From Phycisphaerales bacterium (lineage in GTDB: Bacteria > Planctomycetota > Phycisphaerae > Phycisphaerales > UBA1924), in the NCBI GenBank assembly GCA_007693785.1, contig RECY01000030.1, positions 16,300-80,299 of the forward strand: a DNA stretch of 64,000 bases, written 5' to 3'. Position numbers and translations under genes: made by a program. How positions within the stretch are numbered: the first letter of the stretch is position 1; the number at the start of each line of letters is the position of its first letter. The notes below the pieces were generated by a model, which worked only from the letters and a program-made list of their open reading frames with translations, did not search any database and had not been told where the DNA came from. Shown here in pieces: positions 1 to 64,000 of the stretch.

Positions 1-1
1 G

Positions 2-259
2 CTCCTGCCCGGGCATTTTTGTCGTGTGGCGGAGGTGATGAGCGGGCTCTCCGCTTCCGAGCAGGCGTCGCTGGCCGAACTGCTCGGCAAGCTCCGCCTC
101 CACCTGGAATCCACGCAGCCGGAACCGAACCGTTTTGATGCGAACCAGTTTGATGCGACCCGGGCGGAAACGAGCCGCCCGGTTTCCGAATCGGATCCAT
201 CCGGCGGCACGCCCGCCGACACCACCAGCGCCGCGGCGCACAAGGGAGACCCGCGATGA
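2..259 (+). CDS. C-terminal end of a MarR-like transcriptional regulator (partial)
   Basis: The frame is open from the left edge, so the N-terminus and DNA-binding helix are missing. The visible start LPGHFCRVAEVMSGLSASEQ, followed by a leucine-rich helix (LAELLGKLRLHLE), matches the C-terminal dimerisation helix of MarR proteins, where a late Ser/Glu pair precedes an LL-x-KL helix. After it comes a low-complexity tail rich in Asn, Asp, Thr and Pro, longer than usual for MarR. The stop TGA overlaps the ATG of the next gene (ATGA at 256-259), so it is translationally coupled to the efflux adaptor. This is a typical place for a local efflux regulator. The assignment rests on about 35 residues plus context. 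Confidence 0.55.
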   Translation, partial: LLPGHFCRVAEVMSGLSASEQASLAELLGKLRLHLESTQPEPNRFDANQFDATRAETSRPVSESDPSGGTPADTTSAAAHKGDPR

Positions 260-1434
260 ACGCCAAAGAACACCTGTGGGCCCGCGCACTGGCGGCGTGC
301 GCGCTCGTGCTGATCCCCGTCGCTCAGGTCCGGGCGCAGAACGGGCCCCCGCCGCAGACCGTGCGCGTGGATCTTGTGCGTGTCGAGCCTGTGGAGCAGT
401 GGCGCCCGGTGACGGGCGAGCTGCGCCCGGCCCGTCGCGCGTTGCTCGCCGCCGAGGAGGAGGGGCTGATCGTCGAGCTCGGCGTCCGCGAGGGGGAGAC
501 GGTGGCGGCCGGTTCGATCATCGCGAGCCTGCGCGACGATCAGGCGCGGATCGAGGTCTTGCGGACGCGAGCGCGTGCGGCCGCGGCTTCAGGGCTGATC
601 GTGCAGCGCGAGGCCGAGCTCGCCGAGTTCCGCCTCGACCTGGAACGCCTGAAGGAATTGCTGGAGCGCGGTTCGGCGGCTCAGACGGAGCTGGACCGTG
701 CCTCGACCCTTGTGAAGTCGGCCGAGGCGATGCTGGTGCAGGCGCAGGCGGGTTTGGAGGCCGATCAGGCCGAGCTCGCCCAGGCCGAGCGTCGCCTGAG
801 CGACATGCGCCTGCGTGCGCCGTTCGACGGGGTGGTGGTCTCGCGTCGGACCGAGCTCGGGCAGTGGATCAGCCGGGGCGACGCGGTGGTCGAGCTGGTC
901 TCGCTGACCGACATCGAGGCGTGGATCGACGTGCCGGAACGGTACATCGATCGCTTGCGGGACGAGTCGGTTCAGGTGCGTGTGCGTGTGACCGCTCTCG
1001 GTGTCGAGGTGGAGGCGCCGGTGACGGGTGTGGTGCCGGAGGTGGACGCGCTGAGCCGCCTGTTCCCGGTGCGTGTCGCAATGGCAAACGAGGACGGGCG
1101 TCTGAAGCCCGGGATGAGCGTGACGGGGATGGTCCCGACGGGCGAGCGTGGCGAGAGCATGCTCTTGCACAAGGACGCAATCATGCGCGACGACGTCGGC
1201 GCGTACGTGTACTTCGCCGCGGGGATGCCCGGTGAAGAGGTCGCGGCGGTCGCGCGGGTCGAGGTGCTCTTCGCGGTCGGTGCAGAGTACGTCGCCGTCC
1301 GCGCCCCGCAACTCGAGCACGGGGTGCGGGTCGTGGTCGAGGGCAACGAGCGGATGGGTTTCCCGGGGCGCCCGCTGATCATCCAGAACCCGCCCGCCGG
1401 CGGCGCGGGCGGGCGGGTCGACCAGCCGGGCTGA
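256..1434 (+). CDS. RND efflux periplasmic adaptor subunit (HlyD/MexA type)
   Basis: This 392-residue protein is the membrane-fusion component that links an inner-membrane RND pump to an outer-membrane channel. Residues 1-28 form a signal peptide ending in QVRAQ. A half-lipoyl motif follows (ALLAAEEEGLIVELGVREGE), then an alpha-helical hairpin rich in Glu and Leu (about 105-180). The second half-lipoyl region has RAPFDGVVVSRRTELGQWI, and a beta-barrel domain follows. No lipobox Cys is visible. It overlaps the regulator stop by four bases and lies 111 bp upstream of the permease, so the three probably form one operon. The exported substrate cannot be read from the sequence. Confidence 0.9.
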   Translation: MNAKEHLWARALAACALVLIPVAQVRAQNGPPPQTVRVDLVRVEPVEQWRPVTGELRPARRALLAAEEEGLIVELGVREGETVAAGSIIASLRDDQARIEVLRTRARAAAASGLIVQREAELAEFRLDLERLKELLERGSAAQTELDRASTLVKSAEAMLVQAQAGLEADQAELAQAERRLSDMRLRAPFDGVVVSRRTELGQWISRGDAVVELVSLTDIEAWIDVPERYIDRLRDESVQVRVRVTALGVEVEAPVTGVVPEVDALSRLFPVRVAMANEDGRLKPGMSVTGMVPTGERGESMLLHKDAIMRDDVGAYVYFAAGMPGEEVAAVARVEVLFAVGAEYVAVRAPQLEHGVRVVVEGNERMGFPGRPLIIQNPPAGGAGGRVDQPG

Positions 1435-1545
1435 ACGCCGGGACGGATGACGGACCGCTCGTGAGGGTCTGTGCATGAGGGGCGGGGTTTCGCGTGAGGG
1501 TTGGGCGGGCACGGGGGCGTGCCGCGACGTGAAAGGTTGACGCGT

Positions 1546-4500
1546 ATGGACGTTGTGAAGCTGTCGATCTCCAAGCCCGTGGGCGTGACGGTCGGCGTGC
1601 TGCTGCTGGTGATGTTCGGGCTGATCGGGCTCACCGCGATCCCGATCCAGCTCACCCCGACGGTCGATCGCCCGATCATCACCGTCGAGACCGACTGGCC
1701 CGGGCGCACGCCCGAAGAGGTCGTCGACGAGATCACCAAGGAGCAGGAAAAGCAGATCAAAAACGTCAGCAACCTGAAGCGGATGGTCTCCACCAGCCGC
1801 GACGGCGGTGTCACGATCACGCTCGAGTTCACGCTCGGGACCAATATCAACCGCGCGCTGCAGGAAGTCGGCGACGCGCTCCGCCAGGTGCCCGACTATC
1901 CCGAAGAGGTGACCGAGCCGAGGATCAAGGCCGCCGACGGCGCCAGCGAGAACGCGATCGCGTGGATCATCCTCGACATCGCGCCCGAGGCACGCGAGAA
2001 GCACGCCGGCTTCGACCTCACCACCCTCTTCGACGCCCTCGACCGCGAGGTCAAGCCCTTCCTCGAGCGTGTGGACGGCGTCGCGGAGATCAACATCTAC
2101 GGCGGGCGCGAACGCGAGGTCCGCGTCTACGTCGATCCGACCAAGCTCGCCAACCGCGGCCTCAACCACCTCGACATGATCGAGGCGCTCCGCAACGAGA
2201 ACCGCAACATCACCGGCGGCACGATCGCCGAGGGCAAACGCGACTACCGCGTCCGCGTGACCGGGCAGTACGAGGAGCCGCGGGAGATCCTCGACACCAT
2301 CATCGCCTATCGCGACGGGCGCCCCGTGTTCGTCCGTGACGTCGCGACCGTCGAGCTCGGGCACCAGAAACGACGCGGCTTTGTACGCACCCAGGGCGTC
2401 CCCGCGATCGCGATCAACGCCATCCGCCAGCAGAACGCCAACGTTGTGCAGGTCATGGAGGAGCTCCGCGAGCGTCTCGACGAGGTCCGCGCCGACATCC
2501 TGCCCAACATCGCCCCCGGCGTCGGGCCCGATCTCCGCCTCACCCAGGTCTACGACGAAACGATCTACATCGATTCCTCGATCAGGCTCGTGACGCAGAA
2601 CCTCTGGGTCGGCGGCACGATTGCCGCGATCGTGCTGCTCATCTTTTTGCGATCCTTCGTCAGCACGGGCATCGTCGCGATCGCGATCCCCGTCTCGGTC
2701 ATCGGCACGTTCCTCGTCCTGCTCGCCTTCGGGCGAACGCTGAACGTCATCAGCCTCGCCGGGCTCGCCTTCGCCGTCGGCATGGTCGTGGACAACGCGA
2801 TCGTCGTGCTCGAGAACATCTACCGCAGGCTCCAGAGCGGCGAGCCGCCGATGGTCGCGGCCTACCGCGGGGGCAAGGAGGTCTGGGGCGCGATCCTCGC
2901 CTCCACGCTCACGACCGTCGCGGTCTTCGTCCCGGTCATCACGATCCAGGAAGAAGCCGGGCAGCTCTTTCGCGACATCACCCTCGCGATCGTCGCGAGC
3001 GTCTCGCTGAGCCTGTTTGTCTCGATCACCGTCATCCCCGCCGCCTGCTCGCGCTGGTTCAAGCCTGTCCGCAAAGAACGCCACGGGCGGATCCGCACGC
3101 TCTGGGAGGATCTGTTCGGCCTCGGCCCGCTCTGCGCCAGGCTCGTCCATGGGCTCGGCTCGGGCATCAAGTGGATGATCACCGGCTGGCGAGGCTGGAC
3201 GATCCGCCCGGCCGTCATCGTCACCATGATGACCGCCAGCATCACCGCCGCGATCGTCCTCGCACCGCCTCTTGACTATCTGCCCGCCGGCAACCGCAAC
3301 CTCGTCTTCGGCGGCATGCTCATCCCCCCGGGGCTCAGCATCGAGCAGCAGGAGCTGCTCGCCGAGCGGGTTGAGGCGGTCATCGCGCCCTACCAGCTCC
3401 ACGGCGGGCGCACGATGGAGGAGGTCCTCCGAGACGCCCCGCCGATCAGCAACATCTTCGACCCCACCGCGCCCACCTTCGACCCCGTTCCCATCGACAA
3501 CTTCTTCATCGCCGGCTTCCAGGGCGGCATGTTCGCCGGCGCCACCAGCGCCATCGACGAGGTCGTCATCCCCGTTGGCACCATCCTCAGCAACGCGATG
3601 AGCGGCACCAGCCCCGACGTCTTCGGCGGCGCACGACAGACCTCCCTCTTCGGCATGGGCGCCGGCGGCGGCAACACCATCGATATCGAGATCTCCGGGC
3701 CCAACCTCGCCAACGTCATCGCCGCGACCGAGATGATGTACGGCATCGCCGGGCAGAAGTACGGCTTCGGCGTCGGCGTCGCCGCCGAGCCTTCCAACTT
3801 CAACCTCCAGCAGCCCGAATACCGCGTCCGCGTCAACGACGCCGGCAGAAGACTCGGGCTCTCCACCAGCGCCGTCGGCACGGGCGTCCGCGCGCTCTTC
3901 GACGGCGCGTTCGCCGGCGAGTTCCGACTCCCCGACGACAGCGTCGATCTCGTCCTCGTCCCCACCGGCGGCCGGCTCGAATACAAGGAGCAACTCGCTT
4001 CAATCCCCATCTGGACCCCCGGCGGGCGCATCGTCCCGATGGACTCGGTCGTGGACGTGATCCCCGGGCTCGCGCCGCAGCAGATCCAGCGCGTCGAAGA
4101 GCTCCCCAGCGTGATCCTGAAGGTCACCCCGCCGCAGGGGCGCGCGCTCGAGGACGTCATGCGTGAGATCCGGCGCGAGATCATCGAGCCCGCGCGCCAG
4201 GCCGGGCTGATCGACCGCACGATGCGCGTCCGCCTCGAAGGCACGGCCGCCAAGCTCGACGAGGTGAACTCCGCCCTCTTCGGCGCCAACCCGAACCCGC
4301 CCGACGGGAGCAACGGGACCGCGGGCGGGCGAGGGGCCGCCGGGCTCTTCGGACGCGTCGCGGGCTTTGGGCTCATCGCCCTGGGCATCGGCGTTGCGGT
4401 CTACGCCGGCGTCAAGGCCGTGCGCCAGAAGAAGGTTTCGCTCGCGTACGGCGCCGCCGGCGCGATCCTGCTCGGGGGCGTTCTCGCGACGCTCACCATC

Positions 4501-5196
4501 ACCTTCGGCGACAACCCGCAGTTCATCACCGCCCGCTTCATCTGGGCGCTGGCCGTGACGTACCTGCTGATGTGCGCACTGTTCGAGAGCTTCGCCTACC
4601 CGTTCGTGATTATGTTCAGCGTGCCGCTCGCGGTCGTGGGCGGGTTTGTCGGGCTCAAGATCGTGCACGAGCTGAGTATGCGCGATCCGACCATCGCCCC
4701 GCAGCAGCTCGACGTGCTCACGATGCTCGGCTTCGTCATCCTGATCGGCGTCGTGGTGAACAACTCGATCCTGCTCGTGGACCGGGCGTTGCAACAGATG
4801 CGAGGGCACGACGGCGAGGTCGTGGGGCGGTACGACGCGATCGCCTACGCCGTGCGCACCCGGGCGCGCCCGATTCTCATGGGCACGATGACCTCGGTCG
4901 GCGGGATGTCGCCGCTGGTGCTGTTCCCGGGCGCGGGGAGCGAGATGTACCGCGGGCTCGGGTCGGTGGTGATCGGCGGCCTGCTGTGCGCGGCCGTCTT
5001 CACGCTCGTGCTGGTCCCGCTGATGTTCAGCCTGATGCTGGACATGATCAGCGGCCTCCGCCAGGCGCTCGGCATGTCGACCGACGCCGTCAGCCGACCG
5101 GAGGACGACTGGTCGCACCCGCCGACCCAGGACGCGAAGCGAACCCCCAAGCCCGACCCGAGGCCCGAGAACGGCCGAACCCCCCTCCCCGCCTGA
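1546..5196 (+). CDS. RND family multidrug efflux permease (AcrB-like)
   Basis: This is an inner-membrane proton-driven pump of 1216 residues; the family is usually about 1040. I chose ATG 1546 because GAAAGG lies 9 bases upstream and MDVVKLSISKPVGVTVGVLL is the usual RND N-terminus. TM4 carries GMVVDNAIVVLEN (about 412-424) with one of the two proton-relay acidic residues, the second being Asn. The TM10 equivalent reads GVVVNNSILLVD (about 1068), without the Lys of AcrB. The extra length is partly a hydrophobic hairpin: two helices near 939-957 and 968-985, joined by a basic RQKK loop, inserted just before TM8. It works with the adaptor upstream. No outer-membrane channel gene is next to it. 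Confidence 0.9.
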   Translation: MDVVKLSISKPVGVTVGVLLLVMFGLIGLTAIPIQLTPTVDRPIITVETDWPGRTPEEVVDEITKEQEKQIKNVSNLKRMVSTSRDGGVTITLEFTLGTNINRALQEVGDALRQVPDYPEEVTEPRIKAADGASENAIAWIILDIAPEAREKHAGFDLTTLFDALDREVKPFLERVDGVAEINIYGGREREVRVYVDPTKLANRGLNHLDMIEALRNENRNITGGTIAEGKRDYRVRVTGQYEEPREILDTIIAYRDGRPVFVRDVATVELGHQKRRGFVRTQGVPAIAINAIRQQNANVVQVMEELRERLDEVRADILPNIAPGVGPDLRLTQVYDETIYIDSSIRLVTQNLWVGGTIAAIVLLIFLRSFVSTGIVAIAIPVSVIGTFLVLLAFGRTLNVISLAGLAFAVGMVVDNAIVVLENIYRRLQSGEPPMVAAYRGGKEVWGAILASTLTTVAVFVPVITIQEEAGQLFRDITLAIVASVSLSLFVSITVIPAACSRWFKPVRKERHGRIRTLWEDLFGLGPLCARLVHGLGSGIKWMITGWRGWTIRPAVIVTMMTASITAAIVLAPPLDYLPAGNRNLVFGGMLIPPGLSIEQQELLAERVEAVIAPYQLHGGRTMEEVLRDAPPISNIFDPTAPTFDPVPIDNFFIAGFQGGMFAGATSAIDEVVIPVGTILSNAMSGTSPDVFGGARQTSLFGMGAGGGNTIDIEISGPNLANVIAATEMMYGIAGQKYGFGVGVAAEPSNFNLQQPEYRVRVNDAGRRLGLSTSAVGTGVRALFDGAFAGEFRLPDDSVDLVLVPTGGRLEYKEQLASIPIWTPGGRIVPMDSVVDVIPGLAPQQIQRVEELPSVILKVTPPQGRALEDVMREIRREIIEPARQAGLIDRTMRVRLEGTAAKLDEVNSALFGANPNPPDGSNGTAGGRGAAGLFGRVAGFGLIALGIGVAVYAGVKAVRQKKVSLAYGAAGAILLGGVLATLTITFGDNPQFITARFIWALAVTYLLMCALFESFAYPFVIMFSVPLAVVGGFVGLKIVHELSMRDPTIAPQQLDVLTMLGFVILIGVVVNNSILLVDRALQQMRGHDGEVVGRYDAIAYAVRTRARPILMGTMTSVGGMSPLVLFPGAGSEMYRGLGSVVIGGLLCAAVFTLVLVPLMFSLMLDMISGLRQALGMSTDAVSRPEDDWSHPPTQDAKRTPKPDPRPENGRTPLPA

Positions 5197-5233
5197 GCAC
5201 TCCCGTCCGAGCATTCAAGGCGCCATCCATCCT

Positions 5234-5288
5234 GCCCTCCCCCGCCCCAGCGGGGGAGGTGCCGAGCGCAGCGAGGCGGAGGGGGCTC
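5234..5288 (+). repeat. Type F GC-rich hairpin repeat, copy 1
   Basis: The unit begins with a long palindrome, arms CCTCCCCCGCC and roughly GGCGGGGGAGG, here with one loop difference (CCAG). It continues with a second partly palindromic arm, GCCGAGCGCAGCGAGGCGG, ending in AGGGGGCTC. The same unit recurs inverted at 11219-11271, 63878-63930 and 63941-63991. This copy lies between the convergent ends of the RND permease and the decarboxylase. It could act as a bidirectional terminator, but there is no T-run next to the stem. Confidence 0.8.
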
Positions 5289-5313
5289 TCCCCGCATGCC
5301 GACATCTCGCCCC

Positions 5314-6822
5314 TTACCCCGCCGCGTCATCGATCAGCGCCCACAAGTGATCCACGTCCGCCGCCTCGGTCGTCGTCGCCCCGATCGCGACCCGCGCCAG
5401 GTACGACGGCGTGCGCACGCCCCCCGCGCCCGCGACCGGCGCAACGGTGTGGGTCAGGAACGCCTCGCCGCCCGCATTGATCCGCTCGACCAGCGCCCGC
5501 GTCGCGTCATCCCCCGCGCGGCATCGGAACGTCACCAGGCTCAGCGACCGCGCCAGCGGCAGCTCGAACCGCGCATCCGCGCGCAGCCTCGCCTCCAGCC
5601 CGCGTGCGAGTTCAACGTGGTTCGCGATGTACGCCCGCAGCCCGCTCAGCCCGTAGTGGCGCAGCACGAACCAGAGCTTGAGCGCCCGGAACCGTCGCCC
5701 CAGCGGCACGTGCCAGTCTCGGTAGTCGATGACCTGCCCGCTTTCGCTCGCGGCGTTGCGCAGGTACTCGGGCGTGATCGACATCGCCTCGGTCAGCGAG
5801 CGCCGGTCGCGCGTCCAGAACAGGTCGCAGTCGAAGTTGGTCAGCAGCCACTTGTGCGGGTTGACGCAGAGGCTGTCGGCGTGCTCGATGCCGTCGAGCA
5901 TCCCGCGGTGCTCGGGGCAGACCAGGGCCGCCCCGCCCCACGCGGCGTCCGCGTGCAGCCAGGCCGGGCCGGCCGCCGGGTGCGCGTGCGTGCGCACGGC
6001 CTCGGCGATCGCCGGCACCGGGTCGAACGCGCCCGTCCCCGTCGTCCCCAGCGTCGCCGCGACAAAGACGGGCACGCGCCCGCGCGCGACGTCTTCGGCG
6101 AGCATCGAAGCGAGGGCCGACGCGTCCAGGCGCAGCCCGTCGTCGGTCGGCACGAGGCGCACCCGCGCCCGATCGCTTGCCGACCGCGCGATCCCCGCGA
6201 CCATCGCGGCCTTCACGATCGAGCTGTGGCTCTGCTCGGACGTATAGCACGTGAAGACCGGGTCAGGCCCGTCGTCGTGCTCCACGCCCATCGCGCGACG
6301 GCAGCGCGCGCGCCCCGCGACCATCGCCGCGAGCGCCCCCTCGCTCGCGGTCCCCTGGATCACGCCCCCGCCGAGGCGCCCGTCGTTGTCCGCGTCTGAG
6401 CGGAAGCAGGGCGGCAGCCCAAAGGCCTCGGCCAGCCAGTCCAGCATCCGCGTCTCGATCTCCGTGACGGCCGGCCCGGTCGACCAGAGCATGCCCTGCG
6501 CCCCGAGCCCCGCGGAGACGAGCTCGGCGAGGATCGCCGGACCGCTCGCGTTGCACGGGAAATACCCGAAAAAACGCGGGTGCTGCCAGTGCGTGAGCCC
6601 CGGGAGCACGATCGCGTCGAGGTCGCGCACGATCGCGTCCCAGTCGCCCTCAGGGGCCGCGGGCGGGGAGAGCGGGAGCTTGGCGGCCGTCTCGCCCGGC
6701 GAAACGCTCGGCGTCACCGGGCGACGCCCGACGCTCGCCATGTACGACGCCGCCCAATCGATCAGCTCGCGACCGACGCGGCGAAACTCCTCCGGCGACA
6801 TGTGCGGCACAGGCTCAGGCAT
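5314..6822 (-). CDS. Pyridoxal-phosphate-dependent amino acid decarboxylase (group II, aromatic type)
   Basis: The 502-residue protein belongs to the fold-type I group II decarboxylases (DDC/tyrosine/glutamate decarboxylase family), which remove CO2 from amino acids using PLP. The PLP lysine lies in VNPHKWLLTNFDCDLFW (Lys about 324). The N-terminal signature HPRFFGYFPCNASGPAILAE and the loop GGVIQGTASEGALAAMVAGR match aromatic-L-amino-acid decarboxylases. The frame is open further upstream, but that part translates a repeat hairpin. ATG 6822 (MPEPVPHMSPEEFRRVGREL) matches the family N-terminus and is preferred. The gene stands alone. Substrate choice between Trp, Tyr, Dopa or another amino acid is not determined. 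Confidence 0.88.
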   Translation of the reverse strand: MPEPVPHMSPEEFRRVGRELIDWAASYMASVGRRPVTPSVSPGETAAKLPLSPPAAPEGDWDAIVRDLDAIVLPGLTHWQHPRFFGYFPCNASGPAILAELVSAGLGAQGMLWSTGPAVTEIETRMLDWLAEAFGLPPCFRSDADNDGRLGGGVIQGTASEGALAAMVAGRARCRRAMGVEHDDGPDPVFTCYTSEQSHSSIVKAAMVAGIARSASDRARVRLVPTDDGLRLDASALASMLAEDVARGRVPVFVAATLGTTGTGAFDPVPAIAEAVRTHAHPAAGPAWLHADAAWGGAALVCPEHRGMLDGIEHADSLCVNPHKWLLTNFDCDLFWTRDRRSLTEAMSITPEYLRNAASESGQVIDYRDWHVPLGRRFRALKLWFVLRHYGLSGLRAYIANHVELARGLEARLRADARFELPLARSLSLVTFRCRAGDDATRALVERINAGGEAFLTHTVAPVAGAGGVRTPSYLARVAIGATTTEAADVDHLWALIDDAAG

Positions 6823-6857
6823 CGCCCAAGCGTAGCGGGAATACGGATGAGGACGCC

Positions 6858-6891
6858 GGAGCACTGACCTTGCGGACAAGGTCAGTGGCAC
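6858..6891. repeat. Type A solitary hairpin (right half only)
   Basis: This is GGAGCACTGACCTTG, loop CGGA, then CAAGGTCAGTGGCAC: a perfect 10-bp stem (ACTGACCTTG/CAAGGTCAGT). It is identical to the right arm of the complete type A elements at 9416-9562 and 62861-63004, but no left arm is present. It sits just upstream of the decarboxylase start and 27 bp from a complete type B element. Confidence 0.85.
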
Positions 6892-6918
6892 ATGCGGAGG
6901 GCGTGATCTTCCCTGTCC

Positions 6919-7060
6919 GGTGCCCCGGAAACGCGGAGCCGCTGCGGCGCAGCTTTTCCGGGCTTCCCGTTCTTTGCCTGTTCTTGGTGGAGTTCAGCAC
7001 CGTCCGCGCCCGGCATGGAAAAGCTTCGGCCGCGGACGGCCTGCGCGTTTCCATGGCACC
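6919..7060. repeat. Type B bi-hairpin repeat, copy 1
   Basis: The 142-bp element is bounded by GGTGCC and GGCACC. Its left arm folds from CCGGAAACGCGGAGCC to GCTTTTCCGG. The right arm folds from CATGGAAAAGC to GCGTTTCCATG. The central 50 bp is less conserved. Copies 2 and 3 are at 8370-8516 and 40316-40463. It fills the gap between the lipoprotein stop and the solitary type A hairpin. Confidence 0.85.
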
Positions 7061-7090
7061 GATCGCGGGAGGATTGGAAGAACACCGACC

Positions 7091-7540
7091 TCAGCCCGCG
7101 CTGGCGGCCGTCGGCTCCATCGGGCGGTACTCCGGCCCGGGGCGGAGGTGGACGTCGATCCGGCGCGCCTCGGCCGGGGGGACCAGCAGCGTGTTGTTCT
7201 TCCGACCGAAGAACGTCTTTGCCTCGTACATGTCCCACCGCATCATCGCGGGCGTCTCCGGGTTCTCCCGCTCCCGGTTCTCGTAGAACCGGAACGTCAG
7301 CTGCTGCCCGACCGGGATGTCCACGGCCCAGACGATCTCGCCCGTCCGCGTGTCGACGAGCTCGACGGTCTTCGGCGTGTGCGGCTGGGAGAGGTAGGTG
7401 TACTGATCGAGCGAGTGCAGCGAGCCGCCCGTGCGGTAGGGGCCGGCGAAGCAGCCCGCGAGCGTCGACGCCAACGCGGCCGCGATAAGGGCGGCGGCGA
7501 TCGGGGCGGTGCGGGCACGAAGGGGTCGGCGGGTCGTCAT
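7091..7540 (-). CDS. Small putative lipoprotein, function unknown
   Basis: This is a 149-residue protein with a basic N-terminus, a hydrophobic Ala/Leu stretch and the lipobox-like LAGC (Cys about 29), so it is probably a lipidated envelope protein. The frame extends upstream to 7816, but ATG 7540 is preferred because the signal peptide starts there and GGAG lies 8 bases upstream. The mature part contains TVELVDTRTGEIVWAVDIPV and a Phe/Tyr/Arg-rich stretch suggesting a small beta-sandwich. I recognise no family. The gene is divergent from ispF; the starts are 250 bp apart. Confidence 0.7.
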   Translation of the reverse strand: MTTRRPLRARTAPIAAALIAAALASTLAGCFAGPYRTGGSLHSLDQYTYLSQPHTPKTVELVDTRTGEIVWAVDIPVGQQLTFRFYENRERENPETPAMMRWDMYEAKTFFGRKNNTLLVPPAEARRIDVHLRPGPEYRPMEPTAASAG

Positions 7541-7790
7541 GCGTGGTCTCCGGTCATCTCGTCGCCGGGGCATCGCCCGGGGGTTCAGGCAGAGTGTATC
7601 GGCCCGGCGGGGCGGGGCGCGTGAGGCGGGCCCGCCGGTTCGCGGGCGTGGATTTCGGGCCGTATGCTCGCACCCGGCCAGCCAACGGGCCAGAGTCGCG
7701 GGCGTGCCGGGGTGGTACGCCCGAGAACACGCCCCGGATCGCGCCGAGCCGCCGCCCCGGAAGACTCGGCACCCCGCGAGGACCCGCCCC

Positions 7791-8339
7791 ATGACCGACG
7801 CCCCGCCGATCCGCATCGGGCACGGCTACGACCTGCACCGCCTCGAACCCCTGGACGCCCCGCCCGCGCCGTCCGCCGCGGGGAAGCCCTCGTCGGACGC
7901 GCAACCCGTGCGCCCGCTGATCCTGGGGGGTGTGCGGCTCGAGCACGACCGCGGGCCGATCGGGCATTCCGACGGGGACGCGCTCTACCACGCCGTGACG
8001 GACGCGCTGCTCGGGGCGATCGCCGAGCCGGACATCGGGCAGCTCTTTCCGGACACGGACCCGCGCCACGACGGGGCGGAGTCCCGGGTGTTCGTGGCGG
8101 AGGCGCTGCGACGCGTGCGGGCGGCCGGGTACGCGGTGGGGAACCTCGACGCGACGGTGATCCTGGAACGCCCGAAGCTCGGCGCGCACAAAGCGGCGAT
8201 GCGGGTGAACCTCGCCGAGTTGCTGGGGGTGGACATCTCGCGCGTCAACGTCAAGGGCAAGACGCACGAGCGTGTTGACGCGGTAGGAGAGGGGCGAGCG
8301 GTCGAGGTGCACGCGGTGGTGGTGCTGCAGCGGGAGTGA
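7791..8339 (+). CDS. ispF: 2-C-methyl-D-erythritol 2,4-cyclodiphosphate synthase
   Basis: IspF closes the cyclic diphosphate in the non-mevalonate isoprenoid pathway, releasing CMP. The 182-residue protein has the metal site DxH in GHGYDLHRLE (Asp14, His16), then GGVRLEHDRGPIGHSDGDAL with the third metal His. Next come DIGQLFPDTDP and the C-terminal VKGKTHERVDAVGEGRAVEV. A Pro/Ala-rich insert of about 20 residues lies between the DLHRL motif and LGGV, which makes the protein longer than the usual 155-160. ATG 7791 is used because the family N-terminus starts there, with GAGG upstream; the open frame before it is not conserved. Confidence 0.95.
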   Translation: MTDAPPIRIGHGYDLHRLEPLDAPPAPSAAGKPSSDAQPVRPLILGGVRLEHDRGPIGHSDGDALYHAVTDALLGAIAEPDIGQLFPDTDPRHDGAESRVFVAEALRRVRAAGYAVGNLDATVILERPKLGAHKAAMRVNLAELLGVDISRVNVKGKTHERVDAVGEGRAVEVHAVVVLQRE

Positions 8340-8369
8340 AGGCGGAGGGCGATTGGCGTGCGCACCTTT

Positions 8370-8516
8370 GGTGCCCCGGAAACGCGGAGCCGCCGCGGCG
8401 GAGCTTTTCCGGGTCTTACCTTCTTCATTCGCTCGATGTGTCAGTGATCGCGGTCCGTATGCCGGCATGGAAACGCTGCGCCGCCGCGGCGGTCGGCTCC
8501 GCGTTTCCATGGCACC
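8370..8516. repeat. Type B bi-hairpin repeat, copy 2
   Basis: The 147-bp element runs from GGTGCC to GGCACC between the convergent ends of ispF and the SDR gene. The left arm is nearly identical to copy 1. The right arm (ATGGAAACGC to GCGTTTCCAT) encloses a GC-rich stem of CCGCCGCGGCGG. The centre differs from the other copies, so the arms are conserved and the spacer is not. Confidence 0.85.
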
Positions 8517-8537
8517 GGACATGGTGGGCTTCTTCGC

Positions 8538-9371
8538 TCAGCGTTCGGCCTTTTTCAGTCCCTTTCGCACGGCCGTCCGCAGCACGCGGTCGGTCATGCC
8601 GGGCATCGCGTTCGCCATCGCGAACATCGTGCGCGCGCCGAGGCTTGTCCAGACCTCGCCGCCGCGGGGGTGGCGGAGGCGGCGGACGATCGCTCGGGCG
8701 ACCTTCTCCGGCGGCTGTCGCACGGCGTCGGGCGTCGGGAACGCGAGCTTGCCGCTGCTCGAGCGCGTGGCGGCCGTGTCGAAAAACTCAGTCTTCGTCC
8801 CGATCGGGTGGACGGTGCTCACGGCGATCTTCTCGCTGGCGAGTTCGGCGCGGAGGGCGCGCCCGAGGTGGTCTTGGGCCGCTTTGGTGGCGCAGTATGG
8901 CCCGTAGTACGGCACGCCGAGCTTGCTGAGGCAGCTCGAACACATCAGCACGTGCCCGCCGCTGTTGTGCGCGCGCAGTCGCTCGATCGCGGGGCGAACG
9001 ATGTGGAGCGATCCCCAGACATTGGTCTCGAAGATGTCGCGGAGGGCTTGATCTTCGTCGTCGGTGAGCACGGAGCCCTCGTAGCCGTACCCGGCGTTGG
9101 CGAAGGCGGCGAAGAGCGGGCCGAAGGCGCGTTCGGTCTTGTCGATCAGGCGTCGGCACGCGTCGGGGTCGGTCACGTCGCACTCGATGGCGATCGCGCG
9201 CCCGCCGCTAGCTTGGATCTCGGCGGCGAGGGCTTGCAGGCGGTCGGTGCGTCGGGCGCCGAGGGCGACGGGCATCCCCGCTCGCGCGCACGCGCGGGCC
9301 GTCGCGGCCCCGATCCCGCTCGAAGCGCCGGCGATCGCGATCGGCTTGTTCGTCAGGTCGATTCTGGGCAT
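8538..9371 (-). CDS. Short-chain dehydrogenase/reductase (SDR)
   Basis: This 277-residue classical SDR is an NAD(P)-dependent oxidoreductase. The cofactor motif is GASSGIGAATARA (about 14-26). NAG appears as FANAGYGYEG, the catalytic Ser lies in VLMCSSCLSK, and the YxxxK motif is YCATK. The C-terminal region ends in a basic amphipathic stretch (RTAVRKGLKKAER). ATG 9371 (MPRIDLTNKP) is the natural start; the longer frame translates flanking sequence next to the type A repeat. The substrate is not readable. Confidence 0.9.
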   Translation of the reverse strand: MPRIDLTNKPIAIAGASSGIGAATARACARAGMPVALGARRTDRLQALAAEIQASGGRAIAIECDVTDPDACRRLIDKTERAFGPLFAAFANAGYGYEGSVLTDDEDQALRDIFETNVWGSLHIVRPAIERLRAHNSGGHVLMCSSCLSKLGVPYYGPYCATKAAQDHLGRALRAELASEKIAVSTVHPIGTKTEFFDTAATRSSSGKLAFPTPDAVRQPPEKVARAIVRRLRHPRGGEVWTSLGARTMFAMANAMPGMTDRVLRTAVRKGLKKAER

Positions 9372-9415
9372 GACCATTCTTCGCAGGTCATGGCTTCGAT
9401 GGATGCGAGCTCCCT

Positions 9416-9562
9416 GTGCCACGGACCTCTTCCGAGAGGTCAGTGCTCCGTGTCCTTCTCTCTTCTTCAACGCTCGCCTGGGTTTGAGTTGTCAGAACTC
9501 GGGGTGGGGAGAGAGGGAAAGGCGGGCCGGAGCACTGACCTTGCGGACAAGGTCAGTGGCAC
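9416..9562. repeat. Type A bi-hairpin repeat, copy 1
   Basis: The 147-bp element is bounded by GTGCCAC and GTGGCAC. The left hairpin is GACCTCT, loop TCCG, AGAGGTC; the right hairpin is ACTGACCTTG, loop CGGA, CAAGGTCAGT. The spacer contains GAACTCGGGGTGGGGAGAGA, which reappears in modified form in the 36092-36240 copy. It lies between the SDR start and the end of the MurJ fusion gene. Confidence 0.88.
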
Positions 9563-9593
9563 ATCCGGATCGAGCCGAGCGATTGGTCTGGCG

Positions 9594-11756
9594 CTACTTG
9601 CGGACGAGTTGGCGCAGCTCCGGCTGGCGGAAGGCGGCCGAGGCGAGGGCGTAGGTCATCAGCCCAACGACCACGCCGCCCGTCAGGCGCAGCGCCCACG
9701 TCGCCCACGTGTCCTCGCCCCATGGCACCAGACGCTGCACGCCCAGCACCGCGACCGCGAGCAGCGCGCTGCACGCGAGCGTGCGCGCGCCGGAAGCGAA
9801 GACGCCGCCGGACCACGGGCTCCACCCGGCTTTGCGCTGCAGGAGGACGCTGAGCGCCACCGTCTGCCCCATCGCGACGAGGGCCGTCGCGAGCGCGAGC
9901 CCGGCCTCGGCGAGCGGCCAGATCAGGATCAGGTTCAGCAGGAGGTTCGCGACCAGCGTCCAGAGCGCCACACGCAGCGGCGTCCGCGTATCGCCCTGCG
10001 CGTAGAAGGCGCGGGTCCAGAGCTGGTTCAGGCTGTAGACCCAGACCGCCAGCCCGTAGCAGACGAGCACGAGCGTCGCGCGACGCGCGCCCGCGGCGCT
10101 GAAGCCTAGGTCTGAGCCCTCGGGCGCGCGGAAGAGGACGCGGACGAGGTCCGGCGCGACGAGCAGGAGACCGACGGTCGCGGGGACGCCGATGAAGAGG
10201 CTAAGGCGGACGCCGCGTCGGAGTGTGTCGGCGAACGCGCCCGTGCCCGTGCGCACGTCGGCGGCGCTGCGCGCGAGCATGGGGAAGACGACGGTCGCGA
10301 CGGCGATGCCGAAGACGCCGAGCGGGAACTGGTAGAGGCGTTGCGCGTAGAAGAGGATCGCGTTGCTCTCCGGGTCGAGCGGGTAGTCGGTGCCGAAGAC
10401 GGTCGGCCCGACCCAGACGGGGTACATCGCGACGAGGGTGTCGAGCAGGGCGGAGAGCTGGACGGTGCCCATGCCGAGGACGACGGGGCCGAAGCGTCGG
10501 AGCGTGCGCCGGACGGGGTCGCGCAGCTCGGCGAGCGCGGGCGCGTCGGGGCGCTGCCAGCGGACGTGGCGACGGAGGGCGAGCAGCGCGAGGGCGATCT
10601 GGAGGAGCCCGGAGACGAGGGCCGCGATCCCGATCGCGTAGGCGGCGGTGACGGGCGCGGGGTCTGTGCGCACGAGGAAGGGGATAGCTGCGGCGATGAT
10701 GCAGAGGTTGAGCAGCACGGGCATCGCGGCTGAGGGCGCGAAGCGGTGGTGCGTCTGGAGGATCCCGCCGAGCAGCGCCGCGACGCAGACCATCGGCATA
10801 AACGGGATGAGGAGCATGATGAGGCGCAGGCTGAGCGCACGATCCGGGTCGTCGCCAGCGATGAGGAGAACGGCGAGCAAGGCGAGCTCGATGACCACCG
10901 TGAGCGCGCCGGTGAAGAGGGCGAGGGCGGCGACGGTGAGGCTGGCGAAGGCCTGGGCGCGTCTCGGGTCGTTCTTGTCGAGGGCGGCGTACTCGGGGAT
11001 GAAGGCGGCGGCGAGTGCGCCCTCGCCGAAGAGGCGTCGGAAGAGGTTGGGGATCGCGAACGCCGCGGCGAACGCGGAGCCGACGGCGGTGTCGCCGAAG
11101 ATGCGCACGGTGACCAGGTCGCGTGCGAGCCCGAGGACGCGGCTGACGAGGGTGATGAGGCCGAACGTGCGCACGCTGGCGGCGAGGGAGGGGGTGGGCG
11201 TTGTGGCTGGATCGAGGAGAGCCCCCTCCGCCCGCTGCGCGGGCACCTCCCCCGCCGGGGCGGGGGAGGGCGGAGGCGTGGCGCTCGCGGGCTCGGGGGA
11301 GAGGGCGGCGGTGAGTTGTTTGCCGAAGGGGATGGTGATCGCGAGGACGGCGGCTGTGGCGAGGGCGATGCCGAGGAGGTTGGCGAGGTAGTCGTCGAGC
11401 GCGACGGTGCGCCCGAGGGCGGGGATGCCCTGCGTGCTCTCGTTGATCGCGGCGAAGACGGCGGCGACAAAGAACGCGCGGACGACCGTCCTCGGTCGCA
11501 GCCAGTCGCCGAGCAGGTTGCTCGCGATGAGCAGGATGGTGAACCCGCCGAAGGCGGTGAGGTGGAGCGCGAGGTCGGGGCGGTGGAAGTCGCCGATGTC
11601 GATGGTCAGGCGGGGCCAGTGCGTGCCGAGGCAGAGGGCGACGGTGTAGAGGATGAAGGCCGCGAGGCGGAGCTTGGGCGCGGTCAGCGTGCGCGCGATG
11701 CGGGTGATGCGCGACACACGGGTCGTGCGCGAGCTCGGCCCGGGCTCTGGGCTCAC
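9594..11756 (-). CDS. murJ: VanZ-like domain fused to MurJ lipid II flippase
   Basis: This 720-residue integral membrane protein has a C-terminal part (about 193-720) that is MurJ/MviN, the MOP-superfamily flippase for lipid-linked peptidoglycan precursors. It shows LVSRVLGLARDLVTVRIFG, then NLFRRLFGEGALAAAFIPEY and many TM segments. The N-terminal part (about 30-142) looks like a VanZ domain: FHRPDLALHLTAFGGFTILL, INESTQGIPALGRTVALDD and LANLLGIALA reproduce the H, E-x-x-Q, P-x-x-x-R, D and N-x-x-G pattern. A Pro/Ala-rich linker (143-192) joins them and is partly encoded by a type F repeat. The GTG start at 11756 overlaps the parA stop (GTGA), so translation is coupled. MurJ alone is usually about 520 residues. 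Confidence 0.85.
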   Translation of the reverse strand: MSPEPGPSSRTTRVSRITRIARTLTAPKLRLAAFILYTVALCLGTHWPRLTIDIGDFHRPDLALHLTAFGGFTILLIASNLLGDWLRPRTVVRAFFVAAVFAAINESTQGIPALGRTVALDDYLANLLGIALATAAVLAITIPFGKQLTAALSPEPASATPPPSPAPAGEVPAQRAEGALLDPATTPTPSLAASVRTFGLITLVSRVLGLARDLVTVRIFGDTAVGSAFAAAFAIPNLFRRLFGEGALAAAFIPEYAALDKNDPRRAQAFASLTVAALALFTGALTVVIELALLAVLLIAGDDPDRALSLRLIMLLIPFMPMVCVAALLGGILQTHHRFAPSAAMPVLLNLCIIAAAIPFLVRTDPAPVTAAYAIGIAALVSGLLQIALALLALRRHVRWQRPDAPALAELRDPVRRTLRRFGPVVLGMGTVQLSALLDTLVAMYPVWVGPTVFGTDYPLDPESNAILFYAQRLYQFPLGVFGIAVATVVFPMLARSAADVRTGTGAFADTLRRGVRLSLFIGVPATVGLLLVAPDLVRVLFRAPEGSDLGFSAAGARRATLVLVCYGLAVWVYSLNQLWTRAFYAQGDTRTPLRVALWTLVANLLLNLILIWPLAEAGLALATALVAMGQTVALSVLLQRKAGWSPWSGGVFASGARTLACSALLAVAVLGVQRLVPWGEDTWATWALRLTGGVVVGLMTYALASAAFRQPELRQLVRK
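11219..11271 (-). repeat. Type F hairpin repeat, copy 2, inside a coding sequence
   Basis: On the minus strand this stretch matches copy 1 at 5234-5288, including the CCTCCCCCGCC / GGCGGGGGAGG arms and the GTGCC-CGCGCAGCGGGCGG tail. It is translated as PPPSPAPAGEVPAQRAEGAL within the linker of the VanZ-MurJ fusion, about residues 161-180. Reading stays open through it and both domains are intact, so this is an in-frame repeat insertion tolerated as a linker. Confidence 0.82.
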
Positions 11757-12685
11757 GCCGAAGGCTCGTCCTGGGGCGTGCGTGAAGTCGCGACGACGTG
11801 GACCGTCGGCGGCTCGGGGGCGTTGTCGGTCGCGTTGTCGGCGTCGAGTGCGGCGAAGGACTCGGCGAGCTTGCGGTAGTCGTTCGCGCCCGGGGCCCAC
11901 GGGGCGTACTGGAAGATCGTCTGCCCGAAGCTCGGGCACTCGGCGAGCTTGACGTTGCGCCGGATGTGCGGGTCGAGCACGCGGGCGTCGGCCCAGGGGG
12001 CGTCGGAGCCGCGTTGGGATTCGAGGAACTCGGTCAGGTCGGCGAGGACTTCCTGGGCGTGGGTCGCCTGCGTGTCGTGGGCGCAGAGGACGACGCCGGC
12101 GACGGTGAGGCGCGGGTTCAGGTTTGTGCGCACGAGCTGGACGGTCTCGAGCAGCTTGCCGACGCCCTGGAGCGCGAGGAAGTGGCTCTGCATCGGGATC
12201 AGCACGCGGTCGGCGGCGGCGAGTGCGTTCAGCGTGAGCAGGCCGAGCGATGGGGGGCAGTCGAAGAAGACGTGGTCGAACCAGCCGTCGATCTTGTTGA
12301 GGGCGGTTCGGAGGCGCTGGTTGCGGTCGGGCTGCCCGGCGAGGTCGCTCTCGGCGGCGGCGAGGTCGGTCTCGGCGGGGAGCAGGCCGAGGTGCTCGTG
12401 GATGCGCACGATCGCGTCCGGCGTGGCGGCGGGGTCTTCGAAGCAGTCGTAGACGGAGGCGTCGAGGGACGAGGGGTCGACGCCGAGGTGGAGCGTGGCG
12501 TGGGCCTGCGGGTCGAGGTCGACGACGAGGACGCTGTGCCCGGCCTCGGCGAGGGCGGCGGCGAGGTTGACGGTGGTGGTGGTCTTGCCGACGCCGCCTT
12601 TTTGGTTCATCAGGGCGGTGGCGCGGGTCCGGCGCGGGGGCTGGGGGGGATGGACGGGTTTGGCGTTCGATCCTTCTAAGGCCAT
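11753..12685 (-). CDS. ParA family ATPase
   Basis: This 310-residue protein is a Walker-type ATPase of the ParA/Soj family, which positions chromosomes or other cargo by ATP-dependent DNA binding. The deviant Walker A is NQKGGVGKTTTTVNLAAALA (about 27-46). Walker A' appears in VVDLDPQAHAT and Walker B in VFFDCPPSLGLLTLNALAAA. The start ATG 12685 (MALEGSNAK) avoids a longer frame that would translate the type C repeat upstream. No parB is nearby. Instead the gene overlaps the VanZ-MurJ gene by four bases, which suggests a link to cell-envelope growth or division rather than a classical parAB locus. That role is inference. Confidence 0.9.
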   Translation of the reverse strand: MALEGSNAKPVHPPQPPRRTRATALMNQKGGVGKTTTTVNLAAALAEAGHSVLVVDLDPQAHATLHLGVDPSSLDASVYDCFEDPAATPDAIVRIHEHLGLLPAETDLAAAESDLAGQPDRNQRLRTALNKIDGWFDHVFFDCPPSLGLLTLNALAAADRVLIPMQSHFLALQGVGKLLETVQLVRTNLNPRLTVAGVVLCAHDTQATHAQEVLADLTEFLESQRGSDAPWADARVLDPHIRRNVKLAECPSFGQTIFQYAPWAPGANDYRKLAESFAALDADNATDNAPEPPTVHVVATSRTPQDEPSA

Positions 12686-12709
12686 GGGCGGAGTATACGA
12701 GGTGGCATG

Positions 12710-12797
12710 GTGGCACAGGTCTCTGAGGTGGCATAGGTCCCCGACCTGTGTCTCTGAAGGCCTGAAGGGGAGGACACAGGTCGGAGACCTGTGCCAC
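12710..12797. repeat. Type C repeat with 14-bp perfect inverted ends
   Basis: The 88-bp element starts GTGGCACAGGTCTC and ends with its exact reverse complement, GAGACCTGTGCCAC. Inside is a second partial unit, GGTGGCATAGGTCCCCGACC. Another truncated start, GGTGGCATG, lies just outside at 12701. The GTGGCAC end is shared with type A. It lies directly upstream of parA and downstream of the terminator of the giant gene. Confidence 0.85.
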
Positions 12798-12813
12798 CAG
12801 GTGGCGGAGGTCA

Positions 12814-12848
12814 ACGAAAAACGGGCGTCCCCGGCTGGGGACGCCCGT
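12814..12848 (-). terminator. Rho-independent terminator of the giant secreted-protein gene
   Basis: A perfect 12-bp stem (ACGGGCGTCCCC / GGGGACGCCCGT) with a 4-base loop is followed, on the minus strand, by TTTTTCGTT. It starts 24 bp beyond the stop of the 2054-codon gene and is the clearest terminator of its type in the first third of the window. Confidence 0.85.
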
Positions 12849-12871
12849 CGTGTGTGGGGTTGGGTTGAGGT

Positions 12872-15800
12872 TTAGAGGAGGGTGAAGGGTGTGGGGATGC
12901 CGATGTTGCTGCCGGCGATGCTCCAGCCGCCGGAGAGGAACAGGTCGTAGTGGGTGAGCGTGGCGACGATGGGGAGCGGGGCGGAGACGACAATCGAGAA
13001 GTAGCTCAGCGGGTCGGCCCGGTTGAGGATCTCGGGGGCCTGGTGAAGGAGGAGCTCGGCGAAACCGCCGGCGGCGAGGTCGATGGTGATGGTCTCGACA
13101 TCGCTGTTGAGGAAGAGCAGCTCGACGGTGACGGTGGTGTCCGTGTCGGTGGGGTTGTAGAAGGCGAGGGTCTCGAAGTAGTTCTCGCCGGCGAGGAGGC
13201 TGTTAATGAAGGCGTCGCCGAAGAACCAGCGCTCGTTGGCGATGCTGACGCCGGCGTTGGCGTTGGCTTCGCCGAGCTGGAACTCGGCGGCGGCGACGGC
13301 GACGGGGATGTCGCTGGTGTAGGTGAGCCCGACGGGCTGGTTGTTGGCGAAGCCGATGCCCGCGCCGCGGAGGACGACGGTCTGCCCGGCGGGGACGTTG
13401 ACCACTCGGAAGTAGTCGGGGAGGTTGACGCGGATGTAGTCGCCGTTGAGGGTGACGACGGCGTCGGTGTCGCCGGGGTTGTGGATGGTGATCTCGGCGG
13501 TGACGCCGCCGCCGTTGATCAGGCGTGTGATGGCGCCGGTGGTGGCGCCGCCGGTGTGATCGCCGAGGATGGCGAAGCCGGCGGCCTCGGCCTGGTTGTA
13601 GTGCGTGAGCGAGGCGACGATGCCCTGGAACGCCGCGTCGTTGGCGGCGTCGGTCGCCTGGGCGGCGATCGTCGCGCCGAAGATGCCGACGGGGAGGCCG
13701 GCGGTCTGGTCGATGTTCCACCCGCCGCGGCGCTCGGCGCCGACGGTGCGGGTCTCGGTGAAGAACCCGCCGTCGGGCAGGGCGACGGTCAGGGTGACGT
13801 CGACCTCGAAGGGGCTGGGGTTGTAGTAGACGAGGAAGTCGAAGACCGAGCCGGGCTGGCGTTCGACGCGTGCGAAGGTCCAGGTGTCGCCGGTGACGTC
13901 GGTGAGCGCGTCGCCGACGGCCGAGTCAAAGTCGTAGCGGGAGAGCGTGCCGGCGAGCGGCCCGTCGCTCTCGAGGATGATGGCGTAGGGGACGTCGGGG
14001 GTGAGCCCGTCGATGATGAAGCCCGCGCCGTCGCTGAGCGTGATCCCGCCGCGAGCGCCCGCGCCGAGGGTAACGTTGCTGACGATGGTGGCGCCGGCGG
14101 CGTCGCCCTCGTACTGGACGCGGAGGGTGTAGGTGACCTCGTAGTCGTTGGGGTTGGCGAGGCTGATGAACTCGCGGATGTCGCTGCTGGCGAAGCCCTC
14201 GGGGTAGTAGAGGGTGAAGACCTCGGGCTCGGCGTTGAAGAAGATCTCGAAGTCGCCGACGGACTCATCGATGCCGGCGATGATGACCCAGAGCTGCTGC
14301 CCGGCGGCGGCCTGGAACTCGAGCGTGGCGGCGGAGCCGGGCACGGGGCCGGCGCTCTCCGCGATGAGGTTCTGCGGGAGCTCGTTGGGCGCGCCGAAGA
14401 CGCTGATGGTCGCGTCGAGGGCGGAGCCGTCGGTGCGGAAGACCTTGATGTAGACGTCGGTGAGGCGTGTGCGTCCCTCGGCATCGGGGACGACAAACGT
14501 GTAGAGGGCGCGGTCGCCGGGCTCGTTGATGGAGCCGTCGGCGCGGGCGTTGCCGGTATTCTGGTTGATGGGGGGGACGGCGGGGTTCTCGAAATCGACC
14601 TCGCCGGGGTCGCCGCCGGGCCCGCCAGGCGAGCCGGGAACGGGCCCGTCGATGAACAGGCGGTACTCGCCGGTGCCGGTGCCGCCGACGAGGACGTAGA
14701 GGCGGTCGCCGATCGCGAAATCTTCGGTGGTGAAGGTGACGACGCCGCCGGCGGCCGCGGAGGCGGTGCCGATGACGCTGCGGCTCTGGTTGAAGATGGT
14801 GAGCGTGGGCGCGTACCCGGGCGCCCCGACGGGGGTCACGGAGATGATGTAGCCGCCTTCTTCGATCGCGACGAAGGTGAACAGGTCGGTGTCGCCCTCG
14901 TAGTCGATCTGCGGGTTGCCGGGGTTGCCCGGCGTGGTCGCGCCGATAAAGGCGTTGCCGGTGATGGTGCTGAACGTCAGCGTCGTGGCGAAGTCGAACG
15001 CGCCGGCGTTGGCGTGGTCGTCGGGCGCGACGGTCAGGACGTCGATGTCGTAGGCGCCCGTCTCGGTCGAGCCGGCGCCGGCGTCGACAACGATGTAGTA
15101 GTCGGTGCCCTGGGCGAAGATCGAGTCGATGACGACGACGCTCGAGCCGGGGTCGAAGGTGGCGACGGGGTCGGTCTCGCCCTCGAAGAAGATCCGCACG
15201 CGCGGGTTGAAGCCCTCGGCGCCGGTGACGGTGATGGTGCCGTCGCCCTGGGCCTTGGGGGTGAAGACAAAGATGTCGCTATCGGTCAACTTCTCGATGA
15301 CGCCGCTCTCGGCGCCCGCGCCGGTCTCGGCATCGATCGGGATCCTCGTGGCGAGGTCGAACTCGCCCTCGTCGGCGTGGTCGTCGGTGGGGTCGAAGGT
15401 GACGTCGAGGCGGTAGGTGCCGGTCGCGAGGTCGGTCTCGCCACGGACAACGATGTAGTAGTTCGGGAGTTCGAGATCCCCGGTGACGCGCTGGTCGGCG
15501 GGCGTGGGGTTGAAGGTGAACGAACGGCTGGTGCCGGTCGCGGTGTCCACGAAGCCGATGCGTCGGAGGACGACGTTGCCGACGGGATCGACGGTGGACT
15601 CGTAGATCTCGAAGATCGCCTGGGGCGTGTCCACGAGGTCGGTGACGGTGACGGTGACGCCGCCGAAACCGACGGGCTGGATGCTGAAGACGTCGGAGTC
15701 GCCGAAGCTCTCGAACTGCCCGGTGACCGAGGCGGCGCCGAGGAAGTCGTTGAGCGGGATGGGCGTGGCGTTGCCCCAGTCGCCGAAGCGTGCGTGGTCG

Positions 15801-18800
15801 TCGGTGAACGCGGGGGCGTCGACGGCGATGTTGTACGCGCCGGTGGTCCCGTCGGCGCCGGCCATGATGAGGAAGACGTCGTCGCCCTGGATCACGTTGA
15901 AGGTGAAGGTGAACGCCTGGCCCTGGGCGGCGGCTTCGCTTCGGAAGACCGCGCCGTCGTTGTCGGCCAGGGAGACCACGGGCGCGAGGCCCGGGCCGGG
16001 GGTGACGGTGATGGTGACCTCGCCGGAGGCGATCGCGCGGAACCGGAACAGGTCGGTATCGACGGGGTTGGGGCGGATGGCGTTGGGCTGGATGGTGCCG
16101 GCGATCGTGCCGTTGCCGTTCGGGTTGATGCCGATGTGGGCGGCGATGTTGCGTGTGAACTCGCCGATCACGCCCGGGATGACGCCGTTGATGTCGGCGT
16201 CGGGGAAGTCGTCGCCGTCGATGATGGCGCTGAGCGAGGGCTCGGTGACGGTGGTGATGAGCACGTCGTAAGCGCCGATGAGGCGCATCCAGTCGACGGG
16301 GACGGTCGGGTCGGCCCGGTTGGCGAGATAGGCCTCGCGCTGCCCGCTCTCGACCTGGATGAAGTAGACCTCGCCCTGGACGACGTTGAACGTGACGCGG
16401 GCGTCGCGGTCGTTGAAATCGACCTCGGCGAGCGTGCCGACGTTGCGCGTCTCGGTGGCGCCCACCATCGCGGTGTTGTTGTTGTTGTACGCGATCTGCT
16501 GGAAGTCGTTGTTGAAGATGCGCAGCGCCGAGTCCAGCGGGCTGTCGAAGTTGCGGTTCCGGTTGTTGACGGTGATCGTCGGGTCCGGCGGCGGCGCGTC
16601 GGGGTCGTCCGGGTCGGGCTCGAAGGTCGAGAACGCGGTGTCGTCCACGATGATTTCGGAGTAGGTGTCGTCGAGGTCGTTGGTCTGGATGCGGATCTCG
16701 ACCGCGCCGGTCTTGGGGGCGCGGAAGAAATAGACGTCGGTGTCGAGCGGGTGCATGATCCGGGGGAGCAGGTGCTCCTCGAGGATGACGATGCCGCCGT
16801 CGGCCGCGGCGATCGCGCCGTCGATCGTGTTGAGCGGATCCGGCGCGATGACGCTGGGGCGCGGGTGCTGCGGGTTCGGGGGATCGGGGTCGTCCTCGTA
16901 GTCCTCGCGTCCGTCGGTAAAGATGAACGAGCGTGCGATGCCCGAGGAGCGGTCGAAGAAGCCGTTGGTGGTCAGGGTGTCGCTGAGGCGTCGGTCGAAG
17001 AACGGCCCGGGCAGCGTGATCTCGCGGGCGGCGGTGAAGTTGCCGGCTCGCGGCTGATCCTGGATCAGGCTGATCTGATCGACGAGCTCGCCGCCGTCCG
17101 GGTCGAGGTTGGCGGGGTTGGTCGGGTCGGACACGGCATCGACGATGACCTCGAGGTTGTAACGCCCGGTCGCCTGCTGGCTGCGCACCTCGATGAAGTA
17201 CGCCTCGCCGCCCCAGACCTCGAAGCTGAACACGCCGTCGTCGCTGAAGGTCCACCCTGCTTCCTGCGCGTCGACCTCCGGGGGCCAGCGGGCAGGGTTG
17301 AGCGAGCCCGCGGGGTCGTTGCCCACGGGCACGCCGGGGGGGAAGAGGCCGGTGAAGACGTTGGTGTTGTCGACGTAGACGGTGTTGCCGCGGGAGTCGA
17401 GCACGCGGATCTCGGTGCTCAGGAAGCTGATCGCCGGGGTCGCGATGTCCCCGCTGTTGGACAGGAAGTCGGGCAGGTTGACCAGCAGCTCGACGCGCGT
17501 GGAGGGGCGGTTGCCCTCGGCCCAGATGATCCTGTCGTCGTTATCTTCGTCGGTGTCCGTGATGCCGTCGAACCCGCCGAGCATGCTTATTGGGGGCACG
17601 AAGACGAACAGGTCGCTGTCGTTGGTGCTTTCGATGCGTCCCCAGCCCTGCCCGACCTGGACGAGGCGGTGGTCGACCAACTCGGGCCCGGCCTGCAGCC
17701 CGGAGACGTCGTTGAGCAGGACGGGGTCGCTCCAGACGATCGGCGTGGCGCGCTGGAGGCTGGAGGGGTCGCTCGGATCGTAGTTGGCGTGGTCGTCGGG
17801 CAGGCCCGGGGCGAAGGGGTTGGTGTTGCCGGTGATAGCGGATTCGACCTGGATGCTGAACGAGCCGCTGAATGCCTGGTCGAAGCCGGCGATCACGACG
17901 AAGTAGCGTTCGCCGCCGGTGAGGACGGTGCTGAGCTTGGGGATGTCGCCGAAGAAGGTGTCGTTGAAGGCGAGCAGGGTGCCGTTCTCGTTGTAGAGAG
18001 AGATGGTGCCGTCGATGAGGGGGATGAACCCGGCGGGGGCGATGTTGATGATCGCGACGCCGGACGCCTGGGCGGTGAACTCGAACTGATCGGTCGCGGT
18101 CCCGCCCGCGCCACCGCCGGCGTTGCCGATGCGTGTGACCGGGTCGAGGTTGATGATGGTGCTGATCGCGTCGATCGCGATGTCGTACTCGCCGACGGCG
18201 TTGGGCCCGGCGAGCTCGTCGCTCCGGATGCGGATGTAGAAGGTTTCGCCGGCGCGGGAGGCGCTGACGCCGAAGGCGTCGTTGAAGAAGCCGGCCTGAC
18301 TGTTGGTGAACAGCCGGATGCCGTTGCGGTCGAAGACGTCGAGCTTGGTGTCGAGGGTGTCGAGCCCGATGGCGTTGAAGGTGGCGATGCCGTTGAAGTC
18401 GTCGTTGTCGGGGATATCGACGCGGTAGATGGTGTCCTGCCCGGGCGTGGTGATCTCGCCGAAGATGTTGAGCACGCCGCTTGTATCGTCAGGGGTGCCG
18501 CCGGCGACGGTGTTGGTGTCGAGATTGAGGCTGAACTCGCCGTTGGTCTCGTTCTCGCTGATGACCAGGACGAAGTAGGTCCCGGGGTTGAGCACGGCCC
18601 CGAGCCAGGCGTCGGTGATGACCCCGGGCCCGGTGAGGATGCCGTCGTTGCTCGACGCGAGCGGCTGGTTGTTCGCGTTGGTGACCGGCATCGGGGTGCC
18701 GGGCATGAGGGTGCTGTCTCGGTAGAGCTCGATGCGCGTGTCGAGATCGCCGCTGGTGGCCTCGGCCTGGATCGCGATCCAGGTCCGGTTGGTGAGGACG

Positions 18801-19036
18801 AAGTTGAACAGCTCGTCCTCGCCCACGCCGAGCTCGCTCGCGACCGAGCCGAGCCCGCCCGCGATCGGCACGCCGGTGGAGGCGGGGAAATTGTCGAGCG
18901 CGCTGAGGAGGACGCGGTTTTCGAGCTGCTCGAAAGCCGCCCGCTCCCGCTCGGGGGCGCTCGTGCCCCGGGCACGCAGGCCCGACGCACGACCGGCCAG
19001 ACCAGAGATCCACGCGCCCAGCTCCACGTTCTTCAT
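12872..19036 (-). CDS. Giant secreted protein with planctomycete LEPR-like motif and PPC-like repeats
   Basis: This 2054-residue protein starts at ATG 19036, which has GTGGAG 6 bases upstream. Residues 35-46 read FEQLENRVLLSA, the planctomycete N-terminal motif thought to mark exported giant proteins. The body is a series of beta-rich modules resembling bacterial pre-peptidase C-terminal (PPC) domains. Several begin DDHANYDPSD, DDHARFGDWG, DDHADEGEFD or DDHANAGAFD, continue with DTDLFTF or DSDVFSI and end in GEYRLFI or GAYNIAV type strands. The last 450 residues carry other repeats (FISLANPNDYEVTYTLRV, FLVYYNPSPFEVDVTLTV) resembling adhesin strands. It is Asp-rich and almost free of Cys, and no C-terminal anchor is visible. 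A surface or extracellular matrix role is likely. Confidence 0.85.
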   Translation of the reverse strand: MKNVELGAWISGLAGRASGLRARGTSAPERERAAFEQLENRVLLSALDNFPASTGVPIAGGLGSVASELGVGEDELFNFVLTNRTWIAIQAEATSGDLDTRIELYRDSTLMPGTPMPVTNANNQPLASSNDGILTGPGVITDAWLGAVLNPGTYFVLVISENETNGEFSLNLDTNTVAGGTPDDTSGVLNIFGEITTPGQDTIYRVDIPDNDDFNGIATFNAIGLDTLDTKLDVFDRNGIRLFTNSQAGFFNDAFGVSASRAGETFYIRIRSDELAGPNAVGEYDIAIDAISTIINLDPVTRIGNAGGGAGGTATDQFEFTAQASGVAIINIAPAGFIPLIDGTISLYNENGTLLAFNDTFFGDIPKLSTVLTGGERYFVVIAGFDQAFSGSFSIQVESAITGNTNPFAPGLPDDHANYDPSDPSSLQRATPIVWSDPVLLNDVSGLQAGPELVDHRLVQVGQGWGRIESTNDSDLFVFVPPISMLGGFDGITDTDEDNDDRIIWAEGNRPSTRVELLVNLPDFLSNSGDIATPAISFLSTEIRVLDSRGNTVYVDNTNVFTGLFPPGVPVGNDPAGSLNPARWPPEVDAQEAGWTFSDDGVFSFEVWGGEAYFIEVRSQQATGRYNLEVIVDAVSDPTNPANLDPDGGELVDQISLIQDQPRAGNFTAAREITLPGPFFDRRLSDTLTTNGFFDRSSGIARSFIFTDGREDYEDDPDPPNPQHPRPSVIAPDPLNTIDGAIAAADGGIVILEEHLLPRIMHPLDTDVYFFRAPKTGAVEIRIQTNDLDDTYSEIIVDDTAFSTFEPDPDDPDAPPPDPTITVNNRNRNFDSPLDSALRIFNNDFQQIAYNNNNTAMVGATETRNVGTLAEVDFNDRDARVTFNVVQGEVYFIQVESGQREAYLANRADPTVPVDWMRLIGAYDVLITTVTEPSLSAIIDGDDFPDADINGVIPGVIGEFTRNIAAHIGINPNGNGTIAGTIQPNAIRPNPVDTDLFRFRAIASGEVTITVTPGPGLAPVVSLADNDGAVFRSEAAAQGQAFTFTFNVIQGDDVFLIMAGADGTTGAYNIAVDAPAFTDDHARFGDWGNATPIPLNDFLGAASVTGQFESFGDSDVFSIQPVGFGGVTVTVTDLVDTPQAIFEIYESTVDPVGNVVLRRIGFVDTATGTSRSFTFNPTPADQRVTGDLELPNYYIVVRGETDLATGTYRLDVTFDPTDDHADEGEFDLATRIPIDAETGAGAESGVIEKLTDSDIFVFTPKAQGDGTITVTGAEGFNPRVRIFFEGETDPVATFDPGSSVVVIDSIFAQGTDYYIVVDAGAGSTETGAYDIDVLTVAPDDHANAGAFDFATTLTFSTITGNAFIGATTPGNPGNPQIDYEGDTDLFTFVAIEEGGYIISVTPVGAPGYAPTLTIFNQSRSVIGTASAAAGGVVTFTTEDFAIGDRLYVLVGGTGTGEYRLFIDGPVPGSPGGPGGDPGEVDFENPAVPPINQNTGNARADGSINEPGDRALYTFVVPDAEGRTRLTDVYIKVFRTDGSALDATISVFGAPNELPQNLIAESAGPVPGSAATLEFQAAAGQQLWVIIAGIDESVGDFEIFFNAEPEVFTLYYPEGFASSDIREFISLANPNDYEVTYTLRVQYEGDAAGATIVSNVTLGAGARGGITLSDGAGFIIDGLTPDVPYAIILESDGPLAGTLSRYDFDSAVGDALTDVTGDTWTFARVERQPGSVFDFLVYYNPSPFEVDVTLTVALPDGGFFTETRTVGAERRGGWNIDQTAGLPVGIFGATIAAQATDAANDAAFQGIVASLTHYNQAEAAGFAILGDHTGGATTGAITRLINGGGVTAEITIHNPGDTDAVVTLNGDYIRVNLPDYFRVVNVPAGQTVVLRGAGIGFANNQPVGLTYTSDIPVAVAAAEFQLGEANANAGVSIANERWFFGDAFINSLLAGENYFETLAFYNPTDTDTTVTVELLFLNSDVETITIDLAAGGFAELLLHQAPEILNRADPLSYFSIVVSAPLPIVATLTHYDLFLSGGWSIAGSNIGIPTPFTLL

Positions 19037-19557
19037 CGCCGGCTCCACTCTCATTGGGCGGGGTCGGGTCCCGTCCTCGCCCGGTCTTTCGCTCGCTCGA
19101 ACCGCCTGACCCGCGGTCCGGGCCGAATCTTTCCCACCTCGCCCCGTCCGTGACGGGCCGTGCTCTCCACGCTTCGCCTCGGCGCCCGGGCTCCCGGCCA
19201 CCCTGACCGGTCAACCCCGACCGGTCCATCGCCCCACGAACCCGCACTGCTCGTGCTACTGAGAGCGCGCCTCGCGCCCCGGGCGTCCGTCAACGGGCCG
19301 ACGCGGCACACGCCCGCCCGACCCCCCGGACCGCTCCCGAGCCCGCCGACCGACCCCGCCCCCGCGTTGCACGGCGGCACAGGCCCGCGAGCCCTCCTCG
19401 CCCGGAACCAACGTCCCCCCGGCACACGCCGAGACGACACCGCTCCGGACCGACACAGAATAACCCAACCGCACGCCCCGTGTCGAGCCCGCTCCATCGC
19501 TTCGCTCCCCGCGACAAGGGGTTCCAATCCCGATCCTGGGGCTTCTACCCTCTCCAT
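19037..19557. other. 521-bp divergent intergenic region, giant gene leader and hscB upstream region
   Basis: No gene is evident. The minus-strand part would be the long leader of the giant gene. A weak minus-strand minus-10-like TATTCT lies near 19461-19466 without a convincing minus-35. The only structured signal is a pair of GACCGGTC palindromes at 19205-19226 (listed separately). The rest is C-rich with no long stem. Confidence 0.5.
19205..19226. promoter_or_regulatory. Paired GACCGGTC palindromes, possible operator
   Basis: Two identical 8-bp palindromes GACCGGTC are separated by AACCCC, so their centres are 14 bp apart. They lie about 170 bp upstream of the giant-gene start in the divergent region with hscB. 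A repeated dyad in this position could bind a dimeric regulator. Chance occurrence in GC-rich DNA cannot be excluded. Confidence 0.3.
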
Positions 19558-20100
19558 ATGAGCACCGAGCCCGACCCCTTCGCCCAACTCGCCCTCCGCC
19601 CGACCTTCGACCTCGAGCCCGCGGCTCTCCGAAAGGCCTATCTCGCCCGGGTCGCCCAGCTTCATCCGGATCTCCAAGGCGAGCGGAACGACGAGCCCGA
19701 CCCTCAGGCCGCCGCTCTCAACCGGGCCCGTCGCGTGCTGGAAGACCCGGAATCGAGGGCCAACGCCCTGCTGATCCGCCTCGGCGGGGCGGCGAGCGCC
19801 GAAGACAAAGCCCTGCCCCCGGGCTTCCTGATGGAGATTCTCGATCTCCGCGAGCGGATCGAGGCGACGCTCGCGGGGGGCTCTCCGGCGGATCGGGCGT
19901 TGTGCCAGGAGGAGGCCGACGAGCGACGGGCGGCCCACATCGCCCGCATCGAGGCCCTGTTCCGGGCTCTCGGCGACCCGCCCGCTCCTTCGGACCTGGC
20001 GGCGATCCGGACCGAGCTCAACGCGTGGCGGTACACCGAGCGCCTGATCGAGCAACTCGATCCGGGGTACGACCCCGTGCGGGCTGATTTCAAGGGCTGA
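19558..20100 (+). CDS. hscB: Fe-S cluster co-chaperone HscB (J-domain)
   Basis: HscB delivers the IscU scaffold to the Hsp70 HscA during iron-sulfur cluster assembly in the cytoplasm. The 180-residue protein has a J-domain at the N-terminus (FAQLALRPTFDLEPAALRKA) with the essential HPD in VAQLHPDLQGERND. The C-terminal helical domain contains RVLEDPESRANALLIRLGG and LPPGFLMEILDLRERIEA, the IscU-binding region. ATG 19558 is the start of the J-domain; an upstream in-frame start adds unrelated sequence. No hscA or isc genes are next to it. The family call is good, although a general DnaJ-like role remains possible. Confidence 0.82.
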   Translation: MSTEPDPFAQLALRPTFDLEPAALRKAYLARVAQLHPDLQGERNDEPDPQAAALNRARRVLEDPESRANALLIRLGGAASAEDKALPPGFLMEILDLRERIEATLAGGSPADRALCQEEADERRAAHIARIEALFRALGDPPAPSDLAAIRTELNAWRYTERLIEQLDPGYDPVRADFKG

Positions 20101-20223
20101 CCGCCCAGAGGCGCCTCCAAGCAGCGTGTCCCGAGCATGGACGGGGCAACGGGTGCGGTGGTGTCGGAATATGTTGTGCGCGGCGCGTTGTACGCGCCGG
20201 AGTGCGCCTTCGATCTGCCGCCT

Positions 20224-21588
20224 ATGTCGCCCGACGTCGTGTTTTTGCTGTTGCTCCCGGTGCTCGTGCTGCTGAGCGGGCTGTGCTCCGGTTCGGAGAC
20301 GGCGTTGTTCGGCCTGACGCACGCGGACCGCATCCGCCTGCGGGCCGAGCGCCCCGCGGCGTCGCGCGTGGTGGCGCGCCTGCTCAGCGAGCCCCGGAAG
20401 CTGCTGCTGACGGTGCTGCTCCTGAACATGAGCGTGAACGTGAGCTACTTCGTGCTCTCGAGCGCGCTGGCGCTGCGCGCGAGCACGCCGCTGATCGCGG
20501 TGGGGATCAGCGTGGGCACGCTGGCGGTGATCATCCTGTTCGGCGAGATCCTCGCGAAGCTGCTGGCGAACGCCGACCGTGTGCGTGCGGCCGGGCTGGT
20601 GGCCCGCCCGATCGCGGCGGCACAAACGACGGTGGCGCCGCTGCTGGGCGCGATGGAGCGGGCGCTGGTCGCGCCGCTGGCGCGGGTGCTCGCCCCGCAC
20701 AGGCATCGCAGCCGTGCGCCGGGCGCGGACGAGCTGACGGCGTTGCTCGCCGAGGCGAGCCGCCTGGGCGCGATCGACAGCCACGAGCAGCGTCTGCTCG
20801 CGGAGGTGGTGGAGCTCGGGCGCAAGCGCGTGCGCGACGTGATGACGCCGCGGGTGGATATCGAGTGGATCGACGAGCGCAAGCTGTCGCCCGGGCTGGT
20901 GCTGGAGACGTTGCGCAAGATCCGTCACAACACGGTGCCGATCGCGCGTGGGGAGCTCGAGGGCCCGACGATCCTCGGGTTGCTGGACGCGCGTCGGTAC
21001 CTGGCGGCTTCGAGAGCCGCCCCCGTGCGCACGCTCACGCCTTATCTCACGCCCGCACGGTTTGTGCCGGAGAACGTGCGGCTCGATCAGCTCCTGGAGC
21101 ACTTCCGGGCGACCGGTTCGCACACCGCGCTCGGCGTGGACGAACTCGGCGGGGTCAGCGGGCTCGTGCAGGTCGAGGACGTCGTGCGGACGCTCGTGGA
21201 GGCGGTGGGGGATGAGCCGGAGGACGATCGGGAGACCGCGCACCTGGTGGGCCTCGGCACGTGGTCGGTCCCGGGGCGTCTGCCGCTGCACGACCTGATC
21301 GACGACTTCGGGCTCGATCCGGCGTTGTTGGATCGTCGCGTCTCGACGGTTGCGGGGCTCGTGCAGCTCCGCCTGGGGCGACTGCCGGAGGCGGGCGATC
21401 TCGTCCGGCTCGGGCATGTGGAGATCGAGGTCGAGCACGTTTCGGGCCGGACGGTGGATCGCCTCTTGCTGCGCGACGCGGAGCCGCAGGCGGGCGAGGG
21501 CTCGGACCCGTCGTCGCCGTGGTCTTCGCCGGATGAGCCGCCGGAGGACGACCGTCCGGTAGCGCCCCCGTCCGGAGGCCGCCCATGA
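20224..21588 (+). CDS. CNNM/CorC-like membrane protein with DUF21 and CBS domains (first of pair)
   Basis: This 454-residue protein has an N-terminal DUF21/CNNM transmembrane domain (SGLCSGSETALFGLTHADRI, then LLLTVLLLNMSVNVSYFVLS) with about four TM segments. It is followed by a CBS pair (RVRDVMTPRVDIEWIDE; HTALGVDELGGVSGLVQVED) and a C-terminal CorC/HlyC domain (GTWSVPGRLPLHDLIDDFGL). The family is linked to magnesium or other cation transport. ATG 20224 fits the first TM segment. ATG 20137 would add 29 residues, and neither start has a strong ribosome site. It overlaps the next paralogue by four bases. Confidence 0.85.
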   Translation: MSPDVVFLLLLPVLVLLSGLCSGSETALFGLTHADRIRLRAERPAASRVVARLLSEPRKLLLTVLLLNMSVNVSYFVLSSALALRASTPLIAVGISVGTLAVIILFGEILAKLLANADRVRAAGLVARPIAAAQTTVAPLLGAMERALVAPLARVLAPHRHRSRAPGADELTALLAEASRLGAIDSHEQRLLAEVVELGRKRVRDVMTPRVDIEWIDERKLSPGLVLETLRKIRHNTVPIARGELEGPTILGLLDARRYLAASRAAPVRTLTPYLTPARFVPENVRLDQLLEHFRATGSHTALGVDELGGVSGLVQVEDVVRTLVEAVGDEPEDDRETAHLVGLGTWSVPGRLPLHDLIDDFGLDPALLDRRVSTVAGLVQLRLGRLPEAGDLVRLGHVEIEVEHVSGRTVDRLLLRDAEPQAGEGSDPSSPWSSPDEPPEDDRPVAPPSGGRP

Positions 21589-22577
21589 GCACGACCGAGA
21601 CCGTGATGTGGCTGCTGCTCGCGCTGGTCGGTTTCGCCGGCTCGGCGCTCTGCTCGGGGCTCGAGACCGGGCTCTACCGGATCAACCGGGTGCGACTGGC
21701 GGTCCGGGCGGCCGGCGAGCCGCCCGACGTTCGCGCCCGATCCCTGCAGCGCGAGCTGGAGCGCCCGGACCGCCTGCTGGCAAGCCTGCTGATCGGCAAC
21801 AACCTGTTCAACTACTTCGGCACCGTGGGGGTGACGGCCCTGCTCGGGGTGTTCGGGTTCGGCGAGATCGCGGTGATCGTGCTGTCGGCGCTGGTCATCA
21901 CGCCGCTGCTGCTGATCTTTGCCGAGAGCCTGCCGAAGGAGGTGTTCCGCCTTTCGAGCGACCGCCTGACGCCGCGTCTGACGCCGTTCCTGGTGTGGAG
22001 CCGTCGCCTGTACACGGGTGTGGGGGCGCTCCCGCTGGTGGTCGGCTTCGGGCGTTGGGCGTCGCGGGTCGTGGGGGCGGACCCCTCGGCGACGGTGAGT
22101 GACAGCCCGCGCGAGCGGGTTGCGGCTCTGCTCCAAGAATCGGCGGGGGACGGCTCGATCACGGCCGCCCAGTCCACGCTCGCCGACCGCGCGCTGCGGA
22201 TGGGGCGGCTGACGGTGGAGGAAGAGATGGTCGCGTGGCGTCGTGTGCGGACGGTGCCGGCGGGGCTGGATCGCGAGCGTCTGCTCGATCGCTTGGCGTC
22301 GATGCCCTATGCGCGGGCGCCCGTGCTGGACCGTCGCGGGCGCGTGGTGGGCGTGCTGCGCCACGCGGACCTCTGGCTCTTCCCGGACGAGCCGATCGAG
22401 GCGTTGATCCGCGAGCCGGCGCGACTTAACGGGAGCGAGCCGCTGCGGGTCGCGCTGTTGCAGACGGTCGCGAGCCCCGCACGGTGCGCGATCATCGAAC
22501 GGGGGCGGGTGCCCCTGGGCTTCGCGACGCCGAAAGATCTTGTTGAGCCGCTGACCGGTGAACTTCCGGCCTGGTAA
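21585..22577 (+). CDS. CNNM-like DUF21 membrane protein (second of pair)
   Basis: This 330-residue paralogue of the preceding gene has the DUF21 membrane domain: ALCSGLETGLYRINRVRLAV, LLIGNNLFNYFGTVGVTALL and ITPLLLIFAESLPKEVFRLS. It retains a degenerate CBS region (YARAPVLDRRGRVVGVLRHA) but lacks the C-terminal CorC domain. Its ATG overlaps the upstream stop (ATGA), so the two are translated together and may form a heteromeric transporter or regulator. The role is inferred from the family. Confidence 0.82.
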   Translation: MSTTETVMWLLLALVGFAGSALCSGLETGLYRINRVRLAVRAAGEPPDVRARSLQRELERPDRLLASLLIGNNLFNYFGTVGVTALLGVFGFGEIAVIVLSALVITPLLLIFAESLPKEVFRLSSDRLTPRLTPFLVWSRRLYTGVGALPLVVGFGRWASRVVGADPSATVSDSPRERVAALLQESAGDGSITAAQSTLADRALRMGRLTVEEEMVAWRRVRTVPAGLDRERLLDRLASMPYARAPVLDRRGRVVGVLRHADLWLFPDEPIEALIREPARLNGSEPLRVALLQTVASPARCAIIERGRVPLGFATPKDLVEPLTGELPAW

Positions 22578-22721
22578 ACACGAACATAGCGTGTGGCGTT
22601 CGCGCCGAGTTTTCCTCCCATCCCTCCGCAACGCGAGCGGGAAGGCCCGCACAGAGGAATACGCGGGGGGACGCGGTGGTTTTCATGTGCGCCCTTGTCC
22701 AGCCGCGGAGTGACGACTTTC

Positions 22722-23207
22722 ATGAAGCCGATGAACAACCCCACGCCCAAGCCGCGATCCAGAGCGCTCGCGAACACGCTCGTGTTTACGGTGGTGATCG
22801 CGTTGCTCTTGGTCGGGCAGTTTTTTCTATTCCGCGCGAGCCCGGTGCCGACGCCTGAGCTCTTCGGCGGGCGGACGAGCCTGCAGCAGGCGATGGCTGA
22901 CGGCGCGCAGGCCGGCAAGCCTGTTTTTGCGATGGCGACCGCCGACTGGTGCGGCCCATGCCAGCAACTCAAGGCCGGGGCCCTGCAGGACGAGCGGCTT
23001 GTCGCCTTCCTCACCGAGCACACCGTGCCGGTGTACATCGACGTCGATGTCAACGGGAGCGACGCGAACACGCTCGGCGTCCGCGGCATCCCGGCGCTCT
23101 ACCTCATCGGGCCCGACGGCGAACCCCTCGCCCAAACCGTCGGCAGCGCCAGCGCCGAAGCCCTTCTGCACTGGGCCCAGACCGCGATCAACAACAACGA
23201 GCCCTGA
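22722..23207 (+). CDS. Membrane-anchored thioredoxin-like protein
   Basis: This 161-residue protein has one N-terminal membrane helix (LANTLVFTVVIALLLVGQFF) and a periplasm-facing thioredoxin fold. The redox motif is WCGPC in ATADWCGPCQQLKAGALQDE, and the cis-Pro region is GVRGIPALYLIGPDG. It probably reduces or isomerises disulfides, or recycles a partner oxidoreductase in the envelope. ATG 22722 has GGAG about 12 bases upstream; a second ATG follows at 22731. The gene follows the CNNM pair after 144 bp and is probably a separate unit. Confidence 0.85.
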   Translation: MKPMNNPTPKPRSRALANTLVFTVVIALLLVGQFFLFRASPVPTPELFGGRTSLQQAMADGAQAGKPVFAMATADWCGPCQQLKAGALQDERLVAFLTEHTVPVYIDVDVNGSDANTLGVRGIPALYLIGPDGEPLAQTVGSASAEALLHWAQTAINNNEP

Positions 23208-23228
23208 TCCCACCCACTCCGCTGCACA

Positions 23229-23298
23229 GGGCCAGACGGCAAAAATGCCAGAAGGCCACACCGGAGACCGCCTTGGGGCTGGCTTCGGATCTGGCCCT
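23229..23298. other. Structured gap between convergent genes
   Basis: AGGGCCAGA near 23228 is the reverse complement of TCTGGCCCT near 23290, so the region can close as a long stem. An inner small hairpin, GGCAAAAATGCC, lies inside it. The stem sits between the thioredoxin and DUF1015 stops and may end transcription from both sides, though there is no T-run. Confidence 0.4.
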
Positions 23299-23326
23299 CC
23301 GGCCCTTTGCGCGTTTGGATGTTGCC

Positions 23327-24676
23327 CTACGCCAGCGGGTTGATGAACAGGCCGGTCGCGAGCTTCGGGTAGAAGAACGTCGACTTCTGCGGCATCAGCT
23401 CGTTCGCCTTGCAGATATCCCGTACGGCGTCCAGCGGCGTCGGGCGGACGATGATCGCGACCTGCGCGCGCCCGCCGCCGGAGATCGCGGCCCCGGTTTC
23501 CTCACCCTTGCCGATCGCGAGCACCTCGGGCATCGAGTGCGGGAAGGCCCACTTGACCGGCTCGCCCCGGTTCATCTCCGGCTCGCAGATCTCCTCGACG
23601 ATCAGGTGCTGCGCGAGCGCGACGTCGAGCGTGCGCCAAGCCTCGGGCTTCTCCGGGAAGCGGTCGCTGAGCGGGTCGTTGCCCGCGGGGGTCGCGGTGA
23701 AGCAGAGCCCGGTCGCGAAGTCGTAGATCCCGAAGACGTTGGGCGTGTCGGAGCGGTCGGCCCGCTTGTCCATCGCGTCCTCGATCTTCAGGGGGTCGTT
23801 GTCGCAGGCCTCGATGTTCAGATGGGCCCCGGCGGCCTCTTCGAAGCGCTCGATGGTGTAGTCCTGCATCCCGCCCAGCACGCGGTGCGTCGGGCCGATC
23901 GCCAGGCCGGGGTCGCTCATGCTGACCATGACGAACATGCAGCGACGGGCCGGGTGGTCGGTGGGGACTTGGCCCTCGGATTCCAGGTGCTGCAGATAGT
24001 TGACGGCCGTGTTGTAGCGGTGGTGCCCGTCGGCGATGAAGATGTCCTCGCCCGCGAGGGCCTCGGCGTACTTGGCGATGGTCGCCTCGTCGTCGACGGT
24101 CCAGACCTCGTGGGTGACGCCGTCGCCCATGTCGGCGGTCATGTCCGCCTTGCGGCTGTCCATGATCTCGCGGACGAGGGCGGTCGCGGCGCCGTCCTCA
24201 TCGGGGTGCATCCCGAAGATGGGGCTGAACTGGGCTTGGGCGGCCTTCATGAGGGCGAGCCGGTCTTCCTTGGGCCCGCTGAAGGTCTGTTCGTGGGGGA
24301 GAACGCCGCCGCCCTCGCGCGGGCCGAGGGGCTGGGTCTCGACGCAGCAGGCCATGCCGCAGCGCTGGTATTTTTCGCCTCGGAAGCTGAAGTTCTGGCG
24401 GTAGGCGAAGATGGCGGGTTTTTCGCAGCGTTCGAGCGTGCCGCTGAGGAGCATGGCTCGGTAGCTGTCGGCGGCCTTGGCGTAGGCCTCAGGCGGGCCG
24501 AGTTCTTTGGCGGGGACGTGGGGGAGGTCGATGCCGACGACGTTGGCGTCGTTTTTGGCGAGCAGGGCGGCGCGGCTCTTGGCGTCGAGCACGTCGTAGG
24601 GCGGGGCGACAACGGCGCTCACGTCGCCCGAACCACCTTGGTACTGCACCGCCCGAAAGGGATACACAGCCGGCAT
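23327..24676 (-). CDS. DUF1015 family protein
   Basis: This 449-residue cytoplasmic protein of the DUF1015 family shows the hallmark AVVAPPYDVLDAKSRAALLA near the N-terminus. VLPHEQTFSGPKEDRLALMK (about 127-146) and EDIFIADGHHRYNTAVNYLQ (about 209-228) follow. The ADGHHRY motif resembles the catalytic site of the free-serine kinase/ParB-like fold, so a nucleotide-dependent kinase activity is possible but not shown. A perfect AGGAGG lies 8 bases upstream of ATG 24676, one of the strongest ribosome sites in the window. It is divergent from purQ, with a type E repeat between them. Confidence 0.88.
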   Translation of the reverse strand: MPAVYPFRAVQYQGGSGDVSAVVAPPYDVLDAKSRAALLAKNDANVVGIDLPHVPAKELGPPEAYAKAADSYRAMLLSGTLERCEKPAIFAYRQNFSFRGEKYQRCGMACCVETQPLGPREGGGVLPHEQTFSGPKEDRLALMKAAQAQFSPIFGMHPDEDGAATALVREIMDSRKADMTADMGDGVTHEVWTVDDEATIAKYAEALAGEDIFIADGHHRYNTAVNYLQHLESEGQVPTDHPARRCMFVMVSMSDPGLAIGPTHRVLGGMQDYTIERFEEAAGAHLNIEACDNDPLKIEDAMDKRADRSDTPNVFGIYDFATGLCFTATPAGNDPLSDRFPEKPEAWRTLDVALAQHLIVEEICEPEMNRGEPVKWAFPHSMPEVLAIGKGEETGAAISGGGRAQVAIIVRPTPLDAVRDICKANELMPQKSTFFYPKLATGLFINPLA

Positions 24677-24750
24677 CGCGGAACCTCCTGCGGAAATGAG
24701 AAGCGAACGCCCGGATCGGCCGGGCGATGGTCGAGACTATAGGGGGAAGG

Positions 24751-24844
24751 GATCAGCGATTAGCCATCAGCCATCAGGGATCAGGATTGGGGATCGCGTG
24801 CCTGCCCGAGCTCTGATGGCTGATCCCGGATCGCTGACGGCTAT
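24751..24844. repeat. Type E inverted repeat with tandem-word arms
   Basis: The left arm holds short tandem words (GATTAG, CCATCAG, CCATCAG, GGATCAGG). The right arm, CTGATGGCTGATCCCGG then ATCGCTGACGGCTATCC, is a near reverse complement of the left. The arms are separated by about 25 bp. It lies between the divergent starts of the DUF1015 gene and purQ and reaches to within 9 bp of the purQ ATG, so it must be in the purQ leader or promoter. Confidence 0.75.
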
Positions 24845-24852
24845 CCTCTCCC

Positions 24853-25650
24853 ATGCCGACCGCGCTCATCCTCCGCACGGCGGGGACCAACTGCGATGAA
24901 GAACTCGCCCGGGCGTTTGAGCTTGCCGGTGCGCAGGCCGACCGTCGCCACGTCGACGCCCTCGCGACCGATCCGTCCCCGATCCGCGACGCCGACCTGA
25001 TCGCGTTTCCGGGCGGGTTCAGCTACGGGGATGACGTGGCGAGCGGGCGTCTGTTGGCGTTGCGTTGCCGGGAGCGGTTGTGGCCCGCGTTGCGCGAGGC
25101 CGCGGCCCGGGGGACGCCCATGATCGGCGTCTGCAACGGGTTCCAGGTGATGACCCAGGCGGGCCTGCTCCCCGGGCCCGAAGCCGGTCGCGCCTGGCCC
25201 GAGGACGCGCCGGAGCCGACAGTCGCGCTCGCCGACAACGCCTCGGCCCGTTTTGTCGATCGCTGGGTGCGCCTGCGTGTCGAGCCGGGGAGCTCGTGCC
25301 TCTGGACGCGTCCGCTGGTGGATCTCCCGCCGGAGCGTTGCCTGCTCCCGATCGCGCACGCCGAGGGTCGCTTCGTGGCCCCGCGCGAGGTGCTGGACGG
25401 TCTGGAGGCGTCTGGCCGGGTGGCGTTGCGCTACGCCGAGCCCGTCAACGGCTCGGCCCGCGACATCGCGGGCATCTGCGACGCGAGCGGACGCATCTTC
25501 GGGCTGATGCCCCACCCCGAGCGGTACACCGACCACACGCGTCACCCGTGCTTCACGCGATTGGGCGAGCGCGAGCGTTCGGGCGACACGCCCGGGCTGG
25601 CGATGTTCCGCGCGGCCGTGGAGGCCGTCCGCGCCGGCGCGGCGGTCTGA
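24853..25650 (+). CDS. purQ: Phosphoribosylformylglycinamidine synthase, glutaminase subunit
   Basis: PurQ hydrolyses glutamine and passes ammonia to PurL in step four of purine synthesis. The 265-residue protein begins TALILRTAGTNCDEELARAF as in PurQ. It has the oxyanion motif FPGGFSYGDDVASGRLLALR, the nucleophile Cys in MIGVCNGFQVMTQAGLLPG, and the catalytic His/Glu in GLMPHPERYTDH. The length suits a separate subunit, so a distinct purL and a purS should exist elsewhere. The ATG follows a type E repeat directly, with no clear ribosome site. Confidence 0.93.
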   Translation: MPTALILRTAGTNCDEELARAFELAGAQADRRHVDALATDPSPIRDADLIAFPGGFSYGDDVASGRLLALRCRERLWPALREAAARGTPMIGVCNGFQVMTQAGLLPGPEAGRAWPEDAPEPTVALADNASARFVDRWVRLRVEPGSSCLWTRPLVDLPPERCLLPIAHAEGRFVAPREVLDGLEASGRVALRYAEPVNGSARDIAGICDASGRIFGLMPHPERYTDHTRHPCFTRLGERERSGDTPGLAMFRAAVEAVRAGAAV

Positions 25651-25735
25651 GCGTGACGCGGCGTCGAAGCGCGGCGGTTGAGGCCTGTTTTCGGCTCGGG
25701 ATCGCCAGGGCGGATCTCGGTAGGCTGCACGGCGC

Positions 25736-26836
25736 ATGAGCCCCTACCAGCCCAGCCCGTCGGCGAATCTGAAGCCCGTGCCGGTCGCGGGGGACCTCCC
25801 GTGCGTGTCCTGCGGGTACAACCTGACGGGGCTGAACTATGGGGACCGCTGCCCGGAGTGCGGCACGCCGATCCGCCGGCGAAACCGCGTCGATGACGAG
25901 CCGATGACCGCGGCGCCGCTGCCGTACCTGCGCGTGCTCAACGGCGCCGCGCTGGGGGCGGCGCTCGGGGCGTTGCTGGCGCCGGTGAGCGTGTTCTACG
26001 CGGTGGGGTGGAGCAGCCCGTTCGCGGCGTTGGTCGCGGGGGGGTCTTCGGCGCTCTGGGCCGCGTCGATCTACGTGCTGACGCAGCCGCGACCCGTGCT
26101 GCAGGAGCGGGCGGCCCACGTCCCGACGCGCGTGGACAAGCTGCGCCTCGCGACGCGGGTGACGCAGGGCGCGTGGCCCGTGTTCAGCGTCGCCGTGCTC
26201 TTGAGCTACCTGCTGCCGGCGGCTCTGGTCACGCCGATGAGCGTCGTCGCGTGGCTGCTTGCGCTCGTGGGCGTCGCGGGCTTTGTCCCGACCTCGATCT
26301 GCCTGGCCGACCTGGCCGATTGGGCGCGCGACACCAACCTCAGCGGGCGGCTGCGCGGGTGCGCGTGGTTCATCACCTTCGCGATGGTGTACCAGCTCCT
26401 GGTCTTTGCGCTCAGCCCGCTGGGGAACATCCTGGCCGGGGTGCTGGCGATCGGGCAGTTCTTCGTCAATTTCGCGTTGTTCGGGGCGCTCGTGGTCTTC
26501 CTCTTCGGGGTGTTGCAGCTCGCGAGCAACACGAGCTGGGCGATCCGGAATCACAAGGCGGCGAAAGCGAAGGAGGAGCGCGACCTGGCGCGTCGCGACG
26601 CGGAGGCGCAGCGTCGGGCGACCGAACTCGACCGTCTCGCGCCCGGTCCCACGCCCGCTCCCGGAGCGACGGGCGGGCGGCCGAGCCCCTTCGGCGACGA
26701 CCCGATCCCGCTGGACGGCGACGACGCGTCCGCTCCCGGCGCTCGCAAGCCTCGCCCGGGCGACCGGACGATGCGGCTGGATCGCCCGGATGGCGGGGCC
26801 GACGCGTACGACCTCGAACCCGACGAAGACCGCTAA
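25736..26836 (+). CDS. Zinc-ribbon membrane protein of unknown function
   Basis: This 366-residue protein begins with a two-CxxC zinc ribbon (CVSCGYNLTGLNYGDRCPEC, residues 22-41). Similar CGYNLxGL ribbons are common in Phycisphaerae membrane proteins. About six hydrophobic segments follow (for example LNGAALGAALGALLAPVSVF, LLPAALVTPMSVVAWLLALV and IGQFFVNFALFGALVVFLFG). A charged, Pro-rich cytoplasmic tail with an Arg/Glu coiled region (KAKEERDLARRDAEAQRRAT) closes it. It starts 85 bp after purQ, with no evident functional link. No function can be assigned. Confidence 0.75.
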   Translation: MSPYQPSPSANLKPVPVAGDLPCVSCGYNLTGLNYGDRCPECGTPIRRRNRVDDEPMTAAPLPYLRVLNGAALGAALGALLAPVSVFYAVGWSSPFAALVAGGSSALWAASIYVLTQPRPVLQERAAHVPTRVDKLRLATRVTQGAWPVFSVAVLLSYLLPAALVTPMSVVAWLLALVGVAGFVPTSICLADLADWARDTNLSGRLRGCAWFITFAMVYQLLVFALSPLGNILAGVLAIGQFFVNFALFGALVVFLFGVLQLASNTSWAIRNHKAAKAKEERDLARRDAEAQRRATELDRLAPGPTPAPGATGGRPSPFGDDPIPLDGDDASAPGARKPRPGDRTMRLDRPDGGADAYDLEPDEDR

Positions 26837-26857
26837 TATCCCCGCGCGGCGGCGAAC

Positions 26858-26886
26858 AAAAAACGCCCCCGCCGAGGCGGGGGCGC
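26858..26886 (-). terminator. Terminator between convergent genes (strong for clpX)
   Basis: The stem CGCCCCCGCC / GGCGGGGGCG with a two-base loop is followed on the minus strand by TTTTTTGTTCG, so it ends clpX transcripts. The plus-strand read-out lacks a T-run but the stem could slow transcripts from the zinc-ribbon gene. Confidence 0.85.
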
Positions 26887-26919
26887 GGTTGCGGTTTGGG
26901 TGTCGGATCGCGCGGGGGC

Positions 26920-28266
26920 TTAGGCCGAGCGGCTGCGCTTCACGCGCAGGTCCGCCAGCTTGGGCTTGCCGCTGAGCGCGCCCTCGTCCATGACATACTC
27001 GGCGCCCTCCTCGGCCTGCTCGGGCAGGTCGAAGAGCAGGTCCAGCATGACCTCCTCGGTCACGGCGCGCAGAGCGCGGGCGCCCGTCTTCCGCTTGAGC
27101 GCACGCTTGGCGATCTCGCGCATCGCGCCCTCGGTGAACGTCAGCTTCGCCCCCTCGAGCGCGAAGAAGTGCTGGTACTGCTTCACCAGCGCGTTCTTCG
27201 GCTTGGTCATGATCTCGATCAGCGCCTCGACCGTCAGCGGCATCAGCGGGGTCACCACCGGCAGACGACCCACCAGCTCAGGGATCATCCCGAAGTGGAC
27301 GATGTCCTCGGCCGTCACCTGCTCGAGCAGCTGCTCACGCTCCAGCTCCCGCGCGTGCGTGCCCTTGCCGTCGCCGCCGTGGAAGCCGATGCGGCTCTTG
27401 CCCACGCGACGACGGATCACGTCCTCCAGCCCGACGAACGTCCCGCCCACGATGAAAAGGATGTTCGTCGTGTCGATCTGGATGTACTGCTGCTCCGGGT
27501 GCTTGCGCCCGCCCTGCGGCGGGACGTTCGCGGTCGTCCCCTCGAGCAGCTTCAGCAGCGACTGCTGCACGCCCTCGCCCGAGACGTCGCGCGTGATCGA
27601 GACGTTGTTGCTCGTCTTCCCGACCTTGTCGATCTCATCGATATAGATGATCCCCCGCTGGGCCGCCTCGACGTCGTAGTCCGCCGCCTGGAGCAGACGC
27701 AGGACCAGGTTCTCCACGTCCTCGCCCACATACCCGGCCTCGGTCAGCGTCGTCGCGTCGCCGATCGCGAACGGCACCTTGAGCATCCGCGCCAGCGTCT
27801 TCGCCAGCAGCGTCTTGCCCGAGCCCGTCGAGCCGATCATCAGGATGTTGCTCTTGTCCAGCTCGATCTCGTCGGCCTTCTCGCTCTCGAGGTGCAGCAG
27901 ACGCTTGTAGTGATTATGCACCGCGACCGAGAGCGCCCGCTTGGCGCCCTGTTGCCCGATCACGTACTGATCGAGGAACGTCTTGATCTCGCTCGGGGTC
28001 GGGATCTCGGTCAGCGTCGTCGAGACGCCCGAGACGCGCCGGCGCTCCTGGCGGAAAATGTTCTGGCACAGGTCCACGCAGTTGCTGCAGACGTAGACCT
28101 CGTTGGGGCCCTCGACCATCGGCCCGACCTCGCGGCTGGTCTTGCCGCAGAACGAGCACGTCGTGACCTTCCGCCCGCGGAAGCCCCCGCCCTCGCCGCT
28201 GCTGGTGCCGCTGCCGCTGCCGCCTTCGGTGGAACCGCCGCTCCCGCTGCCTGAATCTCGTGCCAT
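26920..28266 (-). CDS. clpX: ATP-dependent protease ATPase subunit ClpX
   Basis: ClpX unfolds substrates and feeds them to ClpP. The 448-residue protein starts at ATG 28266 with a Gly/Ser-rich lead. Next come the C4 zinc-binding dimerisation domain ([11 protein letters not shown] and [11 protein letters not shown]) and the AAA+ module. Walker A is [15 protein letters not shown] (about 146-160), Walker B is [14 protein letters not shown], and the RKH-type pore segment [13 protein letters not shown] is present. The C-terminal small domain has [20 protein letters not shown]. The frame continues open upstream to 28548 without family similarity. No clpP lies next to it. Confidence 0.96.
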
Positions 28267-28578
28267 CAGAGCCCCATACGTCCGGACTTGGTGTTCGCGA
28301 GCGGCGAGCCACATCGGCGTGCCAGGTGACTGCGCCCGCTCTCTATCGACCCGCGCCGGGCACGCCTCAAGGCGAACACGACGCACAACCCCCCGACAAC
28401 CTGTCGCCCATCCCAAGGGCCGGTCCGGTGCCCCGATCCGCCCGTCACGCGGCAAGATCGGATCACAGAACATCGGCCTTGGCCTACACGCTACGCCACA
28501 ACACCGCCCGCGGCTGCGAACCGCGACCGCCTTCCCACGTCCACCCAACTGTTATATTTTGACCCCCACGAACAGGGT
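28267..28578. other. 312-bp region upstream of clpX
   Basis: No gene is supported here. The one AT-rich patch has a minus-strand TATAAC (28551-28556) that could be a minus-10 box for clpX, with only a poor minus-35 (GACCCT) 17 bp before it. That would give a leader of about 280 nt. Confidence 0.4.
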
Positions 28579-29034
28579 CTATGAACCGGGACGGGACCCG
28601 CCCTTTTTCGGGCCCGGGCCTTCGCGCGTCCCGCCCGGGTTCTCATCTGATGACGGGGGCAACCCCTCGGGAGGCCTCGGTCTCGGCATGGGAGGCTTCG
28701 GGATTTCCCGCGAGGGGCCCTCGCCGCGGAGGCGCATCGCCATCGCCCGCTTGGCGGCCTCGAACTCCTCCGTCGTCATTCGCCCCTCCCGCACCGCCTG
28801 GCGCAGGTCCTCCAACAGCCCGCCCGTCACGTCGCGCCCGGTCTCCTCGCGGAAGACCCGTCGCCGATAGGCCAGCAGCCCCAGCCCCGCGATGACCGCG
28901 ACCCCGATGAGCACGCCGGCCCAGACAAGGGTCGAGACGACCGCGCCCCCCGAGGCCTGCCCGCCCGTCGCGCCGCTCGCGCCGAGGACCAGGCCCGGCG
29001 CGTGGCTCCAGTCGATGGCTCCAAAGGGCGGCAC
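28579..29034 (-). CDS. Small single-pass membrane protein with SHOCT-like motif
   Basis: This 151-residue protein starts at GTG 29034, three bases after the preceding stop, with GAAGGG 8 bases upstream. A short exported lead is followed by one TM helix (VSTLVWAGVLIGVAVIAGLG). Then comes a short helical pair, LLEDLRQAVREGRMTTEEFE, that resembles the SHOCT domain (a short C-terminal oligomerisation-like motif). The tail is Pro/Gly-rich. The function is unknown. Confidence 0.65.
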   Translation of the reverse strand: MPPFGAIDWSHAPGLVLGASGATGGQASGGAVVSTLVWAGVLIGVAVIAGLGLLAYRRRVFREETGRDVTGGLLEDLRQAVREGRMTTEEFEAAKRAMAMRLRGEGPSREIPKPPMPRPRPPEGLPPSSDENPGGTREGPGPKKGGSRPGS

Positions 29035-29037
29035 GCG

Positions 29038-29778
29038 TCAGAACCCTTCCGCAGCGATCGCCTCGCGGATCGGGCCGAGCAGGGAGGGGACAAGCCGGTC
29101 CTCGACGAGGCGTTCGCCGCGTCGGGCGAGGTCGTCGATGACGTCGGGGAGCTCTTTCAAGTCGCCCACGGGCCCGTACTTGCGGACGGTGAGGTAGACG
29201 CTGATCGGCTCGGGCCCGTCGCCGTCGGCGTGCTCGTGGGTGCGGGTCTTGACCTCGAAGTGGGCTTCGAGATCGCCCGTGTCGCTGAGGGCGAGTCCGA
29301 GCAGGGGCTGGCAATCGACGGCCCGCGCGCCGGGGAGAGCGATCAGGTCCCCCAGGGGCGTCCCGTCGTAGAGGGCGCGGTGGACGATCGGGTCGTGCGG
29401 GCGGCTGGTGAGCAGGTCGAAGCCGAAGAGGAGCTCGACGAAATCGATATCGAGCGGGCTGATGGAGAGGAAGAAGGGGGCGGTCTCGACCACGGCGCGG
29501 TGGAGCCCGTAGGCCGACGGGGCGGACTGGGGGTTGACCGAGCCGGAGCGGATGTTGCTGCTCCGGACGGCGAGCCACTGGTGAGGTGTGGAGCCGGGGG
29601 CGGACTCGAGCGCCAGCTCGTCCTTGTAGCGTCGGAACTGGGTCATGCTCACGAACTGGCGTCGGAGGCGCTCGAACATCTCCAGCACGGTCTCGCGGCT
29701 CTTGGGCAGGTCGAGCTTCACGCTCAGCTTCTGGTTGATGTAGAAGTCCGAGCACAGGGCCCGGTAGCTGTCGGTCAT
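29038..29778 (-). CDS. Conserved-looking protein of unknown function
   Basis: This is a 246-residue soluble protein. ATG 29778 is preferred over ATG 29787 because AAGGAG lies 11 bases before the former but only 2 bases before the latter. Visible segments include YRALCSDFYINQKLSVKLDL, VLEMFERLRRQFVSMTQFRR and SPLDIDFVELLFGFDLLTSR. It has no signal peptide or TM helix. It is a mix of alpha and beta with dense charged residues, as in an enzyme or a structural cytoplasmic protein. I recognise no family. It precedes the SHOCT-like gene by three bases, so the two are co-translated. Confidence 0.65.
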   Translation of the reverse strand: MTDSYRALCSDFYINQKLSVKLDLPKSRETVLEMFERLRRQFVSMTQFRRYKDELALESAPGSTPHQWLAVRSSNIRSGSVNPQSAPSAYGLHRAVVETAPFFLSISPLDIDFVELLFGFDLLTSRPHDPIVHRALYDGTPLGDLIALPGARAVDCQPLLGLALSDTGDLEAHFEVKTRTHEHADGDGPEPISVYLTVRKYGPVGDLKELPDVIDDLARRGERLVEDRLVPSLLGPIREAIAAEGF

Positions 29779-29828
29779 CGCACGCATCGCTCCTTACGCC
29801 GTGCGCCCGAGCGGCGCACGGGTGGAGT

Positions 29829-31124
29829 CTACCCCGCGGGAGGGGTTTCGCGCGCCGGGAGCGTCGCGCCGCCGGCCCGGACGATCCGCCCGTAGGTAAG
29901 GGTGCGCCACGCCCACTCCGCCGGGCCGAACGGGAGCTTCAGGACTCGGAGCCAGACCAGGCTGAACACGACGCAGACCGCCCAGACGCCGAGCACGACA
30001 ACGAAGAGCGCGGGGTATTCGAGCTCGGCGTAATACCCGAAGCCGTACCCGTAGAAGATGGTGGTGCAGATGATCGAGGTGAGCAGGTAGTTGGAAAGGG
30101 CCATCCGCCCGACCGCGCCCAGCGCGACGCCCACCGGCCCGAGCGCCCCCAGCTTCCACAGCCCCAGCAGCAGCCCCGCCCAGCCGAGCCCGCCGAGGGG
30201 CCCGGTGACCAGCGGCGTCAGCACCGAGACGAGCCCCCCGCTCGCGAACTCATCCGCCTCGGCCCGCGCGAGCACCAGCCCCGCGATCCCCGCCCCGAGC
30301 CCGAGCCCCCCCACACCGAACGCGAAGTACGTCCCCGTGCGCCACTTGCCCGTCAGGAACCCGTTCTTCACCAGCCCCATCCCCAGGCACATCACCCCCC
30401 CGATGAACGGCCCATACATAAACGGCACCGCGATCAGGTACATGAACGACAGCATGATCAGGCGGTGGAAGACGATCCCGAGATACCCGCCTTGGAACAC
30501 GCCGATCTCGTGAGCGGGATCGGTCGGGTCGTACATAGGCTGAGCCATCGGCTCGGCCGTGTTCTGATTCATCGTCTCGAGCGCCTGGAGCCCGGACATG
30601 ATCAGCACGGTCGCCGACGCGCCGAGCACCATCAGCCCGACGCCGAGCGGGATCAGCGCCCGCGCGGGCCACTTGCGGACCCACCAGATAAAGGTCATCC
30701 CGACCACGGCGTACCAAACGAGGATGTCCCCGTACCAGATGAAGACCGCGTGGATCAGCCCGATCAGCAGCAGCCACGCCATCCGCCGGTACCACAGCCC
30801 CGCCCCGGCCCCGAGCCCGCCAGACTCGAACTTCCGCGCGTAGAAGATGACGCCGGCCCCGAAGAGCAGGCTGAACAGGAACATCATCTTGCCGAAGGCG
30901 AAGAGGTTGGTGATCCAGACGCCGGCGCGGTTCCAGGCGTCGGTGTAGTCGATCAGAGCCCCGGGGTTCTCAGGGAAGAGCATCGGGAACGCGAACATCT
31001 GGATGTTGACGACGAGGATCCCCAGCAGCGCGAAGCCGCGAAGGACGTCGATCGAGCTCTCGCGTTCGCCCGCGAGCACTGGGGCCGCCGTCATGGGCCC
31101 CGCACCGGTCACCGCTCGGCTCAT
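29829..31124 (-). CDS. DUF418 family membrane protein (YeiB-like)
   Basis: This 431-residue polytopic membrane protein has about ten hydrophobic segments. The N-terminal signature IDVLRGFALLGILVVNIQMF and the loops FLFSLLFGAGVIFYARKF and IHAVFIWYGDILVWYAVVGM are typical of DUF418/DUF1624 proteins, which are related to membrane acyltransferases. The C-terminal DUF418 core includes LGAVGRMALSNYLLTSIICT and ends FGPAEWAWRTLTYGR. AGGAG lies 6 bases before ATG 31124. The true substrate is unknown. It is followed by the small gene pair at 29778-28579, probably in one operon. Confidence 0.88.
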   Translation of the reverse strand: MSRAVTGAGPMTAAPVLAGERESSIDVLRGFALLGILVVNIQMFAFPMLFPENPGALIDYTDAWNRAGVWITNLFAFGKMMFLFSLLFGAGVIFYARKFESGGLGAGAGLWYRRMAWLLLIGLIHAVFIWYGDILVWYAVVGMTFIWWVRKWPARALIPLGVGLMVLGASATVLIMSGLQALETMNQNTAEPMAQPMYDPTDPAHEIGVFQGGYLGIVFHRLIMLSFMYLIAVPFMYGPFIGGVMCLGMGLVKNGFLTGKWRTGTYFAFGVGGLGLGAGIAGLVLARAEADEFASGGLVSVLTPLVTGPLGGLGWAGLLLGLWKLGALGPVGVALGAVGRMALSNYLLTSIICTTIFYGYGFGYYAELEYPALFVVVLGVWAVCVVFSLVWLRVLKLPFGPAEWAWRTLTYGRIVRAGGATLPARETPPAG

Positions 31125-31145
31125 GGGATGCTCCTGAAGGAGGAA

Positions 31146-31300
31146 GGCACTAGGGACTAGGCATTAGGCATTAGGTGCGTGGGCGCGGGTATTTCACCGT
31201 GGCACCATTGCACCAGCAAGGGCCCGTTGCCGAGAGAGACTCCCAACCCAAAGCCCCCTCGCCCCTCCCCCCTAGTGCCCAATGCCTAGTGCCTGCTGCC
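31146..31300. repeat. Type D inverted repeat with CTAGGCATTAGG-like arms
   Basis: The left arm is GGCACTAGGGACTAGGCATT followed by AGGCATTAGGTGC. The right arm is CCTAGTGCCCAATGCCTAGT followed by GCCTGCTGCC. The arms are near reverse complements built of repeated 7-base words, separated by about 90 bp. That spacer contains GTGGCACCATTGCACC (31199 onwards), whose start matches the type A/C ends. The element fills nearly the whole gap between acylphosphatase and DUF418. Confidence 0.8.
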
Positions 31301-31302
31301 TT

Positions 31303-31572
31303 TCAGTCCCGCACCTCAAACCCCGTCTCCCCTTCGATCACCGGCGCATCGTCGGCACACTCGCCGCGGATGAACCCGCTCATGCGTTCGCGGAGGTCGA
31401 TGAGGTACAACTCGATGACCGCCGGGTCGCCCTGGCACTCCAGACAGACTGTGCTCCCGGGCTCGTTGGTCACCCACCCGGTGATGTCGTGCTCGCGGGC
31501 GACCTCGCGGGCGGCCGCCCGGAAGCCCACGCCCTGCACGTGCCCCGAGAACAGAATTCGACGTCGGATCAT
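31303..31572 (-). CDS. acyP: Acylphosphatase
   Basis: This 89-residue enzyme hydrolyses carboxyl-phosphate bonds such as those of carbamoyl phosphate or 1,3-bisphosphoglycerate. The phosphate-binding loop is FSGHVQGVGFRAAAREVA, with the catalytic Arg in GVGFR. The catalytic Asn lies in GWVTNEPGSTVCLECQG. GGAGA lies 7 bases before ATG 31572. The length is normal for the family. It probably precedes DUF418 in the same direction, separated by a type D repeat. Confidence 0.93.
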   Translation of the reverse strand: MIRRRILFSGHVQGVGFRAAAREVAREHDITGWVTNEPGSTVCLECQGDPAVIELYLIDLRERMSGFIRGECADDAPVIEGETGFEVRD

Positions 31573-32098
31573 GGTTCAAGTCTCCCGAAACCCCCGTTGC
31601 CCCGCAAGGGGGCGGGCACACCCGCCCGGACGCCTCCGAACCCCGGCGACGAACCGCTTGGCCGCCGCCGGGCTTCCGTGCCTATGGCCCGCGTAGAACG
31701 CAAACAGGATATCGGACATAAGGCGACGGGTGGCGCGGGATCGGGCAGGGGGTGAGAATCTGGGGTGTCGTTCGGGGGTGGTGGGGTCCGAAAAGGGCGT
31801 GGTGGGGCGGCAAATCCCGTGCTTGGGTGGATCGCTTCGGGGGGTGGTGTACCGTTTTAGGTGTGCGTCGCCCGCGCAGCCGCGTCCCCGGCCCCGCCCT
31901 CTTCGGAGCGGCCCGATGCCGGACGAGACGAACCCGATCCGCGCGGGGCACGCCGAGGGGTGATCGGCCCGTGTTCATGGGCCGACACGCCAACGATGCG
32001 CCCGGCGCTCGCCGGGGCTTGCTTTGACGTGCTTGCAAACGAGCTGTGTTCCAGTCACCCGCCGATGGACCGGGGTGACGCGACGGAGAGCCGATCGG
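31573..32098. other. 526-bp divergent gap between acyP and dnaG
   Basis: Two promoters must lie here, but no convincing minus-35/minus-10 pair is visible. G-rich tracts occur near 31770-31830. Several frames are open without start or family similarity. A GGTTCAAGTC stretch next to the acyP start resembles a tRNA T-arm but has no pairing partners. I see no RNA gene. Confidence 0.5.
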
Positions 32099-34048
32099 GT
32101 GACCGCACGACGCGACAACACGCACGCCCCGGGCGATGATCGCGACCGCGTGCGCGACGCGTCGGACATCGTCGACGTCGTCGGCGAGCACCTGTCGCTG
32201 CGCCAGAAGGGTCGGGAATACCTCGGCGTCTGCCCGTTCCACGACGACCACAAGCCGTCGATGTACGTCGTGCCGGACAAGCAGATTTTCCATTGCTTCA
32301 GTTGCGGCGCGGGCGGGGACGTGTTCACGTTCATCCAGAAGTACCACTCGATGGACTTCGTGGAGGCGTTGAAGTTCCTCGCCGAGCGGGCGGGGATCGA
32401 ACTGACCCCGCGGAAGCGCGCGCCGGGGGGCGAGGGCGCGGGCGGTGAGCCGGGGGGCGAGGGGGAGGTCTCGCGCGGGGAACTGGCCGAGGCGTGCGCG
32501 TTCGCGGACGGTTTCTTCCGCGCGATCCTGCGTCACCCGGAGCACGGGGCGCCGGCGCGTGCGGTGGCCGAGCGTCGCGGGCTGACCGGTGAGATCGCGG
32601 AGCGTTTCGGCATCGGCGCCGCTCCGGACCGGTGGGACGGGCTGCTGATGGCGATCGAGAAGAAGGGGTTGCCGCGCCGTCCGTTCATCGCGGCCGGCCT
32701 GCTCAAGCAGCGCGAGGGCGGCGACGGCTGCTACGACGCGCTCCGCAACCGACTGATCTTCCCGATCCGCGACCAGCTCGGGCGTGCGATCGCCTTCGGC
32801 GGGCGGCGCATCAACGACGAGGAAGAGCCGAAGTATCTCAACAGCCCCGAGAGCGCGCTGTTCAACAAGTCGGCGACGCTCTACGGGCTCGACCTGGCGG
32901 CCCGCAACTTCACCAAGCAGAAAGACCGCAAACGCCTGATCGTGGTCGAGGGCTACACCGACGCGATCGCGTGCCACCGGGGCGGTTTTGACACGGCCGT
33001 CGCGACGCTCGGCACCGCGCTGACCGCCCAGCACGCCCGCGTGCTGCGCCGGTACCCGGACGTGAGCGTGATCCTGCTGTTCGACGGTGACGAGGCGGGG
33101 CGCCGGGCGGCCGACCGCGCGGTCGAGGTCTTCTTCGCCGAGCCGATCGACGTCCGCGTCGCGACCATGACGGTCGCGGGCGGCGCGAAGGACCCGGACG
33201 AGCTGCTCGCGCAGGCGGACGGGCGGGCGCGGTTCGAGGCGGTTTTGGAGAACGCCGAGGAAGTGCTGGCGTGGCGATTCGCGCAGTTCCGGGAGGAGCT
33301 TTCGAGCCGCGGGGTGAATGGGCGGGCGGTGCTGGTGGAGCGGTATCTGCAGCGTCTGAGCGAGCTGGGTCTGGGGACGCTGGACCCGATCCGCCGGAAG
33401 TTCGTGCTGGAGCAGCTCGCGACGATCACGGGGCTGAGCTGGACGGACCTGACGCGTCTGTCGCCGGCGGGTCGGAAGCCGAAGCAGCGGGCCGAGGCTC
33501 GCCTGGCGGAGGAGCGGGCGCTCGCCGCAGGCTCATCGACGGAACCGAAGCCGACCTCGCGGCGTCAGACGCCGGCGGGGGGCGTGGTGGGCGCGTTGAT
33601 GGCGTTCCCGTCGCTGTCGGGCTCGCTGACGCCGGCGGATGTTCGCGTGCTGGGCGAAGCCGAGGCCGGGGCGACGCTGGCGCAGGTCCGCGAGGTGGTG
33701 CTGGGGCTGATCGATGCCGGCACGCCTCCGGAGCTGGGGCGCGTGCTGCCGGGGCTGGAGGCGACGTCGGCGCAGTCGTCGGCGACGTCGGCGGCGCGGG
33801 CGGTGGAGCGTGCGGCCGAGGGCGACGCGTCGCGCGCCCGGGCGTTCTTTGCGGATTGCCTCCGCCGCTTGCACGCCGACGCGGCGGCCCGCGCCCGGGC
33901 CGAGGGCGAGCCGGCGGATCCGCTGGAGCGACTTGCGGAGCTCCGCGCGGGGGGGGTCAGCGGTGGTGGTGGCGCGGGGGCGAACGGGGGAGCGGGCGTC
34001 GTCCGCCGGGCGGCGTACCCTCGCGTAGCGGACGACGGGTCGCGATAG
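32099..34048 (+). CDS. dnaG: DNA primase
   Basis: DnaG makes RNA primers at the replication fork. The N-terminal zinc-binding domain has [16 protein letters not shown] (about 43-58) and [15 protein letters not shown], giving the Cys-His-Cys-Cys site. The TOPRIM catalytic core includes [20 protein letters not shown] (about 281) and [20 protein letters not shown] (about 328). The C-terminal DnaB-binding region is divergent and Ala/Arg-rich. GTG 32099 was chosen because GGAG lies 10 bases upstream and the family begins just before [19 protein letters not shown] 32075 and TTG 32024 are alternatives. It is followed by rpoD 70 bp downstream, the classical macromolecular-synthesis order. Confidence 0.94.
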
Positions 34049-34118
34049 GGCAGGGCGAGAGGCGTCGGGGTTTGGGACGGTTTTCTTCCAGGGGCGCAGA
34101 GGCGCAAGGAACGCACCA

Positions 34119-36035
34119 ATGCAGGAGTCGCGCGTGATCAACGACCTTCATCCAGCCGTCCGCCGCCTGATCGAGATCGCCCGTGAGCGTTCGTGGCTGA
34201 GCTACGAGGAGCTGAACAACACGCTCCCGGACGAGATGGTGGACCCGATCCGCGTGGACACGCTGCTGGTGCTGCTGGACAAGCTGGGCGTGGAGCTGAT
34301 CGACGAGATGGAGTATCGGGCGCGTTTGCACCGGGAGCGACTGAAGCGCGGCGAGGAGGCGGGGCACAACGCGCTGGCGCAGACGCCGCTGGGCAAGGCG
34401 GCGCACACGCCGTCGAAGCCGCTGCGTGCGATGTCGGTCGCGGGCGGTGAGCGTGCGTGCGAGGAGGCGGAGCTCCGCGCCGAGATCCGCCAGGAGATGA
34501 CCGAGGCGGAGCGGGACGTCGCCGAGGCCGAGGCCCTGGACACCGAGGCGTTGCAGAAGGAGCTCGAGGCGGTCGTTCCGGAAGCGAAGCGGATCGACGA
34601 CCCGGTGCGGATGTACCTGACGCAGATGGGCTCGATCCCGTTGCTGACGCGCGAGGAGGAGATCCGCCTCGCGAAGAAGATCGAGACGACGCGGATGATC
34701 TTCCGTCGCCGCTGTTTGGAGAGCGATTACGTCGTGCAGCAGGCGGCCGACACGCTGCGGAAGGTCCACGCGGGCGAGCTGCCGTTCGACCGGACGATGC
34801 GCGTCTCGACGGCCGAGCCGAACGCGAAGGAAAAGGTGGCGAAGCGCATCCCGGCGAACCTGCCGACGATGGAGCGCCTGCTGGAGATGAACGCGGACGA
34901 CTGGGAGAGCCTGTGCGAGGCCGTGCGCACGCGGAAGCACGCCCGGGCTCAGGAGATCCGCGACCGGATCGTCGCGCGTCGCCGGCGCCTGGCCGCCCTG
35001 ACCGAGGAGTGCAACCTGCGCACCGGTCGCGTCGTCCCGCTGATGCGCAAGCTGCGATCGATCAGCAAGAAGATGACCGAGCTGCGCGAGCTGATCTCAC
35101 GCTTCCCGAAGGACGGCGACCCGGACGACCTGGCGGTGATGAAGGAGGAACTCGAGGGCCTCCGCTCGCTCGTGCTCGAGGAGCCCGACGAGCTCGCCGA
35201 CCGTGTCAAGGACGTCAACACCGTCTTCTGGGAGTACGAGCAGGCGAAGCGCGACCTCTCCGGCGGCAACCTCCGCCTGGTCGTCTCCATCGCCAAGAAG
35301 TACCGCAACCGCGGGCTCAGCTTCCTCGACATCATCCAGGAGGGCAACACCGGGCTCATGCGCGCGGTCGACAAGTACGAGTACAAGCGCGGCTACAAGT
35401 TCAGCACCTACGCGACGTGGTGGATCCGCCAGGCGATCACCCGCGCCATCGCCGACCACGCGCGCACGATCCGCGTCCCGGTCCACATGATCGAGACGAT
35501 GACCAAACTGCGGAACATCCAGAAGTCGATCCTGCAGGCGACGGGGCAGGAGCCGACGATCGAGGAGCTGGCCGAGAAGGGCGGGCTGAGCGTCGCCGAG
35601 ACGCGGCGTGTCATGAAGATCTCGCGTCATCCCGTCAGCCTCGACCGCCCCGTGGGCGAGAGCGAGGACAGCTACTTCGGCGACTTCATCGAGGACGACC
35701 GCCAGCAGGCCCCGGCCGACACCGCCGCCCAGGAGATGCTCAAGCAGCGCATCGAGCAGGTGCTCAAGACCCTGACCTACCGCGAGCGCGAGATCATCAA
35801 GCTCCGCTACGGCATCGGCGACGGGTACACCTACACGCTGGAAGAGGTCGGACGCATCTTCAAGGTCACCCGCGAACGCGTGCGACAGGTCGAAGCGAAG
35901 GCGATCCGCAAGCTCCAGCACCCGGTCCGAGCGCGCAAGCTCCAGGGCTTTGTCGACGGGAGCGTCTACAAGGAAGTCCGCCCCGAGCCGGCGATCGTCG
36001 AAGCGAGCCAAGCGAGCGAGCCAGTGAGTGAGTGA
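34119..36035 (+). CDS. rpoD: Primary sigma-70 factor
   Basis: This 638-residue group 1 sigma factor directs RNA polymerase to housekeeping promoters. The N-terminal region 1.1-like part is [20 protein letters not shown]. Region 1.2 contains [20 protein letters not shown]. Region 2 has [20 protein letters not shown] and [18 protein letters not shown], the minus-10 recognition and melting helices. Region 4 is [20 protein letters not shown], the minus-35 helix-turn-helix. A long non-conserved region separates 1.2 and 2. AAGGAA lies 8 bases before ATG 34119. It lies downstream of dnaG and is probably co-transcribed with it. Confidence 0.95.
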
Positions 36036-36091
36036 ACGCGCGTCCCCCGCGCTCCCCCGTGGCACGGGCGTCCCGCCCCTCCATCTCTCCG

Positions 36092-36240
36092 GTGCCACTG
36101 ACCTTGTCCGCAAGGTCAGTGCTCCGGGCCGCCCTTCCTTCTCTCCCCTGCCCCGAGTTCTTTCGCTCAGACCCTATACGAGCGATGGCGGGAAGAAAGA
36201 ACACATGGAACTCTGACCTCTCAGAAGAGGCGAATGGCAC
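36092..36240. repeat. Type A bi-hairpin repeat, copy 2 (inverted)
   Basis: Relative to the copies at 9416 and 62861 this 149-bp element is reversed. It starts GTGCCACTGACCTTG, loop TCCG, CAAGGTCAGTGC, and ends with a damaged hairpin (GACCTCTCAGAAGAGGC) and GGCAC. The spacer shares ACTCGGGGCAGGGGAGAG, on the minus strand, with copy 1. A further half-unit, GTGGCACGGGCGTCCCGCCC, lies just to its left at 36059-36078. It sits between the convergent ends of rpoD and the DUF2934 gene. Confidence 0.85.
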
Positions 36241-36252
36241 GCCGAACGCACC

Positions 36253-36284
36253 TGCAAAAAACCGACCCCCAAAATGGGGTCGGC
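36253..36284 (-). terminator. Terminator of the DUF2934 gene
   Basis: On the minus strand, GCCGACCCC, loop ATTTTG, GGGGTCGG is followed by TTTTTTGCAGG. It lies about 50 bp beyond the DUF2934 stop. The strong stem and six T make it a confident intrinsic terminator. Confidence 0.88.
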
Positions 36285-36335
36285 TTCAGCATTCGTCAAT
36301 CGATGCACGGGCGGCAACGACGCCGCGGGCTCGCC

Positions 36336-36731
36336 TCAGCGGCTCAGCAGCTCGCGCTCCGCCCGGACCCAGTCTTCCTGGGCGTGCCCGTCCTCGCACC
36401 CGCGTTCGAGGTAGAGCTCGTACGCGCGGGCCGCGATCTGTTCGTGGGTCGGCACCTTCAACTCGACCGAGCCGAAGGGCACCGCACGGTCCAAGGCTTC
36501 GGCCTCGGGCGCGTGGGCCTCGACCTTGCGGCTGCCGCCCCGACGCGCCGGCTTCTCTGTCGTCTTTAACGTCGCGGCCGCCTGCGGCGCGGGTGACCGC
36601 GCCTCCGCCGAGGGCTTCCGCGTGCGTTTCGGGGCCGGGCTCACTTTCGCACCACGCGGCATAGCCGCGGCACGAGACTCCGCGAGCCCACCACTCACAG
36701 TTTCATGTTGCTCAGTTATTCCGCGGCCCAT
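36336..36731 (-). CDS. DUF2934 domain protein
   Basis: This 131-residue protein has a basic, Ala/Pro-rich disordered first half (SPAPKRTRKPSAEARSPA). The C-terminal helix pair EQIAARAYELYLERGCEDGH then AQEDWVRAERELL is the DUF2934 signature (AYELY-x-x-RG and DWxxAExEL). ATG 36731 is preferred over TTG 36752 because AGGGG lies 7 bases upstream. Small DUF2934 proteins are widespread and of unknown function. The strong downstream terminator suggests a single-gene unit. Confidence 0.78.
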   Translation of the reverse strand: MGRGITEQHETVSGGLAESRAAAMPRGAKVSPAPKRTRKPSAEARSPAPQAAATLKTTEKPARRGGSRKVEAHAPEAEALDRAVPFGSVELKVPTHEQIAARAYELYLERGCEDGHAQEDWVRAERELLSR

Positions 36732-37066
36732 GGCTCGTCCCCTCTTCGGCAATCACCACACGCGTCGTATCAACACCCCAAACCGCCGTTTTCTTCCCGC
36801 CGAATCACACCCGTTCGCGCGGATGCACAACCCAAACCCACACCAGCCCGCAGGCAGGTCTCGGCCCGCGATCGCGCCCGCCAGCCCTAAAAAGCCGACG
36901 CCCCAACGAACATATGATCGGACACACACACCCGCCGCCTGAGACACAAAACGCGGTTCATGACCAGAATTCACGGCCAACCGCGAGGCGACGGGAGCAC
37001 CTTCAGCTTAGGCCCTTCCGAACGCAAACGACAGCCCCCGGAGCAGGGGCTCCGACGGGTCCCGCG
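36732..37066. other. 335-bp gap between putA and the DUF2934 gene
   Basis: No gene is supported. A weak putA terminator could form from AGCCCC (37033-37038) and GGGGCT (37046-37051) without a good T-run. The A-rich patch near 36890 may hold the promoter for the DUF2934 gene. Confidence 0.4.
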
Positions 37067-40000
37067 CTACAGCTCCGGCGCAAACCCGCGCCGCATCGTG
37101 TTCTCGCAGCACGCCCGCGGCTCCACAAACTGCAGCAGGTAGTCCGCCCCGCCGGCCTTGCTCCCGACGCCGCTCATCCCGAACCCGCCGAACGGCTGGC
37201 GACCCACCAGCGCCCCGGTGATCCCCCGGTTGATGTAGAGGTTCCCGACACGGAACTCGCGCTTGGCCTGCTCGATGTGCGAGGGCTTCCGCGTGAAGAC
37301 GCCGCCGGTCAGCTTGTAGGGGCTGCTGTTCGCGATCGCGAGCGCCTCCTCAAAGCTCGACGCGTGCAGGATCGCGACGACCGGGCCGAAGATCTCTTCT
37401 TTCGCGATCGTGTGCTCCGGGCGAACGCCCGTGAAGACGTGCGGGCCGACGTACGGCTTGCCCACGCGCTCCGCCAGCCCCGCCGGCGCTTCCATCCCCA
37501 GCGCCAGCGTGCAGCCTTCCTGCTTCGCGACCTCGATGAAGCGGCGCATCTTCTCCGCGGCTTCCTCGTCGATCACCGGCCCGACGTCCGTCCCCGGTTC
37601 CATCGGGTCGCCGATCACCAGCCCGCGGGTCGACTCGACGAACCGCTCGGTGAACAGACGAATCCCAGGCCCGTCGGGGCCCTCGGGGTCGACGACGATG
37701 ATGCGGCTCGCGGCCGAGCATTTCTGTCCCTGGAACCCGAACGCGCTCGCCCGGCAGCCGAGCACCGCCTCGTCCAGATCCGCGCTCGTGTCGATGATGA
37801 CCGCGTTCTTCCCGCCCATCTCGCACACGACCTTCTTGACGTGCAACTGCTCCTCCGGCGTCACGCCCGCCGCCTTGATGATGTCCAGCCCCACCGCCTT
37901 GGACCCCGTGAACGCCAGCACCGCGACGCGCGGGTCGCGCACGATCGCGGCGCCCGTCGTCTCGCCAGGGGCCGGGCAGAAGTGCAGGACGTCCGCGTGT
38001 GCGCCCTCGCCAAACTCGTCCGCGATCGCCCGCTGGAGGATGTCGAACATGACTTTGGCGATGCCCGGCGTCTGCTCGGCCGGCTTGACGATCACGGTGT
38101 TGCCCGTCACCAGGGCGGCCGCCGTCATCCCGCAGCAGATCGCCAGCGGGAAGTTCCACGGGCTGATGACGGCGCACACGCCGCGCGGCTGGTGCCACGT
38201 CTCGTCGAGCTCGCCGATGAACCGCCCGAGACGCTGGCGCTCGAACAGGCGGATCGCGTTCCGCGCGTAGTAGTCGCAGAAGTCGATCGTCTCGGTGACG
38301 TCCGCGTCGGCGTTGCGCCAGTCCTTGCCGTTCTCCTTGATGATGATGCCGCTGAGCTCATCGCGCCGCCGGCGCATCGCCTCGGCCGCGCGCACGAGCA
38401 CCGCCGATCGGCGCGCCGGGTCCGCGTCGCGCCACGCCGGGAAGGCGCGGCTCGCCGCGTCGAGCATCCGCGACGCGTCCTCCGGCGTCCGGTCGTTCAT
38501 CACCCGCGGCACCACCGACTTCGCGATCGCCGACGCAAACGCCTCCCGCACTGATTTTTTCGAGAAATCCCGCATCGGCTCGGTGAAGAACGCCTTGCCG
38601 TCGCCGACGCCCGGGGCCGCATCCGAAAGCTGGTGCCGCTCCGGCGCGACCAGGTACAGGTCCTGCTTCGGCGCCGACCCCGCCTTCGGCGCGGGCGGCG
38701 CCAGCAGCACGTTCCGGTCGGCGTTGTCGAGGAACCCCGCCTTCAGCCAGCTCTCGTTGCTCGTGTTCTCCAGCAAACGGCGCACGAGGTACGCCATGCC
38801 CGGGATCATCTCGCCCACGGGCACGTACTCGCGGACGCGCAGCCCCATGTCGGCCGCCGCGTGCTTGAGCTGATCGGCCATCCCGTGCAGCATCTGCAGC
38901 TCGATCGCCTCCCGCGGCAGCCCCCGCTTCTCCAGCCCCGCCAAGGCGTGCGCGATCGAGCGTACGTTGTGCGACCCGAGCGCCAGCTTCACGCCGCCGT
39001 GCCCGGGCTCACGACGCGACGGCGCCCGCGCGGCGTCCGCTGGCGAAGCGCCCTCCGCCCTCGGGCACGCATCCAGGAACACGTCCGTCATGCGCTCAAA
39101 ACACGCGTCCGTCTGCCACTTCTCGTTCCACACCGGGCAGGGCCACCCCATCTCCTCGGCATGGATCGTCTCGTAATCCCAGTACGCGCCCTTCACCAGG
39201 CGCACGGTGACGATCCGGCCGGTGCGCTTCGCCCACTCGCAGACGCGCTGCGCGTCCGACACGCCCGACTTGAGATACGCCTGCATCGCCAGGCCCATCT
39301 CCGTCTCCACCAGCTCGCAGCACCGGAAGAAGAGCTCCAGCGTCAGGTCCTTGGTCTCGAACTGCTCCATGTCGAAGTTGACAAAGACGTTCCGCTCCCG
39401 AGCCGCTTCCAGGATCGGCACGATCCGGGCCATCAGGTCCGCGATCGCGCCCTCGGTGTCGATCGGGTCGTCCTTGCACGAGAGCGCACTGATCTTGATG
39501 CTCACGTTCGTGCGCGCGATCGGCCCCAGGTGATCCCGCTCGAGCCGCTCCTGACGCGACCACCCCGCGACCGTCTCCGGCAGATTCTGCACCAGGTCGA
39601 GGTACTTCGCCTGGTACATGTCCGCCTCGGCGTCCGACACGCACGCCTCGCCGAGCAGGTCCACGCTGAACGCGATCCCGTCGCCCCAGAGCTTCTTCAG
39701 GTTCCCCAGCGCGCTCGCGGCGTCCGTCCCCGCGATGAAGTTGCCCGCCATCCCCTTGATCTGCCCGCTGATCGTCTTGGTCATCAGCCCCTTGGCGATC
39801 CCGCCGGCCTTCAGACCAAGATCCAAGCCCGGCGGCGTGCGCACGCCCGGCTGCGTCAGGTAGTCCACCAGGTGCTCGTGCACCGCGTCGCTCGTGCGCA
39901 GCATCGGGAAGGCATCGACGAAGCGGAAGAGCTGGACCTTGAAGTTGTGGTCCTGCATGGACCAGTCCATCAGCTTGTCCTGGTAGAACCGGGCGCTGAG

Positions 40001-40198
40001 CAGCCCGGACTTGTGCGCACGGGCCTTATCGAGCATCTGCGCGCCGAGCTCGGTCGTGCGCGGGTCGGGCGTGCCGGGGGCGATCGTCGGGGCGTCCGCG
40101 TCGCGGGGCATGCCCGCGACGGCGTCCTGAGCCGTGGTCGGCGTGGGGTGCGGGGCGACGGGGGCGGCGCGGGCGGCTTTGCGGGAAAAAATGGCCAT
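37067..40198 (-). CDS. putA: Bifunctional proline dehydrogenase / glutamate-semialdehyde dehydrogenase
   Basis: This 1043-residue enzyme oxidises proline to glutamate. The N-terminal proline dehydrogenase barrel (about 50-480) has NVSIKISALSCKDDPIDTEG, FVNFDMEQFETKDLTLELFF and VTVRLVKGAYWDYETIHAEE, all FAD-barrel landmarks. The C-terminal aldehyde dehydrogenase (about 560-1020) has ISPWNFPLAICCGMTAAALV, ALVTGNTVIVKPAEQTPG, the Glu in VVCEMGGKNAVIIDTSADL and the nucleophile Cys in GFQGQKCSAASRI (about 827). It lacks the ribbon-helix-helix DNA-binding lead of E. coli PutA, so it is the short catalytic-only form. It is divergent from ribF. Confidence 0.94.
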   Translation of the reverse strand: MAIFSRKAARAAPVAPHPTPTTAQDAVAGMPRDADAPTIAPGTPDPRTTELGAQMLDKARAHKSGLLSARFYQDKLMDWSMQDHNFKVQLFRFVDAFPMLRTSDAVHEHLVDYLTQPGVRTPPGLDLGLKAGGIAKGLMTKTISGQIKGMAGNFIAGTDAASALGNLKKLWGDGIAFSVDLLGEACVSDAEADMYQAKYLDLVQNLPETVAGWSRQERLERDHLGPIARTNVSIKISALSCKDDPIDTEGAIADLMARIVPILEAARERNVFVNFDMEQFETKDLTLELFFRCCELVETEMGLAMQAYLKSGVSDAQRVCEWAKRTGRIVTVRLVKGAYWDYETIHAEEMGWPCPVWNEKWQTDACFERMTDVFLDACPRAEGASPADAARAPSRREPGHGGVKLALGSHNVRSIAHALAGLEKRGLPREAIELQMLHGMADQLKHAAADMGLRVREYVPVGEMIPGMAYLVRRLLENTSNESWLKAGFLDNADRNVLLAPPAPKAGSAPKQDLYLVAPERHQLSDAAPGVGDGKAFFTEPMRDFSKKSVREAFASAIAKSVVPRVMNDRTPEDASRMLDAASRAFPAWRDADPARRSAVLVRAAEAMRRRRDELSGIIIKENGKDWRNADADVTETIDFCDYYARNAIRLFERQRLGRFIGELDETWHQPRGVCAVISPWNFPLAICCGMTAAALVTGNTVIVKPAEQTPGIAKVMFDILQRAIADEFGEGAHADVLHFCPAPGETTGAAIVRDPRVAVLAFTGSKAVGLDIIKAAGVTPEEQLHVKKVVCEMGGKNAVIIDTSADLDEAVLGCRASAFGFQGQKCSAASRIIVVDPEGPDGPGIRLFTERFVESTRGLVIGDPMEPGTDVGPVIDEEAAEKMRRFIEVAKQEGCTLALGMEAPAGLAERVGKPYVGPHVFTGVRPEHTIAKEEIFGPVVAILHASSFEEALAIANSSPYKLTGGVFTRKPSHIEQAKREFRVGNLYINRGITGALVGRQPFGGFGMSGVGSKAGGADYLLQFVEPRACCENTMRRGFAPEL

Positions 40199-40315
40199 GG
40201 TCGTTCCGTGTTCGCGGGTCGGGGGATGCCGGACGCCCCCGGCGCCGGTTGGAGCTGCGGAAGTGTAGATCCGGCTCCCCGGTGGTACAGCTCTCGGAGT
40301 TGTGTCCTACCGGTC

Positions 40316-40463
40316 GGTGCCATGGAAACGCGGAGCCGACCTTCCGAGGTCGGTGGAGCTTTTCCATGCCGGGTGCGGACGGTCTTGCTCCGTTCAGATG
40401 CGGGATGTGTGCCGAGACCCGGAAAAGCTGCGCCCGCGGCGGGCTCCGCGTTTCCGGGGCACC
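40316..40463. repeat. Type B bi-hairpin repeat, copy 3 (arms swapped)
   Basis: The 148-bp element lies between GGTGCC and GGCACC. The ATGGAAACGCGGAGCC arm is on the left and the CCGGAAAAGC arm on the right, the reverse of copies 1 and 2. The left arm also encloses GACCTTCCGAGGTC, a stem like those of type A. It lies between the divergent starts of putA and ribF, within the promoter region. Confidence 0.85.
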
Positions 40464-40507
40464 GATCGCGCCCGCCCGCGCCCCATCCCGCCTAGCGTCC
40501 CATACCG

Positions 40508-41518
40508 ATGCACCCGCGTTCCGTCGTCACGGTTGGGAATTTCGATGGCGTCCACGCCGGGCACCGGGCGCTGGTCGCCCGCGCCCGTGCGCTCGCGGAC
40601 GCCCACCACGCCCGCGTCGTCGTCCTGAGCTTCGACCCGCACCCATTGACCCGCCTCCGCCCGGAGGCCGCCCCGGAGCCGATCGGCGGCTTCGCCCGCC
40701 GGGCGGCCCTGCTCCGCGCGGCGGGGGCCGACGACGTCGAACGACTCGAGCCGACGCCCGAACTGCTCGCCCGAACCCCCGAAGCCTTCGTCAACTGGAT
40801 CGTCGAGCGGTTCGCCCCCATCGCCTGGGTCGAGGGCCCCGACTTCCGCTTTGGCAAGGCCCGGGCAGGCGACGTGCGCACGCTCGCAGCGCTCGGGCAG
40901 GCCCGCCCCGAACACGAGCGGTTCGAGACCCACATCGTCGACCCCGTCGAGGCCATCCTGAGCGACGACACGATCGTGACCGCCTCCAGCAGCTTCGCCC
41001 GCTGGCTGATTGCTCAGGGGCGCATGCCGGACGCGGCCCGCGTCCTCACCCGCCCGCACGAGCTCGTCGGCACGATCGAGCCCGGGCACCGGCGCGGGCG
41101 CACCATCGGCTACCCGACCGCCAACCTCCGCACCGACGACCTGCCCCCGGGCGACGGCGTCTACGCCGGCGTCGCCGAGGTCCTGCCCGCGATGCCGCCA
41201 GCGGACGGGTGGGGGCACGGGCGACGCCTTGTCGCGGCCGTCAGCGTCGGGACGAACCCGACCTTCGAAGGCAGGCGGCGCACGGTCGAGGCCTTCCTGC
41301 TCGACGTCGGCGGCGCGGGGCAGAACGAGGCGGGCTGGACGCCGATCGACGGGCTGGGCGAGTACGGCTGGGCGATGCGCCTCGAACTGCACGCCTGGGT
41401 CCGCGAGCAGGCGAAATTCCCAACGGTCGACCGGTTGCTCGCGCAGATGGACCGCGATTGTGCGCGCGTCCGACGCCTGATCGAGCGCCGCAACGAAACG
41501 GCGGAGGCGACGGCATGA
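40508..41518 (+). CDS. ribF: Bifunctional riboflavin kinase / FAD synthetase
   Basis: RibF phosphorylates riboflavin to FMN and adenylates FMN to FAD. The N-terminal nucleotidyltransferase half has VVTVGNFDGVHAGHRALVAR (GNFDGVHxGH) and VVVLSFDPHPLTRL. The second half is riboflavin kinase: ELVGTIEPGHRRGRTIGYPT, ANLRTDDLPPGDGVYAGVAE and VSVGTNPTFEGRRRTVEAFL. The 336-residue length is normal. The stop overlaps the ATG of the next gene (ATGA), forming a three-gene coupled operon. Confidence 0.94.
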   Translation: MHPRSVVTVGNFDGVHAGHRALVARARALADAHHARVVVLSFDPHPLTRLRPEAAPEPIGGFARRAALLRAAGADDVERLEPTPELLARTPEAFVNWIVERFAPIAWVEGPDFRFGKARAGDVRTLAALGQARPEHERFETHIVDPVEAILSDDTIVTASSSFARWLIAQGRMPDAARVLTRPHELVGTIEPGHRRGRTIGYPTANLRTDDLPPGDGVYAGVAEVLPAMPPADGWGHGRRLVAAVSVGTNPTFEGRRRTVEAFLLDVGGAGQNEAGWTPIDGLGEYGWAMRLELHAWVREQAKFPTVDRLLAQMDRDCARVRRLIERRNETAEATA

Positions 41519-42633
41519 GCGAGGCGTGGTCGACCAACGTGAGCATCGCCGAGATCGGCGACTGGCTTCGGGGCAAGCCCCGCGTCGCGGTCCTGACCCA
41601 CGGCAAGCCCGACGGGGACGCGATCGGCTCGACCGCTGCCGTCGTGCGCGCGATCAACCACGCGAGCCACGCCCCCGGGCACGCGGCCCGCGCGTGGTAC
41701 GTCGGCCCGGTACCCGGGTGGGTGAAATCCATTGCCAACGGGACGGCGTACCGCGTGGTCGAGGACAACGGGCTCCCGCAGAAGCACGAGGCCGAGGCGG
41801 TGCTGATCTGCGACACCGGCAGCCGCGCGCAGCTCGAGGGCTACGCGGATCTCCTGAAAACCGAAGGCTTCGCGCAGCGCGCCGCGATCGTGGACCACCA
41901 CCTGCAGGGCGACGCGGAACTGGCCGAGCGTCGGCACGTGGACAGCTCCGCAGCGGCCGCGTGCGAGCCGGTCGCCGAGCTGTGCGCGCACATCATGGGC
42001 CTTGCCGGCGTGCGCGAGCTGCCGAAGGACGTCGCGACGCCGCTCTACCTCGGGCTCGCGACGGACACCGGCTGGTTCAAGCACTCGAACGTGCGCCCGC
42101 GGACGCTGCGCCTCGCGGCGGACCTGCTTGAGGCCGGGGCCGACCACGCGTGGCTGTATCGCGTCGTGGAGCAGCGGGACCGCGTGAGCCGCCTGCGCCT
42201 GCTGGGGCGTGCGTTCGAGAAGATGACGCTGCACTGCGACGGGCGTGTCGCGGTGCTCCCCCTGAGCATCGCGGATTACCACGCCGCCAGGGCGGGCCCG
42301 GGCGAGACGGGCGGCTTCGCGGACCAGGTGCTCAACGTCGCGGGCGTGCTCGTCGCGGTCGTGCTGACCGAGGTCGAGGCGAAGGGCGACCCGGCGCAGG
42401 GCGGCGAGCCGGCGCGCGTCAAGCTCAGCTTCCGCAGCAAGAGCGGGCGACCAGCGGTTGACGTGAACGCGGTCGCCCAGACCTTCGGCGGCGGCGGGCA
42501 CGCGCAGGCCGCCGGAGCGCGGCTCGAAGGCGCGATGGACGAGGTGATCGCTCGCGTGGTCGCGGCGCTGACGCCGGCCGTGGAAGAGGCCGGCGCTGGC
42601 GAAGACCTGAACGAAAACGGGGTCGAGTCGTGA
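41515..42633 (+). CDS. DHH/DHHA1 family phosphoesterase (NrnA-like)
   Basis: This 372-residue protein has the DHH domain motifs VLTHGKPDGDAIGSTAAVVR, VLICDTGSRAQLEG and AAIVDHHLQGDAELA (the DHH signature), then LYLGLATDTGWFKHSN. The C-terminal DHHA1 part ends in AQTFGGGGHAQAAGARLEG. This layout fits NrnA-type enzymes, which degrade oligoribonucleotides or dephosphorylate pAp, or the c-di-AMP/pApA phosphodiesterases. It overlaps ribF and the methyltransferase gene (ATGA, then GTGA). nrnA-ribF neighbourhoods are common in bacteria, often with rbfA and truB. Confidence 0.88.
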   Translation: MSEAWSTNVSIAEIGDWLRGKPRVAVLTHGKPDGDAIGSTAAVVRAINHASHAPGHAARAWYVGPVPGWVKSIANGTAYRVVEDNGLPQKHEAEAVLICDTGSRAQLEGYADLLKTEGFAQRAAIVDHHLQGDAELAERRHVDSSAAAACEPVAELCAHIMGLAGVRELPKDVATPLYLGLATDTGWFKHSNVRPRTLRLAADLLEAGADHAWLYRVVEQRDRVSRLRLLGRAFEKMTLHCDGRVAVLPLSIADYHAARAGPGETGGFADQVLNVAGVLVAVVLTEVEAKGDPAQGGEPARVKLSFRSKSGRPAVDVNAVAQTFGGGGHAQAAGARLEGAMDEVIARVVAALTPAVEEAGAGEDLNENGVES

Positions 42634-43490
42634 GCAAAGAAGACGCCGGCTCGGCGGGCGGCGGGCGATCGCCGCACGGGCCCAAGTTCGTCCCGCGAGC
42701 CAAGCAGGACCGCATGGCCGCCGGCGCGCAGCGGGCCCGCACCTCCAAACCCCCGCTCCGTCTCCAGACCACCACGCTCTGGGAATATCCGAGCCAGCAC
42801 TACGCCCCGGGCGCGAGCGGCGGCACGCTCGACAAAGCCACCCAGGGCGACGCGGGGTACACCGGCGCGACGCCGAGCTGGGTCATCTGGCAGTTGCTCA
42901 CCCGCTACACGCGCGAGCGGGACCTGGTCGTCGACCCGATGGTCGGGAGTGGCACCACGCTCGACGTGGCGCGCGACATCGGTCGGCGCGGGCTCGGCTA
43001 CGACCTCAACCCGACGCGCGACGACGTCCTCCGCGCGGACGCGCGCAAGCTGCCGCTTGAGAACGGCAAGGCTGACTTTGTGTTCGTCGATCCGCCCTAC
43101 TCCACGCACGTGGACTATTCCGACGACCCGCGGTGCATCGGCAAGCTGGACGCCGCGGGCGAGGACGGCGGGGCAGCCTACTACAACGCGATGGCGGGCG
43201 TGCTCGACGAGATCCACCGCGTGCTCAAGGACCGACGCTACATGGCGCTCTACGTCAGCGACTCGTGGAAGAAGCACAAGGGCAGGAGCGAAGCCGCGAC
43301 GCCGGGCGTGTTCATGCCGATCGGCTTCGAGCTGTTCGGGATGCTGCGCGAGCGGTTCGTGCCGGTGGACATCATCACGGTGGTGCGCCACAACAAGAAG
43401 CTCGCCCGCGGCAACTGGCACAAGGCGGCCGAGGAAGGGAACTTTTTCTTGCGCGGGTTCAATTACCTGTTCATCATGAAAAAGGCGTAG
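42630..43490 (+). CDS. DPPY-motif DNA or RNA methyltransferase
   Basis: This 286-residue SAM-dependent methylase has motif I VDPMVGSGTTLDVARDIGRR (about 101-120) and a catalytic motif VFVDPPYSTHVDYSD (DPPY at 154-157). This indicates transfer to an exocyclic amino group (adenine N6 or cytosine N4) or a Trm11/Trm-G10-like RNA target. Motif I precedes DPPY, unlike the usual order in beta-class DNA methylases. GTG 42630 overlaps the upstream stop (GTGA). No restriction endonuclease or specificity subunit is near, so it is an orphan enzyme in a housekeeping operon. Its stop TAG is the start of a type D repeat. Confidence 0.75.
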   Translation: MSKEDAGSAGGGRSPHGPKFVPRAKQDRMAAGAQRARTSKPPLRLQTTTLWEYPSQHYAPGASGGTLDKATQGDAGYTGATPSWVIWQLLTRYTRERDLVVDPMVGSGTTLDVARDIGRRGLGYDLNPTRDDVLRADARKLPLENGKADFVFVDPPYSTHVDYSDDPRCIGKLDAAGEDGGAAYYNAMAGVLDEIHRVLKDRRYMALYVSDSWKKHKGRSEAATPGVFMPIGFELFGMLRERFVPVDIITVVRHNKKLARGNWHKAAEEGNFFLRGFNYLFIMKKA

Positions 43491-43629
43491 GCACTGGGCA
43501 CTGGGCAATAGGCAATAGGTCGGATGCGTAACGGAACTCGTGCGGCTTTCAAGAGTCTTTGCTGCGACGCCGGGTCTTCGCCCGCAGAAGTCGTGCTCAG
43601 GCCCTAATGCCTAGTGCCTAGTGCCTGAC
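43487..43629. repeat. Type D repeat, copy 2, filling a convergent gap
   Basis: The left arm, GTAGGCACTGGGCACTGGGC then AATAGGCAATAGG, and the right arm, GCCCTAATGCCTAGTGCCTA then GTGCCTGACC, are near reverse complements made of GGCACT/AGGCAAT words. The element starts in the TAG stop of the methyltransferase gene and ends one base before the mnmA stop, so it makes up the whole intergenic space. Confidence 0.78.
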
Positions 43630-44820
43630 CTATCTCGCTTCCGCGATCCACCCGCCGCCGAGGACGCGGTCCGGGTCGCTGCCGTCGTACAGACAAACCG
43701 CCTGCCCCGGCGTCACGGCGTCCTGATCCTCGTCGAACTCGACCTCGAACCGCCCCGTGCGCCCGCTCGGCGCGAGTTCGGGCGGGACTTCGCCCGGCGG
43801 GAGCGTGCGCACGCGCGCGGGCTGCGGGGGGTGGTTGTAGCGGTGGGCCGCGAGGCAGGGGCGCCATTCGCCCGGCTCTTCGATGGCGTCATGATCCGTC
43901 GCATCGAGCCAGTTCGCCTCGGCCGCAACGAGCGTCCGCGACATCAGCGCCTCGCGCGGACCGACGGTGATCGTGTTCGACTCGGGGTTCTTCTCGACGA
44001 CGTAGATCGGGTACCCGAGCGCGACGCCGACGCCGCGCCGTTGCCCGACCGTGAACCGGTGCTGCCCGCCGTGCTCGCCGACCTTATTGCCCTTGCTGTC
44101 GAGCACGTCGCCCGTGCGCGCGCTCCCTGGCACGCGCCGCTCGACCAGCCCCGCATAGTCCTGGTCCGGCACGAAGCAGATCTCTTGGCTGTCCGGCTTA
44201 TCGAACACCGGCAGCCCGGCGCGCTCCGCGAGCTCGCGGATCTCGGGCTTGGTGTACCCGCCGACCGGGAGCAGCATGTGCGCGAGCTTCGCCCGCGGCA
44301 CGCCGAAGAGGACGTACGTCTGGTCCTTGTGCGCATCGACGCCGCGGCGCAGCTCGTGCCCGCCCGTCTCTGTGCGCACGACGCGCGCGTAGTGCCCGCT
44401 GGCGACGAAGTCGCACCCGAGCTGCTGCGCCTGCTCGTGCAGACGCCCGAACTTCAGCCAGTCGTTGCACCGCACGCACGGGTTCGGCGTGCGCCCGCGC
44501 GCATACTCCGCGACGAAATAGTCGATGATGCGGGAAAAATCCTTCTTGAAGTTCGCGACGTAAAGCGGGATGCCCAGCTCGGCCGCGACGGCCCGCGCGT
44601 CGGCCGAGTCGCCCACCGAGCAGCACCCCTGCTTCCCGATCCGGATCTTGCTCGTGTCGCAGGCGAGGGCGGCCTCGGCGGGTGTCAGCTCGTCGAGTGA
44701 TTCGCCCGGGCTCCCGAGGCGCATGAAAACGCCGACGACCTCGTGCCCGTCGTCGAGCAACAGCTTGGCGGCGACCGACGAATCGACCCCGCCCGACATG
44801 GCGAGCAGCACCCGGGCCAT
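43630..44820 (-). CDS. mnmA: tRNA-specific 2-thiouridylase
   Basis: MnmA thiolates uridine 34 of Lys, Glu and Gln tRNAs. The 396-residue protein starts MARVLLAMSGGVDSSVAAKL with the ATP-pyrophosphatase loop. It has the two catalytic cysteines in RTPNPCVRCNDWLKF and PDSQEICFVPDQDYAGL. The C-terminal barrel has TVGQRRGVGVALGYPIYVVE. An extra segment of about 25 residues (ESLDELTPAEAALACDTSKI onward) precedes the usual GCCSVGDSADAR, so the enzyme is longer than normal. It is the last gene of the minus-strand cluster that starts with rsfS. Confidence 0.94.
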   Translation of the reverse strand: MARVLLAMSGGVDSSVAAKLLLDDGHEVVGVFMRLGSPGESLDELTPAEAALACDTSKIRIGKQGCCSVGDSADARAVAAELGIPLYVANFKKDFSRIIDYFVAEYARGRTPNPCVRCNDWLKFGRLHEQAQQLGCDFVASGHYARVVRTETGGHELRRGVDAHKDQTYVLFGVPRAKLAHMLLPVGGYTKPEIRELAERAGLPVFDKPDSQEICFVPDQDYAGLVERRVPGSARTGDVLDSKGNKVGEHGGQHRFTVGQRRGVGVALGYPIYVVEKNPESNTITVGPREALMSRTLVAAEANWLDATDHDAIEEPGEWRPCLAAHRYNHPPQPARVRTLPPGEVPPELAPSGRTGRFEVEFDEDQDAVTPGQAVCLYDGSDPDRVLGGGWIAEAR

Positions 44821-44870
44821 GCCCGAAGCCTAGGGGCGACCGGGCGCGTCCGTGCCGCGGCTTCGCGGGC

Positions 44871-46484
44871 TCAGTTGAGCGAGCGGCAGACCCAGACGCG
44901 CCGGGACGACTCGCCTTCAACGGCGACTTCGACCGCGAGATGGACGCGGATCGGCGAATCCAGCAGCCCGCGGACGCGCTTGGGCTCGTCGGTCAGCAGG
45001 TGCATGGTCGGCTGCGACGCGTCGACCTGGGCGGCGGCTCGGAGCAGGGCGGCGTTGGTCCGGGCCCAGGCCTCGGCCGCCGCCAGGTGCTGGGCCGCCG
45101 TTCCGCGATCGACCCCGGGCACCGACGACGAGGCCTCAGGCGATGTGTCGGCGTCGCCGGCGCGTTCGATCGCGATCAGGTGGAGCGAGCCGCGGGCGTC
45201 CCCCGCGAGATGCACGCCCGGCGCGACGGGGCAGGCGAGCTCCAGCAGGCGCAGGCCCGCGACCGCCGGGCCCGCGCTCGCCCGAGGCGTCGCGTTGACG
45301 CCGAGGTCGGGCGAGGCTTCGGGGCGGCCCGCGCGTGCGGCGGTCGCCTCGGGTCGCAGGGTGTCCGGGCTCTCAGGGCTCGCCTCGCGCGATCCGGGCG
45401 TGCGGCGGTCCTCGTTCGGGTCGATCGCCTGCGCGGTGAAAGCGGCGTCGATCGGTTCGGCGAGGCTCTCGTCCGCCTCGGCGCGCGTCGCCCGGGCGTC
45501 GTCGGTCGCGAGGCGGAGCCTCGGGCCCGGCGTCGGCGTCGGGGCGCCTGCGACGCCCGCTGCGACGGGCGCACGCGTCGGCTCGGCGTGGCGGAGCCAG
45601 CGGAGCAACTCGGCAGGGTCCAGCGGCGTCGATGAGCCGGCCTCGTCCTGCGTTTGGCTTGCGAGGTGGGCGAGTTCGGTGACGCGAGGGCCGCCGATGC
45701 GGCTCGCGCACGCCTCGGCCTCGATCGGGCCTCCGAGAAACGAGGCCGACGCCTTCATCAGTTTGTCCGCAGCCGCCTGAGCGCGGGCGGGGTCGGCCCC
45801 GAAGACCGCGGCCCGGATCGTCGGCGTGTGCAGCACGTCCCCGCCCCTCGCCTCGCGACGCGCCTCGATCGACTCGCCGAGACGCTTGGCGGCCCGGTAC
45901 GCCGCGACCGCCGCCGCGTCGTCCGCACCGCTCAGCACGGTGACCGCATCCAGCAGGCGGGCGCCGGAGAGCGCCAGATCGATCAGCCCGGGCTCGTCGA
46001 GCTCGCCGACCTCGAGGATCGCGGCCGCCGCTCGCGAGGCCACCGCGTAGACCGCGCGACGGGCGTTCTGCGTCTCCAGCGCGCCGCGGTCCTCGTGCGC
46101 GTCGTGTTCGGCGCGGTCGCCGACGATCGAGACGGTGAGCGCGCCCTCGCGGAGGCGGAGCACGGCGACGGGCCCGCCGAGGCGTGCCGCGAGCTGGCGC
46201 GCGTACTGGTTCACCCACAGCCCGGCACGGACGGGCAGGTGCCCGAGCAGCACGCCCTCGACGTGCAGGCGCGGGTGTGCCGAGGCGCGCACCGTGCGCC
46301 GGGGCTTGGGTTCGGCGCTCAGCGGGGGGGCGACGATCACCGCGTCGGGCTCGGCGAGGCCCAGGGGGCTCTCGTCGCCGAGGAAAAGCTCGGCGAGCGC
46401 GTCGAACTCGTGCTCGTGCGGGGGCTCGTTGAGCCCCGGGAAGGCGTGCGCGGGCGGGGTCTGTCCGTTGGTGCGACCGGTCAT
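44871..46484 (-). CDS. MinD/FlhG-like protein lacking a P-loop
   Basis: This 537-residue protein is not obviously a known family. Residues about 80-260 follow the MinD/FlhG layout without the ATP-binding loop. Where a KGGVGKT would be, it reads LLGHLPVRAGLWVNQYARQL. ILEVGELDEPGLIDLALSGA and VTVLSGADDAAAVAAYRAAK correspond to the Walker B and AY-x-x-x-K regions. IRAAVFGADPARAQAAADKL then ASASFLGGPIE matches the FlhG stretch before the final ATPase helix. A long low-complexity Ala/Pro/Asp region follows, then a C-terminal globular part (HLLTDEPKRVRGLLDSPIRV). GGAG lies 10 bases before ATG 46484. It directly follows the ParA-CBM48 gene. The call is inference from pattern. Confidence 0.55.
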   Translation of the reverse strand: MTGRTNGQTPPAHAFPGLNEPPHEHEFDALAELFLGDESPLGLAEPDAVIVAPPLSAEPKPRRTVRASAHPRLHVEGVLLGHLPVRAGLWVNQYARQLAARLGGPVAVLRLREGALTVSIVGDRAEHDAHEDRGALETQNARRAVYAVASRAAAAILEVGELDEPGLIDLALSGARLLDAVTVLSGADDAAAVAAYRAAKRLGESIEARREARGGDVLHTPTIRAAVFGADPARAQAAADKLMKASASFLGGPIEAEACASRIGGPRVTELAHLASQTQDEAGSSTPLDPAELLRWLRHAEPTRAPVAAGVAGAPTPTPGPRLRLATDDARATRAEADESLAEPIDAAFTAQAIDPNEDRRTPGSREASPESPDTLRPEATAARAGRPEASPDLGVNATPRASAGPAVAGLRLLELACPVAPGVHLAGDARGSLHLIAIERAGDADTSPEASSSVPGVDRGTAAQHLAAAEAWARTNAALLRAAAQVDASQPTMHLLTDEPKRVRGLLDSPIRVHLAVEVAVEGESSRRVWVCRSLN

Positions 46485-46595
46485 GGTGGGGGCGCTCCTG
46501 CGTTCCGGGCGCGGGCGAGGGCTCCGCCTCGTCCTGGGTCTGTGGGCTTGGAACTGGCTCTTTGTCGTGCGTGTCTGCGGTTCGGGGCGTCGGGC

Positions 46596-48200
46596 TCAGG
46601 CGCTCGCGGCTTGCGCGCCGCGCGGGGCGAGCGTCAGCAGGCTGTCCCGCTCGCCGAAGGGGTTGCTGACGGTGGTCGGGTTGTACGGGTCGGCGATCCA
46701 GCGCCCGTCGACGACGAGGCGGTATCGGTACCGCCCCGGCTCCAGGTCGATCGCCAGCTCGTGCACGCCGAGCTCGTCGTTGCGGGTCAGCGTGTGCGTC
46801 TGGGCGTCCCAGCCGTTGAAATCGCCGGCGATCGAGACGACCGCGCCGAGCCCGAGGGGCTGGATAAAGACGACGCCGCGGCTGGTCGCCCGCGCGCCGA
46901 ACAGCCGCGCGACCGCCGACGCCCGGTGCACGCCCTCAGGGCGGAGCAGGGAGGCCATCCCGCGCGGGCCCGCCTTGGGCTCGACACCCGGCGCGTGGGC
47001 GTGGGCCGCGGTCCGTTCGCCGAGGCTCTGGAGCCGATCGGCGAGCGTCGCGGCACGAGCCGCCAGCTCCTCAGCCCGCGAGCGTGAGGGGGATTCGGGG
47101 TCCGCCGGGCCGGTCTCCCCACCGTCGGCGTCGGGCTCGCGGGCTTGGGGTGGCTCGCCGGTCGCCCGGGCCTGGGCGGCTTCGATGACCCCGGCCGCGG
47201 GGTGCTGGCGCATCCGGGCCGCGAGCAATGCTCGCACGCCTTGAGCCGCCGCTTCGCCCGATTCGCCCGCGTCCTTTGGCTCGCTGGTCTGCTCGGCGCC
47301 GGGCGAAGCCGACGCGGTCGATGCGCTGGCGCTGATCGCGGGCGTGGATCGGCGGGCCGCTTCGCCCGGGTCGTACGCATCAAGGGCGGCCTGCCAGCCC
47401 TCGTCCCCGCTCCCGGCGATGTTCAGCCCGCTCTCCAGCACCAGCCAAGCCGCCAACGCCAGATAGTCCCGAGCGCCCACCGCCTCGGGCGCGTACTCGA
47501 TTACGGGTTGCCCGAAGCTCGCCGCCTCGCGCAGGCGGTCGTCCTGGCGCACCACGATCGGCACCACGCGGTGCTCGTGACGACGTCGCAGTTCCTCCAG
47601 CAGGTCGCGGGCGAGCGGGGCTGTCGGATCGTGGATCGTCCCGACCAGCCACGCCCCGGGCGTCACGCCCAGACGCTTGCCCAGGCTCCGGACCGTCTGC
47701 ATCTGGCGCTCGGCGCCCTGCAGGCTGAAAAACGAGGTTTCAACCGGCACGAGCACCGCGTCGGCCGCCGCGATCGCGTTGTAGGTCAACAGCCCGATCG
47801 AGGGGGAGCAGTCGATCAGGCAGACGTCGTACCGGTCCTTGAACTGCGCCAGCACGCCCTTGAGGCGACGGTCGCGGTCGGCACGCTCGGCGATGCCGGA
47901 ACGGGCGGCCTCGATCCCCGCCACCTTCATCCGGCTCGGCGCGAGGTCCAGATTCCGACGCACCCGCCAGAGCAGTCGCTCCGGATCGAGCGCCCCCGGA
48001 TCGGGGGCGAGCATCGCGTCGGCGATGTCCAGGTCGATCCGGTTCTCCGGGATCGCCAACCCTGCGCAGCAGTGCGCCTGCGGGTCGGTATCGACCAGGA
48101 GCGTGCGGAGGCCGCGGGCGGCGAACGTCCCGGCGAGATTGATCGCCGAGGTGGTCTTCCCGCATCCGCCCTTTTGATTGACTATCGCGATCGTGCGCAC
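46596..48200 (-). CDS. ParA family ATPase fused to a CBM48/AMPK-type glycogen-binding domain
   Basis: This 534-residue protein starts at GTG 48200. Residues 1-265 are a ParA/Soj ATPase: AIVNQKGGCGKTTSAINLAG, TLLVDTDPQAHCCAGLA and VCLIDCSPSIGLLTYNAIAA, then VETSFFSLQGAERQMQTVRS. A long Ala/Glu-rich, probably disordered linker (266-430) follows. Residues about 441-525 form an E-set/CBM48-like domain: AVVSIAGDFNGWDAQTHTLT, GRYRYRLVVDGRWIADPYNP and TTVSNPFGERDSLLTL. These match the GDFNGW and RYRYR-x-VDG-x-W signature of AMPK-beta and isoamylase N-terminal modules. This pairing is unusual. No parB is near. It is part of the rsfS-aroB-parA-mnmA run. Confidence 0.88.
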   Translation of the reverse strand: MRTIAIVNQKGGCGKTTSAINLAGTFAARGLRTLLVDTDPQAHCCAGLAIPENRIDLDIADAMLAPDPGALDPERLLWRVRRNLDLAPSRMKVAGIEAARSGIAERADRDRRLKGVLAQFKDRYDVCLIDCSPSIGLLTYNAIAAADAVLVPVETSFFSLQGAERQMQTVRSLGKRLGVTPGAWLVGTIHDPTAPLARDLLEELRRRHEHRVVPIVVRQDDRLREAASFGQPVIEYAPEAVGARDYLALAAWLVLESGLNIAGSGDEGWQAALDAYDPGEAARRSTPAISASASTASASPGAEQTSEPKDAGESGEAAAQGVRALLAARMRQHPAAGVIEAAQARATGEPPQAREPDADGGETGPADPESPSRSRAEELAARAATLADRLQSLGERTAAHAHAPGVEPKAGPRGMASLLRPEGVHRASAVARLFGARATSRGVVFIQPLGLGAVVSIAGDFNGWDAQTHTLTRNDELGVHELAIDLEPGRYRYRLVVDGRWIADPYNPTTVSNPFGERDSLLTLAPRGAQAASA

Positions 48201-48405
48201 AGGTTCGGTCCCCGATTGACCCGGTGTAGCGATCCTGAGCCGAGGGGATGACGAATAACCCCCCGGATCAGGCCGGACCTTCCCCTGCTCTTCCTCGTGC
48301 TCCGATGGCGTTATCGGGTGCGCAAGGAACGACCCTTGAAAACGTTGCGCACGTATCCTTCGAGCGACACAAACTCGAAATTGTGGAGAGGCACGCCTCG
48401 ACGCG

Positions 48406-49701
48406 TCAGCCCAGGCGCACGGCCGACCAGCCCGCGTCGATCGCCTCGCTCGGCGGCGCTTCCACCACGCGCGCCTGCGCCCCGGGCTCGGGCAACACCA
48501 GGCGCAAGCGACCGCCCGACACCTTCTTATCGTGCCCCATCGCGCGGATCAGGACCTCGTTCGACGGCAATCCCCCGATCCGGGTTGCCAGCCCCGCGGT
48601 CTCGAACAGCTCGCGGACACGCTCAACGAACCCGGCGTCGGCGAAGCCCATCGCGGCGCTGGTCGCCGCGGCCGCCACGCACCCGATCGCGACCGCCTCC
48701 CCGTGACGCAGGGGCGCGTCGGCGGGGTTGTCGGTCGGGCTGAGCGCGGACCGGGGCTCGATCGCGTGGGCGAAGGTGTGCCCGAGGTTCAGCAGCGCGC
48801 GCCCGCCGGCGGCGCTCGAAGCCAGCTCCCGCTCGTCGCCCGCCACGACCCGGGCCTTCAGACGGACGTTGTCCGCGACCATCGACGCGCACGCCGAGGG
48901 GTCGCGGGCCAGCACGCCCGCCAGGCCGCGCTCGATCCGGGCTGCGAGCGCTTCGGGCGGATCGCCGGAGTCGTGCTCAGGGGGGGCGGCCGAGGCGGCG
49001 ATCAGGGTGTGCTTGACGCACTCGGCGAGCCCGGCGCGGAGGTCGCGCTCCGGGAGCGAGGCGAGCACGCCAACGTCCGCGAGCACCAGGCTCGGCTGGT
49101 GGAAGACGCCGATAAAGTTCTTGAGCAGCCCCAGCGTGTCCGCCTCGTGCGCCGGGTCGTGCTCGTATCGTCGGGTGTGTCGGTGATGGTGCTCGTGCTC
49201 CTGCCCGGGGAGGGCGGCCGCGGCGAGGTTGACCCCGGTCTTGCCGCCCACGCTCGCGTCCACCATCGAGAGCAGCGTCGTCGGGCACTGGATGACCGGG
49301 CACCCGCGCCGATAGACGCCCGCGGCAAACCCGGCAAGATCGCCCACCACGCCCCCGCCGAGCGCGATGACCGGGTCCGTGCGCTCGTGACGGCTGTGCG
49401 CCAGCTCGCGGAGCAGGTGCTCCAGCGTCGCGAGGTTCTTCACGCGCTCGCTCGGTTCAAGACGGAAGACCGTCACCCCAGCGCCGGAGCCGTGGAGCGA
49501 GGCGGTGGCGCGAATCACCGTCGCTTCCGGGACGCCCAGGTCCGCGACGACGCACGCCCTTGCGGGGGCGTGCCCGAGCGACGAGGCGGTCAGCTCGCCC
49601 AGGCGGTCCAGCAGCCCGTCGCCCACGAGCACGTCGTACGCCCGATCGCCGAGAGGGACGCGGACGCGGTGATCGCCGCTCCCGCTGGTGGTGCTGGTCA
49701 T
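48406..49701 (-). CDS. aroB: 3-dehydroquinate synthase with His-rich insertion
   Basis: AroB forms 3-dehydroquinate from DAHP in the shikimate pathway, using NAD and a divalent metal. The 431-residue protein has VIALGGGVVGDLAGFAAGVY, CPTTLLSMVDASVGGKTGVN and LPERDLRAGLAECVKHTLI, plus the metal ligands in LLNLGHTFAHAIE and LRHGEAVAIG. A non-family segment (about 160-191) includes PGQEHEHHHRHTRRYEHDPA and sits just before KNFIGVFHQP. Its ATG overlaps the rsfS stop (ATGA). A 205-bp gap separates it from the ParA-CBM48 gene. Confidence 0.94.
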   Translation of the reverse strand: MTSTTSGSGDHRVRVPLGDRAYDVLVGDGLLDRLGELTASSLGHAPARACVVADLGVPEATVIRATASLHGSGAGVTVFRLEPSERVKNLATLEHLLRELAHSRHERTDPVIALGGGVVGDLAGFAAGVYRRGCPVIQCPTTLLSMVDASVGGKTGVNLAAAALPGQEHEHHHRHTRRYEHDPAHEADTLGLLKNFIGVFHQPSLVLADVGVLASLPERDLRAGLAECVKHTLIAASAAPPEHDSGDPPEALAARIERGLAGVLARDPSACASMVADNVRLKARVVAGDERELASSAAGGRALLNLGHTFAHAIEPRSALSPTDNPADAPLRHGEAVAIGCVAAAATSAAMGFADAGFVERVRELFETAGLATRIGGLPSNEVLIRAMGHDKKVSGGRLRLVLPEPGAQARVVEAPPSEAIDAGWSAVRLG

Positions 49702-50213
49702 GCGGTCTGGTCTCCGTCATCGGTGTACGGGTCCGGTCGGTTGCGCCCGCGGTCGCCGGCGCGCATCCACTCCACCCGGTCGGCGTCGCCCCAGAGCATC
49801 TCCAGGTCATAGAGCGCGCGGGTGTTGGGCTCGAAGAGGTGGACGACGACGTCCACGAAGTCCGCCAGGAGCCAGGTCGCGCGTTCGTCGGCGTTGGTGC
49901 GGAAGCTGCGGAAGCCCTGCTCGGCGCCGAGCTTGGCGACGTCGTCGAGGGCGGACCGCATCTGCCGGTCGCTGGTGCCGCTCCCGATGACGATGTAGTC
50001 GGTCACCTGACTGAGCCCGCGGACGTCGAGAACGACCAGCTCGTGGCACTTATCGTCGAGGAGCAGGCGTGCGGCTTCGACGGCGAACGCCCGGTTCTTG
50101 GTGTCGTCACCCTGGCTCCGGCTCGGGAACCGGGCGTGGTCGGTCCCGTCGCTGGGCCCGGCATCGGTCGAGTGGGGGTCGGTGTGGGTGTCGGGCTCCT
50201 CGCTTGATGGCAT
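49698..50213 (-). CDS. rsfS: Ribosomal silencing factor RsfS
   Basis: RsfS binds ribosomal protein uL14 on the large subunit and blocks subunit joining when nutrients are low. The 171-residue protein has a disordered acidic lead (about 1-37). The RsfS fold follows: CHELVVLDVRGLSQVTDYIV, IGSGTSDRQMRSALDDVAKL, DERATWLLADFVDVVVHLFE and TRALYDLEMLWGDADRVEW. ATG 50213 begins MPSSEEPDTHTD. The open frame upstream is not conserved. It starts the aroB operon, and its stop lies inside the aroB start codon. Confidence 0.9.
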   Translation of the reverse strand: MPSSEEPDTHTDPHSTDAGPSDGTDHARFPSRSQGDDTKNRAFAVEAARLLLDDKCHELVVLDVRGLSQVTDYIVIGSGTSDRQMRSALDDVAKLGAEQGFRSFRTNADERATWLLADFVDVVVHLFEPNTRALYDLEMLWGDADRVEWMRAGDRGRNRPDPYTDDGDQTA

Positions 50214-50285
50214 GGCGGAGGATAGGGCCGAGGGCGGGGGCGCGCGGGCGACCGCCGGCGGGCAAGGGGCCCCTAAACTCCGCCC

Positions 50286-51275
50286 ATGCCAACGACGGTG
50301 GGGGTGTTGATCGAGCGTCAGGAGGAGGCCGACGCGCTGTGGAACCAGTGCGACGGGGGGTTCGGCGCGCACGCGGGCTTCCGCCTGGTCGGGCAGGACA
50401 CCTCGGCCGACCGGGTGCTCTGCTTCGGCACGCCGATCCCCGCGGGGGGTGTGACGCTCGCTCCGGGCAGCCGCCTGCGGGCGAGGGTGCGGGGCCGATC
50501 GCGGTCGGATCTCACGCTGGAGGCCGCCTGGCGCGGGCTGGGGCGGGACCCCACGGGCGTGGACGTGATCTTTTATGAGCCGCCGCCGGTCGTGGCGGAC
50601 GCGGCGTACGAGTTGGCGCGCCGGCACGCGCGGCGCGTCTTCGGGCCGGACCCGCGCGCGACCCACCGCCTGCGCCTCCCGAGCCTCTGGACGATCGGCG
50701 CACCGCTGGGCGTGCTGCGCGACGCGCCCGCGCCGGAGGGCGAGCGCCTGCACGAGTCGAAGCCCGTGGCGCTGGCGTGCGTGACCAGCGGGAAGCGGAT
50801 GATCCCCGGGCACGCCGAGCGGCTCGGGTTTCTGAAGTGCCTGCGCGAGGCGGGCGTGGGGATGGAACTGTTCGGGCGCGGGGTGGAGGCGTCGCTGGGC
50901 GGTCGGGGCTCGGTTGCGAGCAAAGCGCACGCGATGTGGCCCGCGCGGTGCACGCTGGCGATCGAGAACCACGCCGAGGGGGACGAGTACGTGACCGAGA
51001 AACTCTGGGACGCGCTGGCGTGCTGGAGCCTGCCGCTCTACTACGGCTCGCGCGCGCCCGACGCGATGATCCCGCCCGAGTCGTTTATCCGCCTGCCGGA
51101 CCTGGGCGAGGCGGGCGTGGAGGCGGTCCGGGCGGCGGTGGGCGACGAGTCGGCGTATCTTGCACGTCTGCCGGCGATCGGCGAGGCGCGACGCCGAATG
51201 TTCGGCGAGCTGCGGATGACCGAATGGATCCGACGCGAAGTGCTCGCGGTCGGCGGGGGATCGGGTGATGCCTGA
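50286..51275 (+). CDS. GT10-like (alpha-1,3-fucosyltransferase family) glycosyltransferase
   Basis: This 329-residue protein has a C-terminal donor-binding segment, LAIENHAEGDEYVTEKLWDA then SLPLYYGSRAPDAMIPPESF, that matches the GT10 motif (FEN-S-x-x-YVTEKL and P-x-VYG). GT10 enzymes transfer fucose or related GDP-sugars. The N-terminal half is poorly conserved, as is normal for acceptor-binding domains. It starts 72 bp from the divergent rsfS. Its last eight bases overlap the FkbM gene, so the glycan cluster is coupled from here. Confidence 0.78.
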   Translation: MPTTVGVLIERQEEADALWNQCDGGFGAHAGFRLVGQDTSADRVLCFGTPIPAGGVTLAPGSRLRARVRGRSRSDLTLEAAWRGLGRDPTGVDVIFYEPPPVVADAAYELARRHARRVFGPDPRATHRLRLPSLWTIGAPLGVLRDAPAPEGERLHESKPVALACVTSGKRMIPGHAERLGFLKCLREAGVGMELFGRGVEASLGGRGSVASKAHAMWPARCTLAIENHAEGDEYVTEKLWDALACWSLPLYYGSRAPDAMIPPESFIRLPDLGEAGVEAVRAAVGDESAYLARLPAIGEARRRMFGELRMTEWIRREVLAVGGGSGDA

Positions 51276-52206
51276 GGTCTTGCTGACCATCGCGGCGTTC
51301 GTCATCGCCGCGGCCGGCGCGGGGATCGCGTTCAACGCCGACAAACGCGTTCGGAGCCTGCGCACCCGCCTCGAACGCCTCCGTGTGCGCTTCGACCGGG
51401 CCGAGGGGGAGCTGCTGCGCACGCGCCAAACCCTCGCGGCCTCGCAGGTGCGCGAAGCGCTGCGGGCGAACGGACGCGAGGCAACGCTCCCGATCGAGTT
51501 CCGGAGTCAGTACGGCGAGGACGTGCTGCTATGGGACGTCTTCGGGCCCTCGCTGGAGGGGTTCTTCATCGAGGTGGGGGCGTACGACGGTGTCGCGCTG
51601 AGCGTGACGCGGGCGCTCGAGGCCGCGGGGTGGACGGGGCTCCTGATCGAGGCGTTGCCGGAGCGTGCGGCCCAGTGCGCCCGGAACCGCCCGAACAGCC
51701 GCGTCGAGCACGCGGCCCTCGGCAAGCCGGGCGGGCCCGCGACGGTGACCTTCAGCGCCGTCGAGCACGCGACGCCGGGCATGGACATGCTGAGCCACAT
51801 CGACGCGCCGGACGCGACGACCGAGCACAAGGAAACGATCGAGCGCGAGGGCGCGCGCACCAAGAGCGTCACGGTGCCGATGACGACGATGGACGCGTTG
51901 CTCGCGAAGGCTCCGCCCTCGCGGATCGACGCGGTGGTGATCGACGTCGAGGGCGCGGAGGCGTCGCTGCTCGCGGGGTTTGACCTGAAGAAGTGGCGCC
52001 CGCGGGTGATCGTGATCGAGGACAACACGATGGGCGAGGACGACCGCGTCGCGTCGATCGTGCGCGCGGGCGGGTACACCGAGTGCGGCTGGGTCGGCGT
52101 GAACCGCGTCTTTGTGCGCACGGACGAAACGGGGCTGATCGAGCGTGTGCGGGCGTCGTGCGCGTCGCTCGCGTGGCCGAACGTGGCGTTCCGGTTCGGG
52201 CGATGA
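51268..52206 (+). CDS. FkbM family SAM-dependent methyltransferase, membrane-anchored
   Basis: This 312-residue protein has an N-terminal TM helix (VLLTIAAFVIAAAGAGIAFN) and a basic coiled stretch (KRVRSLRTRLERLRVRFDRA). The FkbM methylase domain follows: SQYGEDVLLWDVFGPSLEGF, FIEVGAYDGVALSVTRALEA (SAM site) and RIDAVVIDVEGAEASLLAGF. FkbM enzymes O-methylate sugars or polyketides. A glycan substrate fits the glycosyltransferase neighbours. ATG 51268 has GGGGGA upstream; a GTG at 51265 is also possible. Its stop overlaps the next ATG (ATGA). Confidence 0.85.
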   Translation: MPEVLLTIAAFVIAAAGAGIAFNADKRVRSLRTRLERLRVRFDRAEGELLRTRQTLAASQVREALRANGREATLPIEFRSQYGEDVLLWDVFGPSLEGFFIEVGAYDGVALSVTRALEAAGWTGLLIEALPERAAQCARNRPNSRVEHAALGKPGGPATVTFSAVEHATPGMDMLSHIDAPDATTEHKETIEREGARTKSVTVPMTTMDALLAKAPPSRIDAVVIDVEGAEASLLAGFDLKKWRPRVIVIEDNTMGEDDRVASIVRAGGYTECGWVGVNRVFVRTDETGLIERVRASCASLAWPNVAFRFGR

Positions 52207-53117
52207 CGCGGGCGGGCCTCCCTCCGATCGAAGCGGTGATCCCGGCGCACGCGCCGGAGGCGTCGCTGCTGACGCGGGCCGTGGAGAGCGCGCTGGCCTG
52301 CGCGACGACCGAGCGCGTGATCGTGGTGGATGGGGCGTCCCCGGCAGCGATCACGCGTGCGTCGCTCCCGGGCGACGGGCGTGTGGAACTGGTGCGCACC
52401 GAGCAACGCGGCCCCTCGGCGGCTCGCAACGTCGGGCTGGATCTGGCGTCGGCGCCGTGGGTGTTGCTGCTGGATCACGACGACGCGGCGGAGCCGTCGG
52501 GCGTGGAGGCGGGGCTGCGGTTGGCGCGTGAGCTGCAGGCTGTCGCGGTCGTGAGCGCGCGCACGGAAGAGGTCGTCGGGGACGATGGAACGACGTCGGA
52601 TCGTTTTCGCCAGGTGCCAGTGGGTTTTGGTGGGAAGGCGCTGGCGCGGGCCGACGACGTCTTCGAGCCGATCGCGTTGTTCGGCGCGAGCGGGCTGCTC
52701 GTGCGACAGGACGTGCTCCTCGACGGCGTGCGTTACGACGAGGATCTCTGGATCGGCGAAGACCGCGATTTTCTGCGCCGCGTCGGGGCGCGGGGGGCGA
52801 TCGCGGTGAACCCGGAGCCGGCGGTGCGCGTGCGCCTGCACAGGGCAACAGCGGGCAACCTCAGCAGCGCGGCCCACCTCGAGCGACGCGTCCGCGATCA
52901 CCTCGTGCTTCTCGAGCGGTGGTTCGGCGTCGAGAGCGAGCGGCATTTCGAGGACGCGACGCGGTGGCTGCTGCACGCGTGTGCACGCGCGGGCGTGGAG
53001 GATCGCGTGTGGAGCGACCTGGTCGCGGCGGCACGCGTGCACGGGTGGCGCGTGCCGATGAAGACGCGGTGGCGACGGTGGCGTTCGCGCGGGGGCTCCG
53101 GCGGGGGCGAGTCGTGA
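52203..53117 (+). CDS. Family 2 glycosyltransferase (first)
   Basis: This 304-residue GT-A glycosyltransferase has EAVIPAHAPEASLLTRAVES at the N-terminus, RTEQRGPSAARNVGLDLASA and the metal/sugar site VLLLDHDDAAEPSGVEAGL. A further acidic patch, YDEDLWIGEDRDFLRRVGAR, is the ED-type acceptor motif. A C-terminal Arg-rich tail (MKTRWRRWRSRGG) may associate with the membrane. The start ATG overlaps the FkbM stop. The donor sugar is unknown. Confidence 0.88.
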   Translation: MTRAGLPPIEAVIPAHAPEASLLTRAVESALACATTERVIVVDGASPAAITRASLPGDGRVELVRTEQRGPSAARNVGLDLASAPWVLLLDHDDAAEPSGVEAGLRLARELQAVAVVSARTEEVVGDDGTTSDRFRQVPVGFGGKALARADDVFEPIALFGASGLLVRQDVLLDGVRYDEDLWIGEDRDFLRRVGARGAIAVNPEPAVRVRLHRATAGNLSSAAHLERRVRDHLVLLERWFGVESERHFEDATRWLLHACARAGVEDRVWSDLVAAARVHGWRVPMKTRWRRWRSRGGSGGGES

Positions 53118-54061
53118 GCGGCGCAGGGCAGGCGGGCGCGATGGCGGTCGGTGTCTGCACGCACAACGCGTCAGTGCGCATCCTGCCGCTGCTTCGTGCG
53201 CTCGCGGGGCTCGACCGTGCGGAGGGGCGCGTGTCGTGCATCGTGATCGTGGAGAACGCGTCAACGGATGACACCGCCGAGGTTGTGCGTACGTTCGCGG
53301 GCGAGCACCCGGAGGCCGGGATCGAGCTGGTGCACGAGTCATCGCCCGGGAAGACGAACGCGATGGTGCGTCTATTCGAGGCAACGAGCGAGCCGCTCGT
53401 GGCGATGCTGGACGATGACATGGTGCCGTCGGCCGGGTGGGCGCGGGCGATCCTGGGTGTGTTTGATGACGAGGCGCGGGCCGGGGCGGTGGGGACGCCG
53501 ATCCGCATCGAGTGGGCGAGCGGCCCGACGCGGCTGGCCGAGATCTATCGGCGTTCGCTCGGGGATCAGCTGCTCGGCGAGACGCGACATCGCCTCGAAG
53601 GCGCGGGCGCGTTCTTCGGCGGCGCGTCGCTGGCGCTGCGGCGCGCGGCGTACGAAGATAGCCACTGGGCGCACGATCGTGTCTTGGATTGCCGACGCGG
53701 CGCGGTGCACGAGTCGGGCGAGGACGCGGAGCTGTGCATCCGCGTCGCGCGGGCGGGTTGGGAACTCTGGTACGAGCCCGCGGCCGACACGGCGACGGTC
53801 ATCGACGCGAGCAAGCAGACGCGGGCGCACCTCGCGAAGCTCCGCGGGAGCATCGCCGCGAGCGAGCCGGTGCTGCGGTGGATCGCGGGGACGACAAGCA
53901 TGGACGAGGCGCGGCGTGAACTGGAACAAGCACAGCGTCGTGCGCTCAAGGCCGTGCTGTTCGACTGGCGGCCAACGCGGCGCGCGATCCGGCTCGCCGA
54001 GCGTCGCGGGCGCGTGGAAGGATGGCGGCGCGTGCTGGAGCTGGCAAACTTGGGCACGTGA
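53114..54061 (+). CDS. Family 2 glycosyltransferase (second)
   Basis: This 315-residue GT-A enzyme has VGVCTHNASVRILPLLRALA, IVENASTDDTAEVVRTFAGE, SSPGKTNAMVRLFEATSEPL and the DxD-like EPLVAMLDDDMVPSAGWARA. VHESGEDAELCIRVARAGWE is the ED acceptor motif. GTG 53114 overlaps the preceding stop (GTGA). ATG 53141 is a shorter alternative. It completes a four-gene overlapping cluster that probably makes a methylated surface glycan. No polymerase or flippase is adjacent. Confidence 0.86.
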   Translation: MSGAGQAGAMAVGVCTHNASVRILPLLRALAGLDRAEGRVSCIVIVENASTDDTAEVVRTFAGEHPEAGIELVHESSPGKTNAMVRLFEATSEPLVAMLDDDMVPSAGWARAILGVFDDEARAGAVGTPIRIEWASGPTRLAEIYRRSLGDQLLGETRHRLEGAGAFFGGASLALRRAAYEDSHWAHDRVLDCRRGAVHESGEDAELCIRVARAGWELWYEPAADTATVIDASKQTRAHLAKLRGSIAASEPVLRWIAGTTSMDEARRELEQAQRRALKAVLFDWRPTRRAIRLAERRGRVEGWRRVLELANLGT

Positions 54062-54102
54062 CCCGACGCTCCGGGGCACCGGTCTTGGTTATTGAATAGC
54101 GA

Positions 54103-55122
<1,020 letters not shown>

Positions 55123-55204
55123 GGGCCGATGGTACGGGCAGGCGGCGCGGTCGGTGTGGGTGGATCGCGGGGCGGTGAGCGGGCCGGGGCATGGAGGCCG
55201 AGGC

Positions 55205-55588
55205 ATGGCGCACGGGAATACATTGCGCAGGAACACGTCGGCACGCAGGATCCGTCACGGGGGTCGCGCCTCGGCGCGGGGCGTGGCGAGCGTGCCCGCG
55301 GGCGGCTCGGTGGCTCCGGGTCGCGGCGGTGACGTGGTGGGGCTGGTGCTGCTCCCGACGCCGACGACGGACGTGCTGGCGGTGGTGCACGGGCTAGTGC
55401 GGGCGACGGGCCTGAGCGTCGGGGCGGCAACGGACGCGATCATGGAGGCGGAAGCAACGGGGCGCGCGGTGGTGCTGCGGGCGCACCGGGAGCTGGCGGA
55501 GCTGCACGCCGAGCGTTGCCGAGCGGGCGGGCTGCGCGTGCTGCTGGAACGCGGGTCGGCGTCGGCGGCTCTGGGCGTGGAGCGGTAA
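55205..55588 (+). CDS. Degenerate ClpS-like adaptor protein
   Basis: This is a 127-residue protein. After a basic, low-complexity lead, residues about 44-125 follow the ClpS fold: VGLVLLPTPTTDVLAVVHGL, VRATGLSVGAATDAIMEAEA and TGRAVVLRAHRELAELHAER, then GGLRVLLER. These align with the ClpS helices and the GRAVV/AE-x-H region. The ligand-binding residues of classical ClpS are missing: the NDD loop is TPTTD and the H-x-x-G is ATG. It may no longer bind N-degrons. It is head-to-head with moxR. The start is uncertain (ATG 55205, no ribosome site). Confidence 0.55.
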   Translation: MAHGNTLRRNTSARRIRHGGRASARGVASVPAGGSVAPGRGGDVVGLVLLPTPTTDVLAVVHGLVRATGLSVGAATDAIMEAEATGRAVVLRAHRELAELHAERCRAGGLRVLLERGSASAALGVER

Positions 55589-55618
55589 AAGCGCGGTCGG
55601 CATTGGTGGAGTGCAGGC

Positions 55619-55657
55619 AATAAAGAACGCCGCCCCGGCTTGGTGTCCGGGGCGGCG
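55619..55657 (-). terminator. Terminator of the PEP-CTERM-like gene
   Basis: On the minus strand the 11-bp perfect stem CGCCGCCCCGG / CCGGGGCGGCG, with loop ACACCAAG, is followed by TTCTTTATTG. It lies 28 bp after the stop of the PEP-CTERM-like gene. Confidence 0.82.
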
Positions 55658-55685
55658 CGGTTGGTTGTGGTGGGATGTCTTGGGT

Positions 55686-56321
55686 TTAGCGTCGGCGTCG
55701 GGTGGCGGTGAGGGCGAGCCCGAGGAGGCCGAGGCCGGCGGCCGAGGGCAGGGGGATGATGGGGACGTTGCGGGGAACGTTGACGAAGCTGTCGCTATTG
55801 CCCCCGTCGCCGATGCTGCGGACGTGAAGCCCGAAGCGGAGGGTGCCGTCCTCGACCGCGGCGAGGGCGTCGGCGAACCCGAGCCCGCCGTTCAGGACAA
55901 AGCGGAGGACGAGGTGATCCGAGGCGGTGCTGAGGCCGTTGCTGGGGTTGCCCTTAGCGTCAGCGAGGAAGCCGGGGGTGGTGCTGAAGGTTTCGGAGAG
56001 ACCGAAGCCGCCCGGAAGGTTGGCGGGGCTGCCGGTGCCGAAGACGAAGCTGGCGCCGACCTGGCTCTGGAGCGTGCCGGTGTCGAAGGTGTCGCCTCCG
56101 GGCCCGTTGTCGATGTAGACGAGGCTGATGGAGCTCTTGATTTCCGCGGAGTTGCGGAAGATGAGATCGACCGCGCCGCCGCCGACATCGATCATCTCGA
56201 CGCTGAACTGCTCGGAGACGTCCTGCCCAGCATTGCTGGAGATGCGTTCAAAGCTGTACGTCGCGGCGTGGGCCGCTCCTGCCGCGGCCATCACGGCCGC
56301 CATCGTCATCACGCGAATCAT
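55686..56321 (-). CDS. Exported PEP-CTERM-like protein
   Basis: This 211-residue protein has a signal peptide (about 1-19, ending GAAHA). A beta-rich middle with many Gly, Ser, Asn and Asp (SLVYIDNGPGGDTFDTGTL) follows. The C-terminal sorting tail is IIPLPSAAGLGLLGLALTAT followed by RRRR. That tail (PLP-SA-x-GL, hydrophobic helix, basic end) is a PEP-CTERM-like signal for an exosortase/archaeosortase-type enzyme. GGGAG lies about 10 bases before ATG 56321. The body function is unknown. No exosortase gene is in the window. Confidence 0.82.
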   Translation of the reverse strand: MIRVMTMAAVMAAAGAAHAATYSFERISSNAGQDVSEQFSVEMIDVGGGAVDLIFRNSAEIKSSISLVYIDNGPGGDTFDTGTLQSQVGASFVFGTGSPANLPGGFGLSETFSTTPGFLADAKGNPSNGLSTASDHLVLRFVLNGGLGFADALAAVEDGTLRFGLHVRSIGDGGNSDSFVNVPRNVPIIPLPSAAGLGLLGLALTATRRRR

Positions 56322-56409
56322 GGGTCGTTTCTCCCTCGAACTCTCTCAACTCGTTAGGCGGGGTCGGCACAAAGCCGAGCGTGCCTCGGCACGCGTTCCG
56401 CTTCGAAGC

Positions 56410-56438
56410 AGTATACACCCTTTCAAGCCCAAAAATAA
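56410..56438 (-). promoter_or_regulatory. Candidate sigma-70 promoter of the PEP-CTERM-like gene
   Basis: The minus-strand minus-10 is TATACT (56410-56415) and a weak minus-35 TTATTT lies 17 bp upstream (56433-56438). The surrounding stretch is the most AT-rich of the neighbourhood and lies about 90 bp before the ATG. The match is moderate. Confidence 0.4.
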
Positions 56439-56478
56439 GGCAAAACCCCCCTAGAGCGAACGGCCGAAAAAACAGGGG

Positions 56479-57378
56479 TTATTGACTGGTTTCCGTGTGT
56501 GAAGTTGGGAGATCTGCGAGCAATCGGGTTTCGAAAGCGGCGGCTGCGGGGCTGGGGGTGTGGTCGCGCCGTCGGATGACCCCGAGCGTGCGTCGGATGG
56601 CTCCGTCGCGGCAGGTAAGCCCCGCTCCCGGGGGGAGCACGAGTCGGGAGACGAACCCGACCCCGACGCCGGCGCTGACCATCCGTCGGATCGATTCGAT
56701 GGAGCGGAGCTCCATGACCACGCTCAGGGTGTGCCCGTGCTCGGCGGCGGCCTTGTCGATCTGACGACGGACGGCCGAGCCGGCTTCGAACGCGACGATG
56801 CGCTCCGTGGCGAGATCGTGCCAGGCGAAATCGTCCTGCCTGTTCAGGGGGTGGCTCTCGGGCGTGACGAGTCGGAGTTCGTCCTCGATCGTCGCGACGG
56901 TCATGAGGTCGGCGGCTCCGACGGCCTCGACGGGGAGGGTGACGACCCCCAGGTCGAGTTGTCCGGCGAGGACGTCGCGTGCGACCTCGCTGGAGCCGGC
57001 CTCGCGGAGGGAGACGCGGACGCCCGGGTGGTCGGCGAGGAAGGCCGAGCAGCAGCGGGGGAGCAGGGCGGTGGTGACGGTGGCGCCGCTCCCGACGCGG
57101 ACGATGCCGGACTCGAGCCCGAGCAGCTCGCGGACGGCTTCGGTGGCGCGGTCGGCGGCTCGGACGGCGGTCTCGGCGTGTTCGAGGAAGGCGCGCCCGG
57201 CGGCGGTGAGGGCGACGCCGCGACCTGTGCGGTCGAGCAGGGGCGTGCCGAGCTCGGCTTCGAGCTTCTTGAGCATGGCGCTGAGGGTGGGCTGCCCGAC
57301 GCCGAGGGTTTCGGCGGCCCGGGTCATGTGCCCTTCCCGGGCGATGGCGATGAATTGTCGGAGTGCGGTGAGCTCCAC
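56479..57378 (-). CDS. LysR family transcriptional regulator
   Basis: This 299-residue regulator starts at a GTG. The N-terminal winged helix is ELTALRQFIAIAREGHMTRA then AETLGVGQPTLSAMLKKLEA, the typical LysR HTH. Residues 90-290 form the periplasmic-binding-protein-like inducer domain (SGIVRVGSGATVTTALLPRC; LDLGVVTLPVEAVGAADLMT). The ligand and target genes are unknown. LysR genes often control a divergent neighbour, but here the neighbour (alpha/beta hydrolase, minus) lies in the same direction upstream. Confidence 0.92.
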   Translation of the reverse strand: MELTALRQFIAIAREGHMTRAAETLGVGQPTLSAMLKKLEAELGTPLLDRTGRGVALTAAGRAFLEHAETAVRAADRATEAVRELLGLESGIVRVGSGATVTTALLPRCCSAFLADHPGVRVSLREAGSSEVARDVLAGQLDLGVVTLPVEAVGAADLMTVATIEDELRLVTPESHPLNRQDDFAWHDLATERIVAFEAGSAVRRQIDKAAAEHGHTLSVVMELRSIESIRRMVSAGVGVGFVSRLVLPPGAGLTCRDGAIRRTLGVIRRRDHTPSPAAAAFETRLLADLPTSHTETSQ

Positions 57379-57469
57379 GAACGGAGACGATACCGGCGTC
57401 GGGCGTTGCCGGGGCGGCGCGGGGGCTGGCGGGACGAGATCGCTCGGTGCGAGCTTGGGTGTGTTGCGT

Positions 57470-58642
57470 CTACTTTCGTCGCCACTCGAGTTTGACGGCG
57501 TCGGCGTTCGCGGGGCCGTCCTCGTGCAGCCAGTTCCGGGCCTCCAGGTTCAGGCGGACATGAGCCTCCAAGAAGGCGAGCGTTGTGGCGTTGACGATGT
57601 CGGCGATGTGGTCGATGTTGGGCGGCGGCGGGGCGTCGAAGACCAGGTCGCGTCCCGGGCCCGAATAGCTGGCGTGCGTGGCGCCATCGATGAACGCCAG
57701 ATAATGGTGCCCGCTCGCGGGTGCGAACTCGAAGGGGTGTCGGCGGGATGCCGGGGTTTCGTTGCCGACTGGGGCGCGGTCCTCGCTGCCGGCGAAGACG
57801 AGCATGGGCCTCGTCAGGTCGAGCCAGGATCGCTCGTTGATGGAAGGGCGCGTGGTGCCCTGCCCGCTGATGATCACAAAGGCTTTGAAGGCGGGTTCGG
57901 GGTCGGCGATGCCGTCTCGTCGGGCGGGGCCGCGTGGGGGGAAGAAGCGCATGCCGGCGAGGGACTGGGCGGTCATTGCCCCGGCGGAGTGCCCGCTCAT
58001 CGCGATTTGCGATCGGTCGAGGCTGATCCTGGTATCGAAGCCATGCCCTGTCTGCTCGGCGGCTTTTTGCAGTTCGCGTTCGATCACGCCCAGCCCCTCG
58101 AGCACCGCGCGGACTTCGCGGACGCGATCGGGCAGGTTGACGCGGCTCACCATCTGCTCAAGGGCGGCCTCCAGGCTCTGCCGGTCGTGCACGCCTTCCC
58201 CCGGGTCGTTACCGGCTTCGCGTCGGCGCCGGATCGAGTCGGTGTGCGTCGGGTGGATGACGACCCAGCCGTGGCTCGCCATGTGCCGGCTCAACCGCTC
58301 AAACGCCTCGTCCGACCCGCCCGCCCCGTGGCTGAACACCAGCACGGGAAACGGGCCCACGTGATCGGGGGTCGGCATCGGCCCGCGAGCGAGCAAAGGC
58401 ACGTCCGCCCCGCGCCCGGTCCGGTCCGGCACCTGGAAACGATCCGTTGTGATCACGTCGTGCGGACCGCGGGCCTGCCAAGCCTTGACCTCGACGCCAG
58501 CGGGCGCGGGCTCTGCGGCTGGCTGGACGTCGGGTTTTGGCGCAGGGCTCGGCGGGATGGTCGCGGGCAGTGTGGTGGCGGCGAACGCGAGCATTGCCGA
58601 GGGTGCAAGAGCGGCGAGGAGGATTGGGCTCAGGATCCGCAT
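57470..58642 (-). CDS. Exported alpha/beta hydrolase
   Basis: This 390-residue protein has an N-terminal signal segment (ILLAALAPSAMLAFAATTLP) and a Pro-rich lead. The hydrolase core has VLVFSHGAGGSDEAFERLSR (oxyanion loop), the nucleophile elbow IAMSGHSAGAMTAQSLAG (GHSAG), the acid in LVFAGSEDRAPV and the His in IDGATHASYSG. The layout resembles chlorophyllase/PAF-acetylhydrolase-like esterases. GGAGG lies 9 bases before ATG 58642. The long frame upstream is not conserved. The substrate is unknown. Confidence 0.82.
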   Translation of the reverse strand: MRILSPILLAALAPSAMLAFAATTLPATIPPSPAPKPDVQPAAEPAPAGVEVKAWQARGPHDVITTDRFQVPDRTGRGADVPLLARGPMPTPDHVGPFPVLVFSHGAGGSDEAFERLSRHMASHGWVVIHPTHTDSIRRRREAGNDPGEGVHDRQSLEAALEQMVSRVNLPDRVREVRAVLEGLGVIERELQKAAEQTGHGFDTRISLDRSQIAMSGHSAGAMTAQSLAGMRFFPPRGPARRDGIADPEPAFKAFVIISGQGTTRPSINERSWLDLTRPMLVFAGSEDRAPVGNETPASRRHPFEFAPASGHHYLAFIDGATHASYSGPGRDLVFDAPPPPNIDHIADIVNATTLAFLEAHVRLNLEARNWLHEDGPANADAVKLEWRRK

Positions 58643-58856
58643 GTGTGGCGCCTCCGGTGGTGCTGATGTGGCCGTGCTCATCCGTTGGTGGGAACGCACG
58701 ATGGGGAGAAATCTTGCCGCGGTGAGGTCGGGTTTCGTGTTGGAGCGTGTGCTTGTGGGAGCTCCGCGATGCTGGATTCGGCAGGATTTTGGATGTCGGG
58801 GGCTTGGGGGAGGCGGCGGGCGGGCTTGGGGGTGGCTCGGGCCGTATCCTTGCGGC

Positions 58857-59933
58857 ATGTCGCGTGGCGGACAGGTCGTTGCGGGTCGTGCGGTGCTGGT
58901 GTCGCTGGTGGTGTCGTTGTCGCTGTGGGCGTGCCCCGCGGGGGCGTGGGGGCAGCAGCGGGAGTATCGGCTGGGCGACGAGGGGTGGACGGTGGCTCGC
59001 GAGCCGGAGGCGGGCTCGGACGAGGCGGAGATCGCGGAGATCCGTCGCCTGATCGCGGAGCGTCGCCCGAACGCGGCCCGCCTGATGGCGAAGCAGTTCA
59101 TCGAGTCGCGTCGTTTCTCGCAGAGCCCCTGGCTGCCCGAGGCGCACCTGCTCAAGGGCGATGCGCTCGTGCTTCGCGGGGACGAGTACCGGGCGCTGCG
59201 CGAGTACGAGGAGATCATCCGGGAGTACCCGGGTTCGGAGATGTTCGTGCGCGCGTTGGAGCGGGAGCTCGAGATCGCGACGTTGTACGTGAACGGCTTC
59301 CGTCGGAAGGCGTTCGGGCTCCGGATCGCGAACGCGCGGGACGTGGGCGAGGAGTTTCTGGTGCTGGTGCAGGAGCGTCTGCCGGGCTCGCGGCTGGCTG
59401 AGCGGGCGGCGCTGGAGCTCGGAGATTATTACTACCGCGTCCGCGACATGCGGGCGGCTGCGGAGATGTACGACGTTTTTCTGGTCAGCTACCCGCGTTC
59501 GGAGCACCGCCAGCAAGCGATGCGTCGCCGGATTTTCGCGAACATCGCGCGGTTCAAGGGCCCGCAGCACGACGCGAGCGGGCTGATCGAGGCGCGGTTC
59601 CTGATCGAGGAGTACATGCGTCTGTACCCGGCGGACGCCGAGCAGAGCGGGCTGGGGGACGCGCTGCTGGCGCGCCTGGACGAGTCGGCGGCTGCGGGGA
59701 TGCTCGAGACCGGTCGGTGGTACCTGCGCACCGGGGACGAGGTGAGCGCACGGTTCATGCTGATGCGATTGATCAATCGGCACCCGCGGACGGTGGCGGC
59801 GGCGCGGGCCGACCAGTTGCTCGATGCCCGGGACCTGCGCGACCCGGTGTGGCTTCGGACCTCGGACGGCTCGGTCTCGGCGGCGGAGGAGCCGGACCCC
59901 GGGCTGGGCGAGGGCGTGGAGGGGGCGCCATGA
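58857..59933 (+). CDS. BamD-like TPR envelope protein
   Basis: This 358-residue exported protein has a signal segment (VLVSLVVSLSLWACPAG) with a Cys near 26, possibly a lipidation site as in BamD. The body is a row of tetratricopeptide helices: AARLMAKQFIESRRFSQSPW, YRALREYEEIIREYPGSEMF and AAAEMYDVFLVSYPRSEHRQ. BamD is the TPR component of the outer-membrane barrel assembly machine. The short spacer to the LptE-like gene (ATGA overlap) supports an outer-membrane role. A YbgF/CpoB-like role is the alternative. Confidence 0.75.
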   Translation: MSRGGQVVAGRAVLVSLVVSLSLWACPAGAWGQQREYRLGDEGWTVAREPEAGSDEAEIAEIRRLIAERRPNAARLMAKQFIESRRFSQSPWLPEAHLLKGDALVLRGDEYRALREYEEIIREYPGSEMFVRALERELEIATLYVNGFRRKAFGLRIANARDVGEEFLVLVQERLPGSRLAERAALELGDYYYRVRDMRAAAEMYDVFLVSYPRSEHRQQAMRRRIFANIARFKGPQHDASGLIEARFLIEEYMRLYPADAEQSGLGDALLARLDESAAAGMLETGRWYLRTGDEVSARFMLMRLINRHPRTVAAARADQLLDARDLRDPVWLRTSDGSVSAAEEPDPGLGEGVEGAP

Positions 59934-60496
59934 TCGCGTGGAACGGGCGGCAGCCGGGCGTCGGGGTTCGTCGGCGTCTGCTCGCGGGGGCGGCGATCGT
60001 GGGGTTGGGAGCGGGCATGGGGCTCGTCGGGTGCGCGGCCGACCCGACGGTGGGGTACGCGTTCGCCCCAACTCGTGACGACTCGGTCGCGTCGGTCGCG
60101 GTGCCGATTTTTGATAACGCGACGTTCTATCCGGGTGTGGAGACGCGTCTGACGGCGGCGATCGTCGCGGAGATCCAGCGGACGACGGACTGGGCGGTGG
60201 TGGACGAGCGTCGGGCCGAGACGATCCTGACTGGCGTGGTGCGGAGCGTGGACCAGCGCCCGCTGAGCTACGGTCGGATCACGGGGTTGGTGGAAGAGGT
60301 CGGGTTGAGCGTGACGGTGGATTTTGATTGGGACGACCCGGCAACGGGGCGATCGCTGGTTTCGAGGCGTTCGTTCACGGCGAGCACAACCTTTGTGCCG
60401 GCGCGTCCGAGCGGGGAGAGCGTGGAGCGGGGGCTGATCGATGCGACCGAGCGACTGGCTCGGGAGATCGTGCGTCAGCTGCGGACGTCGTGGTGA
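59930..60496 (+). CDS. LptE-like outer-membrane assembly lipoprotein
   Basis: This 188-residue lipoprotein has a signal helix (LLAGAAIVGLGAGMGLVGC) with Cys about 35. The mature part, SVAVPIFDNATFYPGVETRL then TAAIVAEIQRTTDWAVVDER, has the LptE layout, a two-layer fold that plugs the LptD barrel and delivers LPS. It continues ETILTGVVRSVDQRPLSYGR and ends with helix ERLAREIVRQLRTSW. The start ATG overlaps the BamD-like stop. No lptD is in the window. Confidence 0.8.
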   Translation: MIAWNGRQPGVGVRRRLLAGAAIVGLGAGMGLVGCAADPTVGYAFAPTRDDSVASVAVPIFDNATFYPGVETRLTAAIVAEIQRTTDWAVVDERRAETILTGVVRSVDQRPLSYGRITGLVEEVGLSVTVDFDWDDPATGRSLVSRRSFTASTTFVPARPSGESVERGLIDATERLAREIVRQLRTSW

Positions 60497-60679
60497 GCGT
60501 GGGGCGTCCCCCCGGGGAGTGCGTCGGCATAGCGTTAACGCGTCCCTCGGCGTTTCGGGCTGCATCCGCGACCGGAGTGAGCCGAACAAATGTGCGGGCC
60601 CGGGCGTTGTGTGTCGGCGGCACGGATACGCCGCCGCCTCCAGATCGCCCGCGAGCACGCCCGGAGTGAACCAAAGCTG

Positions 60680-62812
60680 ATGCCGAGCCCTGCCGACCAT
60701 CCGAATCTCGTCGTTCGCAGCCTGTCCCGGCGTTTCGCCAGCCAAGACCCGGAACCGGGCTCTCGGCGTCGCGGTCGTTCGGGTGGTGGTGATGAGTCTG
60801 GCAAGGGTTCCGGCGGTGGCGGCTCGGGCGGCGATCCGAAGAAGCCGGGCGAGCCGGGCAAGCAGCCGAACATGCAGCCGAGCCGCGGGCTCTTCGGGCT
60901 GCTGACGGTGCTGCTGCTGGTGCTTGTGGCGTTCGCGCTGCTGAGCTCCGGCGGTCAGGGTCAGCGTGTGCAGTTGGCGGAGTTCGAGACGCTGTACCGG
61001 AACGGGGACATCCGCGAGAACTCGGTGGAGATCCGCGAGAACGCGATCATGGGGATCCAGCGGGCGCAGGGCGAGGGTGAGCGGGACCGTCAGGTGAGCG
61101 TGCCGATTAACGCGGCGACGCGCGAGGAGTTCGCGGCCCGGATCGTGGAACTCACGGGCGGGAAGGTTTCGAGCCGCCCGACGAGCCAGTGGATGCCCGT
61201 GCTGCTGACGTTCGGGCCGTTCCTGCTGATCGTGCTGCTGATCTGGTACTTCATCAGCCGGAGCCTGCGCTCGGCGGGCGGCGGTGCGGGGATGCTGGGG
61301 AGCTTCGGCAAGAGCCGGCACCGGACGCTGAGCAAGGAGATGACCGGCGTGACGTTCAAGGACGTCGCGGGCATCGAGGAGGCGAAGGACGAGGTCTCGG
61401 AGATCATCGAGTTCCTGAAGAACCCGAAGAAGTTCACGCGGATCGGGGGGCGGATCCCCCGCGGCGTGCTGCTGACGGGCGATCCGGGGTGCGGGAAGAC
61501 ACTGCTGGCGAAGGCGATCGCGGGCGAGGCGGACGTGCCGTTCTTCTCGATCTCGGGCTCGGACTTTGTGGAGATGTTTGTGGGCGTGGGCGCGAGCCGC
61601 GTGCGCGACCTATTCAAGCAGGCGAAGGAGTCGGCGCCGTGCATCATCTTCCTGGATGAGATCGACGCGGTGGGTCGCCGTCGCGGCGGGGGCTTCAGCT
61701 CGGGCGGGCATGACGAGCGGGAGCAGACGCTGAACGCGATCCTGGTCGAGATGGACGGGTTCGGCTCGGCGGACGGGGTGATCGTGATCGCGGCGACCAA
61801 CCGCCCGGACGTGCTGGACCCGGCGTTGATCCGCCCGGGTCGTTTTGACCGTCAGATCGCGGTGCCGCTGCCGGATGTGAAGGGGCGTCTGGAGATCCTG
61901 AAGGTGCACGCGAAGAAGGTGCGCCTGGGGCCGAACGTGGACATGGAGCGGACGGCCCGCGGGACGCCGATGTTCAGCGGGGCGGACCTGGCGGCGATCA
62001 TCAACGAGGCGGCGATCAGCGCGACGCTCGGGAACAAGGAGTTCATCGAGCAGGAGGACCTCGAAGAGGCCCGGGACAAGGTGAAGTTTGGTCGGGCGAA
62101 GCGAAGCCGCGTGCGGGAGAAGGACGAGAACAAGCTGGTTGCGTATCACGAGGCCGGGCACGCGGTGCTGCAGGTGCTGCTGCCGGACTCGGACCCGTTG
62201 CACAAGGTGACGATCATCCCGCGCGGGGCCGCGGGCGGGGCGACGTTCAGCCTGCCCGAGAAGGACCGGATGGGGTACGGGCTGAAATGGTTGCTCGCGA
62301 CGATGCGCGTCTGCTGCGGCGGGCGGATCGCCGAAGAAAAGGCGATGGGGGACGTCTCGAGCGGGGCGAGCCAGGACATCTCGCAGGTGACGCAGATCGC
62401 GCGGGCGATGATCCTCGAGTGGGGCATGAGCGAGAAGCTCGGCTTTGTGCGCTACTCCGGGAGCGACACGAAAGAGGCGTTCGTCCACGAGCGGGACTTC
62501 TCCGACGGGACGGCCCGGATCATCGACGAGGAGATCCGCCGGATCGTGGACGAGGCGTACGCGGACGCGCGCCGGATGCTGGAGGAGCACTGGACGCAGG
62601 TGGCGGGGGTGGCCGAGGCGCTGCTCCGGTACGAGACGCTGACGGCTGCGGAGGTCGAGCGGGTGATGGCCGGTCAGCAGCTCGACAAGCCGACGGTGGC
62701 GGACCTGCTCAAGAGCGAGGCGGACAAGGTCCGGAGCGAGCGGAAGACGCCGCGGGACGGGCATGATGAATCGCCCGACACCCCGCCGGGCGCACTGCCG
62801 AGCCCGGCGTGA
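60680..62812 (+). CDS. ftsH: ATP-dependent zinc metalloprotease FtsH
   Basis: This 710-residue inner-membrane protease degrades misfolded and regulatory membrane proteins. It has a Gly/Ser/Pro-rich cytoplasmic lead (about 25-60), TM1 ([19 protein letters not shown]), a periplasmic loop and TM2 ([20 protein letters not shown]). The AAA module has [18 protein letters not shown] (about 267) and the [23 protein letters not shown]. The zinc site HEAGH lies in [16 protein letters not shown] (about 490), with the third ligand Asp in [18 protein letters not shown] 60680 follows GGAG at a long distance. A type A hairpin plus T-run downstream probably terminates it. Confidence 0.95.
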
Positions 62813-62860
62813 GCGCCTGAACGCACGTCATCGAGCAAGGCAAAAGATCAAAGCACGGGT

Positions 62861-63004
62861 GTGCCACTGACCTCTTCTGAGAGGTCGGTGTTTTTTCCCT
62901 TTGTCTTCTTCGGGTGCTGTTTTGTTGTTTGGTTTTGGACGGACGAGCGGGGGAGACGGGAAAAGGGGCGGGAGCACTGACCTTGCGGACAAGGTCAGTG
63001 GCAC
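62861..63004. repeat. Type A bi-hairpin repeat, copy 3
   Basis: The 144-bp element has left hairpin ACTGACCTCT, loop TCTG, AGAGGTCGGT, directly followed by TTTTTTCC, and right hairpin ACTGACCTTG, loop CGGA, CAAGGTCAGT. The ends are GTGCCAC and GTGGCAC. The right arm is identical to that of copy 1, while the spacer differs almost completely. It lies between the convergent ends of ftsH and the pseudouridine synthase. The left arm doubles as an intrinsic terminator for ftsH. Confidence 0.88.
62865..62898 (+). terminator. Intrinsic terminator for ftsH formed by a repeat arm
   Basis: The left hairpin of the type A element (10-bp stem with one G-T pair, loop TCTG) is followed by six T and CCCTTT. 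Its position, 53 bp after the ftsH stop, and its shape satisfy the usual intrinsic terminator criteria. Other type A copies lack the T-run. Confidence 0.7.
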
Positions 63005-63027
63005 ATCCGGCGGGGCTTGGGCGCGGA

Positions 63028-63726
63028 TCAGAAGGGCTCCTGGCTTTCGAAGCGGAGCCAGTCGGAGCCGCCGGCGGGGTCCCAGAAGCAGAGCAGCGTG
63101 GCGTGGAGCATGAGTCTCGGGGCGTGCGCACGTGTGTCGCTGTAGAGCGGGTCAGCGAGGATCGGCAGGCCGAGCCCGCCGCGGTTGGTGCCGTCGGGGG
63201 CCAGGTCCGGCGGGTGGGCGGCGTGGAGGCGGAGTTGGTGCGTGCGCCCGGTGATGGGGCGGAAGCGGACGCGGGTGAGCGGGCCGGCGTTCGGGTAGTC
63301 GGGGTGCCGATCGAGGCGTTCGAGGACGGTGTAGTAGGTCTTGGCGGGCTTGCCTCGTTCGAAGTCGACCATGTGGCGCGGGCGGTTGGGCCAATCGACG
63401 ACGAGGGGGAGCTCGACGCAGCCCTCGTCGCTCAGCGAGGCGTCGAGCGTGCCGGCGAGGAGGGCGACGTAGTTCTTCTTGACCTTGCGGTGGTTGAACT
63501 GGCGGCTCAGCTTGACGTGGGCCTCGGGGTGGAGGGCGAGGACGGTGAGCCCGCTGGTCTCCATGTCGAGGCGGTGGACGGTGAGTGGGCCGGTGGCGTG
63601 GGGGAACATCGCCTGGGCTCGGCTGGCGAGGCAGTCGGCTTTTTCTTCGCCGCGGCCCGGGACGCTGAGCAGGCCGCTGGGCTTGTTGAGCACGACGAAG
63701 TCGTCGTTGGCGAAGACGACCTCGAT
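63028..63726 (-). CDS. RluA family pseudouridine synthase (start not in window or non-standard)
   Basis: This enzyme isomerises uridine to pseudouridine in rRNA or tRNA. The catalytic motif is TVHRLDMETSGLTVLAL, with the Asp in HRLDMETSG. VLNKPSGLLSVPGRG opens the domain and PITGRTHQLRLHAAHPP follows later. The domain clearly begins upstream, at IEVVFANDDFVVLNKPSG (63726), yet no ATG, GTG, TTG or CTG occurs in frame between there and the right edge. The only conventional start, GTG 63693, would cut off conserved residues. The frame continues open through two type F repeats to the edge. The true start therefore lies beyond the window or is atypical, and the 5' coordinate marks only the domain edge. 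Confidence 0.85.
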   Translation of the reverse strand: MEVVFANDDFVVLNKPSGLLSVPGRGEEKADCLASRAQAMFPHATGPLTVHRLDMETSGLTVLALHPEAHVKLSRQFNHRKVKKNYVALLAGTLDASLSDEGCVELPLVVDWPNRPRHMVDFERGKPAKTYYTVLERLDRHPDYPNAGPLTRVRFRPITGRTHQLRLHAAHPPDLAPDGTNRGGLGLPILADPLYSDTRAHAPRLMLHATLLCFWDPAGGSDWLRFESQEPF

Positions 63727-63835
63727 GGGGCCCTGGGGTGGGTTGTAGGGGGTGTGGTGGGCGACCGTGCCGTCGGCGGCGGGGGGGGAGGGGGCGGAGA
63801 GCGGTGCGGGAGTTGGAGGGAGAGGAGATTGGGAG

Positions 63836-63870
63836 CCCTCACCCCGGCCCTCTCCCGGGGGGAGAGGGGG
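63836..63870. repeat. Type G hairpin repeat
   Basis: CCCTCACCCCGG is followed by a palindrome, CCCTCTCCC / GGGGAGAGGG. It lies just left of two type F copies and resembles short GC-rich repeats seen in many bacterial genomes. Only one copy is seen here. Confidence 0.5.
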
Positions 63871-63877
63871 AGGGATG

Positions 63878-63930
63878 GCCCCCTCCGCCTCGCTTTGCTC
63901 GGCACCTCCCCCGCCGGGGCGGGGGAGGGC
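63878..63930 (-). repeat. Type F hairpin repeat, copy 3
   Basis: The unit has arms CCTCCCCCGCC / GGCGGGGGAGG plus the GCTTTGCTCGG tail variant. It is read in frame upstream of the pseudouridine synthase domain (as AEQSEAEGA and similar). It is followed 63 bp later by copy 4 in the same frame. Confidence 0.82.
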
Positions 63931-63940
63931 ATTGGATCTG

Positions 63941-63991
63941 GCCCCCTCCGCCTCGCTGCGCTCGGCACCTCCCCCGCCGGGGCGGGGGAGG
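63941..63991 (-). repeat. Type F hairpin repeat, copy 4
   Basis: The same unit as copy 3 starts 63 bp later, which is 21 codons, so both are translated in one frame. It has the GCTGCGCTCGG form of the tail, as in copy 1. It reaches nearly to the window edge. Confidence 0.82.
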
Positions 63992-64000
63992 TCGGGGGGA

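Follow-up and report, generated by a model that had tools for sequence, protein, structure and literature searches.

Why should an ATPase of the ParA type carry a carbohydrate-binding module like that of AMPK, and what might such a protein place or sense? We addressed this question for a gene in a 64,000-nucleotide stretch of a Phycisphaerales genome. This whole stretch is referred to as the window, and positions are those of the window. The gene and its parts are as follows.

46596..48200, minus strand: ParA-CBM48 fusion gene, 534 aa, a single open frame (Pfam domains and relatives)
47436..48200, minus strand: ParA ATPase domain, residues about 1-255, with K10, C13 and K15 of KGGCGKT invariant
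47031..47084, minus strand: conserved linker helix, residues 373-390 (RSRAEELAARAATLADRL), putative docking site for a partner protein
46620..46883, minus strand: AMPK/CBM48 module, residues about 440-527, with W464, R494 and W501 (Pfam and alignment)

The frame was found to encode a full ParA ATPase (residues 1-255) followed by an AMPK/CBM48 module (residues 440-527), and both exceeded the curated Pfam cut-offs. The preliminary description had proposed exactly this combination, and the Pfam search of the C-terminal region, which had been set beforehand, bore it out: the CBM48 and AMPK1_CBM profiles scored 39.0 and 32.1 bits, against curated cut-offs of 26.8 and 22.4 bits, respectively. Among solved proteins, chromosomal ParA/Soj was nearest to the ATPase part by sequence and fold, and AMPK beta was nearest to the C-terminal module by sequence. 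The linker between them was mostly predicted with low confidence, except for some helices, the best of which lies at about residues 375-401.

The two domains might have been joined by chance or by an error of assembly. No support for this reading was found, and we regard its probability as negligible. Precomputed Pfam lists contained AAA_31 together with AMPK1_CBM in 119 of 119 relatives listed, out of 2830 that passed the protein search, which excludes a frameshift, a chimera or an assembly artefact. In addition, of 93 stretches fetched from a sample of the class, 87 have the ParA P-loop and the FNxW pattern in a single frame. These 93 exclude the window's own genome; four (G011, G034, G104 and G135) gave no ATPase frame, and 87 of the 89 counted contained FNxW. 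A role in defence was rejected: PADLOC returned a single match to the fusion, with an E-value of 0.006 over 37 residues, and none to the neighbouring partner protein described below.

The fusion is common in one class of planctomycetes. A scan of genome contigs revealed 506 stretches encoding a relative, and 74 of the best 80 of these 506 were planctomycete by record title, mostly Phycisphaerae or Phycisphaerales. The survey of Phycisphaerae that the preliminary description had called for showed that at least 94 of 148 near-complete genomes, among the matches listed, encode the module within a frame of 350 residues or more. The presence counts for this class sample are based on 97 module rows and 48 partner rows among the matches listed and leave out weaker, mostly shorter-frame rows; G034 is included in the 94 by virtue of a 719-residue frame, although its fetched stretch gave no ATPase frame. 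In a sample of the phylum (n = 294), matches at E <=1e-20 were obtained in 47 genomes, and beyond the class in only four of them (G160, G171, G178 and G202). G171 has the fusion, and the stretch from G202 yielded no ATPase frame.

The ATPase domain is of the ParA type throughout the family. K10, C13 and K15 of the deviant Walker A motif as well as D39 were invariant in 102 of 102 aligned sequences; L016, one of the best 80 loci, lies outside this alignment and reads KGGSGKT. The catalytic residues were likewise kept in 102 of 102 sequences, including the partner-less loci L043 and L044, and the predicted fold of the ATPase part was that of ParA. Excerpts of one study assign R238 of Myxococcus xanthus ParA a role in non-specific DNA binding (PMC12462528). 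At the equivalent position, mapped by hand, the family has Arg in 10 and Lys in 22 of 102 sequences; nearby basic positions are R218 (80 of 102) and K/R224 (102 of 102). As had been noted initially, no parB gene lies beside the fusion: the ParB_N matches of this genome are on contigs C13 and C8, and the fusion is on C12. The window also contains a canonical ParA (11753-12814, minus strand) with no adjoining parB. It is likely the chromosomal ParA, separate from the fusion, with its ParB on another contig. The Pfam BcsQ model matched residues 1-252 of the fusion, but membership in BcsQ was rejected, since the score of 91.3 bits missed the NCBIfam equivalog cut-off of 157.85 bits.

The C-terminal module looks, judged by its residues, as if it had been selected as a sugar binder. 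The family profile, built on 50 of 61 members, aligned FNgW and YrlVvDGrW with FNNW and YKFFVDGQW of AMPK. W464, which corresponds to AMPK W100, was Trp in 101 of 102 aligned sequences, and W501, which corresponds to W133, was Trp in 95 of 102. R494 occupies the position of K126, with Arg standing for Lys in 99 of 102 sequences and Gln in the other three. For the isolated AMPK beta-1 module, an excerpted review states that W100G and K126Q abolish glycogen binding and that W133L partly disrupts it (PMC6274970); part of another source terms W100 critical (PMC8431764). The only other AMPK1_CBM match of this genome is on a serine hydrolase of the beta-lactamase fold (L002:1480-3036, minus strand, contig C2).

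Directly downstream of the fusion lies a second gene, which turned out to be its regular companion.

44871..46484, minus strand: partner gene, 537 aa, with an acidic N-terminal motif, a predicted FlhG/MinD-like domain without P-loop (about 70-300), a disordered linker and a C-terminal domain
46374..46415, minus strand: N-terminal motif of the partner, residues 24-37 (EHEFDALAELFLGD)
44874-45254, minus strand: C-terminal domain of the partner (residues about 411-537), for the most part confidently predicted

In 58 of 81 loci (the best 80 and the window), the next downstream gene on the same strand belonged to one partner family. The median gap was 2.5 bases, and 56 of the 58 gaps were at most 150 bases; the three largest negative values were taken to reflect over-extended frames. 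Among the matches listed for the class sample were 48 to the partner, and 44 of these lie on the module's strand and within 3 kb of it. In the four remaining genomes (G093, G131, G142 and G147), the stretch with the partner encodes a ParA that lacks the module.

The partner of the window matched no entry in Pfam or NCBIfam. In its predicted model (pLDDT 73), the folded region 70-300 matched FlhG in a fold search, and the partner family profile found FlhG-like proteins by sequence, after the P-loop region. The window genome's own FlhG, recognized by eye from an intact GKGGVGKT beside an FlhF-like frame, matched this profile with an E-value of 1e-7 in a whole-genome search; an hmmsearch of its locus gave 29.2 bits with the filters off, whereas the default settings missed it because of the bias filter. 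Neither the window protein nor the consensus of 32 rows, for which 32 of 58 family members were aligned, contains KGGxGKT; GHLPV..W is conserved there. The early impression of a MinD-like neighbour lacking a P-loop was thus correct. Of ten stretches compared, the acidic N-terminal motif (F/Y)DALADLFLG (FDALADLFLG in the window) was the most informative. In 32 of 58 partners the strict motif lies within the N-terminal 100 residues, against a rate of 0.00009 by shuffling, and a similar motif was seen in L078, a divergent partner outside the clustering. A 20-residue segment at the motif had a median charge of -3 and was positive in 4 of 54 cases, with the segments of L019 and L068 being misplaced. 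The C-terminal domain had no relative in Pfam or in whole-protein fold searches.

Wider gene neighbourhoods are lineage-specific and not informative. An aroB gene, assigned by the window's Pfam match, lies upstream of the fusion in 43 of 81 loci; RsfS was found in 18 of 81, DUF2752 and lipoprotein-like genes in 17-18, and MraZ-like genes in 11 (RsfS and DUF2752 were named from the Pfam match of one representative, MraZ and lipoproteins by eye). The AroB of the window seems to have a His/Arg-rich insert at about residues 160-192 (49126-49224, minus strand), and its Pfam match falls into two stretches. An N6/N4 DNA methylase (Pfam N6_N4_Mtase) is encoded at 42630-43490 on the plus strand.

To describe how module and partner are distributed, a tree of 79 family rows was used; of the 81 loci, L072 (short) and L024 (no P-loop) were dropped, and an 80th row is a long-branch outgroup. 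The module was present in 69 rows, absent from 7, and cut by contig ends in 3. Both module and partner were found in 51 rows, the module only in 18 (L056 and L059 among these end shortly past the gene), and the partner only in 7; no uncut row had neither. Read by eye, the tree suggests an early origin for module and partner alike, followed by repeated loss of each. The module is dispensable for the ATPase-partner pair, because seven loci and four genomes have ParA and partner without CBM. Conversely, the CBM occurs without a detected partner in 18 of 79 loci and in several whole families of the class sample. Two members nested among planctomycete rows, L021 and L056, come from records labelled Cyanobacteria and Limnohabitans, and these contigs are likely mis-binned.

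The linker helix was found to follow the partner. Of 37 genomes with a clear partner, 31 show the pattern RxxELxxR; it is absent from all 9 whose match is weak and from all 43 without one. The pattern had been written from inspection of a first sampling and was then tallied on another sampling of this class; the genomes are not independent. Over any partner match the count is 31 of 46, the helix being absent from 6 of the 37 genomes whose partner is clear. By family, it occurred in 6 of 7 with a clear partner (the exception is f8) and in 0 of 6 without any partner match. The nine weak matches, spread over eight families, may be true but divergent partners. The tie between helix and partner is therefore strong within six families, but not universal. 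Family f10, which has helix and partner, and f19, f22 and f23, which have neither, apparently fall within one clade (families were assigned to tree rows by eye), and hence closeness to the window is not the sole explanation. By eye, five of the seven CBM-less loci (L033, L036, L039, L049 and L061) keep an R(A/M)AxLxxR-like helix, L068 has a looser one and L021 none; the CBM-less genomes G093, G131 and G142 also keep it. Since helix and partner are distributed together, the helix is suggested to be a docking site for the partner. The partner-less families f7, f16 and f18 carry another conserved linker helix of the LAADAERLLATT type (loci L142, L145, L149, L162, L170, L171 and L176), which may dock a second partner.

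Next, the fusion was compared with genes of glycogen metabolism, as carbohydrate granules had been suggested as its cargo. The searches covered GT5 synthase, phosphorylase and GH13. The GT5 family was matched in 134 of 148 genomes of the class (132 of the 134 above the family cut-off, with many matches being short pieces) and phosphorylase in 135 of 148. Among the matches listed, GT5 was not associated with the fusion (87 of 94 genomes with it, 47 of 54 without, p 0.38), and phosphorylase deviated in the direction opposite to the expected tie (82 of 94 with, 53 of 54 without, p 0.03). A tie of the fusion to either gene was thus tested and not found. Four fusion genomes have matches to neither GT5 nor phosphorylase; the modules of G060, G075 and G082 keep both tryptophans, and that of G119 has lost the second. 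GH13 was matched in 11 of 12 genomes tested. The exception, G137 (one contig, 99% complete), has the fusion and the partner, a partial GT5 match and no phosphorylase, and its module retains FNGW and DGRW with both tryptophans. The genome counts speak, if only slightly, against an obligatory link to glycogen; as a cargo, glycogen is plausible, though its support is weak. Of the initial proposal, the positioning ATPase with a glycan anchor has gained from the kept sugar-contact residues and the conserved partner gene; glycogen as its cargo has not, since GT5 and phosphorylase genes do not accompany the fusion and the tryptophans persist where few or no such matches exist.

The reading that we favour, at somewhat less than an even chance, is a positioning pair of the ParA/MinD type with a partner of predicted FlhG-like fold and, as predicted cargo, a body of alpha-glucan, for instance a glycogen granule. 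In ParA/MinD systems, as outlined in excerpts of two papers, dimers attach to a matrix when ATP is bound, and a partner that sits at their interface connects the cargo and triggers release (PMC10241942, PMC12462528). By analogy, the fusion would attach as an ATP-state dimer to a matrix, most likely the nucleoid. Its linker helix would serve as the dock for the partner, whose role would be to switch or steer the ATPase, and its CBM48 module would tie the ATPase directly to the glucan. Granules would thereby be spread out or shared between daughter cells. Besides the counts of glycogen genes and the incomplete co-occurrence of module, partner and helix, two features count against this reading: the partner motif is acidic, whereas known partners act via a basic N-terminus (PMC10241942, PMC12204374), and the equivalent of R238 is Arg in only 10 of 102 sequences. 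The acidic motif and a cargo hook that apparently sits on the ATPase imply wiring that likely differs from that of ParB or McdB. A dedicated granule system, in which ParA grips the granule via the AMPK-type module and a pseudo-FlhG docks on the linker helix and controls it, is in our estimate unlikely.

The same pair could also bind another glycan or a protein through its module. We consider this rather doubtful, yet worth weighing: the missing tie to glycogen genes and the retained module of G137, which has no phosphorylase or GH13 match, both speak for it, while AMPK-matching Trp, Arg and Trp kept in 95 to 101 of 102 sequences exceed the needs of a mere scaffold, and the GlgE/GlgM and GH57 routes to glucan lie outside the searches made. 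Alternatively, occupancy of the CBM might control the ATPase and thereby polysaccharide synthesis or cell division, in analogy to BcsQ and AMPK. The BcsQ match, an AMPK that carries the same kind of module and, according to part of one review, responds to glycogen (PMC6274970), and the mraZ-like gene near 11 of 81 loci (cluster 19, by eye) would fit such a switch, which nevertheless appears improbable. Still less probable, in our view, is a purely regulatory pair with no part in positioning, in which the partner would form a heterodimer with ParA and cover the active site of the ATPase. The predicted FlhG-like fold of the partner, without P-loop, and its encoding as a pair with the ATPase are compatible with this; however, the catalytic residues of ParA are kept also in partner-less loci, and the helix that accompanies the partner suggests docking via the linker instead.

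Among known systems, chromosomal ParA/Soj (M. xanthus ParA 8RAY, Helicobacter pylori Soj) shares the ATPase domain, predicted fold and catalytic residues, but the fusion differs in its long linker, CBM48 tail, Cys in KGGCGKT, lack of a parB neighbour in this genome and, in most sequences, another residue in place of the DNA-binding arginine that was tested. Carboxysome positioning by McdA-McdB resembles the locus in having an ATPase, an adjacent partner and a short conserved N-terminal predicted helix; here, in contrast, a folded protein related to FlhG takes the partner's place, its motif is acidic rather than basic, and the glycan module sits on the ATPase itself. FlhG/FleN, which is MinD-like, agrees with the partner's middle domain in predicted fold and in sequence past the P-loop region, whereas the partner has GHLPV..W in place of the P-loop and extra N- and C-terminal parts, and the window neighbours examined by Pfam are not flagellar. 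The module and its contact residues are like those of AMPK beta, plant SEX4/LSF1 and GlgB, but here they belong to a ParA ATPase, whereas in the known cases the carrier is a kinase complex, a phosphatase or a branching enzyme. BcsQ is also a ParA-like ATPase linked to a polysaccharide pathway, but it is not known to contain a CBM, and the fusion falls short of its curated cut-off.

Taken together, many members of one planctomycete class carry the fusion, often with a partner predicted to be MinD-like and lacking an ATP-binding loop, and the pair would likely place sugar stores in the cell or share them out. Full-text literature searches of open-access papers revealed no description of a ParA-CBM48 fusion in titles or abstract starts, nor did they turn up such a use of a ParA-type pair. 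ParA/MinD ATPases are described, in excerpts of one paper, as organizing genetic- and protein-based cargos (PMC10241942). A conserved member with its own glycan hook would extend this range to stored sugar; as far as the literature searches go, no earlier ParA/MinD system has a polysaccharide as its cargo. Such a member would open the inheritance of bacterial storage granules to experiment, and it would provide a case in which a pseudo-ATPase from the FlhG lineage serves as a partner, with a docking helix gained and lost alongside.
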